This document shows, one piece after another, positions 1 to 64,000 of a stretch of DNA of 64,000 nt. A program made the translations under genes and the position numbers. Source of the stretch: Coniferiporia sulphurascens (lineage: Eukaryota > Basidiomycota > Agaricomycetes > Hymenochaetales > Hymenochaetaceae); assembly GCA_002794785.1 (NCBI GenBank), contig NBBA01000001.1:4836001-4900000 (forward strand). Reading direction: 5' to 3'. The notes beneath the pieces were generated by a model that saw only the letters and a program-made list of their open reading frames with translations, was not told the DNA's origin and searched no databases. How positions within the stretch are numbered: position 1 is the first letter of the stretch; each line of letters starts with the position of its first letter.

Positions 1-54
1 CGAGGGAATTATGTAATCGTAGATCTGTATAGTCCAGAGGAAATACAATCATGT

Positions 55-140
55 GACCATCAGTCCGGCGCATCAGGTGACAGCCCGGCGCATCATGTGA
101 CTGACAACCCGGTGCGTCAGGTGATGTCCGGACCCAGTGG
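55..140. repeat. Short GC-rich imperfect direct repeats in the copia element
   Basis: Three imperfect units built around CCGGCGCATCAGGTGAC occur in a row, at about 65, 85 and 110. The stretch is GC-rich inside an otherwise AT-rich element and interrupts the region where the protease part of the polyprotein would be expected. It may be a small insertion or a local tandem expansion. No function is apparent. Confidence 0.5.
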
Positions 141-184
141 TCTCCAACGCATAGGCATCAGAGTAGTAAGCCCTGGGCTTACAA

Positions 185-2857
185 TTGTATAGTATATTTA
201 ACAATGATGTACAAGCAGCTACAAAAAATATTACATTATTCGAACTTCACAAAAAACTCGGACACATAAGCTATGCTTATATTAAGCGATTACTAAAAGA
301 AGATCAAATTACAAACAATAAAATTTCAAATTATAATGAAACTCAATGTACAATTTGCCTCGAAGCAAATATAAAAAGAATGCAAATCCCAAAATTACAT
401 GTTTCAAAGTTAGCAGAAAAATTTGGTGATCATATCCATATGGATATATGGGGACCTGCATCCACACATGCTATTGGAGGATATAAATATCTTCTAACAC
501 TAGTAGATGATGCTACTAGATGGATTAAAATGATTTTATTAAAAACAAAAGACGAGGGCTTAAACACTTATACAACTTGGGCTATAATGCTCAATACACA
601 ATTTAATATAAAAATAAAAATATTACAAAGTGATAACGATACAGTGTTTTTAAGTAAACAATTCACTGAATATTTAAATAAAAATGGAACAATAAGAAAG
701 CTGACTGTTCACGATACACCACAACAAAATGGAGTAGCAGAATGATCACATCAAACAATATTAAACAATACACGAGTTAACCTGCTACAAGTGAAATTAC
801 CACCAAGTTTATGGGGAGAAGCTGTAAAATACAGTACTTATCTTTACAATAGAATGCCAAAGAGCGCTATTGATTTCAAAACACCATATTTTAAACGATA
901 CAATGAAAATTATAACATAGACAATTTAAAAGAATTCAGCCAATATTGCATCATACAACAAGAAGACATTAATAAACTACAACCAAAAGGAATTTATGCT
1001 CAATGGCTAGGATTCAATGAAGAAAGCAAAGGTCACAGAACCTATCATAACAGAAAAATCACAGTCAAACAAAATTTACAATTTTTAGATTCTCCACCAT
1101 CTAAAATTGAAGGGGAGAATATTACAGAAAAACAAAATGAACAAATAAAATAATTAACAAAAGAAAGACCAATAAGAATAATTAAACCAACAAAACGATC
1201 ATTAGGTCTTAACTTTGATGAACAAAACACGGTAGCCTATCTTACGGAATTCAATCAATTCAATGCAGAATTAATAGGCAATCCAAATTCATATCAACAA
1301 GCGATCAATAGAATTGACGCAAATCAGTGGATCACGGCAATGAAAGAAGAAATAAAAATGCTAATCGAAAGATCTACATGGACGATCATTGATCCACCAA
1401 AAGATGTAAACATAATTGGAACAAGATTTGTTTATAAAACAAAAAGATTAGCAAATGGAGAAATTGAACGATACAAAGCAAGATTAGTAGTTCAAGGATT
1501 CACCCAAAAAGAGGGTATAGACTACTATTCAAATGATACATTTGCTCCAGTGGCACGATTAGCCACAGTTTGAACTATATTAAGTTGGAGCACAACAAAC
1601 AATTACGAAATTCATCAAATTGATATAAAATCAGCTTACTTATATGGTGAATTAGAAAAAGATGAAAATATATACATAAAACCACCACCAGGAAATTTAG
1701 TCAAAACAAAATCTGGACAAGTTTTAAAACTAAATAAAGCCTTATACGGATTAAAACAAGCAGGCAGATGATGGTACAAAAAATTGTCAGAAATATTAAC
1801 AGGAATCGGACTAACATGAGCAGTCCAAGATAATGCAGTATTCTTCAGAAAAGTAAAAGGAAAAACAATCTTAATACTTTTTATACATGTTGACGATATA
1901 ACGATATGCGGCTTAAATTTATTAATAATAAAAGCCTTTAAAGATGAAATAGGAAAACACATAAAATTTACTGATGGAAACAATATACATTGGTTACTCG
2001 GAATTGAAATTGAAAGGAATCGAAAAGAAAGAATTATAAAACTAAGACAAAAAAATTACATTGATAACATAATCGAAAAATATCAATTAAAAGACGCTGC
2101 AATGGTATGAACACCAATGACACCAGGACAAGTGTTAAAATCACTAGAAAATCCAACCAATGAAGAATTAAAATTCATGCAACAAATACCTTATATGAAT
2201 ATGGTTGGAGCATTACGATATGCAGCAGATTGTACAAGACCTGATATATCATTCGCAACAGGTCAATTTGCTAGGCATTTAAATAAACCTAGTATTGAAC
2301 ATTATAATGCAGTAAAACATTGTTTCAAATATTTAAAAGGAACAAACAATTATTGGTTAATACTTGGAGGAAATGATCCAATCAAGTTAATCAGATATAC
2401 CAATGCTGACAGAATGACACAAGAAGGCCATAAAGCAATATCCAGATATATATTTCAAATTGGAAACACAACAATGTCATGGTCAAGTAAAAAACAAGAA
2501 TTAGTGTCATTATCAGTATGTGAAGCTGAATTACAAGCTTTAACACATGGAGTTAAAGAAGCAATATGGCTAAGAAGACTAGTTGAAGAGGTACTGCAGA
2601 CCTTGAATACACCCACAAAAATATTATGTGATAATCAAGCAGCCATAACAATAGTAAATTCGACAGAACAAAAATATACACAATGAACGAAACATATTGA
2701 TATATGAAAAGATTTTTTAAGAGATTATATAGAAAATGAAACTATATCAGTTTCATATATTCCAACTGGACAGCAAAAAGTTGATATTATGACAAAAGCA
2801 CTAACAATAGAATTAATCAAACATTTTACAAGTATGCTCTGCCTAGTAAAAGTTTGA
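185..2857 (+). pseudogene. Copia polyprotein remnant: GAG-pre-integrase, integrase, RT, RNase H
   Basis: The frame starts with the GAG-pre-integrase motif (LHKKLGH) near 250. The integrase core follows, with MDIWGP, LQSDN and the NGVAE glutamate region (about 440-745). RT shows the RVT_2 start (KEEIKML, about 1345), FAPVAR, YGLKQAG and an HVDD variant of the YVDD catalytic box near 1890. RNase H shows TRPDIS, SWSSKKQ and LCDNQAA (2230-2650). In-frame TGA codons lie at 743, 1571, 1769, 1817, 2108, 2684 and 2705, and a TAA at 1151. At most of the TGA sites relatives have arginine, so they fit CGA-to-TGA changes. The polyprotein cannot be made as one piece. A reassigned code is unlikely, since tryptophans are still encoded by TGG. 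Confidence 0.92.
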
Positions 2858-2864
2858 AGGGGAG

Positions 2865-3120
2865 TATTAAATAAATATAATGAAACGATATAAATAACAG
2901 ATGGTCATATGAACACCCATCTTACTAAGTGAATGATAACACAATGATAACACCATACGATAGGAGCTATGATAGTTATAGTATATGTAGCTCATGGTAG
3001 ATGTATATAAGGAGAGCTGGTCTCTACTATGAAATACATCGGTTTACACTGATAACCCTGTTCCCCCTCAAATCTACCACTGCACCTCATTGTCTACCAC
3101 AACGTGCGTAGATTTTAAGA
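2865..3120 (+). repeat. Copia 3' LTR (256 bp)
   Basis: The LTR begins TATTAAATAAATATA right after the purine tract and ends TTTTAAGA. Its limits are set by comparison with the reverse-oriented solo copy at 37839-38095, which is alignable from end to end. The expected terminal TG is TA here, perhaps a decayed TG. A TATA-like GTATATAAG lies near 3003. No target duplication can be tested because the 5' end is outside the window. Confidence 0.85.
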
Positions 3121-3726
3121 TATTCATTCACTGGGCAGACCGACTCCTTGAGTGTCTGTCTGCAAGCATTATTCGTCTTCTTTGGATCATCAGTCTGGCC
3201 GAAGTGAATGTCGTGGCTAGATAACATTGACAACGTAGTAGTTGGGTTACTCAGCCAATCCCTTTCATTAAAGTCGTAAGTATATGCATTCTCTTCAAGC
3301 CATCTGGTAAGTAGAATCCATACTGGTGGAGGATTGAAGTTCCAGTGACTGTATTACCTCTGTAACTTGAAGATAATATACAATTGTAAAGTAGTAAATG
3401 GTGACATGGCCTCACTGTTGAGGTACTCGAGACATGGGAGATAAATTCTGCTGTCTCCCCTCTCATTCCCTTTTTAATTCTGTGTCTTGGTTCTCGCAAC
3501 GGACCTGTCAGCCATGTCAAGAAAAGGAAATGAAAACCTGTAATTGGAGCGGAGATTCAAATGCAATCCAGACTGAATAAAGAGGCGAGCACCTCCTTCA
3601 TCCCCTCCTCAGCTTCTTACTCTCCGACCACTACCATCCATTTCGAAAAACATACACTCAGTCCAATGCAGCACTCTCGTCGCACTCTTACCCACCCTCT
3701 ATCATCCCTCTCATCCGACCCCCACC
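3121..3726. other. Region between copia element and first gypsy LTR, no gene recognised
   Basis: No convincing gene is visible. A short minus-strand open stretch at about 3122-3210 (including HDIHFGQTDD) could be an exon of a gene cut by the copia element, but nothing around it confirms this. Confidence 0.4.
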
Positions 3727-4285
3727 TGTTACAATTTTCCTTTACTTTCCCCTAATGTGCTGACTCACTTCCTCTTTGTCATCATCAGTCAGCGCAACTC
3801 CCCCATTTCTCTGCCTTACTCATCCTTATTCACCTTGCGCCATAAGACGCCATGATGACGCCTCATTGCACCATCATGACGTGCTTTGCTTACTGATCAC
3901 CGTACTTGTATTACCAAGGCCTTCCTTGAGTTTCCATGACCTTCCATAGTCTGGTAAACATACCTAACCAAGTTGCTACAGTAGCAAACACATAGAGTAG
4001 CATATAAGCATGTAACGTCAGTAGCACAAGCCCTAAGCTTGTGCTCTTTGTTCATACAAGCCCATTATCTGCTACCACCAGTCTACTGTGCACTGTTGTG
4101 CCATCAGCCGCTTTGTCGTAACCCGACTCGCTCTAAGAAGCCTACCGCGTCCACATTGTCGATCAGGAAGCCCCGCTGATGATCATCCTCGACTTACGAC
4201 ATCTAGGAAGCCCCGTTGCCGTACCATCAGTTCCGACGATCAAGAAGCCCCGACATCGATCACCACGTAACCGTTGAGCTTAACA
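3727..4285 (+). repeat. Gypsy solo LTR 1
   Basis: This 559-bp LTR runs TGTTACAATT to GAGCTTAACA and is flanked by a perfect 5-bp target duplication, CCACC, at 3722-3726 and 4286-4290. It is therefore a genuine insertion reduced to one LTR by recombination. It contains TATAAG at 4003-4008 and, about 30 nt further, the AAGCTTGTGCT box (4035-4045) that matches the candidate self-primer of the full elements. Confidence 0.95.
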
Positions 4286-5550
4286 CCACCCAGCCGAGCC
4301 TGCGCCACTTTGATGGTCTACCATGCCATGCAACCTAATCAACGTGACATTTAGACACAATCTCCCCGTAAGTATATCTCCTCCTAGTCCCGTCAACAAC
4401 GCCTGACCCTCTCGTCATCCAGACATACTCCACCGTGGCATGTCTCGACTTGTCCCACCTATTACGAGCCTCCATTTTATCAGTATGTCTGGTATGCTCC
4501 TCATAAATCCTTGGCTAATCTCGCGAATCACAGATACCCTTGGCTTGCAAATGACCATGCCTCAGTAACCTGGTCCCAGCCTGCCATGACGACAATACAT
4601 TCGAGACCAGTGTGACTTCCATAATGTGGCTTTCCGATGGAGTCTCCCTTCCCAGCCTTGCGCTCGGGAGGGCTGACAGTCCGGTCTGCTGGCAAAAGCC
4701 ACGGAAGCGAGACTCACCCTCTCATTCACGTCTGGATCTGGCGTCACTCTCCATGTTGCCACTAGGTGCGTCCGTGGCAGCATGGAGGTGTGAACTGGGC
4801 TTCTCGTTCACGTCCAGGGGCAGCATCCGTCTTCCATAATGTGGCAGTCCGATGGAGTCAGCCCCGTCCAGCACTAAGCTTAGGGCGGGGTGACAGTCCG
4901 GGCTGCTGATAAAAGCCGCGGGAGACGGTGCTGTCTGTGCATCATAGCACCCACCACTGTCAGAGCCGACACCTTGAGTCTGGCCTCCTGAGGGAGCCTT
5001 TTCATTGGCTCATATCTTCGTCAAAGGTATGTGCCTTAACTAGTGAATACCCGTTGCTTTCTAATATTTGTTCTACTAGTGCTGAGTGGCACGGTTCCAC
5101 TGGCGAAGATGATAAGAAAGGACGGTTTCTATTTACAAAGAAAGTTGCCGGTTTTCCTGTGATCACATACGCTGCCGCTTTACATTAAACCCATCTGCAA
5201 CACTGATAGCATTTTATCTGTCTTAGTCTACTTGAATTGTATGATGATGCAAATGAGAGAGTTCGTAACACATGTTTATATCAAAAACTATAAAAAATTC
5301 TGATCTGTACCATGATTTTTGTCGTTAACCTATGGCAGACACTTGGTGCAATCCTCTTGAACCATAAAAAATCGCGAAATATCTCAAGGCCCGATATGAT
5401 GTATGTATGAATGTTCACTTGTCCGGTTGTGTGAGTGGCTAATTTCAGCCTAATGATAGACTAAATGATATTCTCCCATTGCCATTCGCCCCCACATGTG
5501 CGATATCATCGAGATTCAAAACTGGCAATCGACTAAAACTTGCACAAAAA
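4286..5550. other. No gene recognised; holds a duplicated structured repeat and GtaA 3' flank
   Basis: No protein family is recognisable here. Two structured direct repeats sit at 4619-4925. From about 5390 onward the sequence resembles the 3' flanks of GtaA copies 3 and 4 (16640-16800 and 39330-39480), so this part belongs to the duplicated unit. Confidence 0.5.
4619..4925. repeat. Two imperfect direct repeats with a conserved hairpin plan
   Basis: Units start at 4619 and 4834, about 215 bp apart. Both share TTCCATAATGTGGC, CCGATGGAGTC, TGACAGTCCGG and AAAAGCC. Between the second and third boxes each has its own GC-rich hairpin: CCCTTCCC with GGGAGGG in the first, GTCAGCCCCG with CGGGGTGAC in the second. 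The outer boxes can also pair (GTGGC with GCCAC or GCCGC). No known ribozyme or ncRNA family is recognised. Confidence 0.5.
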
Positions 5551-5616
5551 TCAGGCAGGGTCAGAATACAACAGTGGAGCCTCCGGGGAGATCCCCTCCC
5601 ACTGTATCCGCTCAAT
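5551..5616 (-). other. Stranded tail of GtaA copy 1 last exon
   Basis: Read on minus, this 66-bp piece encodes the final residues of the tail, ending LLYSDPA and a stop, as in copies 3 and 4. It is cut off from the rest of copy 1 by solo LTR 2 (5617-6178). Confidence 0.8.
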
Positions 5617-6178
5617 TGTTACAATTTTTCCCTTACTCTCTTCTAATGCGCTGACTCACTTCCCCTTCGTCATCATCAGTCAGCGCAACTCCCCCATTTC
5701 TCTGCCTTACTCATCCTTATTTCGCCTTGTGCCATAAGACACCATGATGACGCCTCATTGCACCATCATGACGTGCTTTGCTTACTGATCACCGTACTTG
5801 TATTACCAAGGCCTTCCTTGAGTTTCCATGACCTTCCATTAGTCTGGTAAACATACCTAACCAAGTTGCTACAGTAGCAAACACCTAGAGTAGCATATAA
5901 GCATGTAACTTCAGTAGCACAAGCCCTAAGCTTGTGCTCTTTGTTCATACAAGCCCATTATCTGCTACCACCAGTCTACTGTGTGCCACTTGGCCATTAG
6001 TCGCTTCGTCGTAACCCGACTCACTCTCAGAAGCCTATCGCGCCCACATCACCGATCAGGAAGCCCCATCGACGATCATCTTCGACTTACGGCATCTAGG
6101 AAGCCCCATTGCCGTACCACCAGTCCTGACGATCAGGAAGCCCCGACATTGATCACCGCGTAACCGTTGAGCTTAACA
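5617..6178 (+). repeat. Gypsy solo LTR 2, inserted in last exon of GtaA copy 1
   Basis: The 562-bp LTR is flanked by a perfect target duplication, TCAAT (5612-5616 and 6179-6183). It interrupts the coding sequence for the cytosolic tail of GtaA copy 1. Read from the gene side it provides 14 codons and then a stop at 6133. Confidence 0.95.
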
Positions 6179-9100
6179 TCAATGTCCTGTCGCAAGTTTT
6201 CCATCTCCGAGCGCAGTCCTTCATTAAGTAGAGGCTGCAGAGCCATTATCATTTGCTGTAAAGCAGCCCCATCTCCGAGTGGCTGATCACCACTCCTGTG
6301 CTCAACTACGTCTGCACTGCTTTCGGGATTTGTGCTCTCGGACATCTCGCCTCGTTCGTACAAGGTAGAAGTCATGTCAGCACTTGAAGACGTGTGTCCG
6401 GTTTGCCCAATGAGGCTCATTGGTCCCGCGTTACTCAATAGTACCGAGTGCATTGCCATTTTTGCGGCCCTGGAATTAGACAGGTAAGGAGCACCCGTGA
6501 AATGGCCACTAGTTGTGACCCTGGGGCCCAGAAGGAATGGCTCGAATGCCCCATTGGGTGCAGACTGGACTGAGAGCCCTCCTTTTCCATGCCTAGGTAT
6601 CGTGTCTTTGTTTGCGTTGTGCTCACGTTGTCGGCAGAGCGTCTCGTGGTGACGGCGCACACAAAACAACATGCCAAAACCGAATGTGATGAGAACTACA
6701 AGTCCTCTGCCTATGCCGCCACCGACTGCGGCCGCATTTGGCTTGCTTTTCGTTGTGCTTGGGTTGTCCAATGACTTGCCTGGGATGGTGCTCCCATCAT
6801 TGGGCAAGCTAATCGGCTTAGTCGTGATGCTACAAAAGTTACATTATTAAAAATAATTCTGAAGGACGAGTCAGAATAAATTACTCAAGCGCCAGTAATG
6901 AAAATAAGCTGCCTATAGTGGGGCTGGAATGAAGCATCATAAATACAGGTCAAGTAGGTTGTGTACTTGGTGACATTACCTGTTTATGCCTGCGCCCTGT
7001 CCGTTGATCGCTTGTCCGGAAGCTGGGTCGTACACAGTGGTGAAGGGTGTGCTGTTGAGGTTTGCGCTTACGTATCCATGTAGCTGTCCAACCATTAAGT
7101 CACACATAGTGGTATTCATTAACGCTGATGCTGTGAACATAATCGAGTCTGTAAATCGAGTAGACATTAGCCGAGTGAGGCTGTCTAGGGTGATACTATT
7201 TACTTAGTGTCACAACTGATGGGTCTTGGTTACTTAATGGCAGGCCATAATTCGCCTGAGCTAGAGGGAGTGGATTAAGGAGATTGTTAGCTAAGATTCA
7301 GACATGGAATACGCTGGAGGTTCGCACTGGCAATATTGTAGTAAAAACTTGTGAGCACTTGGTATACCTCATCTGGAACAAGATCCAAATTAAGCAGTTT
7401 GTCTGCATATAAATTGTATATCAGCCCGTTTGAGTTCGGAGAGTTGTAAAAAAAGTCGACATGCGTGCTGTCAGCCGCAACTGCATTACTTGTCCACTGC
7501 TCAATATAAGATGTTGCCGTTGTCTGTAGTACAGGTGAGTGGGAAAAAATATGAGAATCTAAGTTTGATAGCAAATTGAGGAGGCCTCACATTAAAGTGC
7601 ACTTGGTCATCATCCATGCCTGCAATCTCCGCAATCTTAGCCATCATGGCAATTCCAATAATCCCCTTTAATGCAGTGTTCATCTGATTGTTATCTGAGA
7701 CACCACTTGTGATACCAAAATCCGCTGAACTCCTTTTATTACAAAACCATATTAAAATTTTATGTTCTGACCATAAGAAGAAATTAGTACATACTGATTT
7801 ATAGGATTCAGAGTATTGGTGATGAGGAAATCTGCCCATTTCCGAAGAAGCGTGTACTGGAAGTGATCAGACATCAGAAAGGAAAACAAGGGAATGATAG
7901 AGTTCATCAAAAGAAGGGAAAGGAAGAAGACCGGAAGACGAGACTAACGTGCTTGGCAAGGAATGTCCCATTTCCGGAGGCTTGAGAGTAGGCCAGCATC
8001 ATGATGAGCATGTTTGCCATCTCTGATTGCTACGTTAGGAGGATCTGAGAGCAACTGAGTAAAGCAGGGAGACGCACCTTCGACTTGGTAGTCATGCACA
8101 TTGTCAATGCCGTCCGCCATTGCATTTGGGTATGCTGTGCCTAACGGTATTACTCGTTAGAGCTAGCATAATCGGGTGCACCACAGAATAAAAAGGGAGA
8201 AACAAAACCTGCGTACCTATGTTCATGGCGGCATATGTCTGCGTATATGCATCCGAGTCCTGGTACTCAAGCAATGGCGTGAGCAAGTAACCACCGAGCT
8301 CAGGATTCAGGTACAGTAGCGCTGGGAATGCTGCATAGAGTACATCAACTGTATTCACACTTTGTTGGACCGTCTTTCCACTGTGTCGACAGTCAGTTCA
8401 GTCTTGTTTAGAGCACAACCTAGGTATTAACGGAAGAAAGAGGAAGGAGGACGTACTTATTGTCAGAGCCGGCGCTACCAATGTTCTTCATGAACACCTT
8501 GACATCTGAAAAGTTCCATCCACCACCAATGTTACTGGCAAGTGTGATGTCCAGTGTACCCATCACCTGGCTTACACCCAGTGCGAGGAGATCTGCATAG
8601 TTGTTTGAGAGCGCCGCACCTGCCGCTTTTAGCTGCTCATCAAATGTTTCCGCTGCAGATTGTGCTTGTGTGAAGTCATCTAAAAAGAATTCAACCTGTT
8701 GACCGATAAACAAATGATAGAGCAGTGAGTAAGATTCAAGGATGTTTTTACTCAGTAACACAGACTAAAGAGGTGAGAAAAAAGAGCTGATGAATGTACA
8801 GCGCTACTGCCATTGCCAAAGGCAGACATAAAATATGGACTGCGCATCTGGGTCATGCCGTCCGTCAAAAGGTATTGAACCGATGGGTCACACACAACAC
8901 CAAGTGCCCAGACCGCAGGCTCCGGTGTATCTGTGATATTGCCCCAGTCGACCATAATGCTCATGACGGGCCTGTCGTTGCTGCAGATTTATATACAAGT
9001 CAGCTACCATGTCCAGGCTTTGCATCAGCACAGTGAGGAAAAATCTGAAAGACATACAGTCCCACCACAGCTGGAGGTGTGTCAGCCGCGTTGTTGAGTG

Positions 9101-10156
9101 TCAGGCTTGCATTCGCTGCTATCCCACGGTTCTCCTTATACCCAGAGATCGACCATGATGTCATCGTCCTGTCGATCTACTCAATCAGCCATATTTCATA
9201 TCATAAGTAATTGTTTTCTTCTGCGTAAGATGTTCTGACCTTCTTGAAGGAATAATATTCCATTCCATCCTGTGGGAAGTTATTAACTTCTGTAAACGCT
9301 TGCTGCGTCTGAAGCTCCATCTCCAATATGACATAGTCATCTTCGGTATCATCCGGAGTCCATTGGATGACCTCTGTCCCACTACCAGCGATAAAATCTG
9401 CCAATGATTTGAGTGGTTAATTGTTATAACCGGCATCATAGAGCTTCAGCACACCTCCTGTTACATCAGAGTACATACACAGATTGTGCGGGTTTCCATC
9501 CAGAGATGCCGCCGACATGTAGAAATACGAAAAGGGGAGCGATTGCCGAACAAGATCTGTGGGCTACATTTATCTTCAATTTCGATTTCCGCTGATGACT
9601 CTTCAAAAGCAAGACGTACCTCAATTGGATTGAGGAATGTCGCATTTATCTGCATTTTCCCTGTGGTCAAGACGAAGGTGGTGCTCATTGGTGTAAACTC
9701 GACCGCAGTTTGGTTTGCCTGGATTATGTTGCCACTGGAATAGTTTCCAAGGATCCAATAAAACTGCCCGTCAACTAATGCAGACGCGTACCAACTTGTG
9801 ACCTAGATGAAGACATAGGGTCATCAGCAATCCTAATGGAAGGAAACTAGAGAGATCTAAAATGGCCAGTCATCATGCCGGTGTGCGCTTTCATGCTGCC
9901 CACACACAATTCAGGTTGCAAAGATGATAGTAACGCAACACACCTGACTTTGAAACCATGAACTCGGCCAAATATTGGTTATAGGAAGAGGATTGTTTCC
10001 TTGTGGGATCCAAGTATTGAGATATGGAGAGTGCACAGCAAGTGGAAGTGCGGGAGGATTGAATGGGGTAATTGACCACGAGCTTGGTCCATTCTGTGCA
10101 GTAACAAAGACAGCAGTGACGAAGAGCAATGCTAGAATGCGCAGAAAATGGTGCAT
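6133..10156 (-). CDS. GtaA-like glutaminase family protein, membrane-anchored, copy 1 (LTR-derived C-terminus)
   Basis: Multi-exon gene starting at the ATG at 10156 with a secretion signal (MHHFLRILALLFVTAVF). Exons in order carry the N-terminal part (PLAVHSPYLNTWIPQG), a Trp/Tyr-rich domain, the helical region near 8500-8700, LNPELGGYLL with LLEYQDSD (about 8250), DYQVE (8090), MLIMMLAYSQASGNG (7990), ALKGIIGIAMMAKIAEIAG (7650) and IYNLYADKLL (7400). This is the DUF4965/DUF1793 pattern of fungal glutaminase A relatives. A transmembrane segment (about 6680-6750) and a basic cytosolic tail follow, unlike secreted Aspergillus GtaA. I saw no stop in the exons I followed. The last residues are replaced by LTR sequence. 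Family assignment is firm; the substrate is inferred. Confidence 0.8.
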
Positions 10157-11255
10157 TGGTACTGCCAGCAGCCTGAGTGCAGGGTTATACATGCCAAGGA
10201 CGAGTAGCAGGCGGAAACTATTGCAGGGAAAACACTGCAGATTTCAACTTGCGTGCAGAGGGCGCCGGTGATGGCCTAAAAACTGCGGCATGATGGTGGA
10301 GATCCCTTGGGAAATGTTACTATTAATATTGTATGTTCATTTCAGCAGTGAGCAGTGTGTCAGGCGACTCGGAGTCCGAGCGATCATCATATTCTCATAT
10401 ACAAGGTGTACACGTACAAATATGGAATGATATTCCCACACGCAGCAATACTCTAGGCTTCTTCAAGCATAAATCTGTGATATGATGCTTTCTACCTGAG
10501 GGTCGATGCTGCTTCCTTCAACTACATCCTGTGCTACCACTGGGGGAATCCAAAAATACGACCAGGCAACCTATGAAGGACTGGCTTCACAACCTTGTCC
10601 GAAGTAATACTGGAATCGGCAAAATCAAACCCCCAAGCATGCGTGTCAACTGTTTCCACAAGAGCTATGAGCAGCTGACGACCGGAGTTGTGCGATAGGG
10701 GATTTCGGTACATTGCATTGTCATTATTTCTACTGAGCATTGCTACTAACTTTGTGCTGTTTTAGTGTATTGCTGTATACTGGTGGGCAGTGGTGGCCAA
10801 GCTCTAAAAAAAGTACTTCCGCCATTCTAATTTGCTTCCTATTCTGCCTATTTTTGGAGATTGATTTTAACAGCCTCTCGGTTTTCCCCTTTACACCATG
10901 TATACACCTATTGGTGACTACAGATGCACATCTGTTTGATACGCTGATGTATATGCCACGTGCACGGCGTGCACTGTTGTTGCTCCTTAAAGTACTCATT
11001 ATGTCAGCAAGGTCTCATGCTACACCACAGTAATATCGCCCATTGGACCGCCCCCTTCCGTGATTGGCAAGGAGCTACTGTTGTGGAATAAAACGCGATT
11101 TTGATCAACTGATACTTGGCTTATGATGTTGTTACAATCAACGAAATTGCAAATGTTTCGGGGAGGCTGCGCTCGCAACAGTCCTATACCTGCACCTCTA
11201 AACCCCCCTCTCCCTCAGGCTGGACCCCACGTTCTAATCATTTTCTGTGCTACTG
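10157..11255. other. Divergent promoter region between GtaA copies 1 and 2
   Basis: The 1.1 kb separates two head-to-head GtaA-like genes. No gene is recognised. Part of it (10789-11030) has loosely hAT-like ends, but this was not strong enough to call. Confidence 0.5.
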
Positions 11256-14200
11256 ATGCGCGGCATACCCACAGTACTCTTCCTCCTCGTCCTCGCTGCT
11301 TTCCTCAGTACGCAGAGTGGATTGGTCAATGGGACAGCTTTTCCATTCAACCCACCGTCATTACCACTCGCTGTGCACTCACCATATTTCAGCGTATGGC
11401 ATCCCCAGGGAAACAAACCACCCACCGTAGCTGCCCAGTATCCACAAACCTGGTTCTACTCGGCTAACTATGGTTTCGCAGTATGTTACACTTCTTAGTT
11501 CTCTAGATACTGCAGAGATTATTGGCGTTGTTCCTGTGTGCTTTCGTATGGAAAGTATACTGTACCGAACACCACTGACTCATTCAAGCTCTCTTTTTCG
11601 CGAAAATATATCCTGACCACCAAATAATTCCACCAGAACATAGGTTGGTACGCATCTGTAATCATTGACGGCCACGCCTACCAAGTCATTGGGACTTCTG
11701 ACACTCCCTATGCGCCACTGGCCAACCAAACGTCGGTTGAATTTATGCCAACGAGCTCGATCTTCACTCTAACTGCAGGAAATATGCTTATCAATGCAAC
11801 ATTCATGAGTCCTATTGAAGTGTGTTCTTCTAAAAAATCGTTATGAGTTGGCGAAGCTAAAAGACAGTCCAAATTTTATCTGTCTTTTTATAAATATAGC
11901 CTATGGATCTCGTTTGCCAGTCACTCCCTTTTTCGTATTTCCACATGACCGCAACAAGTCTTGATGGAAATTTGCATAATGTGTCTATGTACTCCGACAT
12001 AACAGGTGGTGCGTTCAAAATATATAACTTCAATTTCTGTCTTTCCTCGCTGAAGACGTAATTGATAGAATTAATCACCGGTGATTGTAGTCAAATCATA
12101 CAGTGGAGTGCCGATGACAGTGGTGATTATGTTGTTTTGAAGATGCAGCTCCAGGAGCAGCAAGCATTCACGGAGAATGATAACCACGCGATGGACTCGA
12201 CTGAATATTATTCATTCAAGAGGGTCAGTCGAAGTGTGCTGGATGGAAAGATATTAATTGGCTAATTGGACACGGATGATCACACAGATTAACGGAACGA
12301 CTGCGACATGGTCAATCTCAGCACAAAACACGAACTGCGTTAACACGGGTCGCCCATTTAATAATAGTGCAGACTCGACGCCATGAGCGGTGCAGGAGTA
12401 TGGTTTTGTTTTGTTTTGCCCACACGAAGGCCTTGTTATTAATCTGTGTATGGTGATGGCAGCAACCCCCCTGTTCTAAGTATCTTGGTCAACTGGGGAA
12501 ATATCACGGAAACACCAGAGCCGGCAGTATGGGCACTTGGCCTTGTGCGTGACCCCGTGGTCCAGTATCTCCTGACGGACTCGGACAACACAAAGCAGAT
12601 TCACTGGCCCTATTTTATGTCCACACTTAATGATACTGACAGCACTGTATGTTTTCTTTTCATCCCTTTGCTCTCCAAACCCCAATGAGACTTTATCCTC
12701 CCTGCATTCCCATTCTTATTCTTATTTTATTTTCCATGTGTTCAATAGGTAAAATTCTTCCTAGATGATTTCCCCTGAGTGCAGGCCGCAGCAAATTCAT
12801 TTGATTCGCAACTGACAATAGCAGGCACAGCGTTCTCGGACAACTACGCGAACCTGTTGGCGCTGAGTGTGCGACAAATGTTGGGCACACTAGATATCAC
12901 ACTTGCTACTGATGTTGATGGTACATGGGACTTGACGGACACCAAAGTGTTTATGAAGAACATAGACAGTGTTGGGTCCGACAACAGGTGCATACTGTCC
13001 CTATCTTCTCTGTATCCCTTTCCCCTTTCTGTGTTTCGCTGTTCCCCTTTCCTGCCTTTCTGATACAACAAGCTGACCAAAAAGCTAGCGAAGTAACAAC
13101 ACTACAGAGTGTAAATACGGTCAACGTACTCTATATGGCATTCCCCGCGATGCTGTACCTCAATCTGGAGCTTGGGGGTTATTTACTTGCACCTCTCCTT
13201 GAATACCAGGATTCAGACACATACACACAGACATATGCAGCCAGGAACATTGGTATAGTCCTATGCCCCCTCCCTTTCTATCACATCACAACCATTCACA
13301 TTGCCGACTTTGATGGTATTGTCAGGTACATCATATCCAAACACGACGGCAGAAGGCATCAACAATGCACATGATTACCAGGTTGAAGGTATGCTTCCTC
13401 CTTTGAGTTCCCACATTTTCCTGATAGAAATTTTAGAGACTGCAAATATGCTGATCATGACACTGGCTTACTCACAAAGCTCCGGAAATGGGACATTCCT
13501 TGCTAAGCATGTCAGTAGCGCATTAGTTTTATTTCTCACATCTATGTTTTTTTATCCCCATATCGTCCGTTTTCAGTGTCCACTGCTAAAAAGAAGAACA
13601 TTTACAGTATACCCTCCTGCAAGACTGGGCAGATTTCCTCATGAACAATACTCTGAGGCCTATAAATCAGTATGTTACTCTTTCTCCTTTTTTACTTTCA
13701 ACGAAGAACGGGGTGGTTTTACAAAGTATCGTAATTGAAGGAAATCGGCAGACTTTGGTATCTCAAGTGACCTCTCGTCCAATAATCAGACAAACACTGC
13801 ACTGAAGGGAATAATCGGGATTGCTGCAATGGCAAAGATTGCGGAGATTGCAGGTGTGAACGGTGACTGCACACGCTTCAATGTGAGAAGTCATTATCAC
13901 TTTTGCTTTACATATATATCTCAACTACCACAGAGCACAGCAACATCTTACATTGAGCAATGGGTTAACGATGCCGTGGCAGTGGACAGCTCCCATATTG
14001 ACTTTTTCTACGGCAATGCAAACTCAAATGGGCTGATATACAACCTATACGCCGACAAACTGCTTCAACTCGAACTTGTTCCCGACACTGTGTACCAAGT
14101 CCTCGCTGAATCATACAGTAACACAGCTAGTACGTGTCTTTGTTGATCATTTGCGTCTGGACTTCAGCTTATAACATCTTCATCACACATTCCTTTTAGG

Positions 14201-14579
14201 CCAAACGGCATACAGCTTACCTTTAAGCAATCAGGGCTCACCCGTTTTGACCATCAGTGTGTGGATTAGAACCTTGTTCACCTAATGGGATAACCTGATA
14301 TTTGTGTACCGTGTGGTCTGCAGGCTCAATAATGCTTGCAGCATCGTCCTTGACAAACAGCACAGTCCGCGATTTAATGATCGGGCAGCTTCACGGGTAT
14401 GCAAGCACAGGCTTCAACCACACACCTTTTACCACCGTCTACAGCCTGGAGGGTGGTCAAGCAATTTCCATAAGAGGCGCAGGTATGAACAGGTAAGGCT
14501 GACATGTGAAAAGATCCACCTCGTTTGTATTAATGAATGCACTGTCGTAGCCCCAGTATCGGTAGCATGTTCTCACTAC

Positions 14580-15137
14580 TGTTAAGCTCAATGGTTACGC
14601 GGTGATCAATGTCGGGGCTTCCTGATCGTCGGAACTGATGGTACGGCAACGGGGCTTCCTAGATGTCGTAAGTCGAGGATGATTGTCAGTGGGGCTTCCT
14701 GATCGACAATGTGGACGTGAGGTACTTCTTAGTGTTGTCGGGTTACGACGAAGTGACTATTGGCCAGAGGGCACGTGGTAGACTGGTGGTAGCAGATAAT
14801 GGGCTTGTATGAACAAAGAGCACAAGCTTAGGGCTTGTGCTACTGAAGTTACATGCTTATATGCTACTCTATGTGTTTGCTACTGTAGCAACTTGGTTAG
14901 GTATGTTTACCAGCCTATGGAAGGTCATGGAAACGCAAGGAAGGCCTTGGTAATACAAGTACGGTGATCAGTAAGCAAAGCATGTCATGATGGTGTAATA
15001 AGGCATCATCATGGCGTCTTATGGTGCAAGGTAAATAAGGATGAGTAAGGCAGAGAAATGGGGGAGTTGCGCTGACTGATGATGACGAAGGGGAAGTGAG
15101 TCAGCGCAATGAGGAGGTGTAAGGGAAAATTGTAACA
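14580..15137 (-). repeat. Gypsy solo LTR 3 in GtaA copy 2
   Basis: The 558-bp LTR is on minus with perfect target duplication ACTAC (14575-14579 and 15138-15142). It interrupts the conserved exon just before the Ala-Leu-Lys-Tyr-Val stretch. Confidence 0.95.
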
Positions 15138-15529
15138 ACTACTGGCACTCAAGTATGTTACTCTTCTCTGTCACTCTGAAGTTCTCCTGACAATGCAATT
15201 TCGATAGTCTTACAATTCAGCCGATCGCCTTACCCACAAATGGGAGCACCATCCCAAACGTATCACAGAGTAATTCGAGCCCCACAAGACACAAATCTAA
15301 TGCGGGAGAGATTGGTGGCGGTGTTGGTGGTGGACTTGTCATCATCGGCATGCTCAGTTTAGGTGTATTCTTCTGTGGCCACCGTCGACGTGAGAGAATC
15401 CTCCAGCAACATGAATATTGTGCTGTAGCAGTTGGATACAATGGGAGGAGGTCGTCTCATAGGTCAATGTCTTACATGTCACCTGAGCCGTTCCCCCTGA
15501 GCATGCCAGTCATGGACACAACCACTGCA

Positions 15530-16090
15530 TGTTACAATTTTCCTTTACTTTTCCCCACTGCGCTGACTCACTTCCTCTTCGTCATCATCAGTCAGCGCAC
15601 CTCCCCTATTTCTCTACCTTACTCATCCTTATTAGCCTTGCGCCATAAGACGCCATGATGACACCTTATTGCACCATCATGATGTGCCTTGCTTACTGAT
15701 CACCGTACTTGTATTACCAAGGCCTTCCTTGAGTTTCCATGACCTTCCACAGGCTGGTAAACACACCTAACCAAGTTGCTACAGTAGCAAACACATAAAG
15801 TAGCATATAAGCATGTAACTTCAGTAGCACAAGCCCTAAGCTTGTGCTCTTTGTTCATACAAGCCCATTATCTGCTACCACCAGCCTACTGTGTGCCAGA
15901 GAGCCCTCAGTCGCTTCGTCGTAACCCGACTCACCCTCAGAAGCCTACCACGTCCACATTGACGATCAGGAAGCCCCTCTCGACGATCACCTTCGACTTA
16001 TGACATCTAGGAAGCCCCATTGCCGTAACCATCAGTCCCGATGATCAGGAAGCCCCGACATCGATCACCACATAACTGTTGAGCTTAACA
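15530..16090 (+). repeat. Gypsy solo LTR 4 in GtaA copy 2
   Basis: The 561-bp LTR has intact TGTTAC and TTAACA ends. The flanks are CTGCA and CTGTG. They differ at two positions, both transitions, so the target duplication has decayed or the copy was formed by recombination between different insertions. Confidence 0.88.
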
Positions 16091-17900
16091 CTGTGTACAT
16101 GTCCACAGGCGATTCCTACTCGATAATTCCTCAGGCCTCCCGAAGCTTGATGCCGCCGAGTGACACGGGGCCCACGAGCATCATTGCTCAGGTCGGATAC
16201 ATGCCTTGAGGCAACAACAGACTTTCTCTCCTGAATCAGCGCAACGGAGCCGGTGGCGTTGATAGGGCACTGCATGTTGGGAACGAGAGGGTCCTAAGCT
16301 CGGTGGATAGGTGTGGAGGAGAGAGCAGTAACTGCGACCTGCCGTCCAGAGAAGGCACAGCTCCCCGGCAGGTGATGCTCGCTAAGCAATCGTTGTTAAA
16401 CGAAGAGCTGTGCTCGGAAGTGGAAAATCTATGCCAGGACCTCGAGCGGATACAGTGGGAGAGGCAGGTCGCCCTCGAGGAAGCACCACCATTGTATTCA
16501 GATCACACCTGATTTGCCGTATTTATGCATTGGTGCAGAACCGCTTCTCAAAATGTCCCTACTATTACTCCAATGGTATTTGTTGAAGCATGACTATACA
16601 GTATTAATACCTGATAATTACTTTTGAGACTTCATAATTCAGGATTCAGGAGGGAAATCCTTTCCAAAGTCGCATAAGTGGCTGACTATAGCCTAATGAT
16701 GGACTAATGATATTCTCTTGTGGCCATTCGTTCCTACACATGAGATACAGTATCATCAAGATTCAGAGTTGACGGTCGACTAGGGGCCGACTTCCACACA
16801 AATTAGGCAGGGTCAGAATACAATGGTGGCACCTCCGGAGAGATCCTCTCCTGCCGTAACCGCTCGATGTCCTGCCGCAAGTTTTCCACCTCCGAGCACA
16901 GTCCTTCATTGACTAGAGGCTGCAGAGCCATTATCACTTGCTGTAAAGCAGCCCCATCTCGGAGTGGCCGATCACCACTGCTTTCGGACATTGTGCTCTC
17001 GGACATCTCGCCTCATTCGTATGAGGTGGAAGTCCTGTCAGTACTCGAAGGCGTGTGTCCAGCTTGCCCAACGAAGCCCATTGGCCCCGCATTACTTGGT
17101 AGTACCAAGTGCATTGCCATTTGCGTGGCCTTGGAATTAGACGGGTAAGGGGCACCCGCGAAATGGCCGTTGGTTGTGACCCTGGCGCCCAGAAGGAATG
17201 GCTCGACCACCCCATCGGGTGCAGACCGGAAGGAGGACCTTTCCTTGCCATACCTGGGCATCGTACTTTTGTTCATGTCACGCTCACGTTGCCAGCGGAG
17301 TGCCTTGCACCGACGGCGCACACAAAAGAATATGCTAAAGCCGAATGCGCCGAGAACTACAAGTCTGCCGCCTATGCCACTGCCGACTGCTGCTGCATTT
17401 GACCTGTTTTTCGCTGTGCTTGGATTGCTTGATGGATTGCCTGGGATGGTGCTCCCGTCATTAGGCAAGCTGATCGGTTTGGTTGTAATGCTACAGAAGT
17501 TACAGTATGAGCAGGAATCCCAAAAGACGAATCAGAGTAAGTTACTTAAGCGCCAGTAATGAAAATAAGCTGCCTATAGTGGGGCTGGAATGAAGTATTA
17601 TTAATACAGGTCAGGTAGATTGTGTACTTGGTGACATTACCTGTTTATGCCTGCGCCCTGTCCATTTATCGCTTGTCCGGAAGTTGGGTCATACACAGCG
17701 GTAAAGGGTGTACTGTTGAGGTTTGCGCTTACATATCCATGCAGCTGTCCAACCATTAAGTCACACATAGTGGTATTCATTAACGCTGATGCTGTGAACA
17801 TAATCGAGTCTGTAAATCGAGTAGACATTAGCCGAGTGAGGCTGTCTAGGACAAGCTACTTACTTAATGTCACAACTGATGGGTCTTGGTTACTTAATGG

Positions 17901-18460
17901 TGTTAAGCTCAATGGTTACGCAGTGATCGATGTTGGGGCTTCCTGATCGTTGGGACTGGTGGTTACGGCAACGGGGCTTCCTAGATGTCGTAAGTCGAAG
18001 GTGATTGTCGGTGGGGCTTCCTGATCGACAATGTGGACGCGAGATGCTTCTTAGTGGAGTCGGGTTATGACGAAGTGACTAATGGCCAGGTGGCACACAG
18101 TAGACTGGTGGTAGCAGATAATGGGCTTGTATGAACAAAGAGCACAAGCTTAGGGCTTGTGCTACTGAAGTTACATGCTTATATGCTACTCTATGTGTTT
18201 GTTACTGTAGCGACTTGGTTAGGTGTGTTTACCAGACTATGGAAGGTCATGGAAACGCAAGGAAGGCCTTGGTAATACAAGTACGGTGATCAGTAAGCAA
18301 AGCATGTCATGATGGTGTAATAAGGCATCATCATGGCGTCTTATGGTGCAAGGTAAATAAGGATGAGTAAGACAGAGAAATAGGGGAGTTGCACTGACTG
18401 ATGATGACGAAGGGGAAGTGAGTCAGCGCAGTAAGGTGAAAGTAAAGGAAAATTGTAACA
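17901..18460 (-). repeat. 3' LTR of element A
   Basis: The 560-bp LTR shares private variants with 30575-31134, for example GTGGAGTCGGGTTATGACG. The first 200 bp of the pair differ at only about three sites, all CpG versus TpG/CpA. The polypurine tract, AAATGGGAGGCAA on the element strand, lies directly next to it (18461-18473). Confidence 0.95.
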
Positions 18461-18936
18461 TTGCCTCCCATTTAGGATCGACAAGTCACTGAATTGTCAA
18501 AAGAAAAATAATAAAGATGAGTCAAAAAGGTAAAAAAGAAAATCCAGATGTATCAAGATGCCAGCCTAGCAGGTCTTTAAGTGTAATGCTAGGTTCACCG
18601 CAGAGTTTGTTACTGCGCTCTTTGGTACCTAATCCAGGTCTTTCACCAATATTAATGGTATGATGTCCAAAGATGGTGAAAAAGCGGAAAAAAGATGCAA
18701 AAAGAATCCCTAACCTGGATTGCAAGTCATAGTAGCCTATAGGGCCAAGTAAAGGCCAATAAACGATAAGAAAAAGGCAAGCTGCCAATCAAGGACAATA
18801 ACAAGCAGGGAAATGGGCATAAAATGGACGAAACAGGAAAACACACTAGTGGGCCTTTTAAGGTCATACCCAGGAGTAGTAGTTTAGGGTCGTTGCAGAC
18901 ACATGCTAGTTTTCTGTCATTGCAGACTTGGACTTC
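18461..18936 (-). other. Structured noncoding region of element A, between ORF3 and 3' LTR
   Basis: This 476-bp stretch has no conserved ORF but keeps several inverted repeats. One hairpin has arms CCTAGCA (18565-18571) and TGCTAGG (18587-18593) around a 15-nt loop that is identical to that of element B while the arms differ. Further out, AATCCAGGT pairs with ACCTGGATT and TTTCACC with GGTGAAA. It may serve packaging, dimerisation, reverse transcription or RNA stability; the role is not known. Confidence 0.6.
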
Positions 18937-19643
18937 TCAGTTAGAGTGGTTGTTGTTGTTTGACCCCATATCGACGTCGTCGAGGTTGATCCCTGCAGCA
19001 ATGTCATCCATGTATGACTGGAGAAGGACTCGGGCCCCTAGATCCGAGAGGCGTACCATTCGTCTTCCATTAGTTGGAGGGGATGGCAGTCGATTCTCAT
19101 CTGTGTTTGGCTCTTCCTGTCTGTGCTGTGGACATTCACCAGGAGGATGTCAGGGTGCCGCCTTTTTGCACCAAGGACAGATGTACTGTATGCAGTAGGT
19201 GGTGAGGTGTGCGGGTGACAGACACACGGAGCAGTGTGTGCGTGAGGATGACAAGGACGATGACTGGGATGGAGGTGGAATTGGGACTGGAAGTGGCTCC
19301 GTTTGTGTTGCGGAGTTGCGATGAGTGACCGTAGGCGAAGATGGAACTGTTGGAACGAGTGGAGGAGCTGGTGTGGGACGGTAGAGGTGCGCCTGTGGAT
19401 GAAGAGGAATGAGTACTTGGTGGATACTTTCTTCCTCTAGAGTCTCGTAGTCTGTGTTGCATAGTAGTCGGAGGTTGTCGACCAGATTACTTAGCCGGGA
19501 GTCCAGCATCTCCGTGATCTCCTGGGCGTGCCAGGCCAGGCGTTGCATGTCCTCCAGAGTCCGTAGACGCTGATGCATCCTGTTGACTTGGCGCGCTCTC
19601 GGGTGGGTGGATATGAGTCGGTTGACGTCCGTATCCAGGTCGG
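18937..19643 (-). pseudogene. ORF3 of element A, 3' half
   Basis: The reading frame matches the C-terminal half of ORF3 in element B: a helical segment (HAQEITEMLDSRLSNL), a proline-rich linker, and the Cys/His cluster (CSVCLSPAHLTTYC and CPWCKK). It is cut at 19643 by the nested element and carries a TGA at 19150 after KKAAP. The last residues (DDVDMGSNNNN) are conserved beyond that stop. Confidence 0.8.
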
Positions 19644-20205
19644 TGTTAAGCTCAACGGTTACGCGGTGATCGACGTCGGGGCTTCCTGATCGTCGGGACT
19701 GATGATATGGCAACGGGGCTTCCTAGATGTTGTAAGTCGAGGGATGATCGTCATCGGGGCTTCCTGATCGACGAGATAGATGTGGTAAGCTTCTTATGGC
19801 GAGTCGGGTTACGACAAAGCGACTAATGGCCTAGGGGCACACAGTAGACTGGTGGTAGCAGATAATGGGCTTGTATGAACAAAGAGCACAAGCTTAGGGC
19901 TTGTGCTACTGAAGTTACATGCTTATATGCTACTCTATGTGTTTGCTACTGTAGCGACTTGGGTAGGTGTGTTTACCAGACTTATGGAAGGTCATGGAAA
20001 CTCAAGGATCGCCTTGGTAATACAAGTACGGTGATCAGTAAGCAAAGCATGTCATGATGATGTGGTAAGGCGTCATCATGGTGTCTTATGGCGCAAGGCG
20101 AAATAAGGATGAGTAAGGTAACAAAATGGGGGAGTTGCGCTGACTGATGATGATGAAGAGGAAGTGAGTCAGCGCAATAGTAGAGATTAAAGGAAAATTG
20201 TAACA
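19644..20205 (-). repeat. 3' LTR of element B
   Basis: The 562-bp LTR is bordered by the polypurine tract at 20206-20218 (TTGCCTCCCATTT on plus). Compared with 26716-27266, the first part differs only at CpG/TpG-type sites. Confidence 0.95.
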
Positions 20206-20680
20206 TTGCCTCCCATTTAGGATTGACAAGTCACCGAATTGTCAACAATAAAATAAAAAAAATATAAGAGTGAGTGGGAATGAAAAATCCAAGTGTATCA
20301 ATAAGCCGGCCAGACAGGTCTTTAAGTGTAATGTCTGGTTCACCGCAGAGTTTGTTACCGCGCTCTTTGGTACCTAATCCAGGTCTTTCACCAATATTAA
20401 TGGTATGATGTCAAAAGACAGTGAAAAAGCAGAAAATAGATGCAAAAAGAATCCCTAACCTGGATTGCGAGTCATATGAGCCTATAGGGCCAGATAAAGG
20501 CCAATAAACGATAAGGAAAAGGCAAGCTGCCAACAAAGACGATAACAAGCAGAGAAATGGGCATAAAAAAAATATAAAGAGAAAACGCACTAGTGGGCCT
20601 TTTAAGGTCATACCCAGGAGTAGTAGTTTAGGGTTATTGCGGACGCACGCTAGTTTACTGTCATTGCGGACTAGGATCCC
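20206..20680 (-). other. Structured noncoding region of element B, between ORF3 and 3' LTR
   Basis: This 475-bp counterpart of 18461-18936 carries the same hairpin with changed arms, CCAGACA (20310-20316) and TGTCTGG (20332-20338), and an identical 15-nt loop. The second inverted repeat, AATCCAGGT with ACCTGGATT, is also kept. Confidence 0.6.
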
Positions 20681-21989
20681 TTAGTTGGAGTGATCGTTGT
20701 TGTTAGACCCCATATCGACATCGTCCCGGTTGATACCTGCCGTAATGTCGTCCATGTAGGATTGAAGTAAGACGTGTGCCCCTTGATCAGAGAGACGTAC
20801 CATGCGCCTTTCACTTGATGCGTTAGGGGGAAATGGGGTCCGGTTCTCGTCAGGAGTGGTCGTTTGCTCTTGTCCGTGTTGTGGACATTCGCCCGGAGGG
20901 TGTTGAGGAGCCGCTTTCTTGCACCAAGGACATGTGTACTGTACACAGTACGTGGTGAGGTGTGCTGGTGATAGGCATGCGGAGCATTGAGTGCGCGAGG
21001 ATGACGAGGATGATTCCTGGGATGGGGGTGGGACTGGTAGCGGTTCAGTCTGGGTGGCTGAGTTGTGACGAGTGACCACAGGTGAGGAGGGAGCCGTTGG
21101 GACGAGGGGTGGAGCCGGTGTTGGGCGGTACAGATGCGCCTGAGGATGAAGAGGAATGAGTACTTGGTGTATACCTTCTTCCTCTAGTGACTCATAGTCC
21201 GTGTTTCGTAGTAACCTGAGGTCGTCGACGAGGTTACTGAGGCGGGAGTCCAGCATTTCCGTGATCTCCTGGGCATGCCATGCCAGGCGTTGCATGTCCT
21301 CCACTGTCCGGAGTCGTTGTCGCATCCTGGTGACCTGGCGAGCTCACGGGTGGGATTCGAGAAGTCGGTTGATGTCCACTTCTAGGTCCGGGGCTGCTAG
21401 CACGTGTTGGAGGATGGTATGCAGGAGGAGGGGTGCGGTGTGTCGGCTCGAGTCCTGCGTCAGGTATCGGCATCGTGTTGCCAGGTGGTGGCGACGACGG
21501 TACTCTGCACTGGTTCCGCTGTTCCTGGAGCTGGGCTGCGAGTGCGAGTTCATGGTAAATCACCGCTTGGTCGTGTAGATTGGCGAGGTGAAGGAGTAGG
21601 TTGACGGAGGGTGGTTCGGATTGACTTAGCTGGTTCTCGAGTCCTTCGATCTCGAACTCAATTTCAGTGAGGTCCGAGGGTTGGATGAAGTCTTGTGGGA
21701 AAGTGTGTCGTAGTTGTTCGATGACGTCCAGGCAGGTGGGTGTGGATCTGCGAGGCTGGTATTCCCGGTGGCGGACCTCGATAGGGGGGTTTTGGATCGG
21801 CAAGGTTGGAGAGAGAGGTCGGCGATTTGCGACAGTGGGATAGCGTATGCGAGATGTGGAGTGTGGGGTTCGGTGGTTGCGGTGGCTAATGGTTGTGGTG
21901 ATTGCGCAGACAAAGACGAATAGACCCATGGGTATAGCAATGGCGAGGTACCAGAGGTGTTCGTTGTTGGTTATGTAGGCGGTGGGCAT
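20681..21989 (-). pseudogene. ORF3 of element B: membrane segment, helical region, Cys/His cluster
   Basis: ORF3 begins 27 nt after the pol stop. A hydrophobic segment (YLAIAIPMGLFVFVCAITT) lies at residues 14-32 and a basic patch follows. Then come acidic and helical stretches, a Pro/Ser-rich linker, and a C-terminal cluster C-x2-C-x4-H-x4-C-x4-C-x2-C. The N-terminal frame (to 21234) and C-terminal frame (from about 21553) differ, so there is a frameshift near 21500. A TGA stands at about 21342 where A has arginine. Intact it would be about 430 residues. It is not a recognised envelope and no protein family was recognised; a nucleic-acid-binding or membrane-linked accessory role is only inference. 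Confidence 0.75.
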
Positions 21990-22016
21990 GTGAGTGGATA
22001 GTGGGGATGATGGGAT

Positions 22017-25000
22017 CTACGTGATGTTTTTGAGGTTTTTATACGTTTCTAGGATGTCTGAAGCATGTGAAAAATCTTTTTCTGCTAGCCATTGATTTTC
22101 GGAGGACGGGTATCCGCTCCACTTAACTAGGAAACGCCGTCTGTTTCCGGCTCCTTTGTGTGAGACGATTGCCTCGATTTCGTATTCCTGCTGACCTTCT
22201 ATCAGGTCAGGGGGTGGTTGACTGAATGGGGGTCCGTGTGCATCGGTCTCCGAATACGCCGAAAGAAGCGAGGTGTGAAAAACAGGGTGAATGCGCCATG
22301 CCTCGGGTAATTTGAGGCGATAGTTCAGGGGTGATAGTACCTGAACTATGGGAAATGGTCCCTCCCGTTTAGGTGACAATTTGCGGGATCGGTTGGGAAA
22401 ATGCAAATTTGTGGCTTCTAACCAGACCTTATCTCCAAGTTTGAATGGTTTGAAGCCTTGTGCTCCAAAACGTGCCATATGGGCCTGGGCTAGGTCATGG
22501 GTGGCAAGCACTTCTTTTCTGATTGATGAAAGAAGGCGCAGGCGCTGTGAGAGAGACGGGAGATCTGTGTCTTCTATTACCGTGGGAATGGGTATCGGGT
22601 TATATCCTAACATGACGGTGAACGGCGAAGTCTTGGTAACTGAATGGGTCTGGATGTTGTGTGAGAATTCCAGGTCCGTGAGTGAGTCAGCCCAAGAATG
22701 AGGTGATGTGCCGCAATAAATGCGCAGATAGGCTTCTACTTCCTGATTGGCCCGTTCAGTTTGTCCGTTGGTTTGAGGGTGGTACGCTGTTGACAGTTTA
22801 GACTTAATGCCGAGGCGTTTGCATATCGTCTGGAAAACCTGTGATGCAAATTGCGGTCCTCTATCCGATATGATCCGTTTGGGCAATCCGAAGCGCTTGT
22901 AGACGTTATCATGGTAGCATTTTGCCATTCCGAGTGCGTCAATTGTCTTGTGACAGGGGATAAGGACGATTCCTTTCGAAGAGTTGTGGTCTACGACTAC
23001 CATGATGGAGTCGTATCCATTTGATGTAGGTAGGTCTGTGATGAAGTCCATCGATATCGATTGAAATGGAAGCATTGATGCGTCCGCAGGAATCGGGAGC
23101 ATGGGCGGTTTAGTCGGATGAGTGTTGATTTTCATCTGTTGGCATGCCACGCATCCTTTGACGTAGTTCCCTACGAAGACCATTAACCCTGGCCACCAAT
23201 AGTGTTGTCGCACTAGTTGGGAGGTTTTGAATACTCCTGGGTGGCCGAATGATGGAAGGTCGTGAAACATTTGTAGTATTTCTCGTTTGATTTCCGCGTT
23301 GTCTGGTATATAGATTCGTTTTTGGTACCGGAGAAGGCCGGAATCTATGGTCCAGTCATCGAGTGAGAATCGGAATGGAGATGGGATTTTTAGTGCCCGT
23401 GCATCCTGGATTGTTTTCGCAAACGAATCCCCTTCTTGGGCATCTCGAATGCGGTTCTGGAGGTCCGTATTAATGGTTCCGATAAACAGTGTTTCAGGTA
23501 GCATGATACATTCTTCTAGTGGTTCTTCGCCATGATCAGGGCGTCTGGACAGTGCGTCAGCGCCAGGAATGGATTTTCCTGGTCGGTGTGTGATTACGCA
23601 GTTGAACCGGGACAAGAATAGGTTCCATCGCGATTGTCTCGGAGTTAGTCGGCATTCCGATCTAAAGTATGATAGGTTTTTGTGATCACACCAGATCGTG
23701 GTTGTATGCGGGTTGCCGAGAAGGTAATGACGCCATGCTTCGAGGCCTCGTATTATTCCCAAAAGTTCCCTGTCATATACTTCGTAACGTTGTTGGGCTG
23801 GTCCGAATGTTTCCGAGATGTAACCGCAAGGTTGTAGATCACCGTTGGAGTTTGCCTGATAGAGTACTGCTCCGGACGCTACCTTTGATGCGTCTGTTTC
23901 AAGGATAAACGGTTTGGTGGGGTCGGGTACCAGTAGGGCCGGTTTGTCCAGGAAAAGCGTTTTGAGTTTCGTAAATGCTTGATCTCGTTCCGCTGTCCAT
24001 TTCCATTGTTCGTTGGTACGTGTGAGTTCATTAAGAGGGTATACAATATCCGAGAAGTTGGGGATGAATCATCTGTAATAATTACAGAATCCCATAAAGC
24101 TTCAAAGCTGTTTAACCGTATGTGGGGTAGGCCAATCGGCAATTCCTGCTAGTTTGACGGGGTCCATGTGTATATTGTCTGGGGTGATGATCATTCCCAG
24201 AAATTCAACACATTGTACTCCGAATAGACATTTCTCTGGTTTGCAGTAGAGGTCATTGGCTGCACATAAGTCGAGCATGCGACACATGCGTTTGTGAAGC
24301 TCTTCCATGGAGTTGGCGGGAATAAGTACGTCGTCCATGTAGATCAGAGTTCCATCTTCCAGGATTGCGAAGCGAAAAGTATCGTCCATGAACGCTTGGA
24401 ATGTGGCCGGTGAATTGCATAAACCAAAAAACATGACCGTTGGTTCGAACAGTCCTCTTGGTGTTTTAAACGCGGCTTTCCGTTGGTCGCTGTTTTTAAT
24501 TCGAATATTGTTGTATCCTGAGCAGAGGTCGAGTTTCATAAAGTATTTGGCCCCTTTGAGTTTGTCCATGAGATCACTGATTAGCGGTAGCGGGTAAGCG
24601 TTTTTAATGGTTCCTTCATTAAGTGCCCGATAATCTTGACATCCTCGAAGGCTCGTATCTTTCTTCCCGACAAAGAAGAAGGGGGATGCCATGGGTGATT
24701 TGGATGGCCGGATATATCCTTTTTGCAAGTTTTCGTCTAGGAATTCGTCGAGTGCTGCCAACTCTTTGGGTGCTAGTGGGTATACCTTACAGTCGTGTGG
24801 TATGAAATCCGGTTTGAGGTCAATCGCATGATCATAAGATCTCGAGATTGGAAATCGTTCCGCTGATTTTTTGCGAAAGATATCGAGGTACCAGTGGTAT
24901 TCCGGGGGAATCATCTGTTCCACGGGTTTTGTTTCTTTAACCTGTTCCTGGGCGAGCGAGGTAGCCGTGGTGACTTTTGCGATAGCGAGAGTGCCTTTTT

Positions 25001-25406
25001 GCCAATTTATAACCGGGTTGTGGGTTTTTAACCATGGTAGGCCAAGGATTACGTCTTCCTTGCCTAGTGACGTTACGAGTAACTTTAAAGGGAGTGATTT
25101 CCCTTCGATACGAACTAATCTCCATGTATATTGAGTGATGGTTCCGTGCTCGTTAGTGGATCCGTCCGCATTAAGAACTGTAATGGGGCGAGTAAGGTTT
25201 CGTGTAGGTATGCGGTGTTTGATCACGAATTTGGTATCGATGAACTGGCCTTCCGCGCCTGAGTTGATGAGTGCATTGGTGGGGACGGTTTTGTCAAAAA
25301 CAATCATAGAAATTGGGATCTTCATTGCGGGGAGTGAAGGATCGGAATTTACAATTGGAGACATAGTAACAGGAAGACTTAACGTCCATCTAAGCTTCCT
25401 CTTTAA
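22017..25406 (-). pseudogene. Pol of element B: protease, RT, RNase H, integrase, chromodomain
   Basis: The pol frame opens at 25406 in the -1 frame at the gag stop. Protease has NALINSGAEGQF, with Asn where A has Asp, so the catalytic residue is changed. RT has LRGCQDYRALNEG and IYMDDVL. RNase H includes the ETDAS motif. Integrase shows the HHCC zinc region (CVACQQ), D at SMDFITD, D at ISDRGPQF and E at NGQTERANQE (about 22750-23300). A GPF module and a chromodomain (FLVKWSGYPSSENQWL, about 22090-22140) end the protein. Nonsense codons lie near 24070 and 24105, one at a CGA-to-TGA site. The chromodomain places it among chromoviruses. Confidence 0.93.
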
Positions 25407-26685
25407 AAACCCTGTTTGTCTAGGATGTCGAAGATTTCATCTTTCTTCGTCTCGTCAAACTGGTTAAGCAGATTACGGATGCTGGCCGTGATGTCCTCAG
25501 GGGCCTGGTTCATCGAGGCTGGTTCTGGCGTTTCAACGATTGGGAACGCGTTGTCGATAGTGCGGACCGTGCGCTGTTGACTGGGTCCCTGCTGGTACTT
25601 GGTGCAGTCGCGCGCGTTGTGGCCCTTCTCTCTACATGCCAGACAGTGTCCTTCGCGCATGCACTTTGCTTGCTCTTCCTCCGATAAGCGTGGTGGGCGA
25701 CCTGTGGAACTTCCCTGTGTTGTGCACTGGTTCGGTTGATAGGGTCGACGTTGTTGATTGTTTCCCAGGTTGCGGAAACGATTCTCTTGTTTAGTGGGGG
25801 TTTGTCCCGGGCCGCGAAGGGCCTTGAGTCGTTGGTAGACAGCGTCCTGTTTGGAGGCTTCTTGGTACCATTCCTCGATGGTGGTAGGGGCTTTAGCGCT
25901 GGCTAGAACTCGTGATAGAAGACCATGTTTTAGGCCTTTCTCGTAGATGGGGATGAGGTTGTTGTCTCCCGACATTCCTGCTCGTGTGATGAGGGATTGG
26001 AAGCGACTATTGTAGTCGTCCACGCTTCCTGTTTGCTGGAGAGTCATGATCTCCTGGGATGCTTCGGCAACATCATCAGTAGTGATGAATGTGTTACAGA
26101 AATCGCATTTGAAATCTCCCCAGGTACCATATCCGACGATGGTATTGAGGGTTTTGCCATTGGTGTCTTTGGCGAAAGCGGATGCAAGTGTTTCTCAGTT
26201 GATGGCCCAGTCCCCTGCTGTTCCTGTCTGCATGTAGGATAGGACGAAGTTGATTTTCAACTCATCGGTGGTGTATATGTGACGGTTGATATGGAGGTAT
26301 GCCTCGCAACTGGATAGGAAACGTCTGGTGTATTTGCGGTCTCCATCAAATGTGTTGGGTCAAGCGAGATTAATCTCCTTTGGTGCTGGAGTTGACAACA
26401 TTGGTGGTGGTGTCTGAGTTTTTGGGAAGATTGTGCGGTAGTTGGGTACGTTCTGGAGGAAAGTACTGCTGGTGTCTTCGGCGTCGTTGGCTTTGAACCA
26501 CTGAAAATCTCCGTTGGTGTTTTCTAACCACGAGTAGTAGTCGTAGTCGTTCGAGTTGGGTTGCTTTTTCTTAAAGCACTTGAAGTCGTGGTCCCAGGTT
26601 CCTCCGATGAGGGGATAGACTGGCTGCGGGATGGCGAGTTTCGACAGGTTGGGCAAAGGGTTGGTGCTTGGACGTTGGATACGTC
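25403..26685 (-). pseudogene. Gag of element B
   Basis: This is the gag frame with the capsid-like region (FVLSYMQTGTAGDWAIN), a zinc knuckle CLACREKGHNARDC near 25630 and the terminal DILDKQGF before TAA at 25403. Stops interrupt it near 26359 (TGA where A has arginine) and near 26195. No in-frame ATG is seen before the conserved start region. Gag would form the particle and bind RNA through the knuckle. Confidence 0.85.
25406..25412 (-). promoter_or_regulatory. Candidate -1 frameshift site, G GGT TTT, element B
   Basis: The heptamer G GGT TTT fits the X XXY YYZ rule in the gag frame and is followed at once by the TAA gag stop. A -1 slip continues into the protease frame. Confidence 0.7.
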
Positions 26686-26702
26686 AGCAAAAAAATTTGG
26701 GA

Positions 26703-26713
26703 AAGCTTGTGCT
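26703..26713 (-). promoter_or_regulatory. Candidate self-primer binding site, element B
   Basis: AGCACAAGCTT lies 2 nt after the 5' LTR and is perfectly complementary to the AAGCTTGTGCT box in the LTR. No TGG, the usual start of a tRNA-type primer site, follows the LTR. Confidence 0.65.
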
Positions 26714-26715
26714 AG

Positions 26716-27266
26716 TGTTAAGCTCAATGGTTACGCGGTGATCGATGTCGGGGCTTCCTGATCGTCGGGACTGATGATACGGCAATGGGGCTTCCTAGAT
26801 GTTGTAAGTCGAGGGATGATCGTCATCGGGGCTTCCTGATCGACGAGATAGATGTGGTAAGCTTCTTATGGCGAGTCGGGTTACGACAAAGCGACTAATG
26901 GCCTAGGGGCACACAGTAGACTGGTGGTAGCAGATAATGGGCTTGTATGAACAAAGAGCACAAGCTTAGGGCTTGTGCTACTGAAGTTACATGCTTATAT
27001 GCTACTCTATATGTTTGCTACTGTAGCAACTTGGTTAGGTGTGTTTACCAGACTTATGGAAACTCAAGGATTGCCTTGGTAATACAAGTACGGTGATCAG
27101 TAAGCAAAGCACGTCATGATGGTGCAATAAGGCGTCATCATGGCGTCTTATGGCGCAAGGTGAATAAGGATGAGTAAGGCAGAGAAATGGGGGAGTTGCG
27201 CTGACTGATGATGACAAAGAGGAAGTGAGTCAGCGCATTAGGGGAAAGTAAAGGAAAATTGTAACA
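26716..27266 (-). repeat. 5' LTR of element B
   Basis: The 551-bp LTR pairs with 19644-20205. Its right flank is the pol of element A, which begins without a target duplication matching the left side. Confidence 0.95.
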
Positions 27267-29266
27267 TGAATAGTCTTTGCAAACGAATCCCCTTCTTGGG
27301 CTTCTTGGATGCGGTACTGGAGATCCGTGTTGATTGTCCCAATGAATAGGGTTTCCGGTAGCATGATGCGTTCTTCAAGTGGTTCTTCACCGTGATCAGG
27401 TCGCCTAGATAGTGTGTCTGCGCCAGGAATGGATTTTCCTGGGCGATGTGTGATTACGCAGTTGAACCGGGATAGAAAAAGGTTCCATTGTGATTGTCTT
27501 GGGGTTAGACGACATTCCGATCTGAAGTACAACAGATTTTTGTGGTCGCACCAAATCGTGGTTGTATGCGGGTTGCCAAGGAGGTAGTGACGCCATGCTT
27601 CGAGGCCCCGTATTATTCCTAGAAGTTCTCTATCGTAGACCTTGTAGCGTTGTTGAGCTGGTCCAAACGTTTCCGAGATATAGCCACATGGTTGTAAATC
27701 GCCATTTGAGTTTGCCTGGTATAGTACCGCTCCTGATGCCACTTTGGATGCGTCCGTTTCGAGTATAAACGGTTTGGTGGGGTCTGGTACGAGTAGGGCC
27801 GGTTTGTCGAGGAAGAGCGTTTTGAGTTTCGTAAACGCTTGATCCCGTTCAGGAGTCCATTTCCACTGTTCGTTTGTGCAGGTGAGTTCGTTAAGTGGAT
27901 ATACTATATCCGAAAAGCTGGGGATGAAACATCTGTAATAATTACAGAAACCCATGAAGCTTCGGAGTTGTTTGACAGTGTGTGGGGTGGGCCAATCGGC
28001 AATTCCAGCGAGTTTGACAGGGTCCATGTGTATGTTGTCTGGGGTGATGATCATACCCAAAAATTCGACGCGTTGTACTCCAAATATGCATTTTTCCGGT
28101 TTGCAATAAAGGTCGTTGGCTGCACAGATATCAAGTACGCGGCACGTGTGCTGGTAAAGTTCTTCCATTGAGTTGGCAGGAATGAGTACATCGTCCATGT
28201 AGATCAGGGTTCCGTCTTCTAGAATTGTGAAGCGGAACGTATCATCCATGAAAGCCTGGAATGTGGCGGGCGAATTGCATAGTCCGAAGAACATAACAGT
28301 TGGTTCGAAAAGTCCATGCGGAGTTTTAAAAGCGGCTTTCCATTGATCGCCATTTTTTATCCAAATGTTATTGTAACCTGATCGGAGGTCCAGTTTCGTA
28401 AAGTATTTGGCCCCTTTAAGTTTGTCCATGAGGTCACTGATTAAAGGTAACGGGTACGCGTTTTTAATGGTTCCTTCATTAAGTGCACAATAATCTTGGC
28501 ATCCTCGAAGGCTTGTATCTTTCTTCCCGACAAAGAAGAAAGGAGAAGCCATTGGTGATTTGGATGGGCGAATGTAGCCTTTGCGTAGGTTTTCGTCTAG
28601 GAATTCATCAAGTGCTGCCAGTTCTTTAGGTGCCAGTGGGTAAACCTTACAGTCACGTGGTACAAAATCGGGTTTGAGATCGATGGCATGGTCATAAGGT
28701 CTTGAGATTGGGAATTGTTCTGCCGATTTTTTGCAAAAAATGTCCAGATACCGATGGTATTCAGGAGGAATGATTTGTTCCACAGGTTTAATCTCTTTAA
28801 CCTGTTCCTGAGCGAGTGAGGTAGCAGTAGTGACTTTTGCGATAGCGAGAGTGCCTTTTTGCCAATTAATAACCGGGTTGTGGTTCTTTAACCATGGTAG
28901 GCCAAGGATAATGTCTTCCTTGCCTAGCGAAGTTACGAGTAACTTTAGGGAAGGTGATTTCCCTTTGATGCAAGCCAATTGCCAAGTGTATTTGGTGATC
29001 ATTCCGTGTTCGTTGGTGGATCCATCCACATTAAGGACCATAATGGGATGAGCAAGTTTTCGCGTTGGTATGCGATGCTTGATGACGAATTTCGCATTGA
29101 TGAACTGGCCTTCGGCACCAGAATCGATGAGTGCATTGGTGGGGACGGTTTGGTCATACACAATCATAGAAATTGGGATCTTCATTGCAGGGAGTGAAGG
29201 ATCGGAATTTACAATTGCAGACATGGTAACAGGAAGACTTAACGTCCATCTAAGCTTCCTCTTCAA
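27267..29266 (-). pseudogene. Pol of element A: protease, RT and RNase H, integrase lost
   Basis: A long open frame, uninterrupted for about 670 codons. Protease has ALIDSGAEGQFI and LGLPWLKNHNPVINW. RT has FFVGKKDTSLRG, SGYNNI and IYMDDVL. RNase H has FILETDASKVASGAVL and YDRELLGII. The frame ends where element B begins: after EGDSFAKTI it runs a few codons into LTR sequence and stops at 27230. Integrase, chromodomain and the first half of ORF3 are gone, so A cannot integrate by itself. Entry into the frame requires the -1 slip at 29266. Confidence 0.92.
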
Positions 29267-30393
29267 AAACCCTGTTTGTCCAGGATGTCAAAGATCTCGT
29301 CCTTCTTTGTTTCGTCAAACTGGTTGAGCAGGTTACATATGCTCGCCGCAATGTTCTCAGGATTGGAGTTTTCCAGAGTGGGTTCGGGTGTCTCGACAAT
29401 TGGGAACGCATTGTCGATGGTGCATACCATTCGCTGTTGGCTGGGTCTTTGTTGGTACTTGGTACAGTCACGAGCGTTGTGGCCTTTCTCTCTACATGCC
29501 AGACAACATCCTTCACGCATGCATTTGGCACGTTCTTCCTCAGAGAGACGTGGTGGGTGGTTGGTAGTGTTTCCCTGAGTGCTATGTTGATTTGGCTGGT
29601 AGGGTCTGCTCTGCTGGTTGTTTCCGAGATTTCGGAAGTGATTTTCTTGTTTAATGGGGGTTTGTCCCGGGCCGCGGAGGGCCTTGAGTCGTTGGTAGAC
29701 GGCATCCTGTTTGGAGGCCTCTCGGTACCATTCCTCGATGGTGGTAGGTGTCTTGGCGCTTGCCAATACGCGTGCTAGGAGACCATGTCTGAGGCCTTTC
29801 TCGTATATGGGGATGAGGTTGTTGTCCCCTGACATGCCTGCTCGGGTTATGAGGGATTGGAAGCGGCTAGTGTAGTCGTCAGCCGACCCCGTTTGTTGGA
29901 GCGTCATGATCTCCTGGGAGGCCTCAGCGATGTCATCGGTAGTGATGAACGTGTTGCGGAAATCGCACTTGAAATCGCCCCACGTGCCATATCCTACAAT
30001 GGTGGTGAGGGTCTTGCCATTGGGGTCTTTGGCGAGGGCCGATGCAAGTGTCTCGCAGTTGATGGCCCAATCTCCTGCAGTCCCTGTCTGCATATAGGAG
30101 AGGACAAAGTTGACTTTTAACTTGTCGGTGGTGTATACGTGGCGGTTGATGTGGAGGTACACCTCGCAACTAGACAGAAAGCGATGTGCATATTTGTGGT
30201 CTCCATCGAAAGGGTTGGGGCGGGCAAGGTTGATCTCCTTGGGTACTGGTTGCGACATTTGGGGTAGTGGTGTCCGAGTTTTCGGAAAGATGGTTCGGTA
30301 TTCGGGTACGTTTTGTTCAAAGGTTAGACGTGCGTCTTCTGTGTTGTTAGCTTTGAACCACTGAAAATCCCTGTTGGTATTCTCTAACCACAA
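29263..30393 (-). CDS. Gag of element A
   Basis: The reading frame is open and extends upstream to about 30540 (PSTNPLPTLSKLAIPQP) without an in-frame ATG; a TGA lies just before that. It holds the capsid-like segment (YMQTGTAGDWAIN), GNNQQSRPYQPNQ and one zinc knuckle C-x2-C-x4-H-x4-C (CLACREKGHNARDC, near 29480). It ends DILDKQGF and TGA. The protein should form virus-like particles and bind element RNA. The start codon is unresolved; a non-ATG start or a spliced leader are both possible. Confidence 0.85.
   Translation of the reverse strand: MWLENTNRDFQWFKANNTEDARLTFEQNVPEYRTIFPKTRTPLPQMSQPVPKEINLARPNPFDGDHKYAHRFLSSCEVYLHINRHVYTTDKLKVNFVLSYMQTGTAGDWAINCETLASALAKDPNGKTLTTIVGYGTWGDFKCDFRNTFITTDDIAEASQEIMTLQQTGSADDYTSRFQSLITRAGMSGDNNLIPIYEKGLRHGLLARVLASAKTPTTIEEWYREASKQDAVYQRLKALRGPGQTPIKQENHFRNLGNNQQSRPYQPNQHSTQGNTTNHPPRLSEEERAKCMREGCCLACREKGHNARDCTKYQQRPSQQRMVCTIDNAFPIVETPEPTLENSNPENIAASICNLLNQFDETKKDEIFDILDKQGF
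29266..29272 (-). promoter_or_regulatory. Candidate -1 frameshift site, G GGT TTT, element A
   Basis: The seven bases G GGT TTT are in phase with gag and are followed immediately by TGA. The same heptamer and stop arrangement is kept in element B although the stop codon itself differs. A -1 slip gives TTG AAG AGG and joins gag to protease. Confidence 0.7.
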
Positions 30394-30561
30394 GTAGTAG
30401 TCGTAATCGTTCGAATTGGTTTGCTTTTTCTTAAAGCACTTGAGGTCGTGGTCCCAGGTTCCTCCGACAAGGGGGTAGACGGGCTGTGGGATGGCTAGTT
30501 TCGACAGGGTGGGCAGAGGGTTGGTGCTTGGACATTGGATACGTCAGCAAAAAATTTGGGA

Positions 30562-30572
30562 AAGCTTGTGCT
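30562..30572 (-). promoter_or_regulatory. Candidate self-primer binding site, element A
   Basis: On minus, AGCACAAGCTT starts 2 nt after the LTR end TTAACA. It matches perfectly the complement of the LTR box at 30815-30825, which lies about 30 nt after a TATAAG motif and so may be the 5' end of the transcript. Confidence 0.65.
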
Positions 30573-30574
30573 AG

Positions 30575-31134
30575 TGTTAAGCTCAATGGTTACGCAGTGA
30601 TCGACGTCGGGGCTTCCTGATCGTCGGGACTGGTGGTTACGGCAACGGGGCTTCCTAGATGTCGTAAGTCGAAGGTGATTGTCGGTGGGGCTTCCTGATC
30701 GACAATGTGGACGCGAGATGCTTCTTAGTGGAGTCGGGTTATGACGAAGTGACTAATGGCCAGGTGGCACACAGTAGACTGGTGGTAGCAGATAATGGGC
30801 TTGTATGAACAAAGAGCACAAGCTTAGGGCTTGTGCTACTGAAGTTACATGCTTATATGCTACTCTATGTGTTTGTTACTGTAGCGACTTGGTTAGGTGT
30901 GTTTACCAGACTATGGAAGGTCATGGAAACCCAAGGAAGGCCTTGGTAATACAAGTACGGTGATCAGTAAGCAAAGCATGTCATGATGGTGCAATAAGGT
31001 GTCATCATGGCGTCTTATGGCATAAGGAGAGTAAGGATGAGTAAGGCAGAGAAATGGGGGAGTTGCGCTGACTGATGATGACAAAGGGGAAGTGAGTCAG
31101 CACAGTAAGGTGAAAGTAAAGGAAAATTGTAACA
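30575..31134 (-). repeat. 5' LTR of element A
   Basis: The 560-bp LTR pairs with 17901-18460. Its right flank, AATGG (31135-31139), repeats the left flank of the outer element. Confidence 0.95.
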
Positions 31135-31969
31135 AATGGCAGACCATAACTCGCCTGGTCTAGGGGTTAAGGAGATAGTTAGCTAAGATTCAGACATGAA
31201 AGCTGCTGAAAATTTGTACTGGCATTGTTGTAGTAGAAAGTTGTAAGCACTTGATATACACTGTCCGGAACGAGGTCCAAATTCAGCAGTTTGTCCGCAT
31301 ATAAATTGTATATCAGCCTGTTTGAGTTCGGGGTGTTGTAGAAAAAGTCGACATGCGTGCCGTCAGCCGTAACTGCATTACTTGTCCACTGTCCAATATA
31401 AGATGTTGCCATTGTCTGTAGTACAGGTGAATGAGGAAATATATATATAAGAATCTAAGTTTGATAGCAAGTTGGGGAGGCCTTACATTGAAGTGTGCTT
31501 GGTCATCGTCCACGCTTGCAATCTCCGCAATCTTAGCCATTGCGGCAATTCCAATAATTCCCTTCAGTGCAGTGTTCGTCTGATTGTTATTCAAGAGATC
31601 GCTCGTAATACCAAAATCTGCTGAACTCCTTTCGTTACCAAATCACGTTTAAAAACCTTACGCTCCAACCATAAAAGAAGAAAGCAGTACTTACTGATTT
31701 ATAGGATTCAGGGTATTGGTAACAAGGAAATCTGCCCAGTTTCGAAGAAGTGTGTACTGAAAGTGATCAGAAATTAGAAAAGAAAAGTGGAAGTGCAATG
31801 GAGTTTATGAAAGGAAGGGAAAGGAAGAAGACAAGAAGACAAGACTAACGTGCTTGGCAAGGAATGTTCCATTTCTGGAGGCTTGAGAGTATGCTAGCGT
31901 CATGATGAGCATATTCGCGGTTTCTGATTGCTACGTTAGGAGGATCTGAGGGCAACTGAGTGAGGCGGG

Positions 31970-32528
31970 TGTTAAGCTCAACGGTTATGTGGTGATCGAC
32001 GTTGGGGCTTCCTGATCATCGGAACTGATGGTACAGCAATGGGGCTTCCTAGATGTCGTAAGTTGAGGGTGATCGTCGGTGGGGCTTCCTGATCGACGAT
32101 GTAGACATGGTAGGCTTCTTGGAGCGAGTTGGGTTATGGCGAAGCAACTGATGGCCAGAGGCACACAGTGAACTGGTGGTAGCAGATAATGGGCTTGTAT
32201 GAACAAAGAGCACAAGCTTAGGGCTTGTGCTACTGAAGTTACATGCTTATATGCTACTCTATGTGTTTGCTACTGTAGCAACTTGGTTAGGTATGTTTAC
32301 CAGACTATGGAAGGTCATGGAAACCCAAGGAAGGCCTTGGTAATACAAGTACAGTGATCAGTAAGCAAAGCACGTCATGATGGTGCAATGAGGCGTCATC
32401 ATGGCGTCTTATGGTGCAAGGTGAATAAGGATGAGTAAGACAGAGAAATAGGGGAGTTGCACTGACTGATGATGACGAAGAGGAAGTGAGTCAGCACAGT
32501 AGGGGAAAAGTAAAGGAAAATTGTAACA
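31970..32528 (-). repeat. Gypsy solo LTR 9 in GtaA copy 3
   Basis: The 559-bp LTR has flanks GCGGG (31965-31969) and GCAGG (32529-32533), a target duplication with one transition. Copy 4 shows the empty site near 41370 (GAGGCAGGCAGAG). Confidence 0.92.
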
Positions 32529-34204
32529 GCAGGCAGAGATGCACCTTCGACTTGGTAGTCATGCGCGTTGTCAATACCGTCCGCCGTCGCGTTTGGATAT
32601 GCTGTTCCTAACAGTATCTCTTGTTAGAGCCAGTATATAGGGTGCACCCCTGGACTAAAAAAGAAGAAAACAAAAATCGCTTACTGATGTTCATGGCGGC
32701 ATATGATTGTGTATACGTGTCCGAGTCCTGATACTCAAGCAGTGGCGCGAGCAAGTAACCACCGAGCTCCGGATTCAAGTACAGCAGAGCCGGGAATGCC
32801 GCATATAGAACATCAACTGTATTCACACTTTGTTGGACTGCCTTTCCGCTGTGCCAACAATCGGATCAGTCTCGTTTAAAGCATGACCTAGGTATTAACG
32901 GAAGAAAGAGGAAGAAGGACATACTTATTGTCAGAACTGACACTACCAATGTTCTTCATGAACACCTTGACATCTGAAAAGTTCCATGTACCACCAATGT
33001 TACTGGTGAGTGTAATGTCCAGCGTACCCATCACCTGGCTCACACCCAGAGTAAGGAGATCCGCATAGTTGTCTGAGAGCATCGTGCCTGCCGATTTTAG
33101 CTGCTCATCAAACGTTTCCGCCGCAGATTGTGCTTGTGTAAAGTCATCTAAAAAGAATTTCACCTGTTGACCATTTAACAAATGACAGAGCAGCAAGTAA
33201 AATTGAAGAAAGTTTTCACTTAGTAACACAGACTGAAGAGGCAAGAAAAAGAGCCAGTGAACGTACAGCGCTACTGACGTTGCTAAACGCAGACATAAAA
33301 TACAGACTGCGCATCTGAGTTGTACCGTCTGTCAAAAGGTATTGAACCGATGGGTCACGCACAACACCGAGTGCCCAGACTGCAGGCTCCGGTGTATCCG
33401 TGACATTGCCCCAGTCGACCATCATGCTCATGATGGGTCTATTGTTGCTGCAGATATATACACAAGTCAGCTACCCATGTCCAGAATTCACATGGATATG
33501 GTGGGAAAATCGGAAAAGACATACAGCCCCACCACAGCTGGGGGTGTGTCAGCTGCGTTGTTGAGTGTCAGACTCGCATTCGCTGCTATATCACGATTCA
33601 TCTCATACCCAGAGATCGACCATGATGTTGTCGTCCCATCGATCTACTCAATCGGCCATATTTCATATCGTAAGTAATTTTTTCTTTCATGAAAGATGTC
33701 CTGACCTTCTTAAGGGAATAATATTCCGTTCCATCCTGTGGGAAGTTATTGATCTCTGTGAAGGCTTGCTGCATCTGAAGTTGCATCTGCAATATGACAT
33801 AGTCATCTCTGGTATCAACCGGAGTCCATTGGACCATCTCTGTCTCAGTACCAGTGAGAAAATCTGATCAATTTTTAATCTATCAGTCTCTATAATCGGC
33901 ATCTTAAAAGTTAGCATACCTCCTGTTAAGTCAGAGTACATTTGTAGACTATGCGGATTTCCGTCCAGAGATACCACTGACATGTAGAAATATGAAAAAG
34001 GGAGCGATTGGCAGATGAGATCTGCGGGCTGCATATATGAGCGAATCAATATCATTGCAATGATCTTCTTGATTTCCTATGATGACCCTTCAAAAGCAGT
34101 ACACACCTCAATTGGATTGAGGAAGGTCGCATTTATCTGCATTTCCCCTGTGGTCAAGACAAAAGTAGTGCTCGTTGGCGTAAACACGACTGCAGTCTGG
34201 TTTG

Positions 34205-34754
34205 TGTTACAATTTTCCTTTACTTCCTCTTTCTGCGCTGACTCACTTCCTCTTCGTCATCATCAGTCAGCGCAATTCCCCCATTCCTCTGTCTTACTCA
34301 TTTGCCTTGCGCCATAAGATGCCATGATGATGCCTTCTTGCACCATCATGACGTGCTTTGCTTACTGATCACCATACTTGTATTACCAAGGCACTCCCTT
34401 GAGTTCCATGACCTCTACGGTCTGGTAAACACACCTAACCAAGTCACTACAGTAACAAACACATAGAATAGCATATAAGCATGTAACTTCAGTAGCACAA
34501 GCCCTAAGCTTGTGCTCTTTGTTCATACAAGCCCATTATCTGCTATCACCAGTTTACTGTGTGCCACTTGACCATCAGTCGCTTCGTTGTAACCCGACGC
34601 GTTATAGAAGCCTACCGAGTCCCCTCGTCGATCAGGAAGCCCCATCGACAATCACCTTCGACTTACGACATCTAGGAAGCCCCATTGCCGTATCATCAGT
34701 ATCGCCGATCAGGAAGCCCCGACGACGATCACTGCGTAACCATTGAGCTTAACA
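34205..34754 (+). repeat. Gypsy solo LTR 10 in GtaA copy 3
   Basis: The 550-bp LTR has perfect target duplication GTTTG (34200-34204 and 34755-34759). The empty site is visible in copy 4 near 43040. It disrupts an exon next to codons for the conserved QTA stretch. Confidence 0.95.
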
Positions 34755-35198
34755 GTTTGCCTGGGTTATGTTGGTACTAAATACGTCCCCCATGATCCGA
34801 TATGCCTGTCCGTCAACCAATACAGATGTGTACCAACTAATGATCTAGATGAAAACATAGGGTAATCAGCTATCCTGATGGAAGAAAATTAGAAAGATAT
34901 AAAATGGCGAGCCGTTATGCCAGTGCGCGCACTCATGCTGTGCACACACAATCCGGACTGCAAAGCCTATGGTAACACAACGTACTTGGCTTTGGAACCA
35001 TGACCTCGGCCGGATGTTACTGATAGGGAGAGGTCCGTTTCCTTGTGGGATCCAGGAATTAAGGTAAGGCGAGCGCACAGCAAGTGGAAGTGCGGGAGGA
35101 TTGAATGGAGTGGTTGTCCATGAGCTTGGTCCACTTTGTGCAGTGACAAAGAAAACAGAGACGGAGAGCAACGCTATTACACATAGGACGTGGCGCAT

Positions 35199-35759
35199 TG
35201 GTCCGCCAGCAGCACAAGGAGACACAAAGATGGAGCAGGGGAATAACCTAGAAGAGCAGGGGAGCAGAGAATTTCAGCTGGGATTATATTCGACCTGAGA
35301 ATCATGATATGAAATTACAGTTTGCTGATAGGACGTGATGAAGATCCAGAGGAACATCAGCTGTGCAATTCCAGTCCATTTTCAAGCGATGTGGTGGGTG
35401 GGTTTGACTTAACTGTTCCAAAGTAGCCTCGCTGTATACAGACACTATCTGTCATTAGGTAGACGGACTCGCTGAGGACCTGGTCGAGGCCATCTACTTG
35501 CAGCTGCATTCTCCATGCTGAGTACATGTGTAAAGACGTGCCTATCCAAGGAAGCCAGTTCGATCACGCTGCCAGGGGAACGAGTTCAATAATTGTCTGT
35601 GGTTCTGGGAGTTTCATTCCGACATTTTTACTGGTCTTCTTGAAGCTTAGGTTCTTCGAGGTCAAGGTTTGAAACCCATTCTTACACTTATTTACAGCCA
35701 GGACGACGAAAGCACAGCCTTTGTTGTAACAAGCGATGCCAGTGGATGTTGATGAGCAA
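35199..35759. other. Flank between GtaA copy 3 and the F-box pseudogene
   Basis: No gene is recognised. Parts resemble the equivalent flank upstream of copy 4, which supports a duplicated unit. Confidence 0.4.
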
Positions 35760-37105
35760 GTTTGATGTGTGAAAGGACCCGTGCACTAAACTAGATGAGC
35801 CGCGAACCATGACTGCTTCGTCCCAATTAAATCCGACCGCAACGACACCTCATGAATTGCAGCAACGCCCATCACATATGTGCTGCATTCTTGAGAAACG
35901 AAGTCTCTCGTCTTCCTGCCATCCGAGCTCTATTCTGCCATTCTGAGCCATGTTGACGACGAGCACATCCTAGGTAACAACACTCGCGCTTACCCATGCC
36001 ATACCGCGCACACCCATCACCTCTTTGCTCATATCTGTCTCAGGCATCCATTGTAGCTTGTCCAATTGCACCTCCGTCTGCTCTCGAAGGAAATGAATGC
36101 TCATTATGTGCATGACTTCTGACTAGCCATCAACCTACTCGCTTTACTCGACAATCTTGCAAGTTTGGCACTTTTCGTCGGTCTGAACTTCGCACCGGAG
36201 GGTCTTTCGGAGGTCTTCGAGGATCACAAGGAGCTACAGTATTTGTCGTTGTGATTTAGGCCTTAGTGAACCCGAGTTGTGCATGCTGGTTCCTGACCAG
36301 GACCTACGAGTACCCGACGCAGCATGAAAAAAGCAAATTACTACAGTCAATCACCGGCTAATGGGACAATGCCGGTCACTGAAACACTTGGCTAGAACAT
36401 GCTGTATCCACTCAAATTTCTTCATTGTTTTTGCATTTTGCAGCTGGAAATACACCTCTGATTCAGAATAAAGTATTTCAAGCTTTTTGAGCCAGAATTC
36501 GGCAAGAAAACCAGAAATTACTCATAAAAACTTCGAAATTAAAATTTGTCAATAAAGAGTCACAGAGAATAGTACATATAATGCTGTAGATAAGTGTTAA
36601 ATTTTTGTTGTATATAAATCCAGTGAGTGTGGGCCTCATCTCGGACAAATAATCATTGCAATTGATAAAGAAATGGTGGAGAAAGAAGAAAAACAAAAGT
36701 TACCACAACCTCCCGGTTACTAATGTAGATCTATTTTCCTCTTATGGATGTTTCCCTTTGGTCGTCACGATGCTACTCCTTCCTTTTTTAGCCTTTTCCT
36801 ATAGCCGAAATAATTAATTATACTGTAATGAGTTTGACTTATCGTGGGAAAGACCTGTGCCAAAGATTGGTGAAGGCCCAATTTTGCCAGATTTCTCCAT
36901 TCTGCTATAGCTCAGTCAATTCTGCTCAGATTCCTCTCAAATTTTGTATATAGATAGCTACTTTCTCACTGAACATGAATATATTTTTTAGTTTCAGATG
37001 TTGAGTAATGTACTGCGAGAAATAGCTTGACAAGCTCAGGTATCCCATTAGCCGGTGATTGACTGTACCAACTTATCAAAGGTGCATACTTCGACTTAAC
37101 ACTCC
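35760..37105 (+). pseudogene. F-box/LRR pseudogene, paralogue of the gene at 44963
   Basis: The sequence follows the functional gene from its upstream region through exon 1 and the start of exon 2. The start codon is AAG instead of ATG near 35901. Part of the LRR-proximal exon is deleted around 36100, and exon 2 is split at 36343 by a MITE. Homology resumes at 37066 (GCATACTTCGACT) and fades by about 37100. Confidence 0.85.
36344..37065. mobile_element. Tc1/mariner-like MITE (722 bp)
   Basis: Perfect 23-bp terminal inverted repeats begin CAGTCAATCACCGGC at the left and end with its complement at the right. Each end is flanked by TA (36342-36343 and 37066-37067). The inside is AT-rich and has no transposase. 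The empty site is visible in the intact F-box gene near 45440 (TTACTACCAAT). CAGT ends and TA target duplication point to the Tc1/mariner superfamily. Confidence 0.88.
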
Positions 37106-37259
37106 TAACACTGCATGCAGCTCAACACTCAGTCATAGGCAAAGCACATGGAGTACTCATTAGTCAATCTCCAAAAACGAAGAAGCGATAACCAGCATGG
37201 AGGAAGCTGCGGCTGCTGAATGATTGGGGTCTCTAGGGATCTGTCTTACAGAGACGTAT

Positions 37260-37820
37260 TGTTACAATTTTTCCCTTACTTCCCCTTATGCGCTGACTCA
37301 CTTCCTCTTCATCATCATCAGTCAGCGCAACTCCCCCATTTCTCTACCTTACTCATCCTCATTCACCCTACACCATAAGACGCCATGATGACGCCTTACT
37401 GCACCATCATGACATGCTTTGATTACTGATCACCGTACTTGTATTACCAAGGCAATCCCTTGAGTTCCATGACCGTCCATAGGTCTGGTAAACATACCTA
37501 ACCAAGTCGCTACAGTAACAAACACATAGAGTAGTATATAAGCATGTAACTTCAGTAGCACAAGCCCTAAGCTTGTGCTCTTTGTTCATACAAGCCCATT
37601 ATCTGCTACCGCCAATCTACTGTGCGCCTCGTGACCAATAGTCGTTTTCGTTGTAACCCGACTTGCTACGAGAAGCCCTCCGCGTCCACATCGTCGATCA
37701 GGAAGCCCCACTGACGATCATTCTCGACTTACGACATCTAGGAAGCCCCGTTGCCGTACCATCAGTTCCGACGATCAGGAAGCCCCGACGTCGATCACCG
37801 CGTAACCGTTGAGCTTAACA
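37260..37820 (+). repeat. Gypsy solo LTR 11
   Basis: The 561-bp LTR has perfect target duplication CGTAT (37255-37259 and 37821-37825). It shows the 10-bp stem TGCGCTGACT/AGTCAGCGCA (37289-37298 and 37320-37329) with a 21-nt loop. Four AGGAAGCCCC-type boxes start near 37671, 37700, 37740 and 37777. Confidence 0.95.
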
Positions 37821-37838
37821 CGTATCCCTTTTCAAAGG

Positions 37839-38095
37839 TCTTAAAATCTACGCACGTTGTGGTAGATGATGAGGTGCAGTGGTGGTGATCAGGCAAGGTG
37901 GGTTATCAGCATAAACCGATGTATTTCTAGGGCGAGACCAGCTCCCCTTATATACACGTTCCATGGGCTAGTACTACTATAACTGTCTAGCTCCTATATC
38001 CTATGGCATTATCGTTGTGTTATCATTCACTTAGTAAGGTGGTTGTTCATATGACCACGTACTATATTTATATTGTTTGTTATATTTATTTAATA
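37839..38095 (-). repeat. Copia solo LTR with target duplication
   Basis: The 257-bp sequence is the reverse complement of a relative of the LTR at 2865-3120, alignable end to end. It is flanked by AAAGG on both sides (37834-37838 and 38096-38100), which fixes the ends. It lies only 18 bp from gypsy solo LTR 11. Confidence 0.92.
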
Positions 38096-39498
38096 AAAGG
38101 GCAGGAGAAGGTCGACACCATGAAGTATTAATAATCATTTTGCGCAGCTCGAAGATGACTTAAGCAATGACATTCTCGTTAAACCGATTTTATCTCAATA
38201 TTGTGTGTCCATAATCCCACTCCTTTAAACTGGAACCTGACCAAATAAGCGAGCCTCATCGAAAGGATTATTTCGTGGCTCGGCCCTTACTATTCATCTT
38301 TATAATGGCATCATGCTTGATGGCCATGATAAAGAAGTAGGGTGACTGGATGCGATTGTACTTGGCAGACATGAACCTAACTTGCTCCGAACCTCATACC
38401 ACTCACACATCATGTGACGGAGTTTGAGTGCAATGATGATATTGGCTGAATTTGGATTTTTATCCTGACTCACTCAGTCTCGCTCGCGTCTCTGAGTCAA
38501 CGATCTCTTCTTAGACTATTTTTGGCTTAACACCTCATTCATCCATTTTTGGACCTGGTCTTCTTATCATTGTCGGTACCATTCTTGCTGCTTTTCCATT
38601 ATTGTGAATGAAAATCACAAGAAAGAAGGCTTTCCAGATCAGCGACCTGACAACTAGTAAACACTCTCGGATAATATGCCAGACATGCCAGATTTATACG
38701 GTGTACTTGTGATCCTGGCTTTTTCCTTACAGAATCCGTATACTCATCCTCATTGATGCCGACTTGTATGGCATTGATATCGTTTCCGTTTACAAATGCA
38801 GAAGAGGTGCTGAAGTATACTGGTATTAGTCTAGGAGTGGCTAGGGAAATTACCAGAGAAAGCCATCGTTCAGTGAATGTCACAAAGCAACAAAAAATAA
38901 CAAAAGTCGAGCAGGATGCCAGCGCACTTCTTATGGACACCAATGACAACTCTTGCTATGGAACCTCCGATGGAGCTTACCGCTGCTATGGGTTGAGGCT
39001 GGCTGCATTCAAGTTGTTTCTGCTGCGGACTTCCCCGGGCCGTCGCACCTGAACTACCCGGCACACCCTAGACTCAGGCCACTTCTCAAAATGTCTCTAC
39101 TATTCCAATGGCCAACGGAATTCATTTAAGAGCTTCTGTACAATAATATTAATCACTTTTCCCTGTCTATCCTTTTTGTTTGCTCATGTGGGGGGCGCAG
39201 ATGGGTGCTTGTGTGCACTTAGTTGGAATGCCAATGGGCTTCTGTATGGCTTCCAGAATTATTCCGGAGCATGGAAAATACCTTGCTTTCCCCCGATGCA
39301 TCACTAGTAAGTATTATGAAGAGACAATGTAACTTAGAAGGGGAGTCCTTTTAAAGTTCGCTATAGCATATACTAAGTGTTCATCCTAATGACAGATTAA
39401 ATAGACATTCCCCCATGACCATTCGTCCCTACATATGCGATATCATCGATATTCAAAATTGAAAATCGACCAGAGGTCGACTTGCACAAACACAAAAA
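38096..39498. other. No gene recognised; 3' flank of GtaA copy 4
   Basis: Open stretches exist on both strands around 38600-39060 but resemble no family. From about 39080 the sequence resembles the 3' flank of copy 2 (16540), and from 39330 that of copies 1 and 3. Confidence 0.4.
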
Positions 39499-42400
39499 TC
39501 AAGCAGGGTCAGAATACAACGGCGGCGCCTCCCTCTCCTGCTGTAACCGCTCGATGTCCCGCCGCAAGTTTTCCATCTCCGAGCGCACTTCCTCATTGAG
39601 AAGAGGCCGCAGAGCCATCACCACCTGCTGTAAAGCAGTTCCATCTCCTGGTGACTGGTTAATACTCCTCCGCCTAACTACGTCTGCGTTCTCGGGCACC
39701 TCGCCATGTTGGGCCAATGCGGGAGGCCTGTCGGCATCTGAAGACGTAGTGAGACCTGTTGACCACGCGCTACTCGGTAGTACCGGGGGCACTGTCGTCT
39801 GCGCGGCCTTGGATTTAGACGGGTAAGTGGTATTCACAAAATGGCCATTGGTTGTGACCCTAGCGCCCAGAAGGAATGGATCAACCGCCCCATCGGGTAC
39901 AGACCGGACAGAGGGCCCCCCCTTGCCATACCCAGTTGTCGTGCTTTGGTCGCGTTGCTGGCGGAGCGGCTCACGCCGACGGCGTACACAAAAGAACATG
40001 CCAAGGCCGAATGTGATGAGAGCTACAAGTCTGCCGCCTATGCCACCCCCGACCGCTGCTGCATTTGGCTTTGATGGTTTATCTGGAATGGTGCTCCCAT
40101 CATCGGGAAAGCTAATCGGTTTGGCCGTAACGCTACAGAAGTTACAGCATGAGCAGGAATCCCAAAAGACGAACCGGAGATAATTACTTAAGCGCAAGTA
40201 ATGAAAATAAGCTGCCTATAGTGGGGCTGGAATGAAGCACCATTAATATAATTCAAATAGGTTGTGTACTTGCTGACATTACCTATTTATGCCCGAACCC
40301 CGTCCGTTGATCGTTTGTCCGGTAGTCGGGTCGTACACAACAGTAAAGGGTGTACTGTTGAAGTTTGCGCTTGCGTATCCATGCAGCTGTCCAACCATTA
40401 AGTCACGCGTCGTGGTGTCTGTCAACGCCGATGCTGTGAACATAATCGAGTCTGTAAACCGAGTAAACATCAGGACGAGTGAGGTCATTGGAATGGGTTA
40501 ATGTCATGTACTTAATGTTGCAACTGATGGGTCTTGATTACTTAATGGCAGACCGTAATTCGCCTGTTCTAGGAATTAAGGAAATTGTTAGCCAAGGTTC
40601 AGACACGAAAGCCGCTGGAAGTTCGCACTGGCAATATTAGAGTAAAAACTTGTAAGCACTTGATATACCTTGTCCGGAACGAGGTCCAAGTTAAGCAGTT
40701 TGTCCGCATATAAATTGTACATCAGCCCGTTTGAGTTCGGAGTGTTGTAAAAAAAGTCGACATGCATGCCGTCCGCCGCAACCGCATTACTTGTCCACTG
40801 CTCAACATAAGATGTTGCCATTGTCTGCAGTACAGGTGAGTGGAGAAGAATATATGTGAGAATGTAATTTTGATAGCAAATTGAGGAAATCTCACATTAA
40901 AGTGCGCTTGATCATCGTCCACGCCTGCAATCTCGGCAATCTTAGCCATTGCGGCAATTCCAATGATCCCTTTCAGTGCAGTGTTCGTCTGATTGTTATC
41001 CGAGAGACCGTTCGTGATACCAAAATCTGCTGAACTCCTTTCATTACCAAATCATGTTAAAAAACCTTACACTTTGACCATAAAAAAAGAAAGCAGTACT
41101 TACTGATTTATAGGATTCAGGGTATTGGTAACAAGGAAATTTGCCCAATTTCGAAGAAGCGTGTACTGAAGTAATTAGATATTAGAAAAGAAAAGCGGGA
41201 ATGCGATGAGTTCATCAAAGGAGGGGAGGGGAAGAAGACCAGAAGACAAGACTAACGTGCTTAGCAAGGAATGTTCCATTTCCAGAGGCTTGAGAGTAGG
41301 CTAGCGTCATGATGAGCATATTCACGGTCTCTGCTGTTACGTTAAGAGAGTCTAAAAGCAGCTGAGCGAGGCAGGCAGAGACGCACCTTCGACTTGGTAG
41401 TCATGCGTGTTGTTAACACCGTCCGCCGTCGCGTTTGGATATGCCGTGCCTAACAGTATTACTCATAAGAGCTAGCATATAGGGTACGCCATGGAACCAA
41501 AAGGGAGAAACAAAAACCGCGTACCTATGTTCATGGCGGCGTAACTCCGCGTATACGCGTCCGAGTCCTGGTACTCAAGCAATGGCGCGAGCAAATGACC
41601 GCCAAGCTCCGGATTTAGGTACAGCAGAGCCGGGAATGCCGTGTATAGTACGTCAACTGTATTCACGCTTTGTCGGACTGTCTTTCCACTGTGTCGACAG
41701 TTCAGTCTTGTTTAGAGCACAGCCTAGGTATTAACGGAAGGAGGAAAAAGCACGTACTTATTGTCAGACCCAACACTACCAATGTTCTTCATGAACACCT
41801 TAACGTCTGAAAAGTTCCATCCACCACCAAAGTTACTGGCGAGTGTGATGTCCAGTGTACCCATCACTTGGCTCACACCCAGAGCAAGGAGATCCGCATA
41901 GTTGTCTGAGAGCGTCGTGCCTGCCGATTTTAGCTGCTCATTAAACGTTTCCGCCGCAGATTGTGCTCGTGCGAAGTCGTCTAAAAAGAATTTCACCTGT
42001 TGACCATTTAACAAACGACAGAGCAGCGAGTAAAATTGAAGAAAATTTTCACTTAATAACACAGACAGAAGAGGCGAGAAAAAGAGCTGGTGAACGTACA
42101 GTGTTACTGACGTTGCTAAACGCAGACATAAAATACGGACTGCGCATCTGAGTCGTACCATCCGTCAAAAGGTATTGAACCGATGGGTCACGCACAACAC
42201 CGAGTGCCCAGACTGCAGGCTCCGGTGTATCCGTGACATTGCCCCAGTCAACCATCATGCTCATGACGGGACTGTTGTTGCCACAGATATATGCACAAGT
42301 CAGTCATCACGTCTAGGCTTTGCATGGATACAGCGAGAGAAAATCGGAAAAGACATACAGTCCCAACGAATACACTGTAGGTGTGTCAGCCGCGTTGTCG

Positions 42401-43494
42401 AGCGTCAGACCCGCACTCGTCGCTATTCCACAGTTCGTCTCATACCCAGAGATCGACCATGATGTCGTCGTCCCGTCGATCTACTCAATCAGCCATATTT
42501 CATATTATAAGTAATTGTTTTCTTCCGTGTAAGATGTTCTGACCTTCTTGAAGGAATAATATTCCGTTCCATCCTGTGGGAAGTTATTAACTTCTGTAAA
42601 CGCTTGCTGCGTTTGAAGTTGCATCTGCAATATGACATAGTCATCTTTGGTATCATCCGGAGTCCATTGGACAATCTCTAAGTCAATATCGCCGAGAAAA
42701 CCTGTTAAAATTTAAATCTATCAATTTTTATAACCGGCATCATACAAGTTCCGCATACCTCCTGCTAAGTCAGAGTACATTTGTAGACTATGCGGATTTC
42801 CGTCCAGAGATACCGCTGACATGTAGAAATACGAAAAAGGGAGCGATTGGCAGATGAGATCTGCGGGCTGCATATATGAGCGAATCAATATCATTGCAAT
42901 GATCTTCTTGATTTCCTATGATGACCCTTCAAAAGCAGTACGCACCTCAATCGGATTGAGGAAGGTTGCGTTTATCTGCATTTTCCCTGCGGTCAAGACA
43001 AAAGTAGTGCTCGTTGGCGTAAACTCGACCGCAGTCTGGTTTGCCTGAGTTATGTTGGCACTTAATATGTCCCCCATTTCCCCCATGATCCGATATGCCT
43101 GCCCGTCAACCAATACAGACATGTACCAATATATGGTCTGGATGAAGACATCAAGCAATCAGCAATTCTATTGGGAGAAAACTGGAAAAATATGAAATGG
43201 AGAGTCCGAGTCGTTATGCCGGTGCGGCGCGCATTCACGACGCCCTTATCGAAATGCAAATCCGATGGAAACGCAATGCACTTGGTATTGAAGTCATGAC
43301 ATCGGATAATTACTAGTTATTGGGAAAGAACCATTTCCTTGTGGGAGCCAGGAATTGAGGTAAGGTGAGCACACAGCAAGTGGAAGCGCGGGAGGATTGA
43401 ATGGAGTGGTTGTCCATGAGCTTGGTCCACTTTGTGCAGCGACAAAGAGAACAGAGACGGAGAGAAACGCTATTGCGCATAGGACGTGGCGCAT
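39499..43494 (-). pseudogene. GtaA-like gene, copy 4, complete length with one nonsense codon
   Basis: This is the only array copy free of insertions. It starts at 43494 (MRHVLCAIAFLSVSVLF signal peptide) and ends at 39499 with PPLYSDPA. All family exons are in place: YRIMGEMGD (43090), SMMVDWGNV (42250), YLNPELGGHLL (41620), AKIAEIAG (40930), YNLYADKLLNL (40700), the TRFTDSIMFTASAL exon (40440), transmembrane segment (about 40000-40060) and tail. A TGA at 43294-43296 stands where copies 1-3 encode Trp in SWF. Unless an upstream splice donor (GTAATT just before) removes it, only a short peptide is made. I therefore call it a pseudogene with reserve. Confidence 0.7.
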
Positions 43495-44014
43495 TGGTAC
43501 TGCCAGCAGAACAAGGGGATACACAGAGGTGGGTGGGGGAAGAATCTAGAGGAGCAGGGGGAGCTCTCACTGGGCATGATGTAAAGCCCAAATCATGATA
43601 TGCTACAGCCTAGTGACAGAGCGTGATGAACTTGACCCAGAGGAAACATAGTAAGGGGGTCTGATCAAGTACTGTTCCAAGTCAGTTAAGTAGCTTCGTT
43701 GTTAATAGACACTAGCAACCGCCGATGTGAAGGTGCTTTTTTGGCCGTGATGTCAGCCTGTGTCACCTGTGTAACACCAAAGCTTTGTATGTGAGACGAT
43801 CAACTAGTAGATGCTGTAGTAGACGAAGAAATTTGGGGGCACGGCAAAGTGGGTCAATGGAGACACATACTAACAATGATAGGGCCCGATACCTATTTTA
43901 AATTGAGTTTTTCATATCATGGATTTCAAGATCATGAAGATGGGGTTTGACCATAACACTGTGCGGTTCGAGCGTCACATCAGCTCCTTGGGTTACTGGC
44001 CCTTCTTGTGCGCG
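43495..44014. other. Upstream flank of GtaA copy 4
   Basis: No gene is seen. It probably includes the promoter of copy 4. Confidence 0.4.
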
Positions 44015-44336
44015 AGAAAAGGAACAGTACGAATCGCTCCTGCCGGTTCACATGCAAGCTGCACAGACACTTCGTGCGCCTTCTCGTTGCCCTGATCCTG
44101 ACCTTTCAATACAACGAAACGAAGACGGATGTACCCAGCAGAGACGATAGGCATACAAACGACACCGACAAGAGCAAGCTTTCACTGGAAGGTGACATTA
44201 ACAATGGCCGCATTAATTGTCGCAACACCTCAGACAATCAGTGCAAGGGTAACACCGGCAAGGCCAATCACCTTCTGAGGGTTGTTGCTCAAGCCAGCAG
44301 TCAGAGCATCGAACACTTGTGTTTGCCCCATCCTAG
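44015..44336 (-). pseudogene. ABCB (MDR-type) transporter fragment
   Basis: Read on minus, the translation gives FDALTAGLSNNPQKVIGLAG, then a membrane-like stretch (GVATINAAIVNVTFQ), then SAGYIRLRFVVLKGQ and AHEVSVQLACEPAGAIRTV. This is the second membrane domain of fungal ABCB/a-factor-type exporters, near the intracellular loop. Two TGA codons interrupt it, and no nucleotide-binding domain or other exons are nearby. It is a relic, not a gene. Confidence 0.8.
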
Positions 44337-44962
44337 GCCACATAACTTATCTGGCTTATTTTCTATAAAAAAAAAGGAAACATAAAGTCGTGACTGGGCA
44401 CATATAAAAAGGGCAAGTTTAGGCCAGCCGCGGCTCGGCGCGAGATCTTGAATTATTGACCTAGCTAACCCTCTACCTAAAGGTATCAGGAAGTATGAAT
44501 AAGGTCGTCCGTATTTTCCAACAGCTTTTTCCATGGTGAATACATACGTTTCAATCGTTTGCAAAGAGGTCTTCCATTCAAGAAAACAAGTTCATTGATG
44601 ATGGGAGGACGAGTGCAAACCGGCGAAAGCCTCCCCTTTTCAAGTTTTCTACCCAAAAACGCTATCATGTGACGCATGTGCCGCTTCCAAAGCTCCAATT
44701 GAATATCCTTTCATTACTAGGGTCCATATTTTATTTAGAAACCCGTTCTCGGCTTGCTTACAGCGCCTGTGGTAGTAGGCGGTGGGTATTGATGGCAAGT
44801 CTGGACTTTGGTGTCTGGAGGATGAAGTAGCCAGTGTGGAAGGACCGTTTGACCGGGTACTAAACTACATGAGCTGCGATGTCCATGCCTACTTCGACCG
44901 CGACGACACCCTCACTGATTGCAACAACACCCATTACATATGCACTGCACTCTTGAAGAACA
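44337..44962. other. Upstream region of the F-box gene
   Basis: The last 200 bp are shared with the F-box pseudogene at 35.7 kb and are likely promoter. No gene is recognised. Confidence 0.4.
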
Positions 44963-46631
44963 ATGTCTCTCGCCTCTCTGCCGTCCGAGCTGTATTCTGC
45001 CATCCTGAGTCATGTTGGCGACGAGCATGCCCAAGGAACAACACTCGCGCTCACCCGTGCCCTGCCACGCGCACCCATTCCTCTCGAGAACCTCTTTTCC
45101 CGCATATGCCTCAGGCATCCGTCGCAGGTTGTTCAATTGCACCGCCGTCTACGTGGTCAGAAAGAGGATGCACACTATGTGCGCGAGTTCCGACTTGAGT
45201 CTTGGATGGCAGACGCGCAAGTCGCCATCAACCTACTTGCCTTGCTCGACAACCTTGCGAGTCTGACGCTTTTTGTTGGTCCAAACTTCGCACCAGAAGA
45301 CCTTTTAGAGGTCTTCGAGGATCACAGGGAGGGGTTACGGCATTTGTCGTTGCGATTTAGGCCTTAGTGAGTCCGGGTTATGCATGGCTGATTCCCGATT
45401 CATCTACTGACCGGATTCTCGATGTAGCGTGCTTAAAGCAAATTACTACCAATTTCTTAGAGGAGCATACTTCGACTCGACCCTTTCGGCTCTCTCTCGC
45501 TGGCCCTCATTATCGCTACAATCGCTTTCGATTGTGCAGGACCCTCATGTTGGCCAAGTGCACTTTGCCCAGCCCCTCGTCTTCTTCACGTTCCAGCCGC
45601 TCACCGCACTCTCTACCTCACCCATCGCAGCCCATATATCCACTCTGCGTCTGCGCATTCCTGCGCGAGACGTTGTGCCCTTTATCGCCGCTGCACCATA
45701 CGCGTTCCCGGCGCTTACTGCGTTGGACCTCTCTACGGGGAACATCAAGGATACGCAGCTCGCACGTCTCCTTACACGCTTTCCCCGGGTACGGCATGTG
45801 CGACTGGATGCGTGCAGCCTCATTACCATACGTGAGGGCGTAGCTGGACCTGCCGTTGCGGCAGGTGCGGCCGACTCAGAGTGGGCCACGCTTGGAAAGT
45901 CGTGTGCACTCGCGGGTGCACGCCGCGCAAAGGAGCGTGAGAAGGCGCTGAAGGTGTGGCGCGAGGCACTTGATGCTGCGGCTGGTCCTTTGCGTGCGCA
46001 AGGTGCTCAACCTCAGCGGAGTCGTGCACACGCTGGGCGTAAGGGGCTAGCTACAGCGGCGATCTCGCTCCGGGGAGCGACGAATCCCGTACCTTTAATA
46101 ACACCAGCCGTCCCCATACCGTCCTCCTCTGCTCCCTCGGACACACTACCACGCGAAGCCTTGCAGAAGATTCGCATTGTACCTGCGCCACCGTCGCTGC
46201 TCACCTTATGCACGACGGCGAGTACATCTGCACCTGCTCTAGCGGATGCGCCTGTCGCCGAAACAGGAGCAGCCTTGGACACGGATGCAGCTGCAGCAGC
46301 CCGTCGCTCTGCGGCGCGCGCCGAGTTCGCACGCGGGTGGGCGGAAGGCATCACAACACTACGCTCGACGTGGCTGCGCCTGCGGACATCGCAGCAGAAC
46401 GGAATGGTGCGCGTGATGGCTCTGAGTGAAGACGTGAGAACGGGGACGCAGGTGGAGGGTGTCGACGGCCTAGTCGATTTGGAGGACTGGACCGAGCTGG
46501 ACAAGGGTGAGTGGCCTTGTGCGGTGCTGTGTCTTGCGGGGGAGGGCTCTGCCGAAAAGGCGATACATGCTGAGGGGTGTGGGCACGGTGCTACGCACGA
46601 TATGTGGCGAGGTGATAATTTGGTAAAATAA
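44963..46631 (+). CDS. F-box/LRR-like protein, two exons
   Basis: Exon 1 (44963-45366) starts MSLASLPSELYSAILSHVGD, an F-box-like N-terminus that would bind Skp1. Exon 2 (45428-46631) continues in frame after a 61-nt intron (GTGAGT to TAG). Leucine-rich stretches (LLALLDNLASLTLF, LQSLSI, LTALDLS, RHVRLDACSL) fit an irregular LRR substrate-binding region. The C-terminal third is alanine-rich. Length is about 535 residues. The role as an SCF ubiquitin ligase adaptor is inferred from the family. The gene is duplicated as a pseudogene at 35760-37105. Confidence 0.8.
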
Positions 46632-47235
46632 GCGCGAGGCGTAAGAGCTTTTCTTTTTTGGCGGACTTTTATTGAGGTGTTCGGGCCTGTGTAAATTTTC
46701 CGGGATATGCGTCGGAATTCATTATTGACAGCCAATGTCTAGACACAAGAACGCGTACCACCAGAGGGGCTAAGGATATATGTAGCAAATAATACAGCGA
46801 ATGATGGGATGTTTTTTTTTTTGACGTTCCTGCAACTAAATATTAATGTACTAATGTACTAAATAAAACCTGTGTCGGCGATTGCCACAGTCGATCTTTT
46901 TTCCTTTTCCTCTTTTTCCCTCTCGCAGACTTTCTTTTGTAGACACGCATACAAGAAGCCCTGAGACTTTCGTTTATAATTATGAATCTGTTGTTTTTGT
47001 ACATTGCAGTGATCCTTTCTAAAGTGTGATCAAGATCTAGATTGACGAACTGGAGTCTGGAGAGGAGCCGGCGGAACCTGTGGGAACTACCTTCTTTTCT
47101 TAGACGAGGCCGGGCACATTTCTGACCTCATACCACACGTTTAACAGCAAAGGCCAGGAGGCCTAAAGTCGAAAGTGGTTTCCGCAGCTTTGTCTTTGCA
47201 CTGTATATATTCCCTCTTCTCGTACCTTCACGAAC
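46632..47235. other. Intergenic region between two F-box genes
   Basis: Nothing beyond an oligo-T run and likely UTRs is seen. Confidence 0.5.
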
Positions 47236-48858
47236 ATGATATTTCGACGCACTCGCCGGCCCCAAAAGACTCTCACTGTGATGTCTTCCAACGAAGAGGC
47301 TCGCCCTCAGGCTGCCAGCGCTGACGCCAAACGGACTCGTGGCGTTGCACGGTACATCCGCCGCATCCTGCGCGTGCCTCGCAGCATCTTCGGTCTGCAA
47401 CAAGCGTACTGGCCCGTCAGGCGAGCGTTCCCAATTCAACAGCTTCCGCCGGAGCTCCTGGCCGACATCTTCATGTACTGTCTGCCTTCCGAGGACCGCG
47501 CACTGCTGTCTGTGTGTTCCGCACCGCTCAGCGTTGCAGCCGTATGCAAGTCGTGGCGGCGGCTTGCTCTCTCCCTTCCCCATCTCTGGGCTCACTTTGA
47601 CATTACTCTGAGGACGGCACCTGAAAGGGATCCTACTGTCCCGGCGACCGCTGCGGTGGGTGCCTGGGTCCAGCGCTCGCGTAACACACCGTTATCCTTC
47701 TCTCTCGGAATAAATGCGCCACGGATAGAGCTTCCTGATGAATGGGGCGATCCGGTGGTCGATACAAGGTCGGTAGTGTCGCTCCAGCGAATATGCAAGA
47801 ACGCCCTGGAGCACCAGCGGCGCTGGAGGCATGTCTCCATAGACTATACAGTTATAAATCCAGACCCACGTGGAGGAGAGAAGAGACCAATAGAGGAGAC
47901 ACTGGACATGGTGGACATGCCTCTGCTCGAAGAGCTACATCTACGCCTCTCATCGTGCGGTGCGTCTGCGAGGGTGAGCCTTTCCCGCTCGCCGCGTCTT
48001 AGGGAACTCTCCCTCTCCGGAGAATTCGAGCTGGGCCTCAGTAGTATGATATTGGAGAATCTGACATCGGCGCGCATTGATATTGCCGAGCCATATTACC
48101 GACACTTGGACGCGCCGAACGCAATATCCGCGGCTGACTTCCTTGCAATTATGCAGAAGGCACCGAATCTCGAGCAATTCTGCGCAGGTATATGCGGAAA
48201 CACCTTCCTGGAAGCTCCAACCGACCCTATATGTCTTCCCTCACTCCGGATACTGCGTGTTCAGTTCTACAATGTCAACAGTATGATTGTCAGGACTGTT
48301 CTAGACGCGCTCACGTTCCCTGCGCTCGAGGAACTCGGGATTATGATCGGAACGTACGTCACGGGGGTGCAGTCGCACGGCTTTGCGGACCTTCTCGCAC
48401 GCTCTAGCCCGCCGCTCACGCGCCTCAAGCTGCACGCACCGTCCGTCGCCGCCGAGGAGATCTGCGTAGCACTGCGGCTCGTCCCGCGCCTTACGCATCT
48501 CGTCCTCATCGACCGCTTCTGCAGTATTCCCGAGGTCACGGGGATCATCACTACGTTGCTCCCAGATGGTGTGCCCGACGCGGACGCGGGTGCGAACGCA
48601 GTGGCGTGCCCGGTTCTGGAGTCGCTGGAGTTCGGCGCGTCCGAGCTCCGCCATATATACCCTTTGTTCGCAGAGATGGTCTCGCTGCGCTGGGGCACGG
48701 TGGGCGCGAGGGGGAGTCTGCGCGAGATAAGGATGCGGGAGCAGGATACGTGGTTCGTTGGGAAAGACGAGCGCGTGAGGAGGTGCTTGGAGGAAGGGCT
48801 GCAGATTGTTCTGACGGAGAAGTTCTTCAATCCTGGGGATAGGTTGGATCCTCTGTGA
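47236..48858 (+). CDS. F-box/LRR-like protein, single exon (540 aa)
   Basis: The F-box is at about residues 67-115: IQQLPPELLADIFMYCL, then SVAAVCKSWRRLALSLPHLW, which is the usual basidiomycete form. Irregular leucine-rich segments follow (LEELHLRLS, SPRLRELSLSGEF, LENLTSARIDI, LPSLRILRV, LTRLKLHAPS). The basic N-terminus (FRRTRRPQK) precedes a second ATG at 47281, which is an alternative start. Likely an SCF adaptor; the target is unknown. Confidence 0.88.
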   Translation: MIFRRTRRPQKTLTVMSSNEEARPQAASADAKRTRGVARYIRRILRVPRSIFGLQQAYWPVRRAFPIQQLPPELLADIFMYCLPSEDRALLSVCSAPLSVAAVCKSWRRLALSLPHLWAHFDITLRTAPERDPTVPATAAVGAWVQRSRNTPLSFSLGINAPRIELPDEWGDPVVDTRSVVSLQRICKNALEHQRRWRHVSIDYTVINPDPRGGEKRPIEETLDMVDMPLLEELHLRLSSCGASARVSLSRSPRLRELSLSGEFELGLSSMILENLTSARIDIAEPYYRHLDAPNAISAADFLAIMQKAPNLEQFCAGICGNTFLEAPTDPICLPSLRILRVQFYNVNSMIVRTVLDALTFPALEELGIMIGTYVTGVQSHGFADLLARSSPPLTRLKLHAPSVAAEEICVALRLVPRLTHLVLIDRFCSIPEVTGIITTLLPDGVPDADAGANAVACPVLESLEFGASELRHIYPLFAEMVSLRWGTVGARGSLREIRMREQDTWFVGKDERVRRCLEEGLQIVLTEKFFNPGDRLDPL

Positions 48859-49470
48859 TGGTTTTGTTTTGTGGTGGGCTGAGATTGGACTTGCGAATTT
48901 TAAAGGCTGAGACCGAATGTATTAATTAATGATGCTGGCGAGGCTCTTAGAGTTACACGGTGTTCGATAAATTGTACGAGATGAGGCATGTTCAATTATA
49001 CTACATGTAGTACGTACACTATATACGAAAATTAGACTGAGTCCACTAAGCCCGAATTTCCGCACATGAAACCCGCCGTAATCTCGTTTGGTTGACATAT
49101 TGGTCCGAGGAGGGTTGAGCATGACATAGAGAACCAGACGCCGAGCGGGGATGTCGAAGCTGAAACTGATGTTCTGGGGTTGCCAGTGGTGGCTTGGGCG
49201 TGCTGTTGTCTGTGGCGCCCGCTTGACATTAATACAGTACATAGCCCGAGGGATCCCGTAAGTGTTCCAAGGCGCAGGATGTCTTGCGCTCAATCAGTAC
49301 AAGACATAATTGTAATTTTTTTGAAGTCCTGGCTAGCACATAGAAAACATACAACGGTATCCTTTAACATATTCTTTAACTCCCGCCTACGCGTACATTC
49401 ACTTCACACTACGAGGATAAGATCTCACACATACCCCTTAAAATCTGCACTTGCCTCCTTCAAGCGCGCC
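48859..49470. other. Intergenic, contains one copy of a 250-bp repeat
   Basis: The repeat at 49050-49310 is described separately. Otherwise nothing is recognised. Confidence 0.5.
49050..49310 (-). repeat. Dispersed repeat, copy left of the sedolisin gene
   Basis: It is similar to 52035-52270. Both contain TTGAGCATGACATAG, GCGGGGATGTCGAAG and TCAATCAGT. On minus both encode FDIPARRL and YVMLN, so the repeat may derive from a lost exon. Confidence 0.6.
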
Positions 49471-51416
49471 TTAACCCGCAAAGCCCATGGCGGCTTTCAA
49501 AAGGCTTTCGAAGTTCGGTGTTCCTAAACCGGTCACCGGGTCCCATCCCTGGGCTGCGGGAAAGCCGTCCGTACCGCATCCGGGGTTGTCACCTGCAGTA
49601 AGCCGGAATATGAGCGCCGGTCTGTGTGAGAATGTATTAAGATATACACACCACTCGTGATGTCGTTCAGCGCTGCTGACCCCTCATCGGAGTAGAGGAG
49701 TGGGTTTAGGAATCCAAGGGGAGAATTCCCGGCGGCGATCAATCGATCGTTAATGAGAGAGATGACGCTCGCGAAAATAGGGCTCGAACAACTCGTGCCC
49801 TGTACGAGCTCGAACCCACCGTTGAAAGCAATTTCAACACTCATTCCCTGCGCAGATACATCTGGGAAACCACGACCAGTGGCATTGAATAAACCGCCAT
49901 TTGTGGAGCCAAGAGTATCCAGGTAGGAGTCTACTGCAGACGCCTGGTAGGAAGGAATAGGAAAGTAATTAGAGAAGCCTCCGGAGGACAAACCGGCCGC
50001 AGTTTCGGGGACCCCGGATGTTGCGCCCACGACTGTTACGTATGGGCAACCTGACGGGAACGTTGGAACAAAAGTGTCGCATGTGTCATCATTTATGCCA
50101 GCAACGCCGCCGTCACCAGAAGAGAAAAGGACGGAAGTCCCACGGGAGCCAAGTTGCATATACGCGTCGCAAAGTTGACTACATTTCCGATAAGTACGGA
50201 TTAAATTGGCGGAAGAAAGAATGAGAAATTACTCACCTCGCTAATGCAGGAGATATATTGTCTTCGTTTGAGTTATACGACGTTGTCACGACATTCGGTG
50301 GACCGCTTTCGCCCAGCAAGAAGTTGGCGGTATCTAATAATCCGCCAAGTCCGTCGGAGGATGAAAAGCCTACGGAGATAAATGTTGTGGGCACTCCGCT
50401 AGCTAAACCAACTGTGTATTGAGTGTCAAGGTTTGCCTCGAGCCCAGCCTGTCCGGGACCTTGTGGATTTGAGCCGCCATCAAGTGTCTGTAGTGTGAAT
50501 GACGTATCCGAGGAGAGATCGGGTTGCAAGTTACTCAAGAATAGCTGCAAGTCTGCCGTGCTGGCAAATTCGTCGTTGTATCCAGTCACACCAAGCGTGT
50601 TCGAAAATTGAGTCGCCGACGTGTTAGGGATACTATATATTTCTTGAAGACAGGCGGGTGTGATAGAGTCGCAAGTAGAGTCCAAGCCAGCATGTGCAGT
50701 ATCGTTCTGCTTCGCAGAAACCGACTTCAAGGGTGAAGAAACAACCCGGGGATCAGTGAAGGGGCCTTCAAACCTGTCAAAGAGTCAGTATCGTAATTGA
50801 ACTCCCAATCGACAGGCCACGCACGTAATTGTCGGGTGGACAAGGCCAAGATGACCTTGTAGTTCGCTAGGAATCGAGTACACGAGGGTGTTCACACTTT
50901 CCTTTCCTGTCCTATCGTGTTTGTACGTGGAGAACTGGGTATTGAACATCTCGTTTGCCTTGCTAACCGGAACAGAGAAACTGAGCCAGTCCCCAGCTGG
51001 AGAAATAGACTTCGCTTTGATCCCATACGAGTCGAGGAACGAGTTCACTTTTGACACCGACTCTTGGCTAGGTTTAACGAACTCCTCCACCTGCAGCAAA
51101 ATAATTTTAGTTCGTTGTACTAATGGTGAAAACCTAAGAGTGGATTACTGACCTCCTCCTTGGTGAGGTGCTTGCCGTAGCGAGCGCTTTCAGGCGTGCT
51201 GACTGCATAAAGAGCATTCTCGAGGCCCTTCATGTCACTATTGACGAGCGCAATGCGTAGATTGAGCTGCTGATCACCAGGTGCATCGCCAATTCTGGTG
51301 AAATCAACCGGGACGCTCTTGCGCTGCTCGTGTACAACCAGGTCGCGGACCACCGGGTTTGCAGAGACTGCGGCGATGAAAGACGCAAAAACGAGGAACT
51401 TGAACTTGAAGAACAT
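49471..51416 (-). CDS. Sedolisin (S53) serine-carboxyl protease, tripeptidyl-peptidase type
   Basis: The start at 51416 gives a signal peptide (MFFKFKFLVFASFIAAVSA). A pro-kumamolisin propeptide follows (ARYGKHLTKEE, then exon 51090 with VSKANEMFNTQF). The mature domain shows catalytic Glu and Asp in GLEANLDTQ (near 50430), the oxyanion Asp in SSGDGG (near 50110) and catalytic Ser in GTSCSSP (near 49790), plus the C-terminal GWDPVTGLGTPNF (near 49530). There are about five exons with short introns. All active-site residues are present. It should be a secreted acid protease that cleaves peptides outside the cell. Confidence 0.93.
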
Positions 51417-52515
51417 AACAAATGGGCTGCAAGGGGCTTTTAGTTTTCCTGAGGCTGGAGAACTGGAGTAGTGAGGTGTTGGGCATTCAGCTTTATACAC
51501 AAAGACTATGAATCGCTATTCCTCCCCGAGGGAGTCACCATACGACGTGGCGACTCCGAAACTTCAGATGTTGCGGGATGGCGTGATTGCATGATTGCGG
51601 ACCAAGGATACTAGAATCAAGCGAGGAAAGTATAAGGCAAGTCAGCGGCGTTTCTTCGAGGGAGATGCAAGTGTCGATAGCAGTTAAGTTGATACATGTC
51701 ATGGATGAGGATACTTTATCTAAGCGACGTGGATGCACATATAGGTCAAGAATCACAAGCGAGAAGCGGCAGTTACTCCAGACGTCGGTAGCATCGATCA
51801 AGAGCGCCAAAAAATACTGGCGCAGATTGGTTCGGGCTCGCCGTTTTCCGTTCGTGCCAATAAAAAGTGGTACAGATGTACCGTACAAGCGTTAATCTTT
51901 ACTGAGAAGTGGCGGCGAACGGTCTAGGGCTTCCGAGAATCATACAAGAAATGACATTTTTGTGGTCTAGGGTTGCAGTGGAATAGAAGTTGACAAGAAG
52001 ATGAGCGCACAATAATCATCAAAAGCAATATCTACGCAAACTCACCCTGCATGTCCTCATATTCTCGTTTGGTTGGCAAATCGATCCGAGGTCGTTGAGC
52101 ATGACATAGTGAACCACTGGCAGACGTCGGGCGGGGATGTCGAAGCCAGGACTGATGTTCCGGGGCTGATGGCTGGTTGAGCGGTTTTCGAAGCGTGCTA
52201 CATGGCCCAAGGATCCCTAAGTTGCTCCGAGGCTTTGTATGTCTTGTACTCAATCAGTGCAAGAAATCTCTATTTCTCATGGTACACCGAACACAGGTCG
52301 AAGTAAGAAGTCAGCGTTAGGGTTCTAATTTCTCGGCCTTCATTGGGCGTGTCACGTAATACAATATATATTTTTCGGTTACTGAGGATCTTACTTCGGA
52401 GCCGAGACAGATCAGCGCCCTCTCGAAACGCTATCCTAACCACCTTTCTCGTATTTTTCTTATCCAAAGGAATTTCGTATCCTTCCTCACTGCGGAGAGA
52501 CATGGAGGAAGGAAG
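51417..52515. other. Intergenic region upstream of the sedolisin gene
   Basis: It contains the second copy of the dispersed repeat (52035-52270). No other gene is supported. Confidence 0.5.
52035..52270 (-). repeat. Dispersed repeat, copy right of the sedolisin gene
   Basis: It is in the same orientation as the copy at 49050-49310, and by eye about 80% similar over the shared boxes. Together they bracket the protease gene. Confidence 0.6.
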
Positions 52516-52782
52516 ATGTTCGTAAAAGTGCCCTTCATGGGCCCCATATCCTCAAGGAAATCTGTTTACTTCATCTTTGCTCTTTTCGCGGTCATCGTCA
52601 TCGCAGTTGCTTCGCCTCACCTTATATTCAGAGCAGGCCTATGGAACTCGGCGGGAGCGTTTGTGAGATACCACATGAGCATGACTCCCGCGTTTCTAAA
52701 TGCACGATTGTCCTCCTCCCCTTCAAATGCTGAAGAGGAACATTTACCAATACACACTTTCAAAAAAAATAACAATGAGTAG
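52516..52782 (+). CDS. Possible small membrane protein (88 aa), weak
   Basis: An open frame with one hydrophobic segment (VYFIFALFAVIVIAVAS, residues 17-33) and a polar C-terminus. No family is recognised. It lies tail to tail with the F-box gene on minus. It may be a chance ORF. Confidence 0.25.
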   Translation: MFVKVPFMGPISSRKSVYFIFALFAVIVIAVASPHLIFRAGLWNSAGAFVRYHMSMTPAFLNARLSSSPSNAEEEHLPIHTFKKNNNE

Positions 52783-52851
52783 CAGCAATTACAGAAAGGG
52801 ACATCTAGACGAAGTAAACTATTTTCTCATAATAGCGATCGAGTTCAGCTA

Positions 52852-54348
52852 CTAAATTACTTGTACACTCCGCTTCTTCCTCGACTCATCGAACCCGTCC
52901 TCCGTGCAGTTGAAGCACAATCCTTCGGAGATACATCGCACAATGAGTGGATTCTTATTCAGATCGCCTAATTCACTGTGTATCGCCCCGAAATGACGTA
53001 GCTTGCGCTGCAGCGGGGCACAATTCCAGCGTGAGGCGATCATCTCCGCAGCCCTGTTGACGGTATCTTTTATCGATGTGCCACTTCTATGCGCCAAAGT
53101 GCACTCAACAAGGTCTATGCGCTCAAGGAATGGGCACGGCAGCCTTGCGGGCTTGTCTGAGGTGGCATGCCGCAAAGTCAGCGCCTCGAAGGTGAAAAGC
53201 GAGATCGTACAGCAGGAGGCGATTTTGAGGTTGCGTAGGTAGGGCATGTGCGCGAGCGCGACGAAGAGGTGTATTTCATTCTCGATGACGGACTCCAGGG
53301 AGAAGTTCGTGAGGGGTGGCTGGCGCGATCGAGTGAGGAGCTCGGGGATACCGTATGGCACGTTGCTGCGTGCGACTTCGTCCTGCCAGCGCAGGCGCAT
53401 GACGTCGTTGACGATGCGCAGCTCGCGCAGAGCGGGGAGTGTGAGCTGCGCGAGGAGCGTAGTGATGACGGTGCGCTCGCCGTGTGCGCCGACGTTTAGG
53501 CGAACTAGCTTCGGGAGGACGACGTGTGGAAGTGCTGATGTGCTGGGAAGGGAAGGGGAGGAAGGGTACAAGGCTAGATGTCCGAGATTAGGGGCGAGAG
53601 ATATGATCGCGAGGCAGTCAGAGACGGAAGGGAAGTGTTGGAGGGGATGAAAATGGTCGAGAGTCATCGCAGTTAGGTTTTCCAGAGAAAGGCAGGGCGT
53701 TGGGTAAACCTTTATATCCCCGAATAGTCCCAGAGATCTTAGGCGAGGAGATCTAGACAAATCAATGCAGAAGGACGGAGCACCAAATTTGTAGTCGATG
53801 GGCGTCCTAAGAACGAGCTTCTCCAGGAGTGGCATATCGTCCAGAAACCATTTACAGATCGGCATTTCAATATCGTGGATAAAGATCATCTCGACGAATT
53901 TCCAGCGTCTCTGCTGGCCCGCCAGGGAACCGAAGACGCGGTCGAAAAGTGAGAGCCCACCACCTGCTGCATCGCCTGAGCGAAGCTGCGGATCGTATTT
54001 TCTGATTAACATATTGAGTGAGATTGGTACGCTTCGTGAGCGCTCGAGGCATAGATTTAGCAAGGCCATATTTTGCTTGGAGATATCGAGCATTGCGATA
54101 TATTCCCATAAAAGCGGATTGTCGAGTACGACATCTCTCCAGTGCTTGCAGACGGCAGAGAGAGCCGTGACCGTTGTCGGCGCTTTGAGCCCCGGAAGAC
54201 TAAATAGGTTTTCCACCTGGACGCAATTTCGAAAGATCTGTACGAGAATATCCGGTATGAGCGTCTGCATCCTCGATGGTCGCGTGCTGCTGTCGGTGGA
54301 AGTAGGCGAGCGAATCGTGCTTGCTCTGCTTCGAGTAATTACCGGCAT
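52852..54348 (-). CDS. F-box/LRR-like protein, single exon (498 aa)
   Basis: The F-box lies at about residues 27-85: MQTLIPDILVQIFRNCV, then ALSAVCKHWRDVVLDNPLLW. Leucine-rich segments follow (LLEKLVLRTP, SPRLRSLGLFGD, LENLTAMTLDHF, LPALRELRIV, LRNLKIASC). The plan is the same as the gene at 47236, but the sequence is clearly different, so the two are old paralogues. The likely role is an SCF adaptor. Confidence 0.88.
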   Translation of the reverse strand: MPVITRSRASTIRSPTSTDSSTRPSRMQTLIPDILVQIFRNCVQVENLFSLPGLKAPTTVTALSAVCKHWRDVVLDNPLLWEYIAMLDISKQNMALLNLCLERSRSVPISLNMLIRKYDPQLRSGDAAGGGLSLFDRVFGSLAGQQRRWKFVEMIFIHDIEMPICKWFLDDMPLLEKLVLRTPIDYKFGAPSFCIDLSRSPRLRSLGLFGDIKVYPTPCLSLENLTAMTLDHFHPLQHFPSVSDCLAIISLAPNLGHLALYPSSPSLPSTSALPHVVLPKLVRLNVGAHGERTVITTLLAQLTLPALRELRIVNDVMRLRWQDEVARSNVPYGIPELLTRSRQPPLTNFSLESVIENEIHLFVALAHMPYLRNLKIASCCTISLFTFEALTLRHATSDKPARLPCPFLERIDLVECTLAHRSGTSIKDTVNRAAEMIASRWNCAPLQRKLRHFGAIHSELGDLNKNPLIVRCISEGLCFNCTEDGFDESRKKRSVQVI

Positions 54349-54825
54349 GGTAGTTTATATGCTGGTCCGGAAATTTGGTGGTGTATATGGTCGAAGGAGA
54401 AAAGTGGTAAAGCCCAGTATGAACCAAAGAGCAAGTAGTTTGGAGTGGAGAGGACGAAACGGAGGGCCATCTTGCTTGATTTATACTGGTTCGTATTGCG
54501 GAAAAACAAAGCACGGGGTACAAAGAGGTGAAAGAGGCCTTGCGTGGCCTTGAGTGATCGTGGTTTGAGCAAAAGAGGCCACTGGCAGCTTTGTCCTGCC
54601 ACACGGAGCCACACTTGTTCTATTATGTAATTAGTCGCGTGATCGTGGCATCTACCTTCCTAAAAGCACTCGCTCCCCTCGAGTCATGCGGTCACCGGAG
54701 GCGCAATAGCAGGTCTTCGCTCCCTCGTCGCCGTGGGCAGCCAAACCCACCAACATCCCGCCTTCACCGCGCGTGTAGGCGGCGAACAAGCTACTCTACG
54801 ACAACAACGACGGTGACGCTCGACT
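54349..54825. other. Divergent promoter between F-box and RING genes
   Basis: The 477-bp gap separates genes read in opposite directions. No specific site was identified. Confidence 0.5.
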
Positions 54826-57166
54826 ATGGCATCCAGGCCTACTGTTACAGACGCTGGTAACAATAACAGCAACAAGCCTCCTACTGCCACCGCGATCTCA
54901 GGCAGCAAGCGATCGGGCAAGATGGCCAGCGGGCAGTCGCTCAATCACCTCCTCAATTTTACCCTGCCACCCCGCCAGACGCATGCGCTACAAAGTATTC
55001 CGCGACGGAGCAGGAAGACGGCGTCGGGGTACGGTGTCTGGAACAAGGAGAGTGAGTGACGTGGTAGCTTCCAGTTGCTCATATATGCTCATACCAGAGA
55101 CTAGAATTCGTCAATGCCCATTACAGGTTTGTCATGAAGCCCACAGGCGATTACACGGTCCACTTTGCGGACCCTGATATGTGTGTCCAGGCGCCTAATT
55201 TGTTCCTTCATTTCGATTACTAATGACGCACTTAGATTCTTCCAATGGCAGGATATCTTGCAGGTCATAATCCCGCGTACTTCAGCTCTGGCAGCTGCTG
55301 CTGGTCATCAAGATGAACAAGAGGGTTATACTACGTGCCCTATTTGCTTATCGCCTCCTTCAGCACCTCGAATGACCAAGTGCGGTCATGTGAGTTATTC
55401 TGTTTATAAGTTGGGTTCGTAACCGCGCAAGTTCTCTCAATGCTGCGGAGTGGATCGAACCTTAGTCTGATAGTCGGTACTTTCTTGCGGATACCTCTTT
55501 GAAGCTCACAATCCATACGTATCCTTTCGGGTTGATACTCCTGGCAGCTACACGCTCGCACGGTTTATTTTTAAATATTAATTCTACTATCTTTTCAGGC
55601 TACTGTGCAGCTTGAGGGGATCGGCCGGTTACGGACTCATCCCTCGGTGTCTAACATACTTAAATTCTACGTTTACAGATATTTTGTTACCCATGTGTTC
55701 TTCATTATCTGCGCACTTCCGACCACGCGAAGTGGCATCGATGCCCGATCTGCTTCGATTCTATTAACGAGGGTCAGCTCAAGAGTGTAAAATGGGATGA
55801 CGAACCCACTATACAAGACGACGGACCCGAGATGACTCAAGAGGCGTCGTCGTCATCGTCACAGATTGACGCGGCTGCTGGTGACTCACCTCAACCGGGA
55901 TCGACGCTTCGAATGCGTTTAATGGAGCGCCCTCAAATAACAACGCTTGCGCTTCCGCGTTCCTGCTCTTGGCCATCTGATCTAATACCGCCACACCAAG
56001 CCCCCTTCCATTTTCTCCCAGATGTATTCCGATTTTCTCGGTTTATGCTTGCGACACCAACATATCTTCTTGAAAACCTTTCGCATGACCTTGATGATCT
56101 GGCCTCCGAGAGACGAATATTGTCAGGGATGGAAGACGAGTTAAGCGTGAGTTTTGTTGATGTTGCTGAGACGAAAGTCCAGCAACAGATGGAAAAGGCT
56201 TCTGCGCTGGAGACAGAAGAATTGAAGGAGATGGTATTGCGGGCTCAGCAGGGGATGCGCGACCTTGAGCGCACCAAGGAGAGGGGTAGACGTCACGCGG
56301 AGAGGGAGCAAAACTCGGAGAGTCAAGATATAGGCGCGGTGCCGGATGCCTTCTTGGCTATCCAATTTAATGGCCCGAAACCTACATCAATAAGTCGCAG
56401 TCAGAAGCCACGTCGAAATGTTAATCCGCCGCCTCCCTCGACTTCGACATATTATTTTTACCAGGCGACTTCCGGAGCACCAATCTTCCTTCACCCGCTT
56501 GATATTCGAATCCTTCTCGCGCATTTCCACAGTTATGCGGCGTTCCCGGACACAATTTCCGTGCGTGTGGATGCCTCTGCAGAGGGTTCCATTGATGGAG
56601 ATCTGAGACGGCGCTGCAAATACCTTGCGCATATGCCTGAGAGTGCCGATGTTGTCTTCGTCGAAGCAGACTTGTCTACGGTTGTAGGCGAGGAGACGCT
56701 TCGAGCCTTCGAGGCCCCGCTTCGTGCTCGGCGGGCAAAACGACGTGAGCGCGTAAAGAAGGATGATCGGGCGCGGGCTAAAGCGGAGGAGCGCGAACGT
56801 GAGAGGCTCCGACTTCCAGCCTTACCCTCGAGCATGGCAACGAATTATGGCTATGTTGTGTCACCTTCTCTTGAGCGGCCGCCATCGCCGGACGAGATTG
56901 TTGTCGAATCAGCTACTCCACCCGTTCCTCAACCGTCCCCAGGACCGGCTGGTGCTTGGGGCCGGCGGAGCTTTGCGTCCGCTGCACTGGATGGGCGAAC
57001 GCGGTCGGAGCAGCAGAGCAGGCCACAGCATGTGGCAGTGGAGGAAGACGAGTGGGATGCGGATGTGGCATGGCATGAGCTTGAGGCGCGGCATGACGGA
57101 GGTGGACGACGTAAACGCTCGAACAAACTCGTAGTACTTGGCGGTGCGGGCGGGAGGAGGAGGTAG
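54826..57166 (+). CDS. RNF10/Mag2-like RING finger protein
   Basis: Four exons are seen. Exon 1 (from 54826) is a polar N-terminus ending SGYGVWNKE. Exon 2 (about 55103-55180) has RFVMKPTGDYTVHFADPD, and exon 3 (55236-55389) FFQWQDILQVIIPRTSA and CPICLSPPSAPRMTKCGH. Exon 4 (55679-57166) has FCYPC and HRCPICFD, completing a C3HC4 RING. The linear order VMKPTGDY-QWQDI-RING-LKSVKWDDEP is that of RNF10 and yeast Mag2, which act in ribosome ubiquitination. Later parts include a coiled region (about 56150-56320) and a basic C-terminus. Intron 3 is 289 nt, long for this window. The exon 1/2 junction is uncertain. Confidence 0.88.
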
Positions 57167-57731
57167 ACGATTATTTCCCTCGGGCCAGACGAGATGTATC
57201 AGATCATGACACTTGTACAGTAGCATTACATGAAAGATGATAACTATAAACTAAGTTAATAGGATGGTTCTGCGTCTGAACGTAAATGGTGACTGTAATT
57301 TCCACAAAAAAAAGGGCTGCCCCTGTGAATATTCACTTTAAACATCCACTTGAGATACACGAGCGAGATCTCCAAGAGCTTTGTTGCGGGTGAAACGGGG
57401 AGCGTTAACCATCAATCTTCCCATTTTCAATTCATCGGCCTAAAATCCATTGGTTCATGCTATGTTTGAGTGTAAAATGCCGTGAGATTTTTGTTATCCG
57501 ATACGCATAAGCCCTGCTGTCCAAAAATACAAATATGGTTCCCGTTTCATCTTCCTGGTATATTCTCATAAATCCAAATGTTCTCCGGTGAGTACTTGTT
57601 TGCCATGAAGTCGCGCACACGTCCAACGCAACCCCGATTGATCCTCTGTCTGATCTGCATAAATACGTTCCGTCAAGAACAAGTCCAAATCCTCACGGCG
57701 CCGCGTAAAGCGAAGATGTAGGTGTGGTACG
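57167..57731. other. Convergent 3' region between RING and AKTIP-like genes
   Basis: Only UTR-like sequence is seen. An open frame at 57566-57838 overlaps the AKTIP-like end and looks like a chance frame. Confidence 0.5.
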
Positions 57732-58753
57732 TCAGGCCCCCGTACGCTCGGCCCACGGGCGGAGGCCGTGACGGCTGCGCAGAGCGTCGAGCTCGCCGTC
57801 GCCGTCGACTGCCTCGCGGAAGAGGATGCCCTGGGCACCTTGGCCCTGGCCGCGCGACTTTGCGCCGCTGTTGGCGCTTTCGAAGAGCGTCGGGGCGGAC
57901 TGCGAGAGCATGGCGCATTGCGTTGCGAGCGCGGCGAAGGACTGTGTCGAGTCTTGGTATCTGTTTTGGTGTTGGGTCGTTGAATTTATCGTCTTTGGCT
58001 GGGTATCCGAGAAGGGGGAACTCACAATCTGTAAATAGATGGGTTAGGTATTTACTTTACTTTGGCGTATAGTGTCGATTGGAGATGGAGGAGGTAGGGT
58101 AGGGAGGGGAGAAAGTCACCTGAATGCTTCTTTATTAGGACAATCGCTCTCTCTGAGCTTGTCGATCGTCTCTTTTTTGAACACGGCCTTGACCCAGTGC
58201 AAGACGTGGAAGACGTGGTCCTGCTTAGGTCTACAACCACCCCGTTTAGTTTTCGAAGCAATCCAAATACAAAACGTCAACTTCCATCCAAAAAAAAGGT
58301 GAGTAAGGAAAAGGACAGACCTCCAGGGAGCAAACCGCGGTGCGAGGTTCAGCGCACCGCCCTCGGGTGCGATAAGCGGGTGAAATACATCCGTCGCGAA
58401 CACGACGTCCGGCGCGCGCGCGGGGTACGTAGGCGGGAAGCGCACGCGGAACTTGAGCACAGCGTCCGCGTAATATCCTACAGTTCGAGCGTCCGTTCAG
58501 AAGCGAGAATCGGTTTGTTTTATTTATCGAACAGGTATATCGATATAAATAAAATTTAGATAGCGAGAGTGGGGAGGAAGGCGTGGGGGAGCCTGAGCGG
58601 CGCACCTTGGTGTACGAAAAGCACGCCGTCCCAGGCGAGGAGTGAGTCCGCGGACGGGAGGACGTACATCCCCATCGGGCAGTGCTCGTCGTTCTTCAAC
58701 GCCGCGTACTCCATGGCTACCTCGGTCGTCGCGAGGAGGAGCTCTGCATCCAT
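57732..58753 (-). CDS. AKTIP/FTS-like E2 variant (no catalytic cysteine)
   Basis: Exon 1 (58753-58606) has MYVLPSADSLLAWDGVLFVH. Exon 2 starts at 58477: YYADAVLKFRVRFPPTYPA, then VFHPLIAPEGGALNLAPRFAPW. Exon 3 has KQDHVFHVLHWVKAVF and NKEAFR. The last exon starts at 57960: YQDSTQSFAALATQ. The UBC fold is clear, but the position of the E2 active-site Cys is in GGALNL, with no Cys, as in AKTIP/FTS proteins that link Hook and dynein to early endosomes. A 3-nt exon (58026-58028) may add Leu to give RLYQD. The length is about 215 residues. Confidence 0.82.
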
Positions 58754-59344
58754 TGTTTTGGAAGAGCTTTCGGGATGACTATAGGGTGCCCGTCTGGTCT
58801 CCTATGAGGTGTTCCCGGGAATTGATAACAGTAAAGTAGTGTTGGACTTGTATAGTAGCTAAGCAGTGTAGAACTTTAACCGAAGGGAGCAAGAAGATCG
58901 TCGTGCGCGTAGTGAGTCTGTATGTGGGCAGAGGAAGCAGAATGGCCAGCTAGATACGAGCCTGACGTAGAGTGGAGGAAAGAAAAAGGAGCCGTTTTTC
59001 AGTAGTAGCAGCCGCCGGAGTTGGAGTCTTAAAGGGTAGCAACGAGCGGTTCTGAATCCGAAGTCAAGGCGCGACACCGTCACGTGAACAGACATGCCCG
59101 CCGACACGGTCCCGAGCTAAAAGTTACAGAAACTAAATCCATTTTATATTCCAAGCTCTGTATTTCACTCTATTCCAACACTGATACTAAATGTCCCACA
59201 GATGCAGCAAGAAAAGATCTACTTTTTATAAGAAAAGGAAAGGGTTAAAAAGAAAGAAATGAGGGGGTGGATCCATATCCGAATGTACCGAGTATAGCTA
59301 CTCTGTAATACAAAATCACCAAAAGCTTGAAAATCCATCAAGAC
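58754..59344. other. Intergenic region
   Basis: No gene is recognised between the AKTIP-like start and the pseudokinase end. Confidence 0.5.
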
Positions 59345-60181
59345 TTAACGAGTAGGACGCCCGCGCATCGCAACATGGGCTGCACAGCGCTCGGCGACCG
59401 CCGCCTCCAGACGTGTGAGCTCCGCACAGCGCTCCGTATACCCACCTGAATACAACTGCTCCCCTCTGCACCTGTGGGAAACAGAGTGCGTGAAGTCGAC
59501 GATGCGAATACGCCCCGCGCCGTCGTAGAATACGTGATGGTCAATGCTGGGCCTGCCGGGAATGTAGCCCAGCCCGAGCTGGCCGTGCATCAATCCTACA
59601 GCGTGCAGCGCGCATGCGGCACCCATGAGGTTGAGGCTGTATCGTGAAAGTACCGTTAGTGTCACCGTAAGAGGCTCAAAAGCTGGAAATATGACATACT
59701 GATATTCGGCATTGTCGGCGGGCATGAATGCGAAGCAGTGCTCGAAGATAGTGACTGCGAAGTTCTCGTGCGGGTTTGTCGACTCATAGAAACCAATGAG
59801 GGTCGGCACGACCTTGCCCTGGAGCGAGGAAAGCTCGCGCAGGTAGAAACCCACTTCGCGGCGTAGCGCCTCAACACGCTCGGGCGTGAACGCCCACTTG
59901 ACGAACACGTTCCTCTGTGAGAGTATCTCCGCGCCGCCGCGCGCGAGCGTCGACAGCTTCGCACTTGAATGCAGCACTTGTGTGGGGTGCCCGCGCTGCA
60001 TCGGCGGAATGTGCAGGAAGAGAGATACATTTCTCGAGCCATCGTCATCCACGCGCACGCACTTCTTCAGGTTCCCGCCGAGCGCGGAGTCGTTTAGGAG
60101 GTTGAGGTGCTCGGGAGTGCCCACCTCGTAGAGAGAGAATAGACAAGTGAGTGAATTCGCGGCCATAGTCCTGCCTGGCAA
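59345..60181 (-). CDS. Fungal protein-kinase-like protein, probably catalytically dead
   Basis: The frame holds a kinase-like pattern: VKWAFTPERVEALRREVGFY (a possible Lys and helix C Glu), VPTLIGFY, then HAVGLMHGQL and IRIVDFTHS. In active kinases the HxD and DFG motifs would read H-R/G-D and D-F-G. Here HGQL has Gln for Asp and DFT has Thr for Gly. A 63-nt intron with GTATGT, CTAAC and ACAG is probable at 59637-59699 and is in frame, so removal keeps the frame. The start could be 60181 or the second Met at 60166. The function is unknown. Confidence 0.7.
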   Translation of the reverse strand: MPGRTMAANSLTCLFSLYEVGTPEHLNLLNDSALGGNLKKCVRVDDDGSRNVSLFLHIPPMQRGHPTQVLHSSAKLSTLARGGAEILSQRNVFVKWAFTPERVEALRREVGFYLRELSSLQGKVVPTLIGFYESTNPHENFAVTIFEHCFAFMPADNAEYQYVIFPAFEPLTVTLTVLSRYSLNLMGAACALHAVGLMHGQLGLGYIPGRPSIDHHVFYDGAGRIRIVDFTHSVSHRCRGEQLYSGGYTERCAELTRLEAAVAERCAAHVAMRGRPTR

Positions 60182-60450
60182 TAATAAGAATAGGGGGGAA
60201 GTGCTGTGCTTCGCTGAAGATACGCAGCGGCTCCTTATAACTGCGCCCGACTACCAGGCCACACACCGTTTGAGCCGCGATCGGCGGAGACGCCCAAGCG
60301 AGGCCATAGGGCGAGCCACGTTCGGCGGCGACGGAAACGGCATAAATCCAAGCACAGGAAAACCACCTACAGAAGTAAGCGGCATCTTCTCGTGGTCGAA
60401 GAATGTGGTTGGGCGATACCGCGGCCGTGGCCTAGGAGGGCCCACCACGG

Positions 60451-61101
60451 TCAGCGGCGCGGGCCCTCTGCTGCGCCCAACAGGCTTGCCACCACCGCAT
60501 TGTTATCCTGGATCTGTTTCTGACGGGCGTACAGCGCTGTAACCGCCTCTGTCGCCTGTGCGAGCAGCGCACTTTCCTCCGGTGGCGCGGTCACGGATCC
60601 GTCGGGCGAGACAGCGAGCAGTGGGAGTGCGCCCACACCAGACTGGGTCAGAAAGTCGGAAAACAGGTTGAGGTAGTTGCGAATCGAGACAATGTCCGCT
60701 GTAGGAAAACGTCGGTGTTGAATAATTGCAGACTAGTGGACGGAATGGGGTCAGACTTACTGGCCGCCGTCATGGGATTCGACCCCGACGCGGGGTGGAA
60801 GGCTTGCTCGCTGAAAAGAGCAAAGACCAGTTTTAGCAGATCGAAAAAAGAGGTAAAAGACAAGTTCAACGTACATTCCGGCGAGAGAGGTCTTTGCGAG
60901 GCGCGAGATGACCTCGACATACTGTATGGCCAGTTTGATGTTCTGCTTGAACAGGTCTGGTGAGTTCGGATCGGTGTTCAGCGGTGGGCCTTGCGGGACT
61001 GCCGCGCCCAATGCGAACGGGTCGCCGTTGTTTGCGTACAACGGGTTCCCGGAGCTGGACGAGAATTCGTACAGAGTCTGCGGATGCATAGACGGGAACA
61101 T
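60451..61101 (-). CDS. Small conserved-looking protein, three exons, family unknown
   Basis: Exon 1 (61101-60875) encodes MFPSMHPQTLYEF and a helix (LFKQNIKLAIQYVEVISRL). Exon 2 (60810-60761, 50 nt) and exon 3 (60698-60451: TDIVSIRNYLNLFSDFL) join in frame through introns of 64 and 62 nt with good borders. The product is about 174 residues, mostly helical with a proline-rich N-terminus. I do not recognise the family. The three-exon model is supported by frame continuity across both introns. Confidence 0.6.
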
Positions 61102-61329
61102 GGTGGCAGGAGCAGAGGGGCACCCGCACGTGTCATGAGTTCGAGTTACGCTCAGATTTCCAATATAACATGCTAACTAAATGTCCAGATAAAAACCAGC
61201 GTCCTATACGTGTAAATATGGATAGTGAAGGGAGCAGAAATGTTAAGTAAGAAAAATAGTAGGATAAGAATTACAAAGGCGATAGATAGCCAGATGACCC
61301 AGATGCTACAACTCGAATGAAATCTTCCA

Positions 61330-64000
61330 TCACTCGGCCGTGAAATGCGCGTGCTCTAAATCGTACGACGGCGACGGCTCGTCCGTCAACAACCGCTCCT
61401 CCTTCATCCTCTCGATCTCACGTCGCAATTCGTCTACCTCTGTCCGTAGCTCAACCTGTTTTTCGACCTCCTTAGGGTGTGTTCCTGACCCGGGCGGCGG
61501 ACTCATGTGTGGCCCATACATGTCTGCGGCACCCCACGCACCCCGCGGAGGCGGAGGACTACCTGGGCTCGTTATACCCGCACGCGATGGTCCAGCTCCC
61601 CGTGAGCTGCCCGCAGAGCTTCCCGGCGATGACACACGCGGAAGCCCGTGCGGTGCCTGTGCCCCGTAGTCTCCGCCCACCTCTCCCTCTGCACCGTTCT
61701 CCACGCGGAATGGTGTGACGACCATCGCGACCTCGTTCACCCCGAGGCTGGCGTTCCTATTCAAGATGTCGGTACTGGCGCGGAAACTATCGACGCTGCC
61801 GGCAACGTAATTGCCACCCCCGATGCCACTGCTGCCGTTATGCCGCAGATCTAGCATGTCGATGTGTAATGTATTGCTGAGCGGCTCCAGTACCGATTCC
61901 GAAACGTAGCTTATCGGCTTAACGCGCTCGATGCGGTCTGCACGGTTGTAAATGCCTTGTGGCTTGCGCTCGCGTCGGCGTAAGTAGTAGACGAGCGCCC
62001 CGACGACGATAACTACAAACGCAACCCCACCGACGGACGCGCCTACAATTGCGCCCACAGCTAGACCACCTGCGCTAGAGCCACTCGAGTACGTTACCTG
62101 CTTAAGGGGAACACTAACAGTATTCCGTATTTAGTGATACACTTTCTCACGAAAGATAAACGGGACGTACTTTAGAGCGAGTGGGGCAAACATGGCACCC
62201 TGTGCTGGGCTAAGTTTGTAACTGGTAAGCAACGCACCCAGACCAACTTGAAGTAGTACACACCTATTGATCCCCCCAAGCTGTGATCCATTGCCCGGGC
62301 TGTACAACCCAGCGAACGGCCTGTTTTCCAGATTCGGCGACGCATATGCGTGCAAGAACGAAATCAACGAATCCCGTACTGAACTGTTGGTTACACTTGC
62401 GGCAGCGAACATCGTCCAGTCTTGTTACGCGGGCACAACCCGAATCAACAGCAATCGGAAAAACGACTAAATTAGGACATACCTGAACGAGCAAGGGACG
62501 TATCGCCATCGTCAAGAGGAATTCCGAACTTATAATTGGCTATTCTAAAGTCAGTAGACAGTAACGCAGACTCCAAGGATGCGCGTACGAATTTGTCCTT
62601 CATAATACGACGTTTGCAAGGAATAGACCTAGACGCAAAATCCTCTTAGCTATCGTTGATTGGGCCATCAGCATTCATGACTAGAACTTACGGAACTGTT
62701 GATAAGGTTCAGCTGGAGAAGCTTGTCCGCGAACAAGTTATAGATGACACCAGAAGAGCTCGATCCGTAGCTCAGAACAAGACGGTCGGAGGCGGCTGCG
62801 AGAGACATCCATTGTTGCGCGTATTGGGTTGCAATCCCCTATTTGTGAAAACTTTGAGCATTCGTGCAAAAACAGTCGTGGGGCAGTGGACACACTTGAT
62901 AATTATTTTGGTCATCTGAGTGTCCGCCGTACTCGCTGATTTTTGCCATTGCGCCGATGCCGATGATCCCCTTCAGAGCAAGGTTGGTCTGGTTCGTCGC
63001 GGAAATTCCGTCCGAGAGTGATGTGGTCCTATATGGTGCAGCCTTTGTAAACTGAAACTCCAGACAGCAGAAAATCGAAGACTCACTCATCGCCAGGCGA
63101 CATGGAGTTGTTAACGAGAAATTTTGCCCATCCGTTAAGTAGACTGTACTGTAAAATGTAAGGGGGTCATGTAAACCAAGCGGCTTGAGAAGAACCGGCT
63201 GGGCTAGGCTCACTTACGTGCTGTGCGAGGAGACTGCCATCCCCAGACGTCTGAGCGTGCGCCAAGCTCATAATCAGCATATTTGCGGATTCTACGATAG
63301 ACAACTCATAGTTCAATCTCTCTACGTCGGATGCGTTCTCATGAAGAAACTTACGTTCAATTTGCTCGTTGTGGCTTTGGTAATTGCCTGTCGCGTTCGG
63401 GAATGCCGAGCCTGAGGGGTGCAAGCCATGTGAGTAGATGTCTTAGGGAAAAATCGATTAGGGTGCATACCGAGGTCCTGTGCCGCGTATGGATTCTGAT
63501 ACTGCGTGCTGGATTGATATTCCAGGAGGGGGCTCAAGAGGTATCCCAGGATATCCGGGTTGAGATACAAGTAAATCGGCATCGCGGCGTATATCACATC
63601 CACGGCGTTCACTCTGCGCCCAAGCGTCCATCCGTCAACCGTCGCAATTTATGAAAAGGAGGGTATGATAGGAGACTCACCCGCCTGTTCCGACTCCACC
63701 CATGTCCTTCATAAACGCTTTTATGTCCGAAGTGTTAAAGCCACCGTTGCTATTCCGCAGGAGTGTGTACTCGATTGCGCTCATTGTCTGCCGCGTGGTT
63801 AGCGAGAGCAGGTCCGAGTACTTTCCCGAGATTGAGCCCGCGTCACTGGCTATCTGAGTATCCAGCTGGATGGCGGCGTTGAGCGAGTCGTCGAAGTTTT
63901 GGAGGACAGCCTCAATCTGAATGTCCAAGGACATAGCAAGTCAATTTGAATGTTACCGCAGATGGGACGATGCGGGAGGAGCAGGTTTTCGCGGGGGGAT
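61330..64000 (-). CDS. GtaA-like glutaminase family protein, membrane-anchored, copy 5 (3' part)
   Basis: The start is beyond the right edge. In minus order: a helical exon at 63934-63677 (SDLLSLTTRQTMSAIEYTLL), YLYLNPDILGYLLSPLLEYQ (63540), FPNATGNYQ (63390), SANMLIMSLAHAQTSGDG (63260), NLALKGIIGIGAMAKISEYGG (62960), SVRDSLISFLHAYASPN (62370), AQGAMFAPLALKYVP (62190), a transmembrane segment (VVIVVGALVYYLRRRE, about 62010) and a 200-residue cytosolic tail. No stop was noticed. It is clearly divergent from copies 1-4 and free of insertions. A cytosolic coiled end (VDELRREIERMKEER) matches the tail of the others. Confidence 0.87.

Follow-up and report, generated by a model that had tools for sequence, protein, structure and literature searches.

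The 3' noncoding region of a Ty3/gypsy chromovirus in Coniferiporia sulphurascens contains a five-helix domain of 181 nt, and selection on its RNA structure, acting on the sense strand, is strongly supported by the pairing of its helices, by a wobble bias and by tree-preserving controls. Two copies of the element, W1 and W2, lie in the window, i.e. the whole stretch of 64,000 nucleotides that was analysed. The initial annotation had pointed out in both copies a hairpin with an identical loop and with arms that differ at three neighbouring pairs, every difference being compensated. We found this hairpin as described, with arms CCTAGCA and TGCTAGG around the loop GGTCTTTAAGTGTAA at 18565-18593 in W1, and arms CCAGACA and TGTCTGG around the same loop at 20310-20338 in W2; the three differing pairs are adjacent and each is compensated. 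Because the genes of the element are all on the minus strand of the window, the RNA hairpin is read from that strand, and its loop in the sense RNA is UUACACUUAAAGACC. The hairpin, here called P4, belongs to a domain in which a 9-bp helix, P1, closes the 181 nt and encloses P2 with P2b, P3 and P4:

20286..20466, minus strand: whole RNA domain of W2, 181 nt
20458-20466/20286-20294 (P1), 20431-20433/20378-20380 (P2b), 20419-20428/20384-20393 (P2), 20363-20366/20347-20350 (P3), minus strand: helices of W2, besides P4
20310..20338, minus strand: P4 of W2, a 7-bp stem (arms 20310-20316 and 20332-20338) with a 15-nt loop (20317-20331)
20367..20377, minus strand: segment joining P2b and P3 in W2, UUAGGUACCAA in sense, nearly invariant
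18541..18721, minus strand: whole RNA domain of W1
18713-18721/18541-18549 (P1), 18686-18688/18633-18635 (P2b), 18674-18683/18639-18648 (P2), 18618-18621/18602-18605 (P3), minus strand: helices of W1, besides P4
18565..18593, minus strand: P4 of W1 (arms 18565-18571 and 18587-18593, loop 18572-18586)

Pairing and covariation across the copies of one genome

The genome searched comprised 39.3 Mb in 31 contigs, with the window at G000:C1:4836001-4900000. The P4 loop was found at 47 exact and 8 one-mismatch sites, compared with 4 and 3, or 7 together, for a reversed-pattern control; within the window it occurs at the W1 and W2 sites alone, even when up to three substitutions are allowed. One of these 55 loop sites, L085, lies outside the element family and was left out of all alignments. 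With C28 added, a copy found by similarity that has two loop mismatches, the alignment holds 55 copies including W1 and W2. L066, which is missing the 5' part of the domain, was left out of the pair counts, parsimony, simulations, strand and arm counts, leaving 54 copies. These copies (54-55) all come from one genome, and most were found via the loop. In order to check ascertainment, we ran a similarity search with 401 bp, loop included, which returned 44 places, 40 of them spanning the loop; in these 40 the loop was exact in 35, had one mismatch in 4 and two mismatches in 1, at 83-92% identity to the query (the query itself, at 100%, is counted in). A 22-nt word from the P2 loop occurred at 52 sites in the genome (control 1), of which 51 were already in the copy set, and the remaining one (C1:3298845) has no other family motif worth the name. 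This overlap indicates that the sample is near-complete for copies having either loop.

Across the 54 copies, the five helices taken as given comprise 1782 pair cells, of which 1754 were standard and 103 were changed on both sides, whereas sliding the partners by one to three columns left 575-875 standard cells and 3-21 two-sided changes. Every helix was well paired, with standard cells numbering 469/486 in P1, 534/540 in P2, 162/162 in P2b, 216/216 in P3 and 373/378 in P4, where 34 were changed on both sides. The arms of P1 are 163 nt apart and those of P2 25 nt, and both pair consistently. The initial annotation had also named a nested inverted repeat, AATCCAGGT/ACCTGGATT. Both words are in the window, but across 54 copies their centre pair is standard in only 21, and none of their pairs shows a two-sided change. 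AATCCAGGT is instead the 5' arm of P1, and its better partner is ACYTGGATT, past P4 (469/486 cells, 5 two-sided changes); the proposed partner ACCTGGATT was thus rejected on the pair counts over 54 copies.

We compared these counts with two versions of simulations, 200 each, in which substitutions were redealt on a tree made from flanking sequence beyond the domain. Double-change cells reached at most 59 when paired columns were used and at most 67 when all domain columns were used, against the 103 observed, and the paired fraction of each of the five helices was above the highest of the 200 simulations in both versions. Double-change counts alone were less uniform: P2 was above the simulated range in both versions, P1 and P2b were within it, P3 with 20 such cells was within it as well (simulated maxima 38 and 26), and the 34 cells of P4 were within the range of one of the two controls (maximum 39). 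The trees ignore recombination between copies.

Significant covariation had been the check that the initial annotation put forward for the hairpin. Our own all-pairs test, in the style of R-scape, used an APC-corrected G statistic and 60 tree-preserving null alignments over 589 columns, or 171,405 pairs. The sole pair to pass at E < 0.1 was 383-398 in P3, paired in 55 of 55 copies (A-U 35, G-C 20). Pairs of P4 ranked 2, 6, 15 and 68 of 171,405, with per-pair p values of at most 3.4e-6, 1e-4, 9e-4 and 4e-3, respectively, and the pairs ranked 2 and 6 had E of about 0.6 or more. Hence P4 failed the strictest covariation test, missing E < 0.1 over all pairs, but was significant when the test was limited to the named helices, in its 7-pair helix-limited form. 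In agreement with a folded domain, RNAalifold gave an energy of -50.9 for the sense alignment and -41.5 for the antisense, compared with -6.3 (sd 3.1) for 40 column-shuffles. Its covariation term for the sense alignment was 4.6 versus 1.0 (sd 0.5) for the shuffles, where the sign of the term is left without interpretation. A search of Rfam with 17850-21400 gave no family matches up to E 5.

The unpaired parts vary in a different way. The P4 loop, by which most copies were found, is the stretch of 15 columns with the lowest variation, at 0.60 substitutions per column, compared with 3.39 in paired columns and 17.8 in the sequence after P1. The segment joining P2b and P3, which was not used to choose copies, has 0.73 versus the same 3.39.

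Steps of change and strand of selection

P4 is fully Watson-Crick in 46 of 54 copies, with six different arm pairs. The fully paired sense arms are CCUAGCA (35 copies), CCAGACA (3), CCAGGCA (3), CCUGGCA (2), AUUAGUA/UACUAAU (2) and CUUGGCA (1). The initial annotation had held that arms changing without compensation in other copies would speak against the hairpin. Compensation prevailed in these 46 copies, but not in seven, where one side alone had changed (three to G-U, four to A-C), nor in one more, L086, which has yet another arm pair with U-U adjoining the loop. By parsimony, P4 underwent 18 double changes versus 5 pairing losses on the flank tree, and 13 versus 5 on the domain's own tree. 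On the flank tree, all helices taken together gave 47 double changes, 101 single changes with pairing kept and 24 pairing losses; the domain tree gave 29, 79 and 18, respectively. Ties in these reconstructions favour paired states.

Two explanations of the compensated arms had been left open from the beginning, namely selection on RNA structure and template-switch correction of a quasi-palindrome. In the latter, one arm is copied from the other, so that both change jointly without any function. The difference between W1 and W2 has just this form, three neighbouring pairs altered and all compensated, and the step from U-A to A-U in the middle of CCWGG, which needs two transversions, would be accounted for in the same manner. 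However, the intermediate arm pairs CCUGGCA, CCAGGCA and CUUGGCA were all found, indicating that the changes proceeded pair by pair. Template switching also fits poorly with an invariant loop and with the consistent pairing of P1 and P2 across 163 and 25 nt.

The wobble pairs identify the strand. In all helices we counted 198 G-U and 12 A-C cells, a G-U share of 0.943, compared with a mean of 0.66 and a maximum of 0.745 in 200 simulations that keep the kinds of substitution. An excess beyond the simulations points to selection on the sense-strand RNA, i.e. the minus strand of the window, and an excess on one strand is not expected from a DNA process such as template switching. The RNAalifold energies, lower for the sense than for the antisense alignment, point the same way. 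P2 and P1 contribute most of the wobble bias; P4 alone is strand-neutral, with 3 G-U and 4 A-C. This neutrality of P4 would also agree with selection at the DNA level, in which the inverted repeats, being DNA palindromes as well, would serve the double-stranded element, or its cDNA, as sites of binding or extrusion. Against it stand the preference for G-U over A-C across all helices and the layout of a multi-helix domain with arms far apart. Both explanations were rejected on the pair counts, the strand bias and the arm variants: we regard selection on DNA as extremely unlikely, and template switching, faced with stepwise changes, distant P1 arms and strand bias, as having just as slight a chance. 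Selection on the RNA structure is the explanation that stood.

The element, its third gene and a sister family

In W2 the order in sense is 5' LTR, gag, pol, third gene, a noncoding stretch of 475 nt and 3' LTR. The parts needed below are as follows:

26716..27266, minus strand: 5' LTR of W2
22017..25364 (24102-25364 and 22017-23762), minus strand: pol open frames of W2, with protease, RT, RNase H, integrase, a Tf2-type SH3 domain (Tf2-1-like) and a chromodomain
20681..21989, minus strand: third gene, between pol and the RNA domain, in frames a and b
21234-21989, minus strand: frame a of the third gene, with a hydrophobic stretch near its start
20681-21325, minus strand: frame b of the third gene as listed (selected frame from near 21553), with two zinc knuckles
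20206..20680, minus strand: 3' noncoding region of W2 from stop codon to LTR, 475 nt, with the domain, P5 and the polypurine tract
20223..20245, minus strand: P5 hairpin, UUGACAA/UUGUCAA, adjoining the polypurine tract
20206..20218, minus strand: polypurine tract, AAATGGGAGGCAA in sense, directly 5' of the 3' LTR
19644..20205, minus strand: 3' LTR of W2, 562 nt
17901..18460, minus strand: 3' LTR of W1, whose other LTR is near 30575-31134

The word AAATGGGAGGCAA is presumably the polypurine tract, as its position in an LTR element would lead one to expect. In sense order the domain ends at 20286 and the 3' LTR starts at 20205, with about 70 nt from the domain to the tract. P5 is paired in 48 to 55 of 55 copies per position, with zero double changes. 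The two LTRs are identical at 527 of 553 aligned bases in W2 and at 543 of 564 in W1. W2 lies inside W1, and since its flanks (19630-19650 and 27258-27280) lack an obvious 5-bp duplication and W1 lacks the integrase part, the arrangement is a rearrangement rather than a simple insertion. Seven more LTRs of the family, with ends at 4276, 6169, 14589, 16081, 31979, 34745 and 37811, have neither primer site nor domain and are probably solo LTRs. Another repeat family has three copies in the window (8171-9446, 32639-33912 and 41479-42750; 78-92% alike).

Past both 5' LTRs of the window, in sense, stands CT and then AGCACAAGCTT (26703-26713 in W2), an 11-nt complement of AAGCTTGTGCT within the LTR (26957-26967 in W2). 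This complementarity suggests self-priming, as in Tj1 and Tf1, for which it has been described (PMC4600332), and the element is probably self-primed, with the primer as a prediction from sequence. The LTRs also have a perfect hairpin of 9 bp, AGCACAAGC/GCTTGTGCT (26957-26979 and in the other LTRs), which includes the presumed self-primer. Like the Tf1/Tj1-type self-primed chromoviruses of fission yeasts, the element combines a Tf2-type SH3 domain and a chromodomain in its integrase with self-primer complementarity, the comparison of the primer being with Tj1 (PMC4600332). Unlike elements of this type, it has a third gene and a structured 3' UTR. Ty3 belongs to the same superfamily but is primed by the initiator tRNA, on a bipartite primer site that involves both ends, whereas here both 5' LTRs in the window are trailed by the 11 nt complementary to the LTR, a candidate self-primer. 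The 3' UTR reported for Ty3 has 214 nt, a length counted differently from the 475 nt that separate stop codon and LTR in the present element.

In 17 copies of the third gene, the variable codon position moves out of frame a and into frame b near 21553-21524, where all 17 have an ATG. The switch would be accounted for by a +1 frameshift or by initiation within the gene; for an intron, no convincing conserved splice sites were seen among the GT/AG words listed. L093, L095, L107 and L112 were left out of the 20 loci in this frame and splice analysis. The knuckles of frame b are CSACLSPAHLTTYC and CPWCKKAAPQHPPGEC (20931-20986 of the window, minus strand). CX2CX4HX4C was present in 45 of 55 copies and CX2CX6HX4C in 43 of 55, and a protein search with frame b gave zero matches at E 0.001. 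The Gag open frame also has a CX2CX4HX4C motif, seen by eye.

Among the best 120 of 4309 matches to the integrase half of pol, the nearest named relatives were from Phellinidium pouzarii and, at 76-84% identity with partial coverage, Coniferiporia weirii, which points to a hymenochaetoid fungus as the most likely host. A sister family, with 65-69% integrase identity, shares the GGGAGG... polypurine motif and has a hairpin beside the tract in the same place as P5, with a different stem. Its third gene has a double zinc knuckle, 38-47% identical over 36-47 aa in the three regions tested. The P4 loop was absent from the three sister copies scanned with up to three edits. Seven aligned copies of the sister 3' UTR gave a folding energy of -45.5 versus -28.1 (sd 4.3) for 100 shuffles, with an equal value for the antisense (-45.1) and 9 double-change cells in all; L124 and L129, into which an LTR is inserted, were left out of this fold test and included in the stem comparison. 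The sister 3' UTR is probably folded too, on weaker evidence than in the main family, and a homologous domain was rejected given the loop missing from the three copies scanned, the strand-equal fold and the few double changes. In the main family itself, L120 (G000:C7:1318500-1321200) is a member from which the RNA domain is missing together with part of the third gene, and L116 is broken within the P2 loop.

Candidate roles of the domain

Covariation of the paired letters beside a 15-nt loop that hardly varies suggests that some factor recognises the RNA. The loop found no partner elsewhere in W2, where its best duplex was -9.8 while 40 shuffled loops averaged -11.4 (scanned at steps 5 and 10); this leaves a protein or another RNA as the binder. 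Kissing contacts between loops were dropped after inspection by eye.

We consider it rather probable, judging from sequence, that the domain acts in cis, bound by a protein, in the export or packaging of the genomic RNA. Within the 3' UTR of this fungal chromovirus, P4 would be one arm of the fold; the stems would be scaffolds whose own sequence is unimportant, and the invariant P4 loop a putative protein-binding site. The binder would most likely be one of the element's own zinc-knuckle proteins, Gag or the product of the third gene, or else a Mex67/NXF1-type export factor of the host, and the bound protein would mark full-length RNA for export and/or packaging. Dependence on Mex67 has been reported for Ty1 RNA (PMC3856414). 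Such a role fits a domain placed after the last gene and before the polypurine tract, and a third gene with two CCHC-type knuckles, which the sister family has as well. It is weakened by the fact that the sister family has the zinc-knuckle gene and, by sequence, not the domain, and by L120, which is without the domain.

A narrower form of this proposal, in which the double-knuckle protein of the third gene binds the P4 loop and directs export or packaging of its own RNA, would amount to a system like RRE/Rev that had arisen outside retroviruses; we regard it as unlikely. A like protein with another 3' fold, as in the sister family, is what would be expected if protein and RNA coevolve. In RRE/Rev, and in Cer1, a Ty3/gypsy element whose CERV is reported to be required for export of genomic RNA (PMC10309623), an extra element-encoded protein likewise accompanies genomic RNA export, an analogy limited here to the co-occurrence of a zinc-knuckle gene with the adjacent fold, so that the protein is a candidate partner only. 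The CTE of type D retroviruses offers a second parallel, as a structured cis RNA that precedes the 3' LTR at the 3' genome end of an LTR element; according to PMC3856414 and PMC12789967, it lies near the 3' LTR and binds TAP/NXF1, which is homologous to yeast Mex67. Unlike the CTE, the present domain has its conservation in a 15-nt terminal loop and no match in Rfam, and binding of an export factor is a candidate property.

Two further roles were weighed against export or packaging. An element of the 3' end acting on translation or RNA stability, for instance in expressing the frame-switching third gene, would suit a domain directly 3' of that gene, with its frame change near 21553-21524. However, base complementarity between the loop and the 5' part did not exceed chance and nothing links the domain with the frame switch, so that we hold this to be rather unlikely. 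Quite improbable, too, is a part in reverse transcription, through positioning, strand transfer or a second portion of the primer site such as Ty3 has in its 3' UTR (PMC4974528). It would draw on the distance of about 70 nt to the polypurine tract and on the tract-side hairpin (P5) that both families have, but the primer looks self-derived, 11 nt past the 5' LTR being complementary to the LTR, and a self-primer needs no tRNA capture at the 3' end.

Structured cis elements of retroelement RNA are already known; what is new is one in a fungal chromovirus. A literature search, which lay largely outside subscription journals, returned no report of such a domain, and the cis signals for export and packaging in Ty3/gypsy elements are described as poorly defined, even in Ty3 (PMC11381356). 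The genome's own copies form a natural mutational series, with a compact domain, a defined strand and loop, and many working stem variants, which makes the question directly testable with an RNA of 181 nt. It would moreover demonstrate that the dead transposon copies of a single genome can reveal selection at the RNA level.

Apart from the helices, the joining segment at 20367-20377 contains the palindrome GGUACC in 47 of 54 copies and once GAUAUC, which is palindromic too; the site is a possible contact of an RNA dimer.
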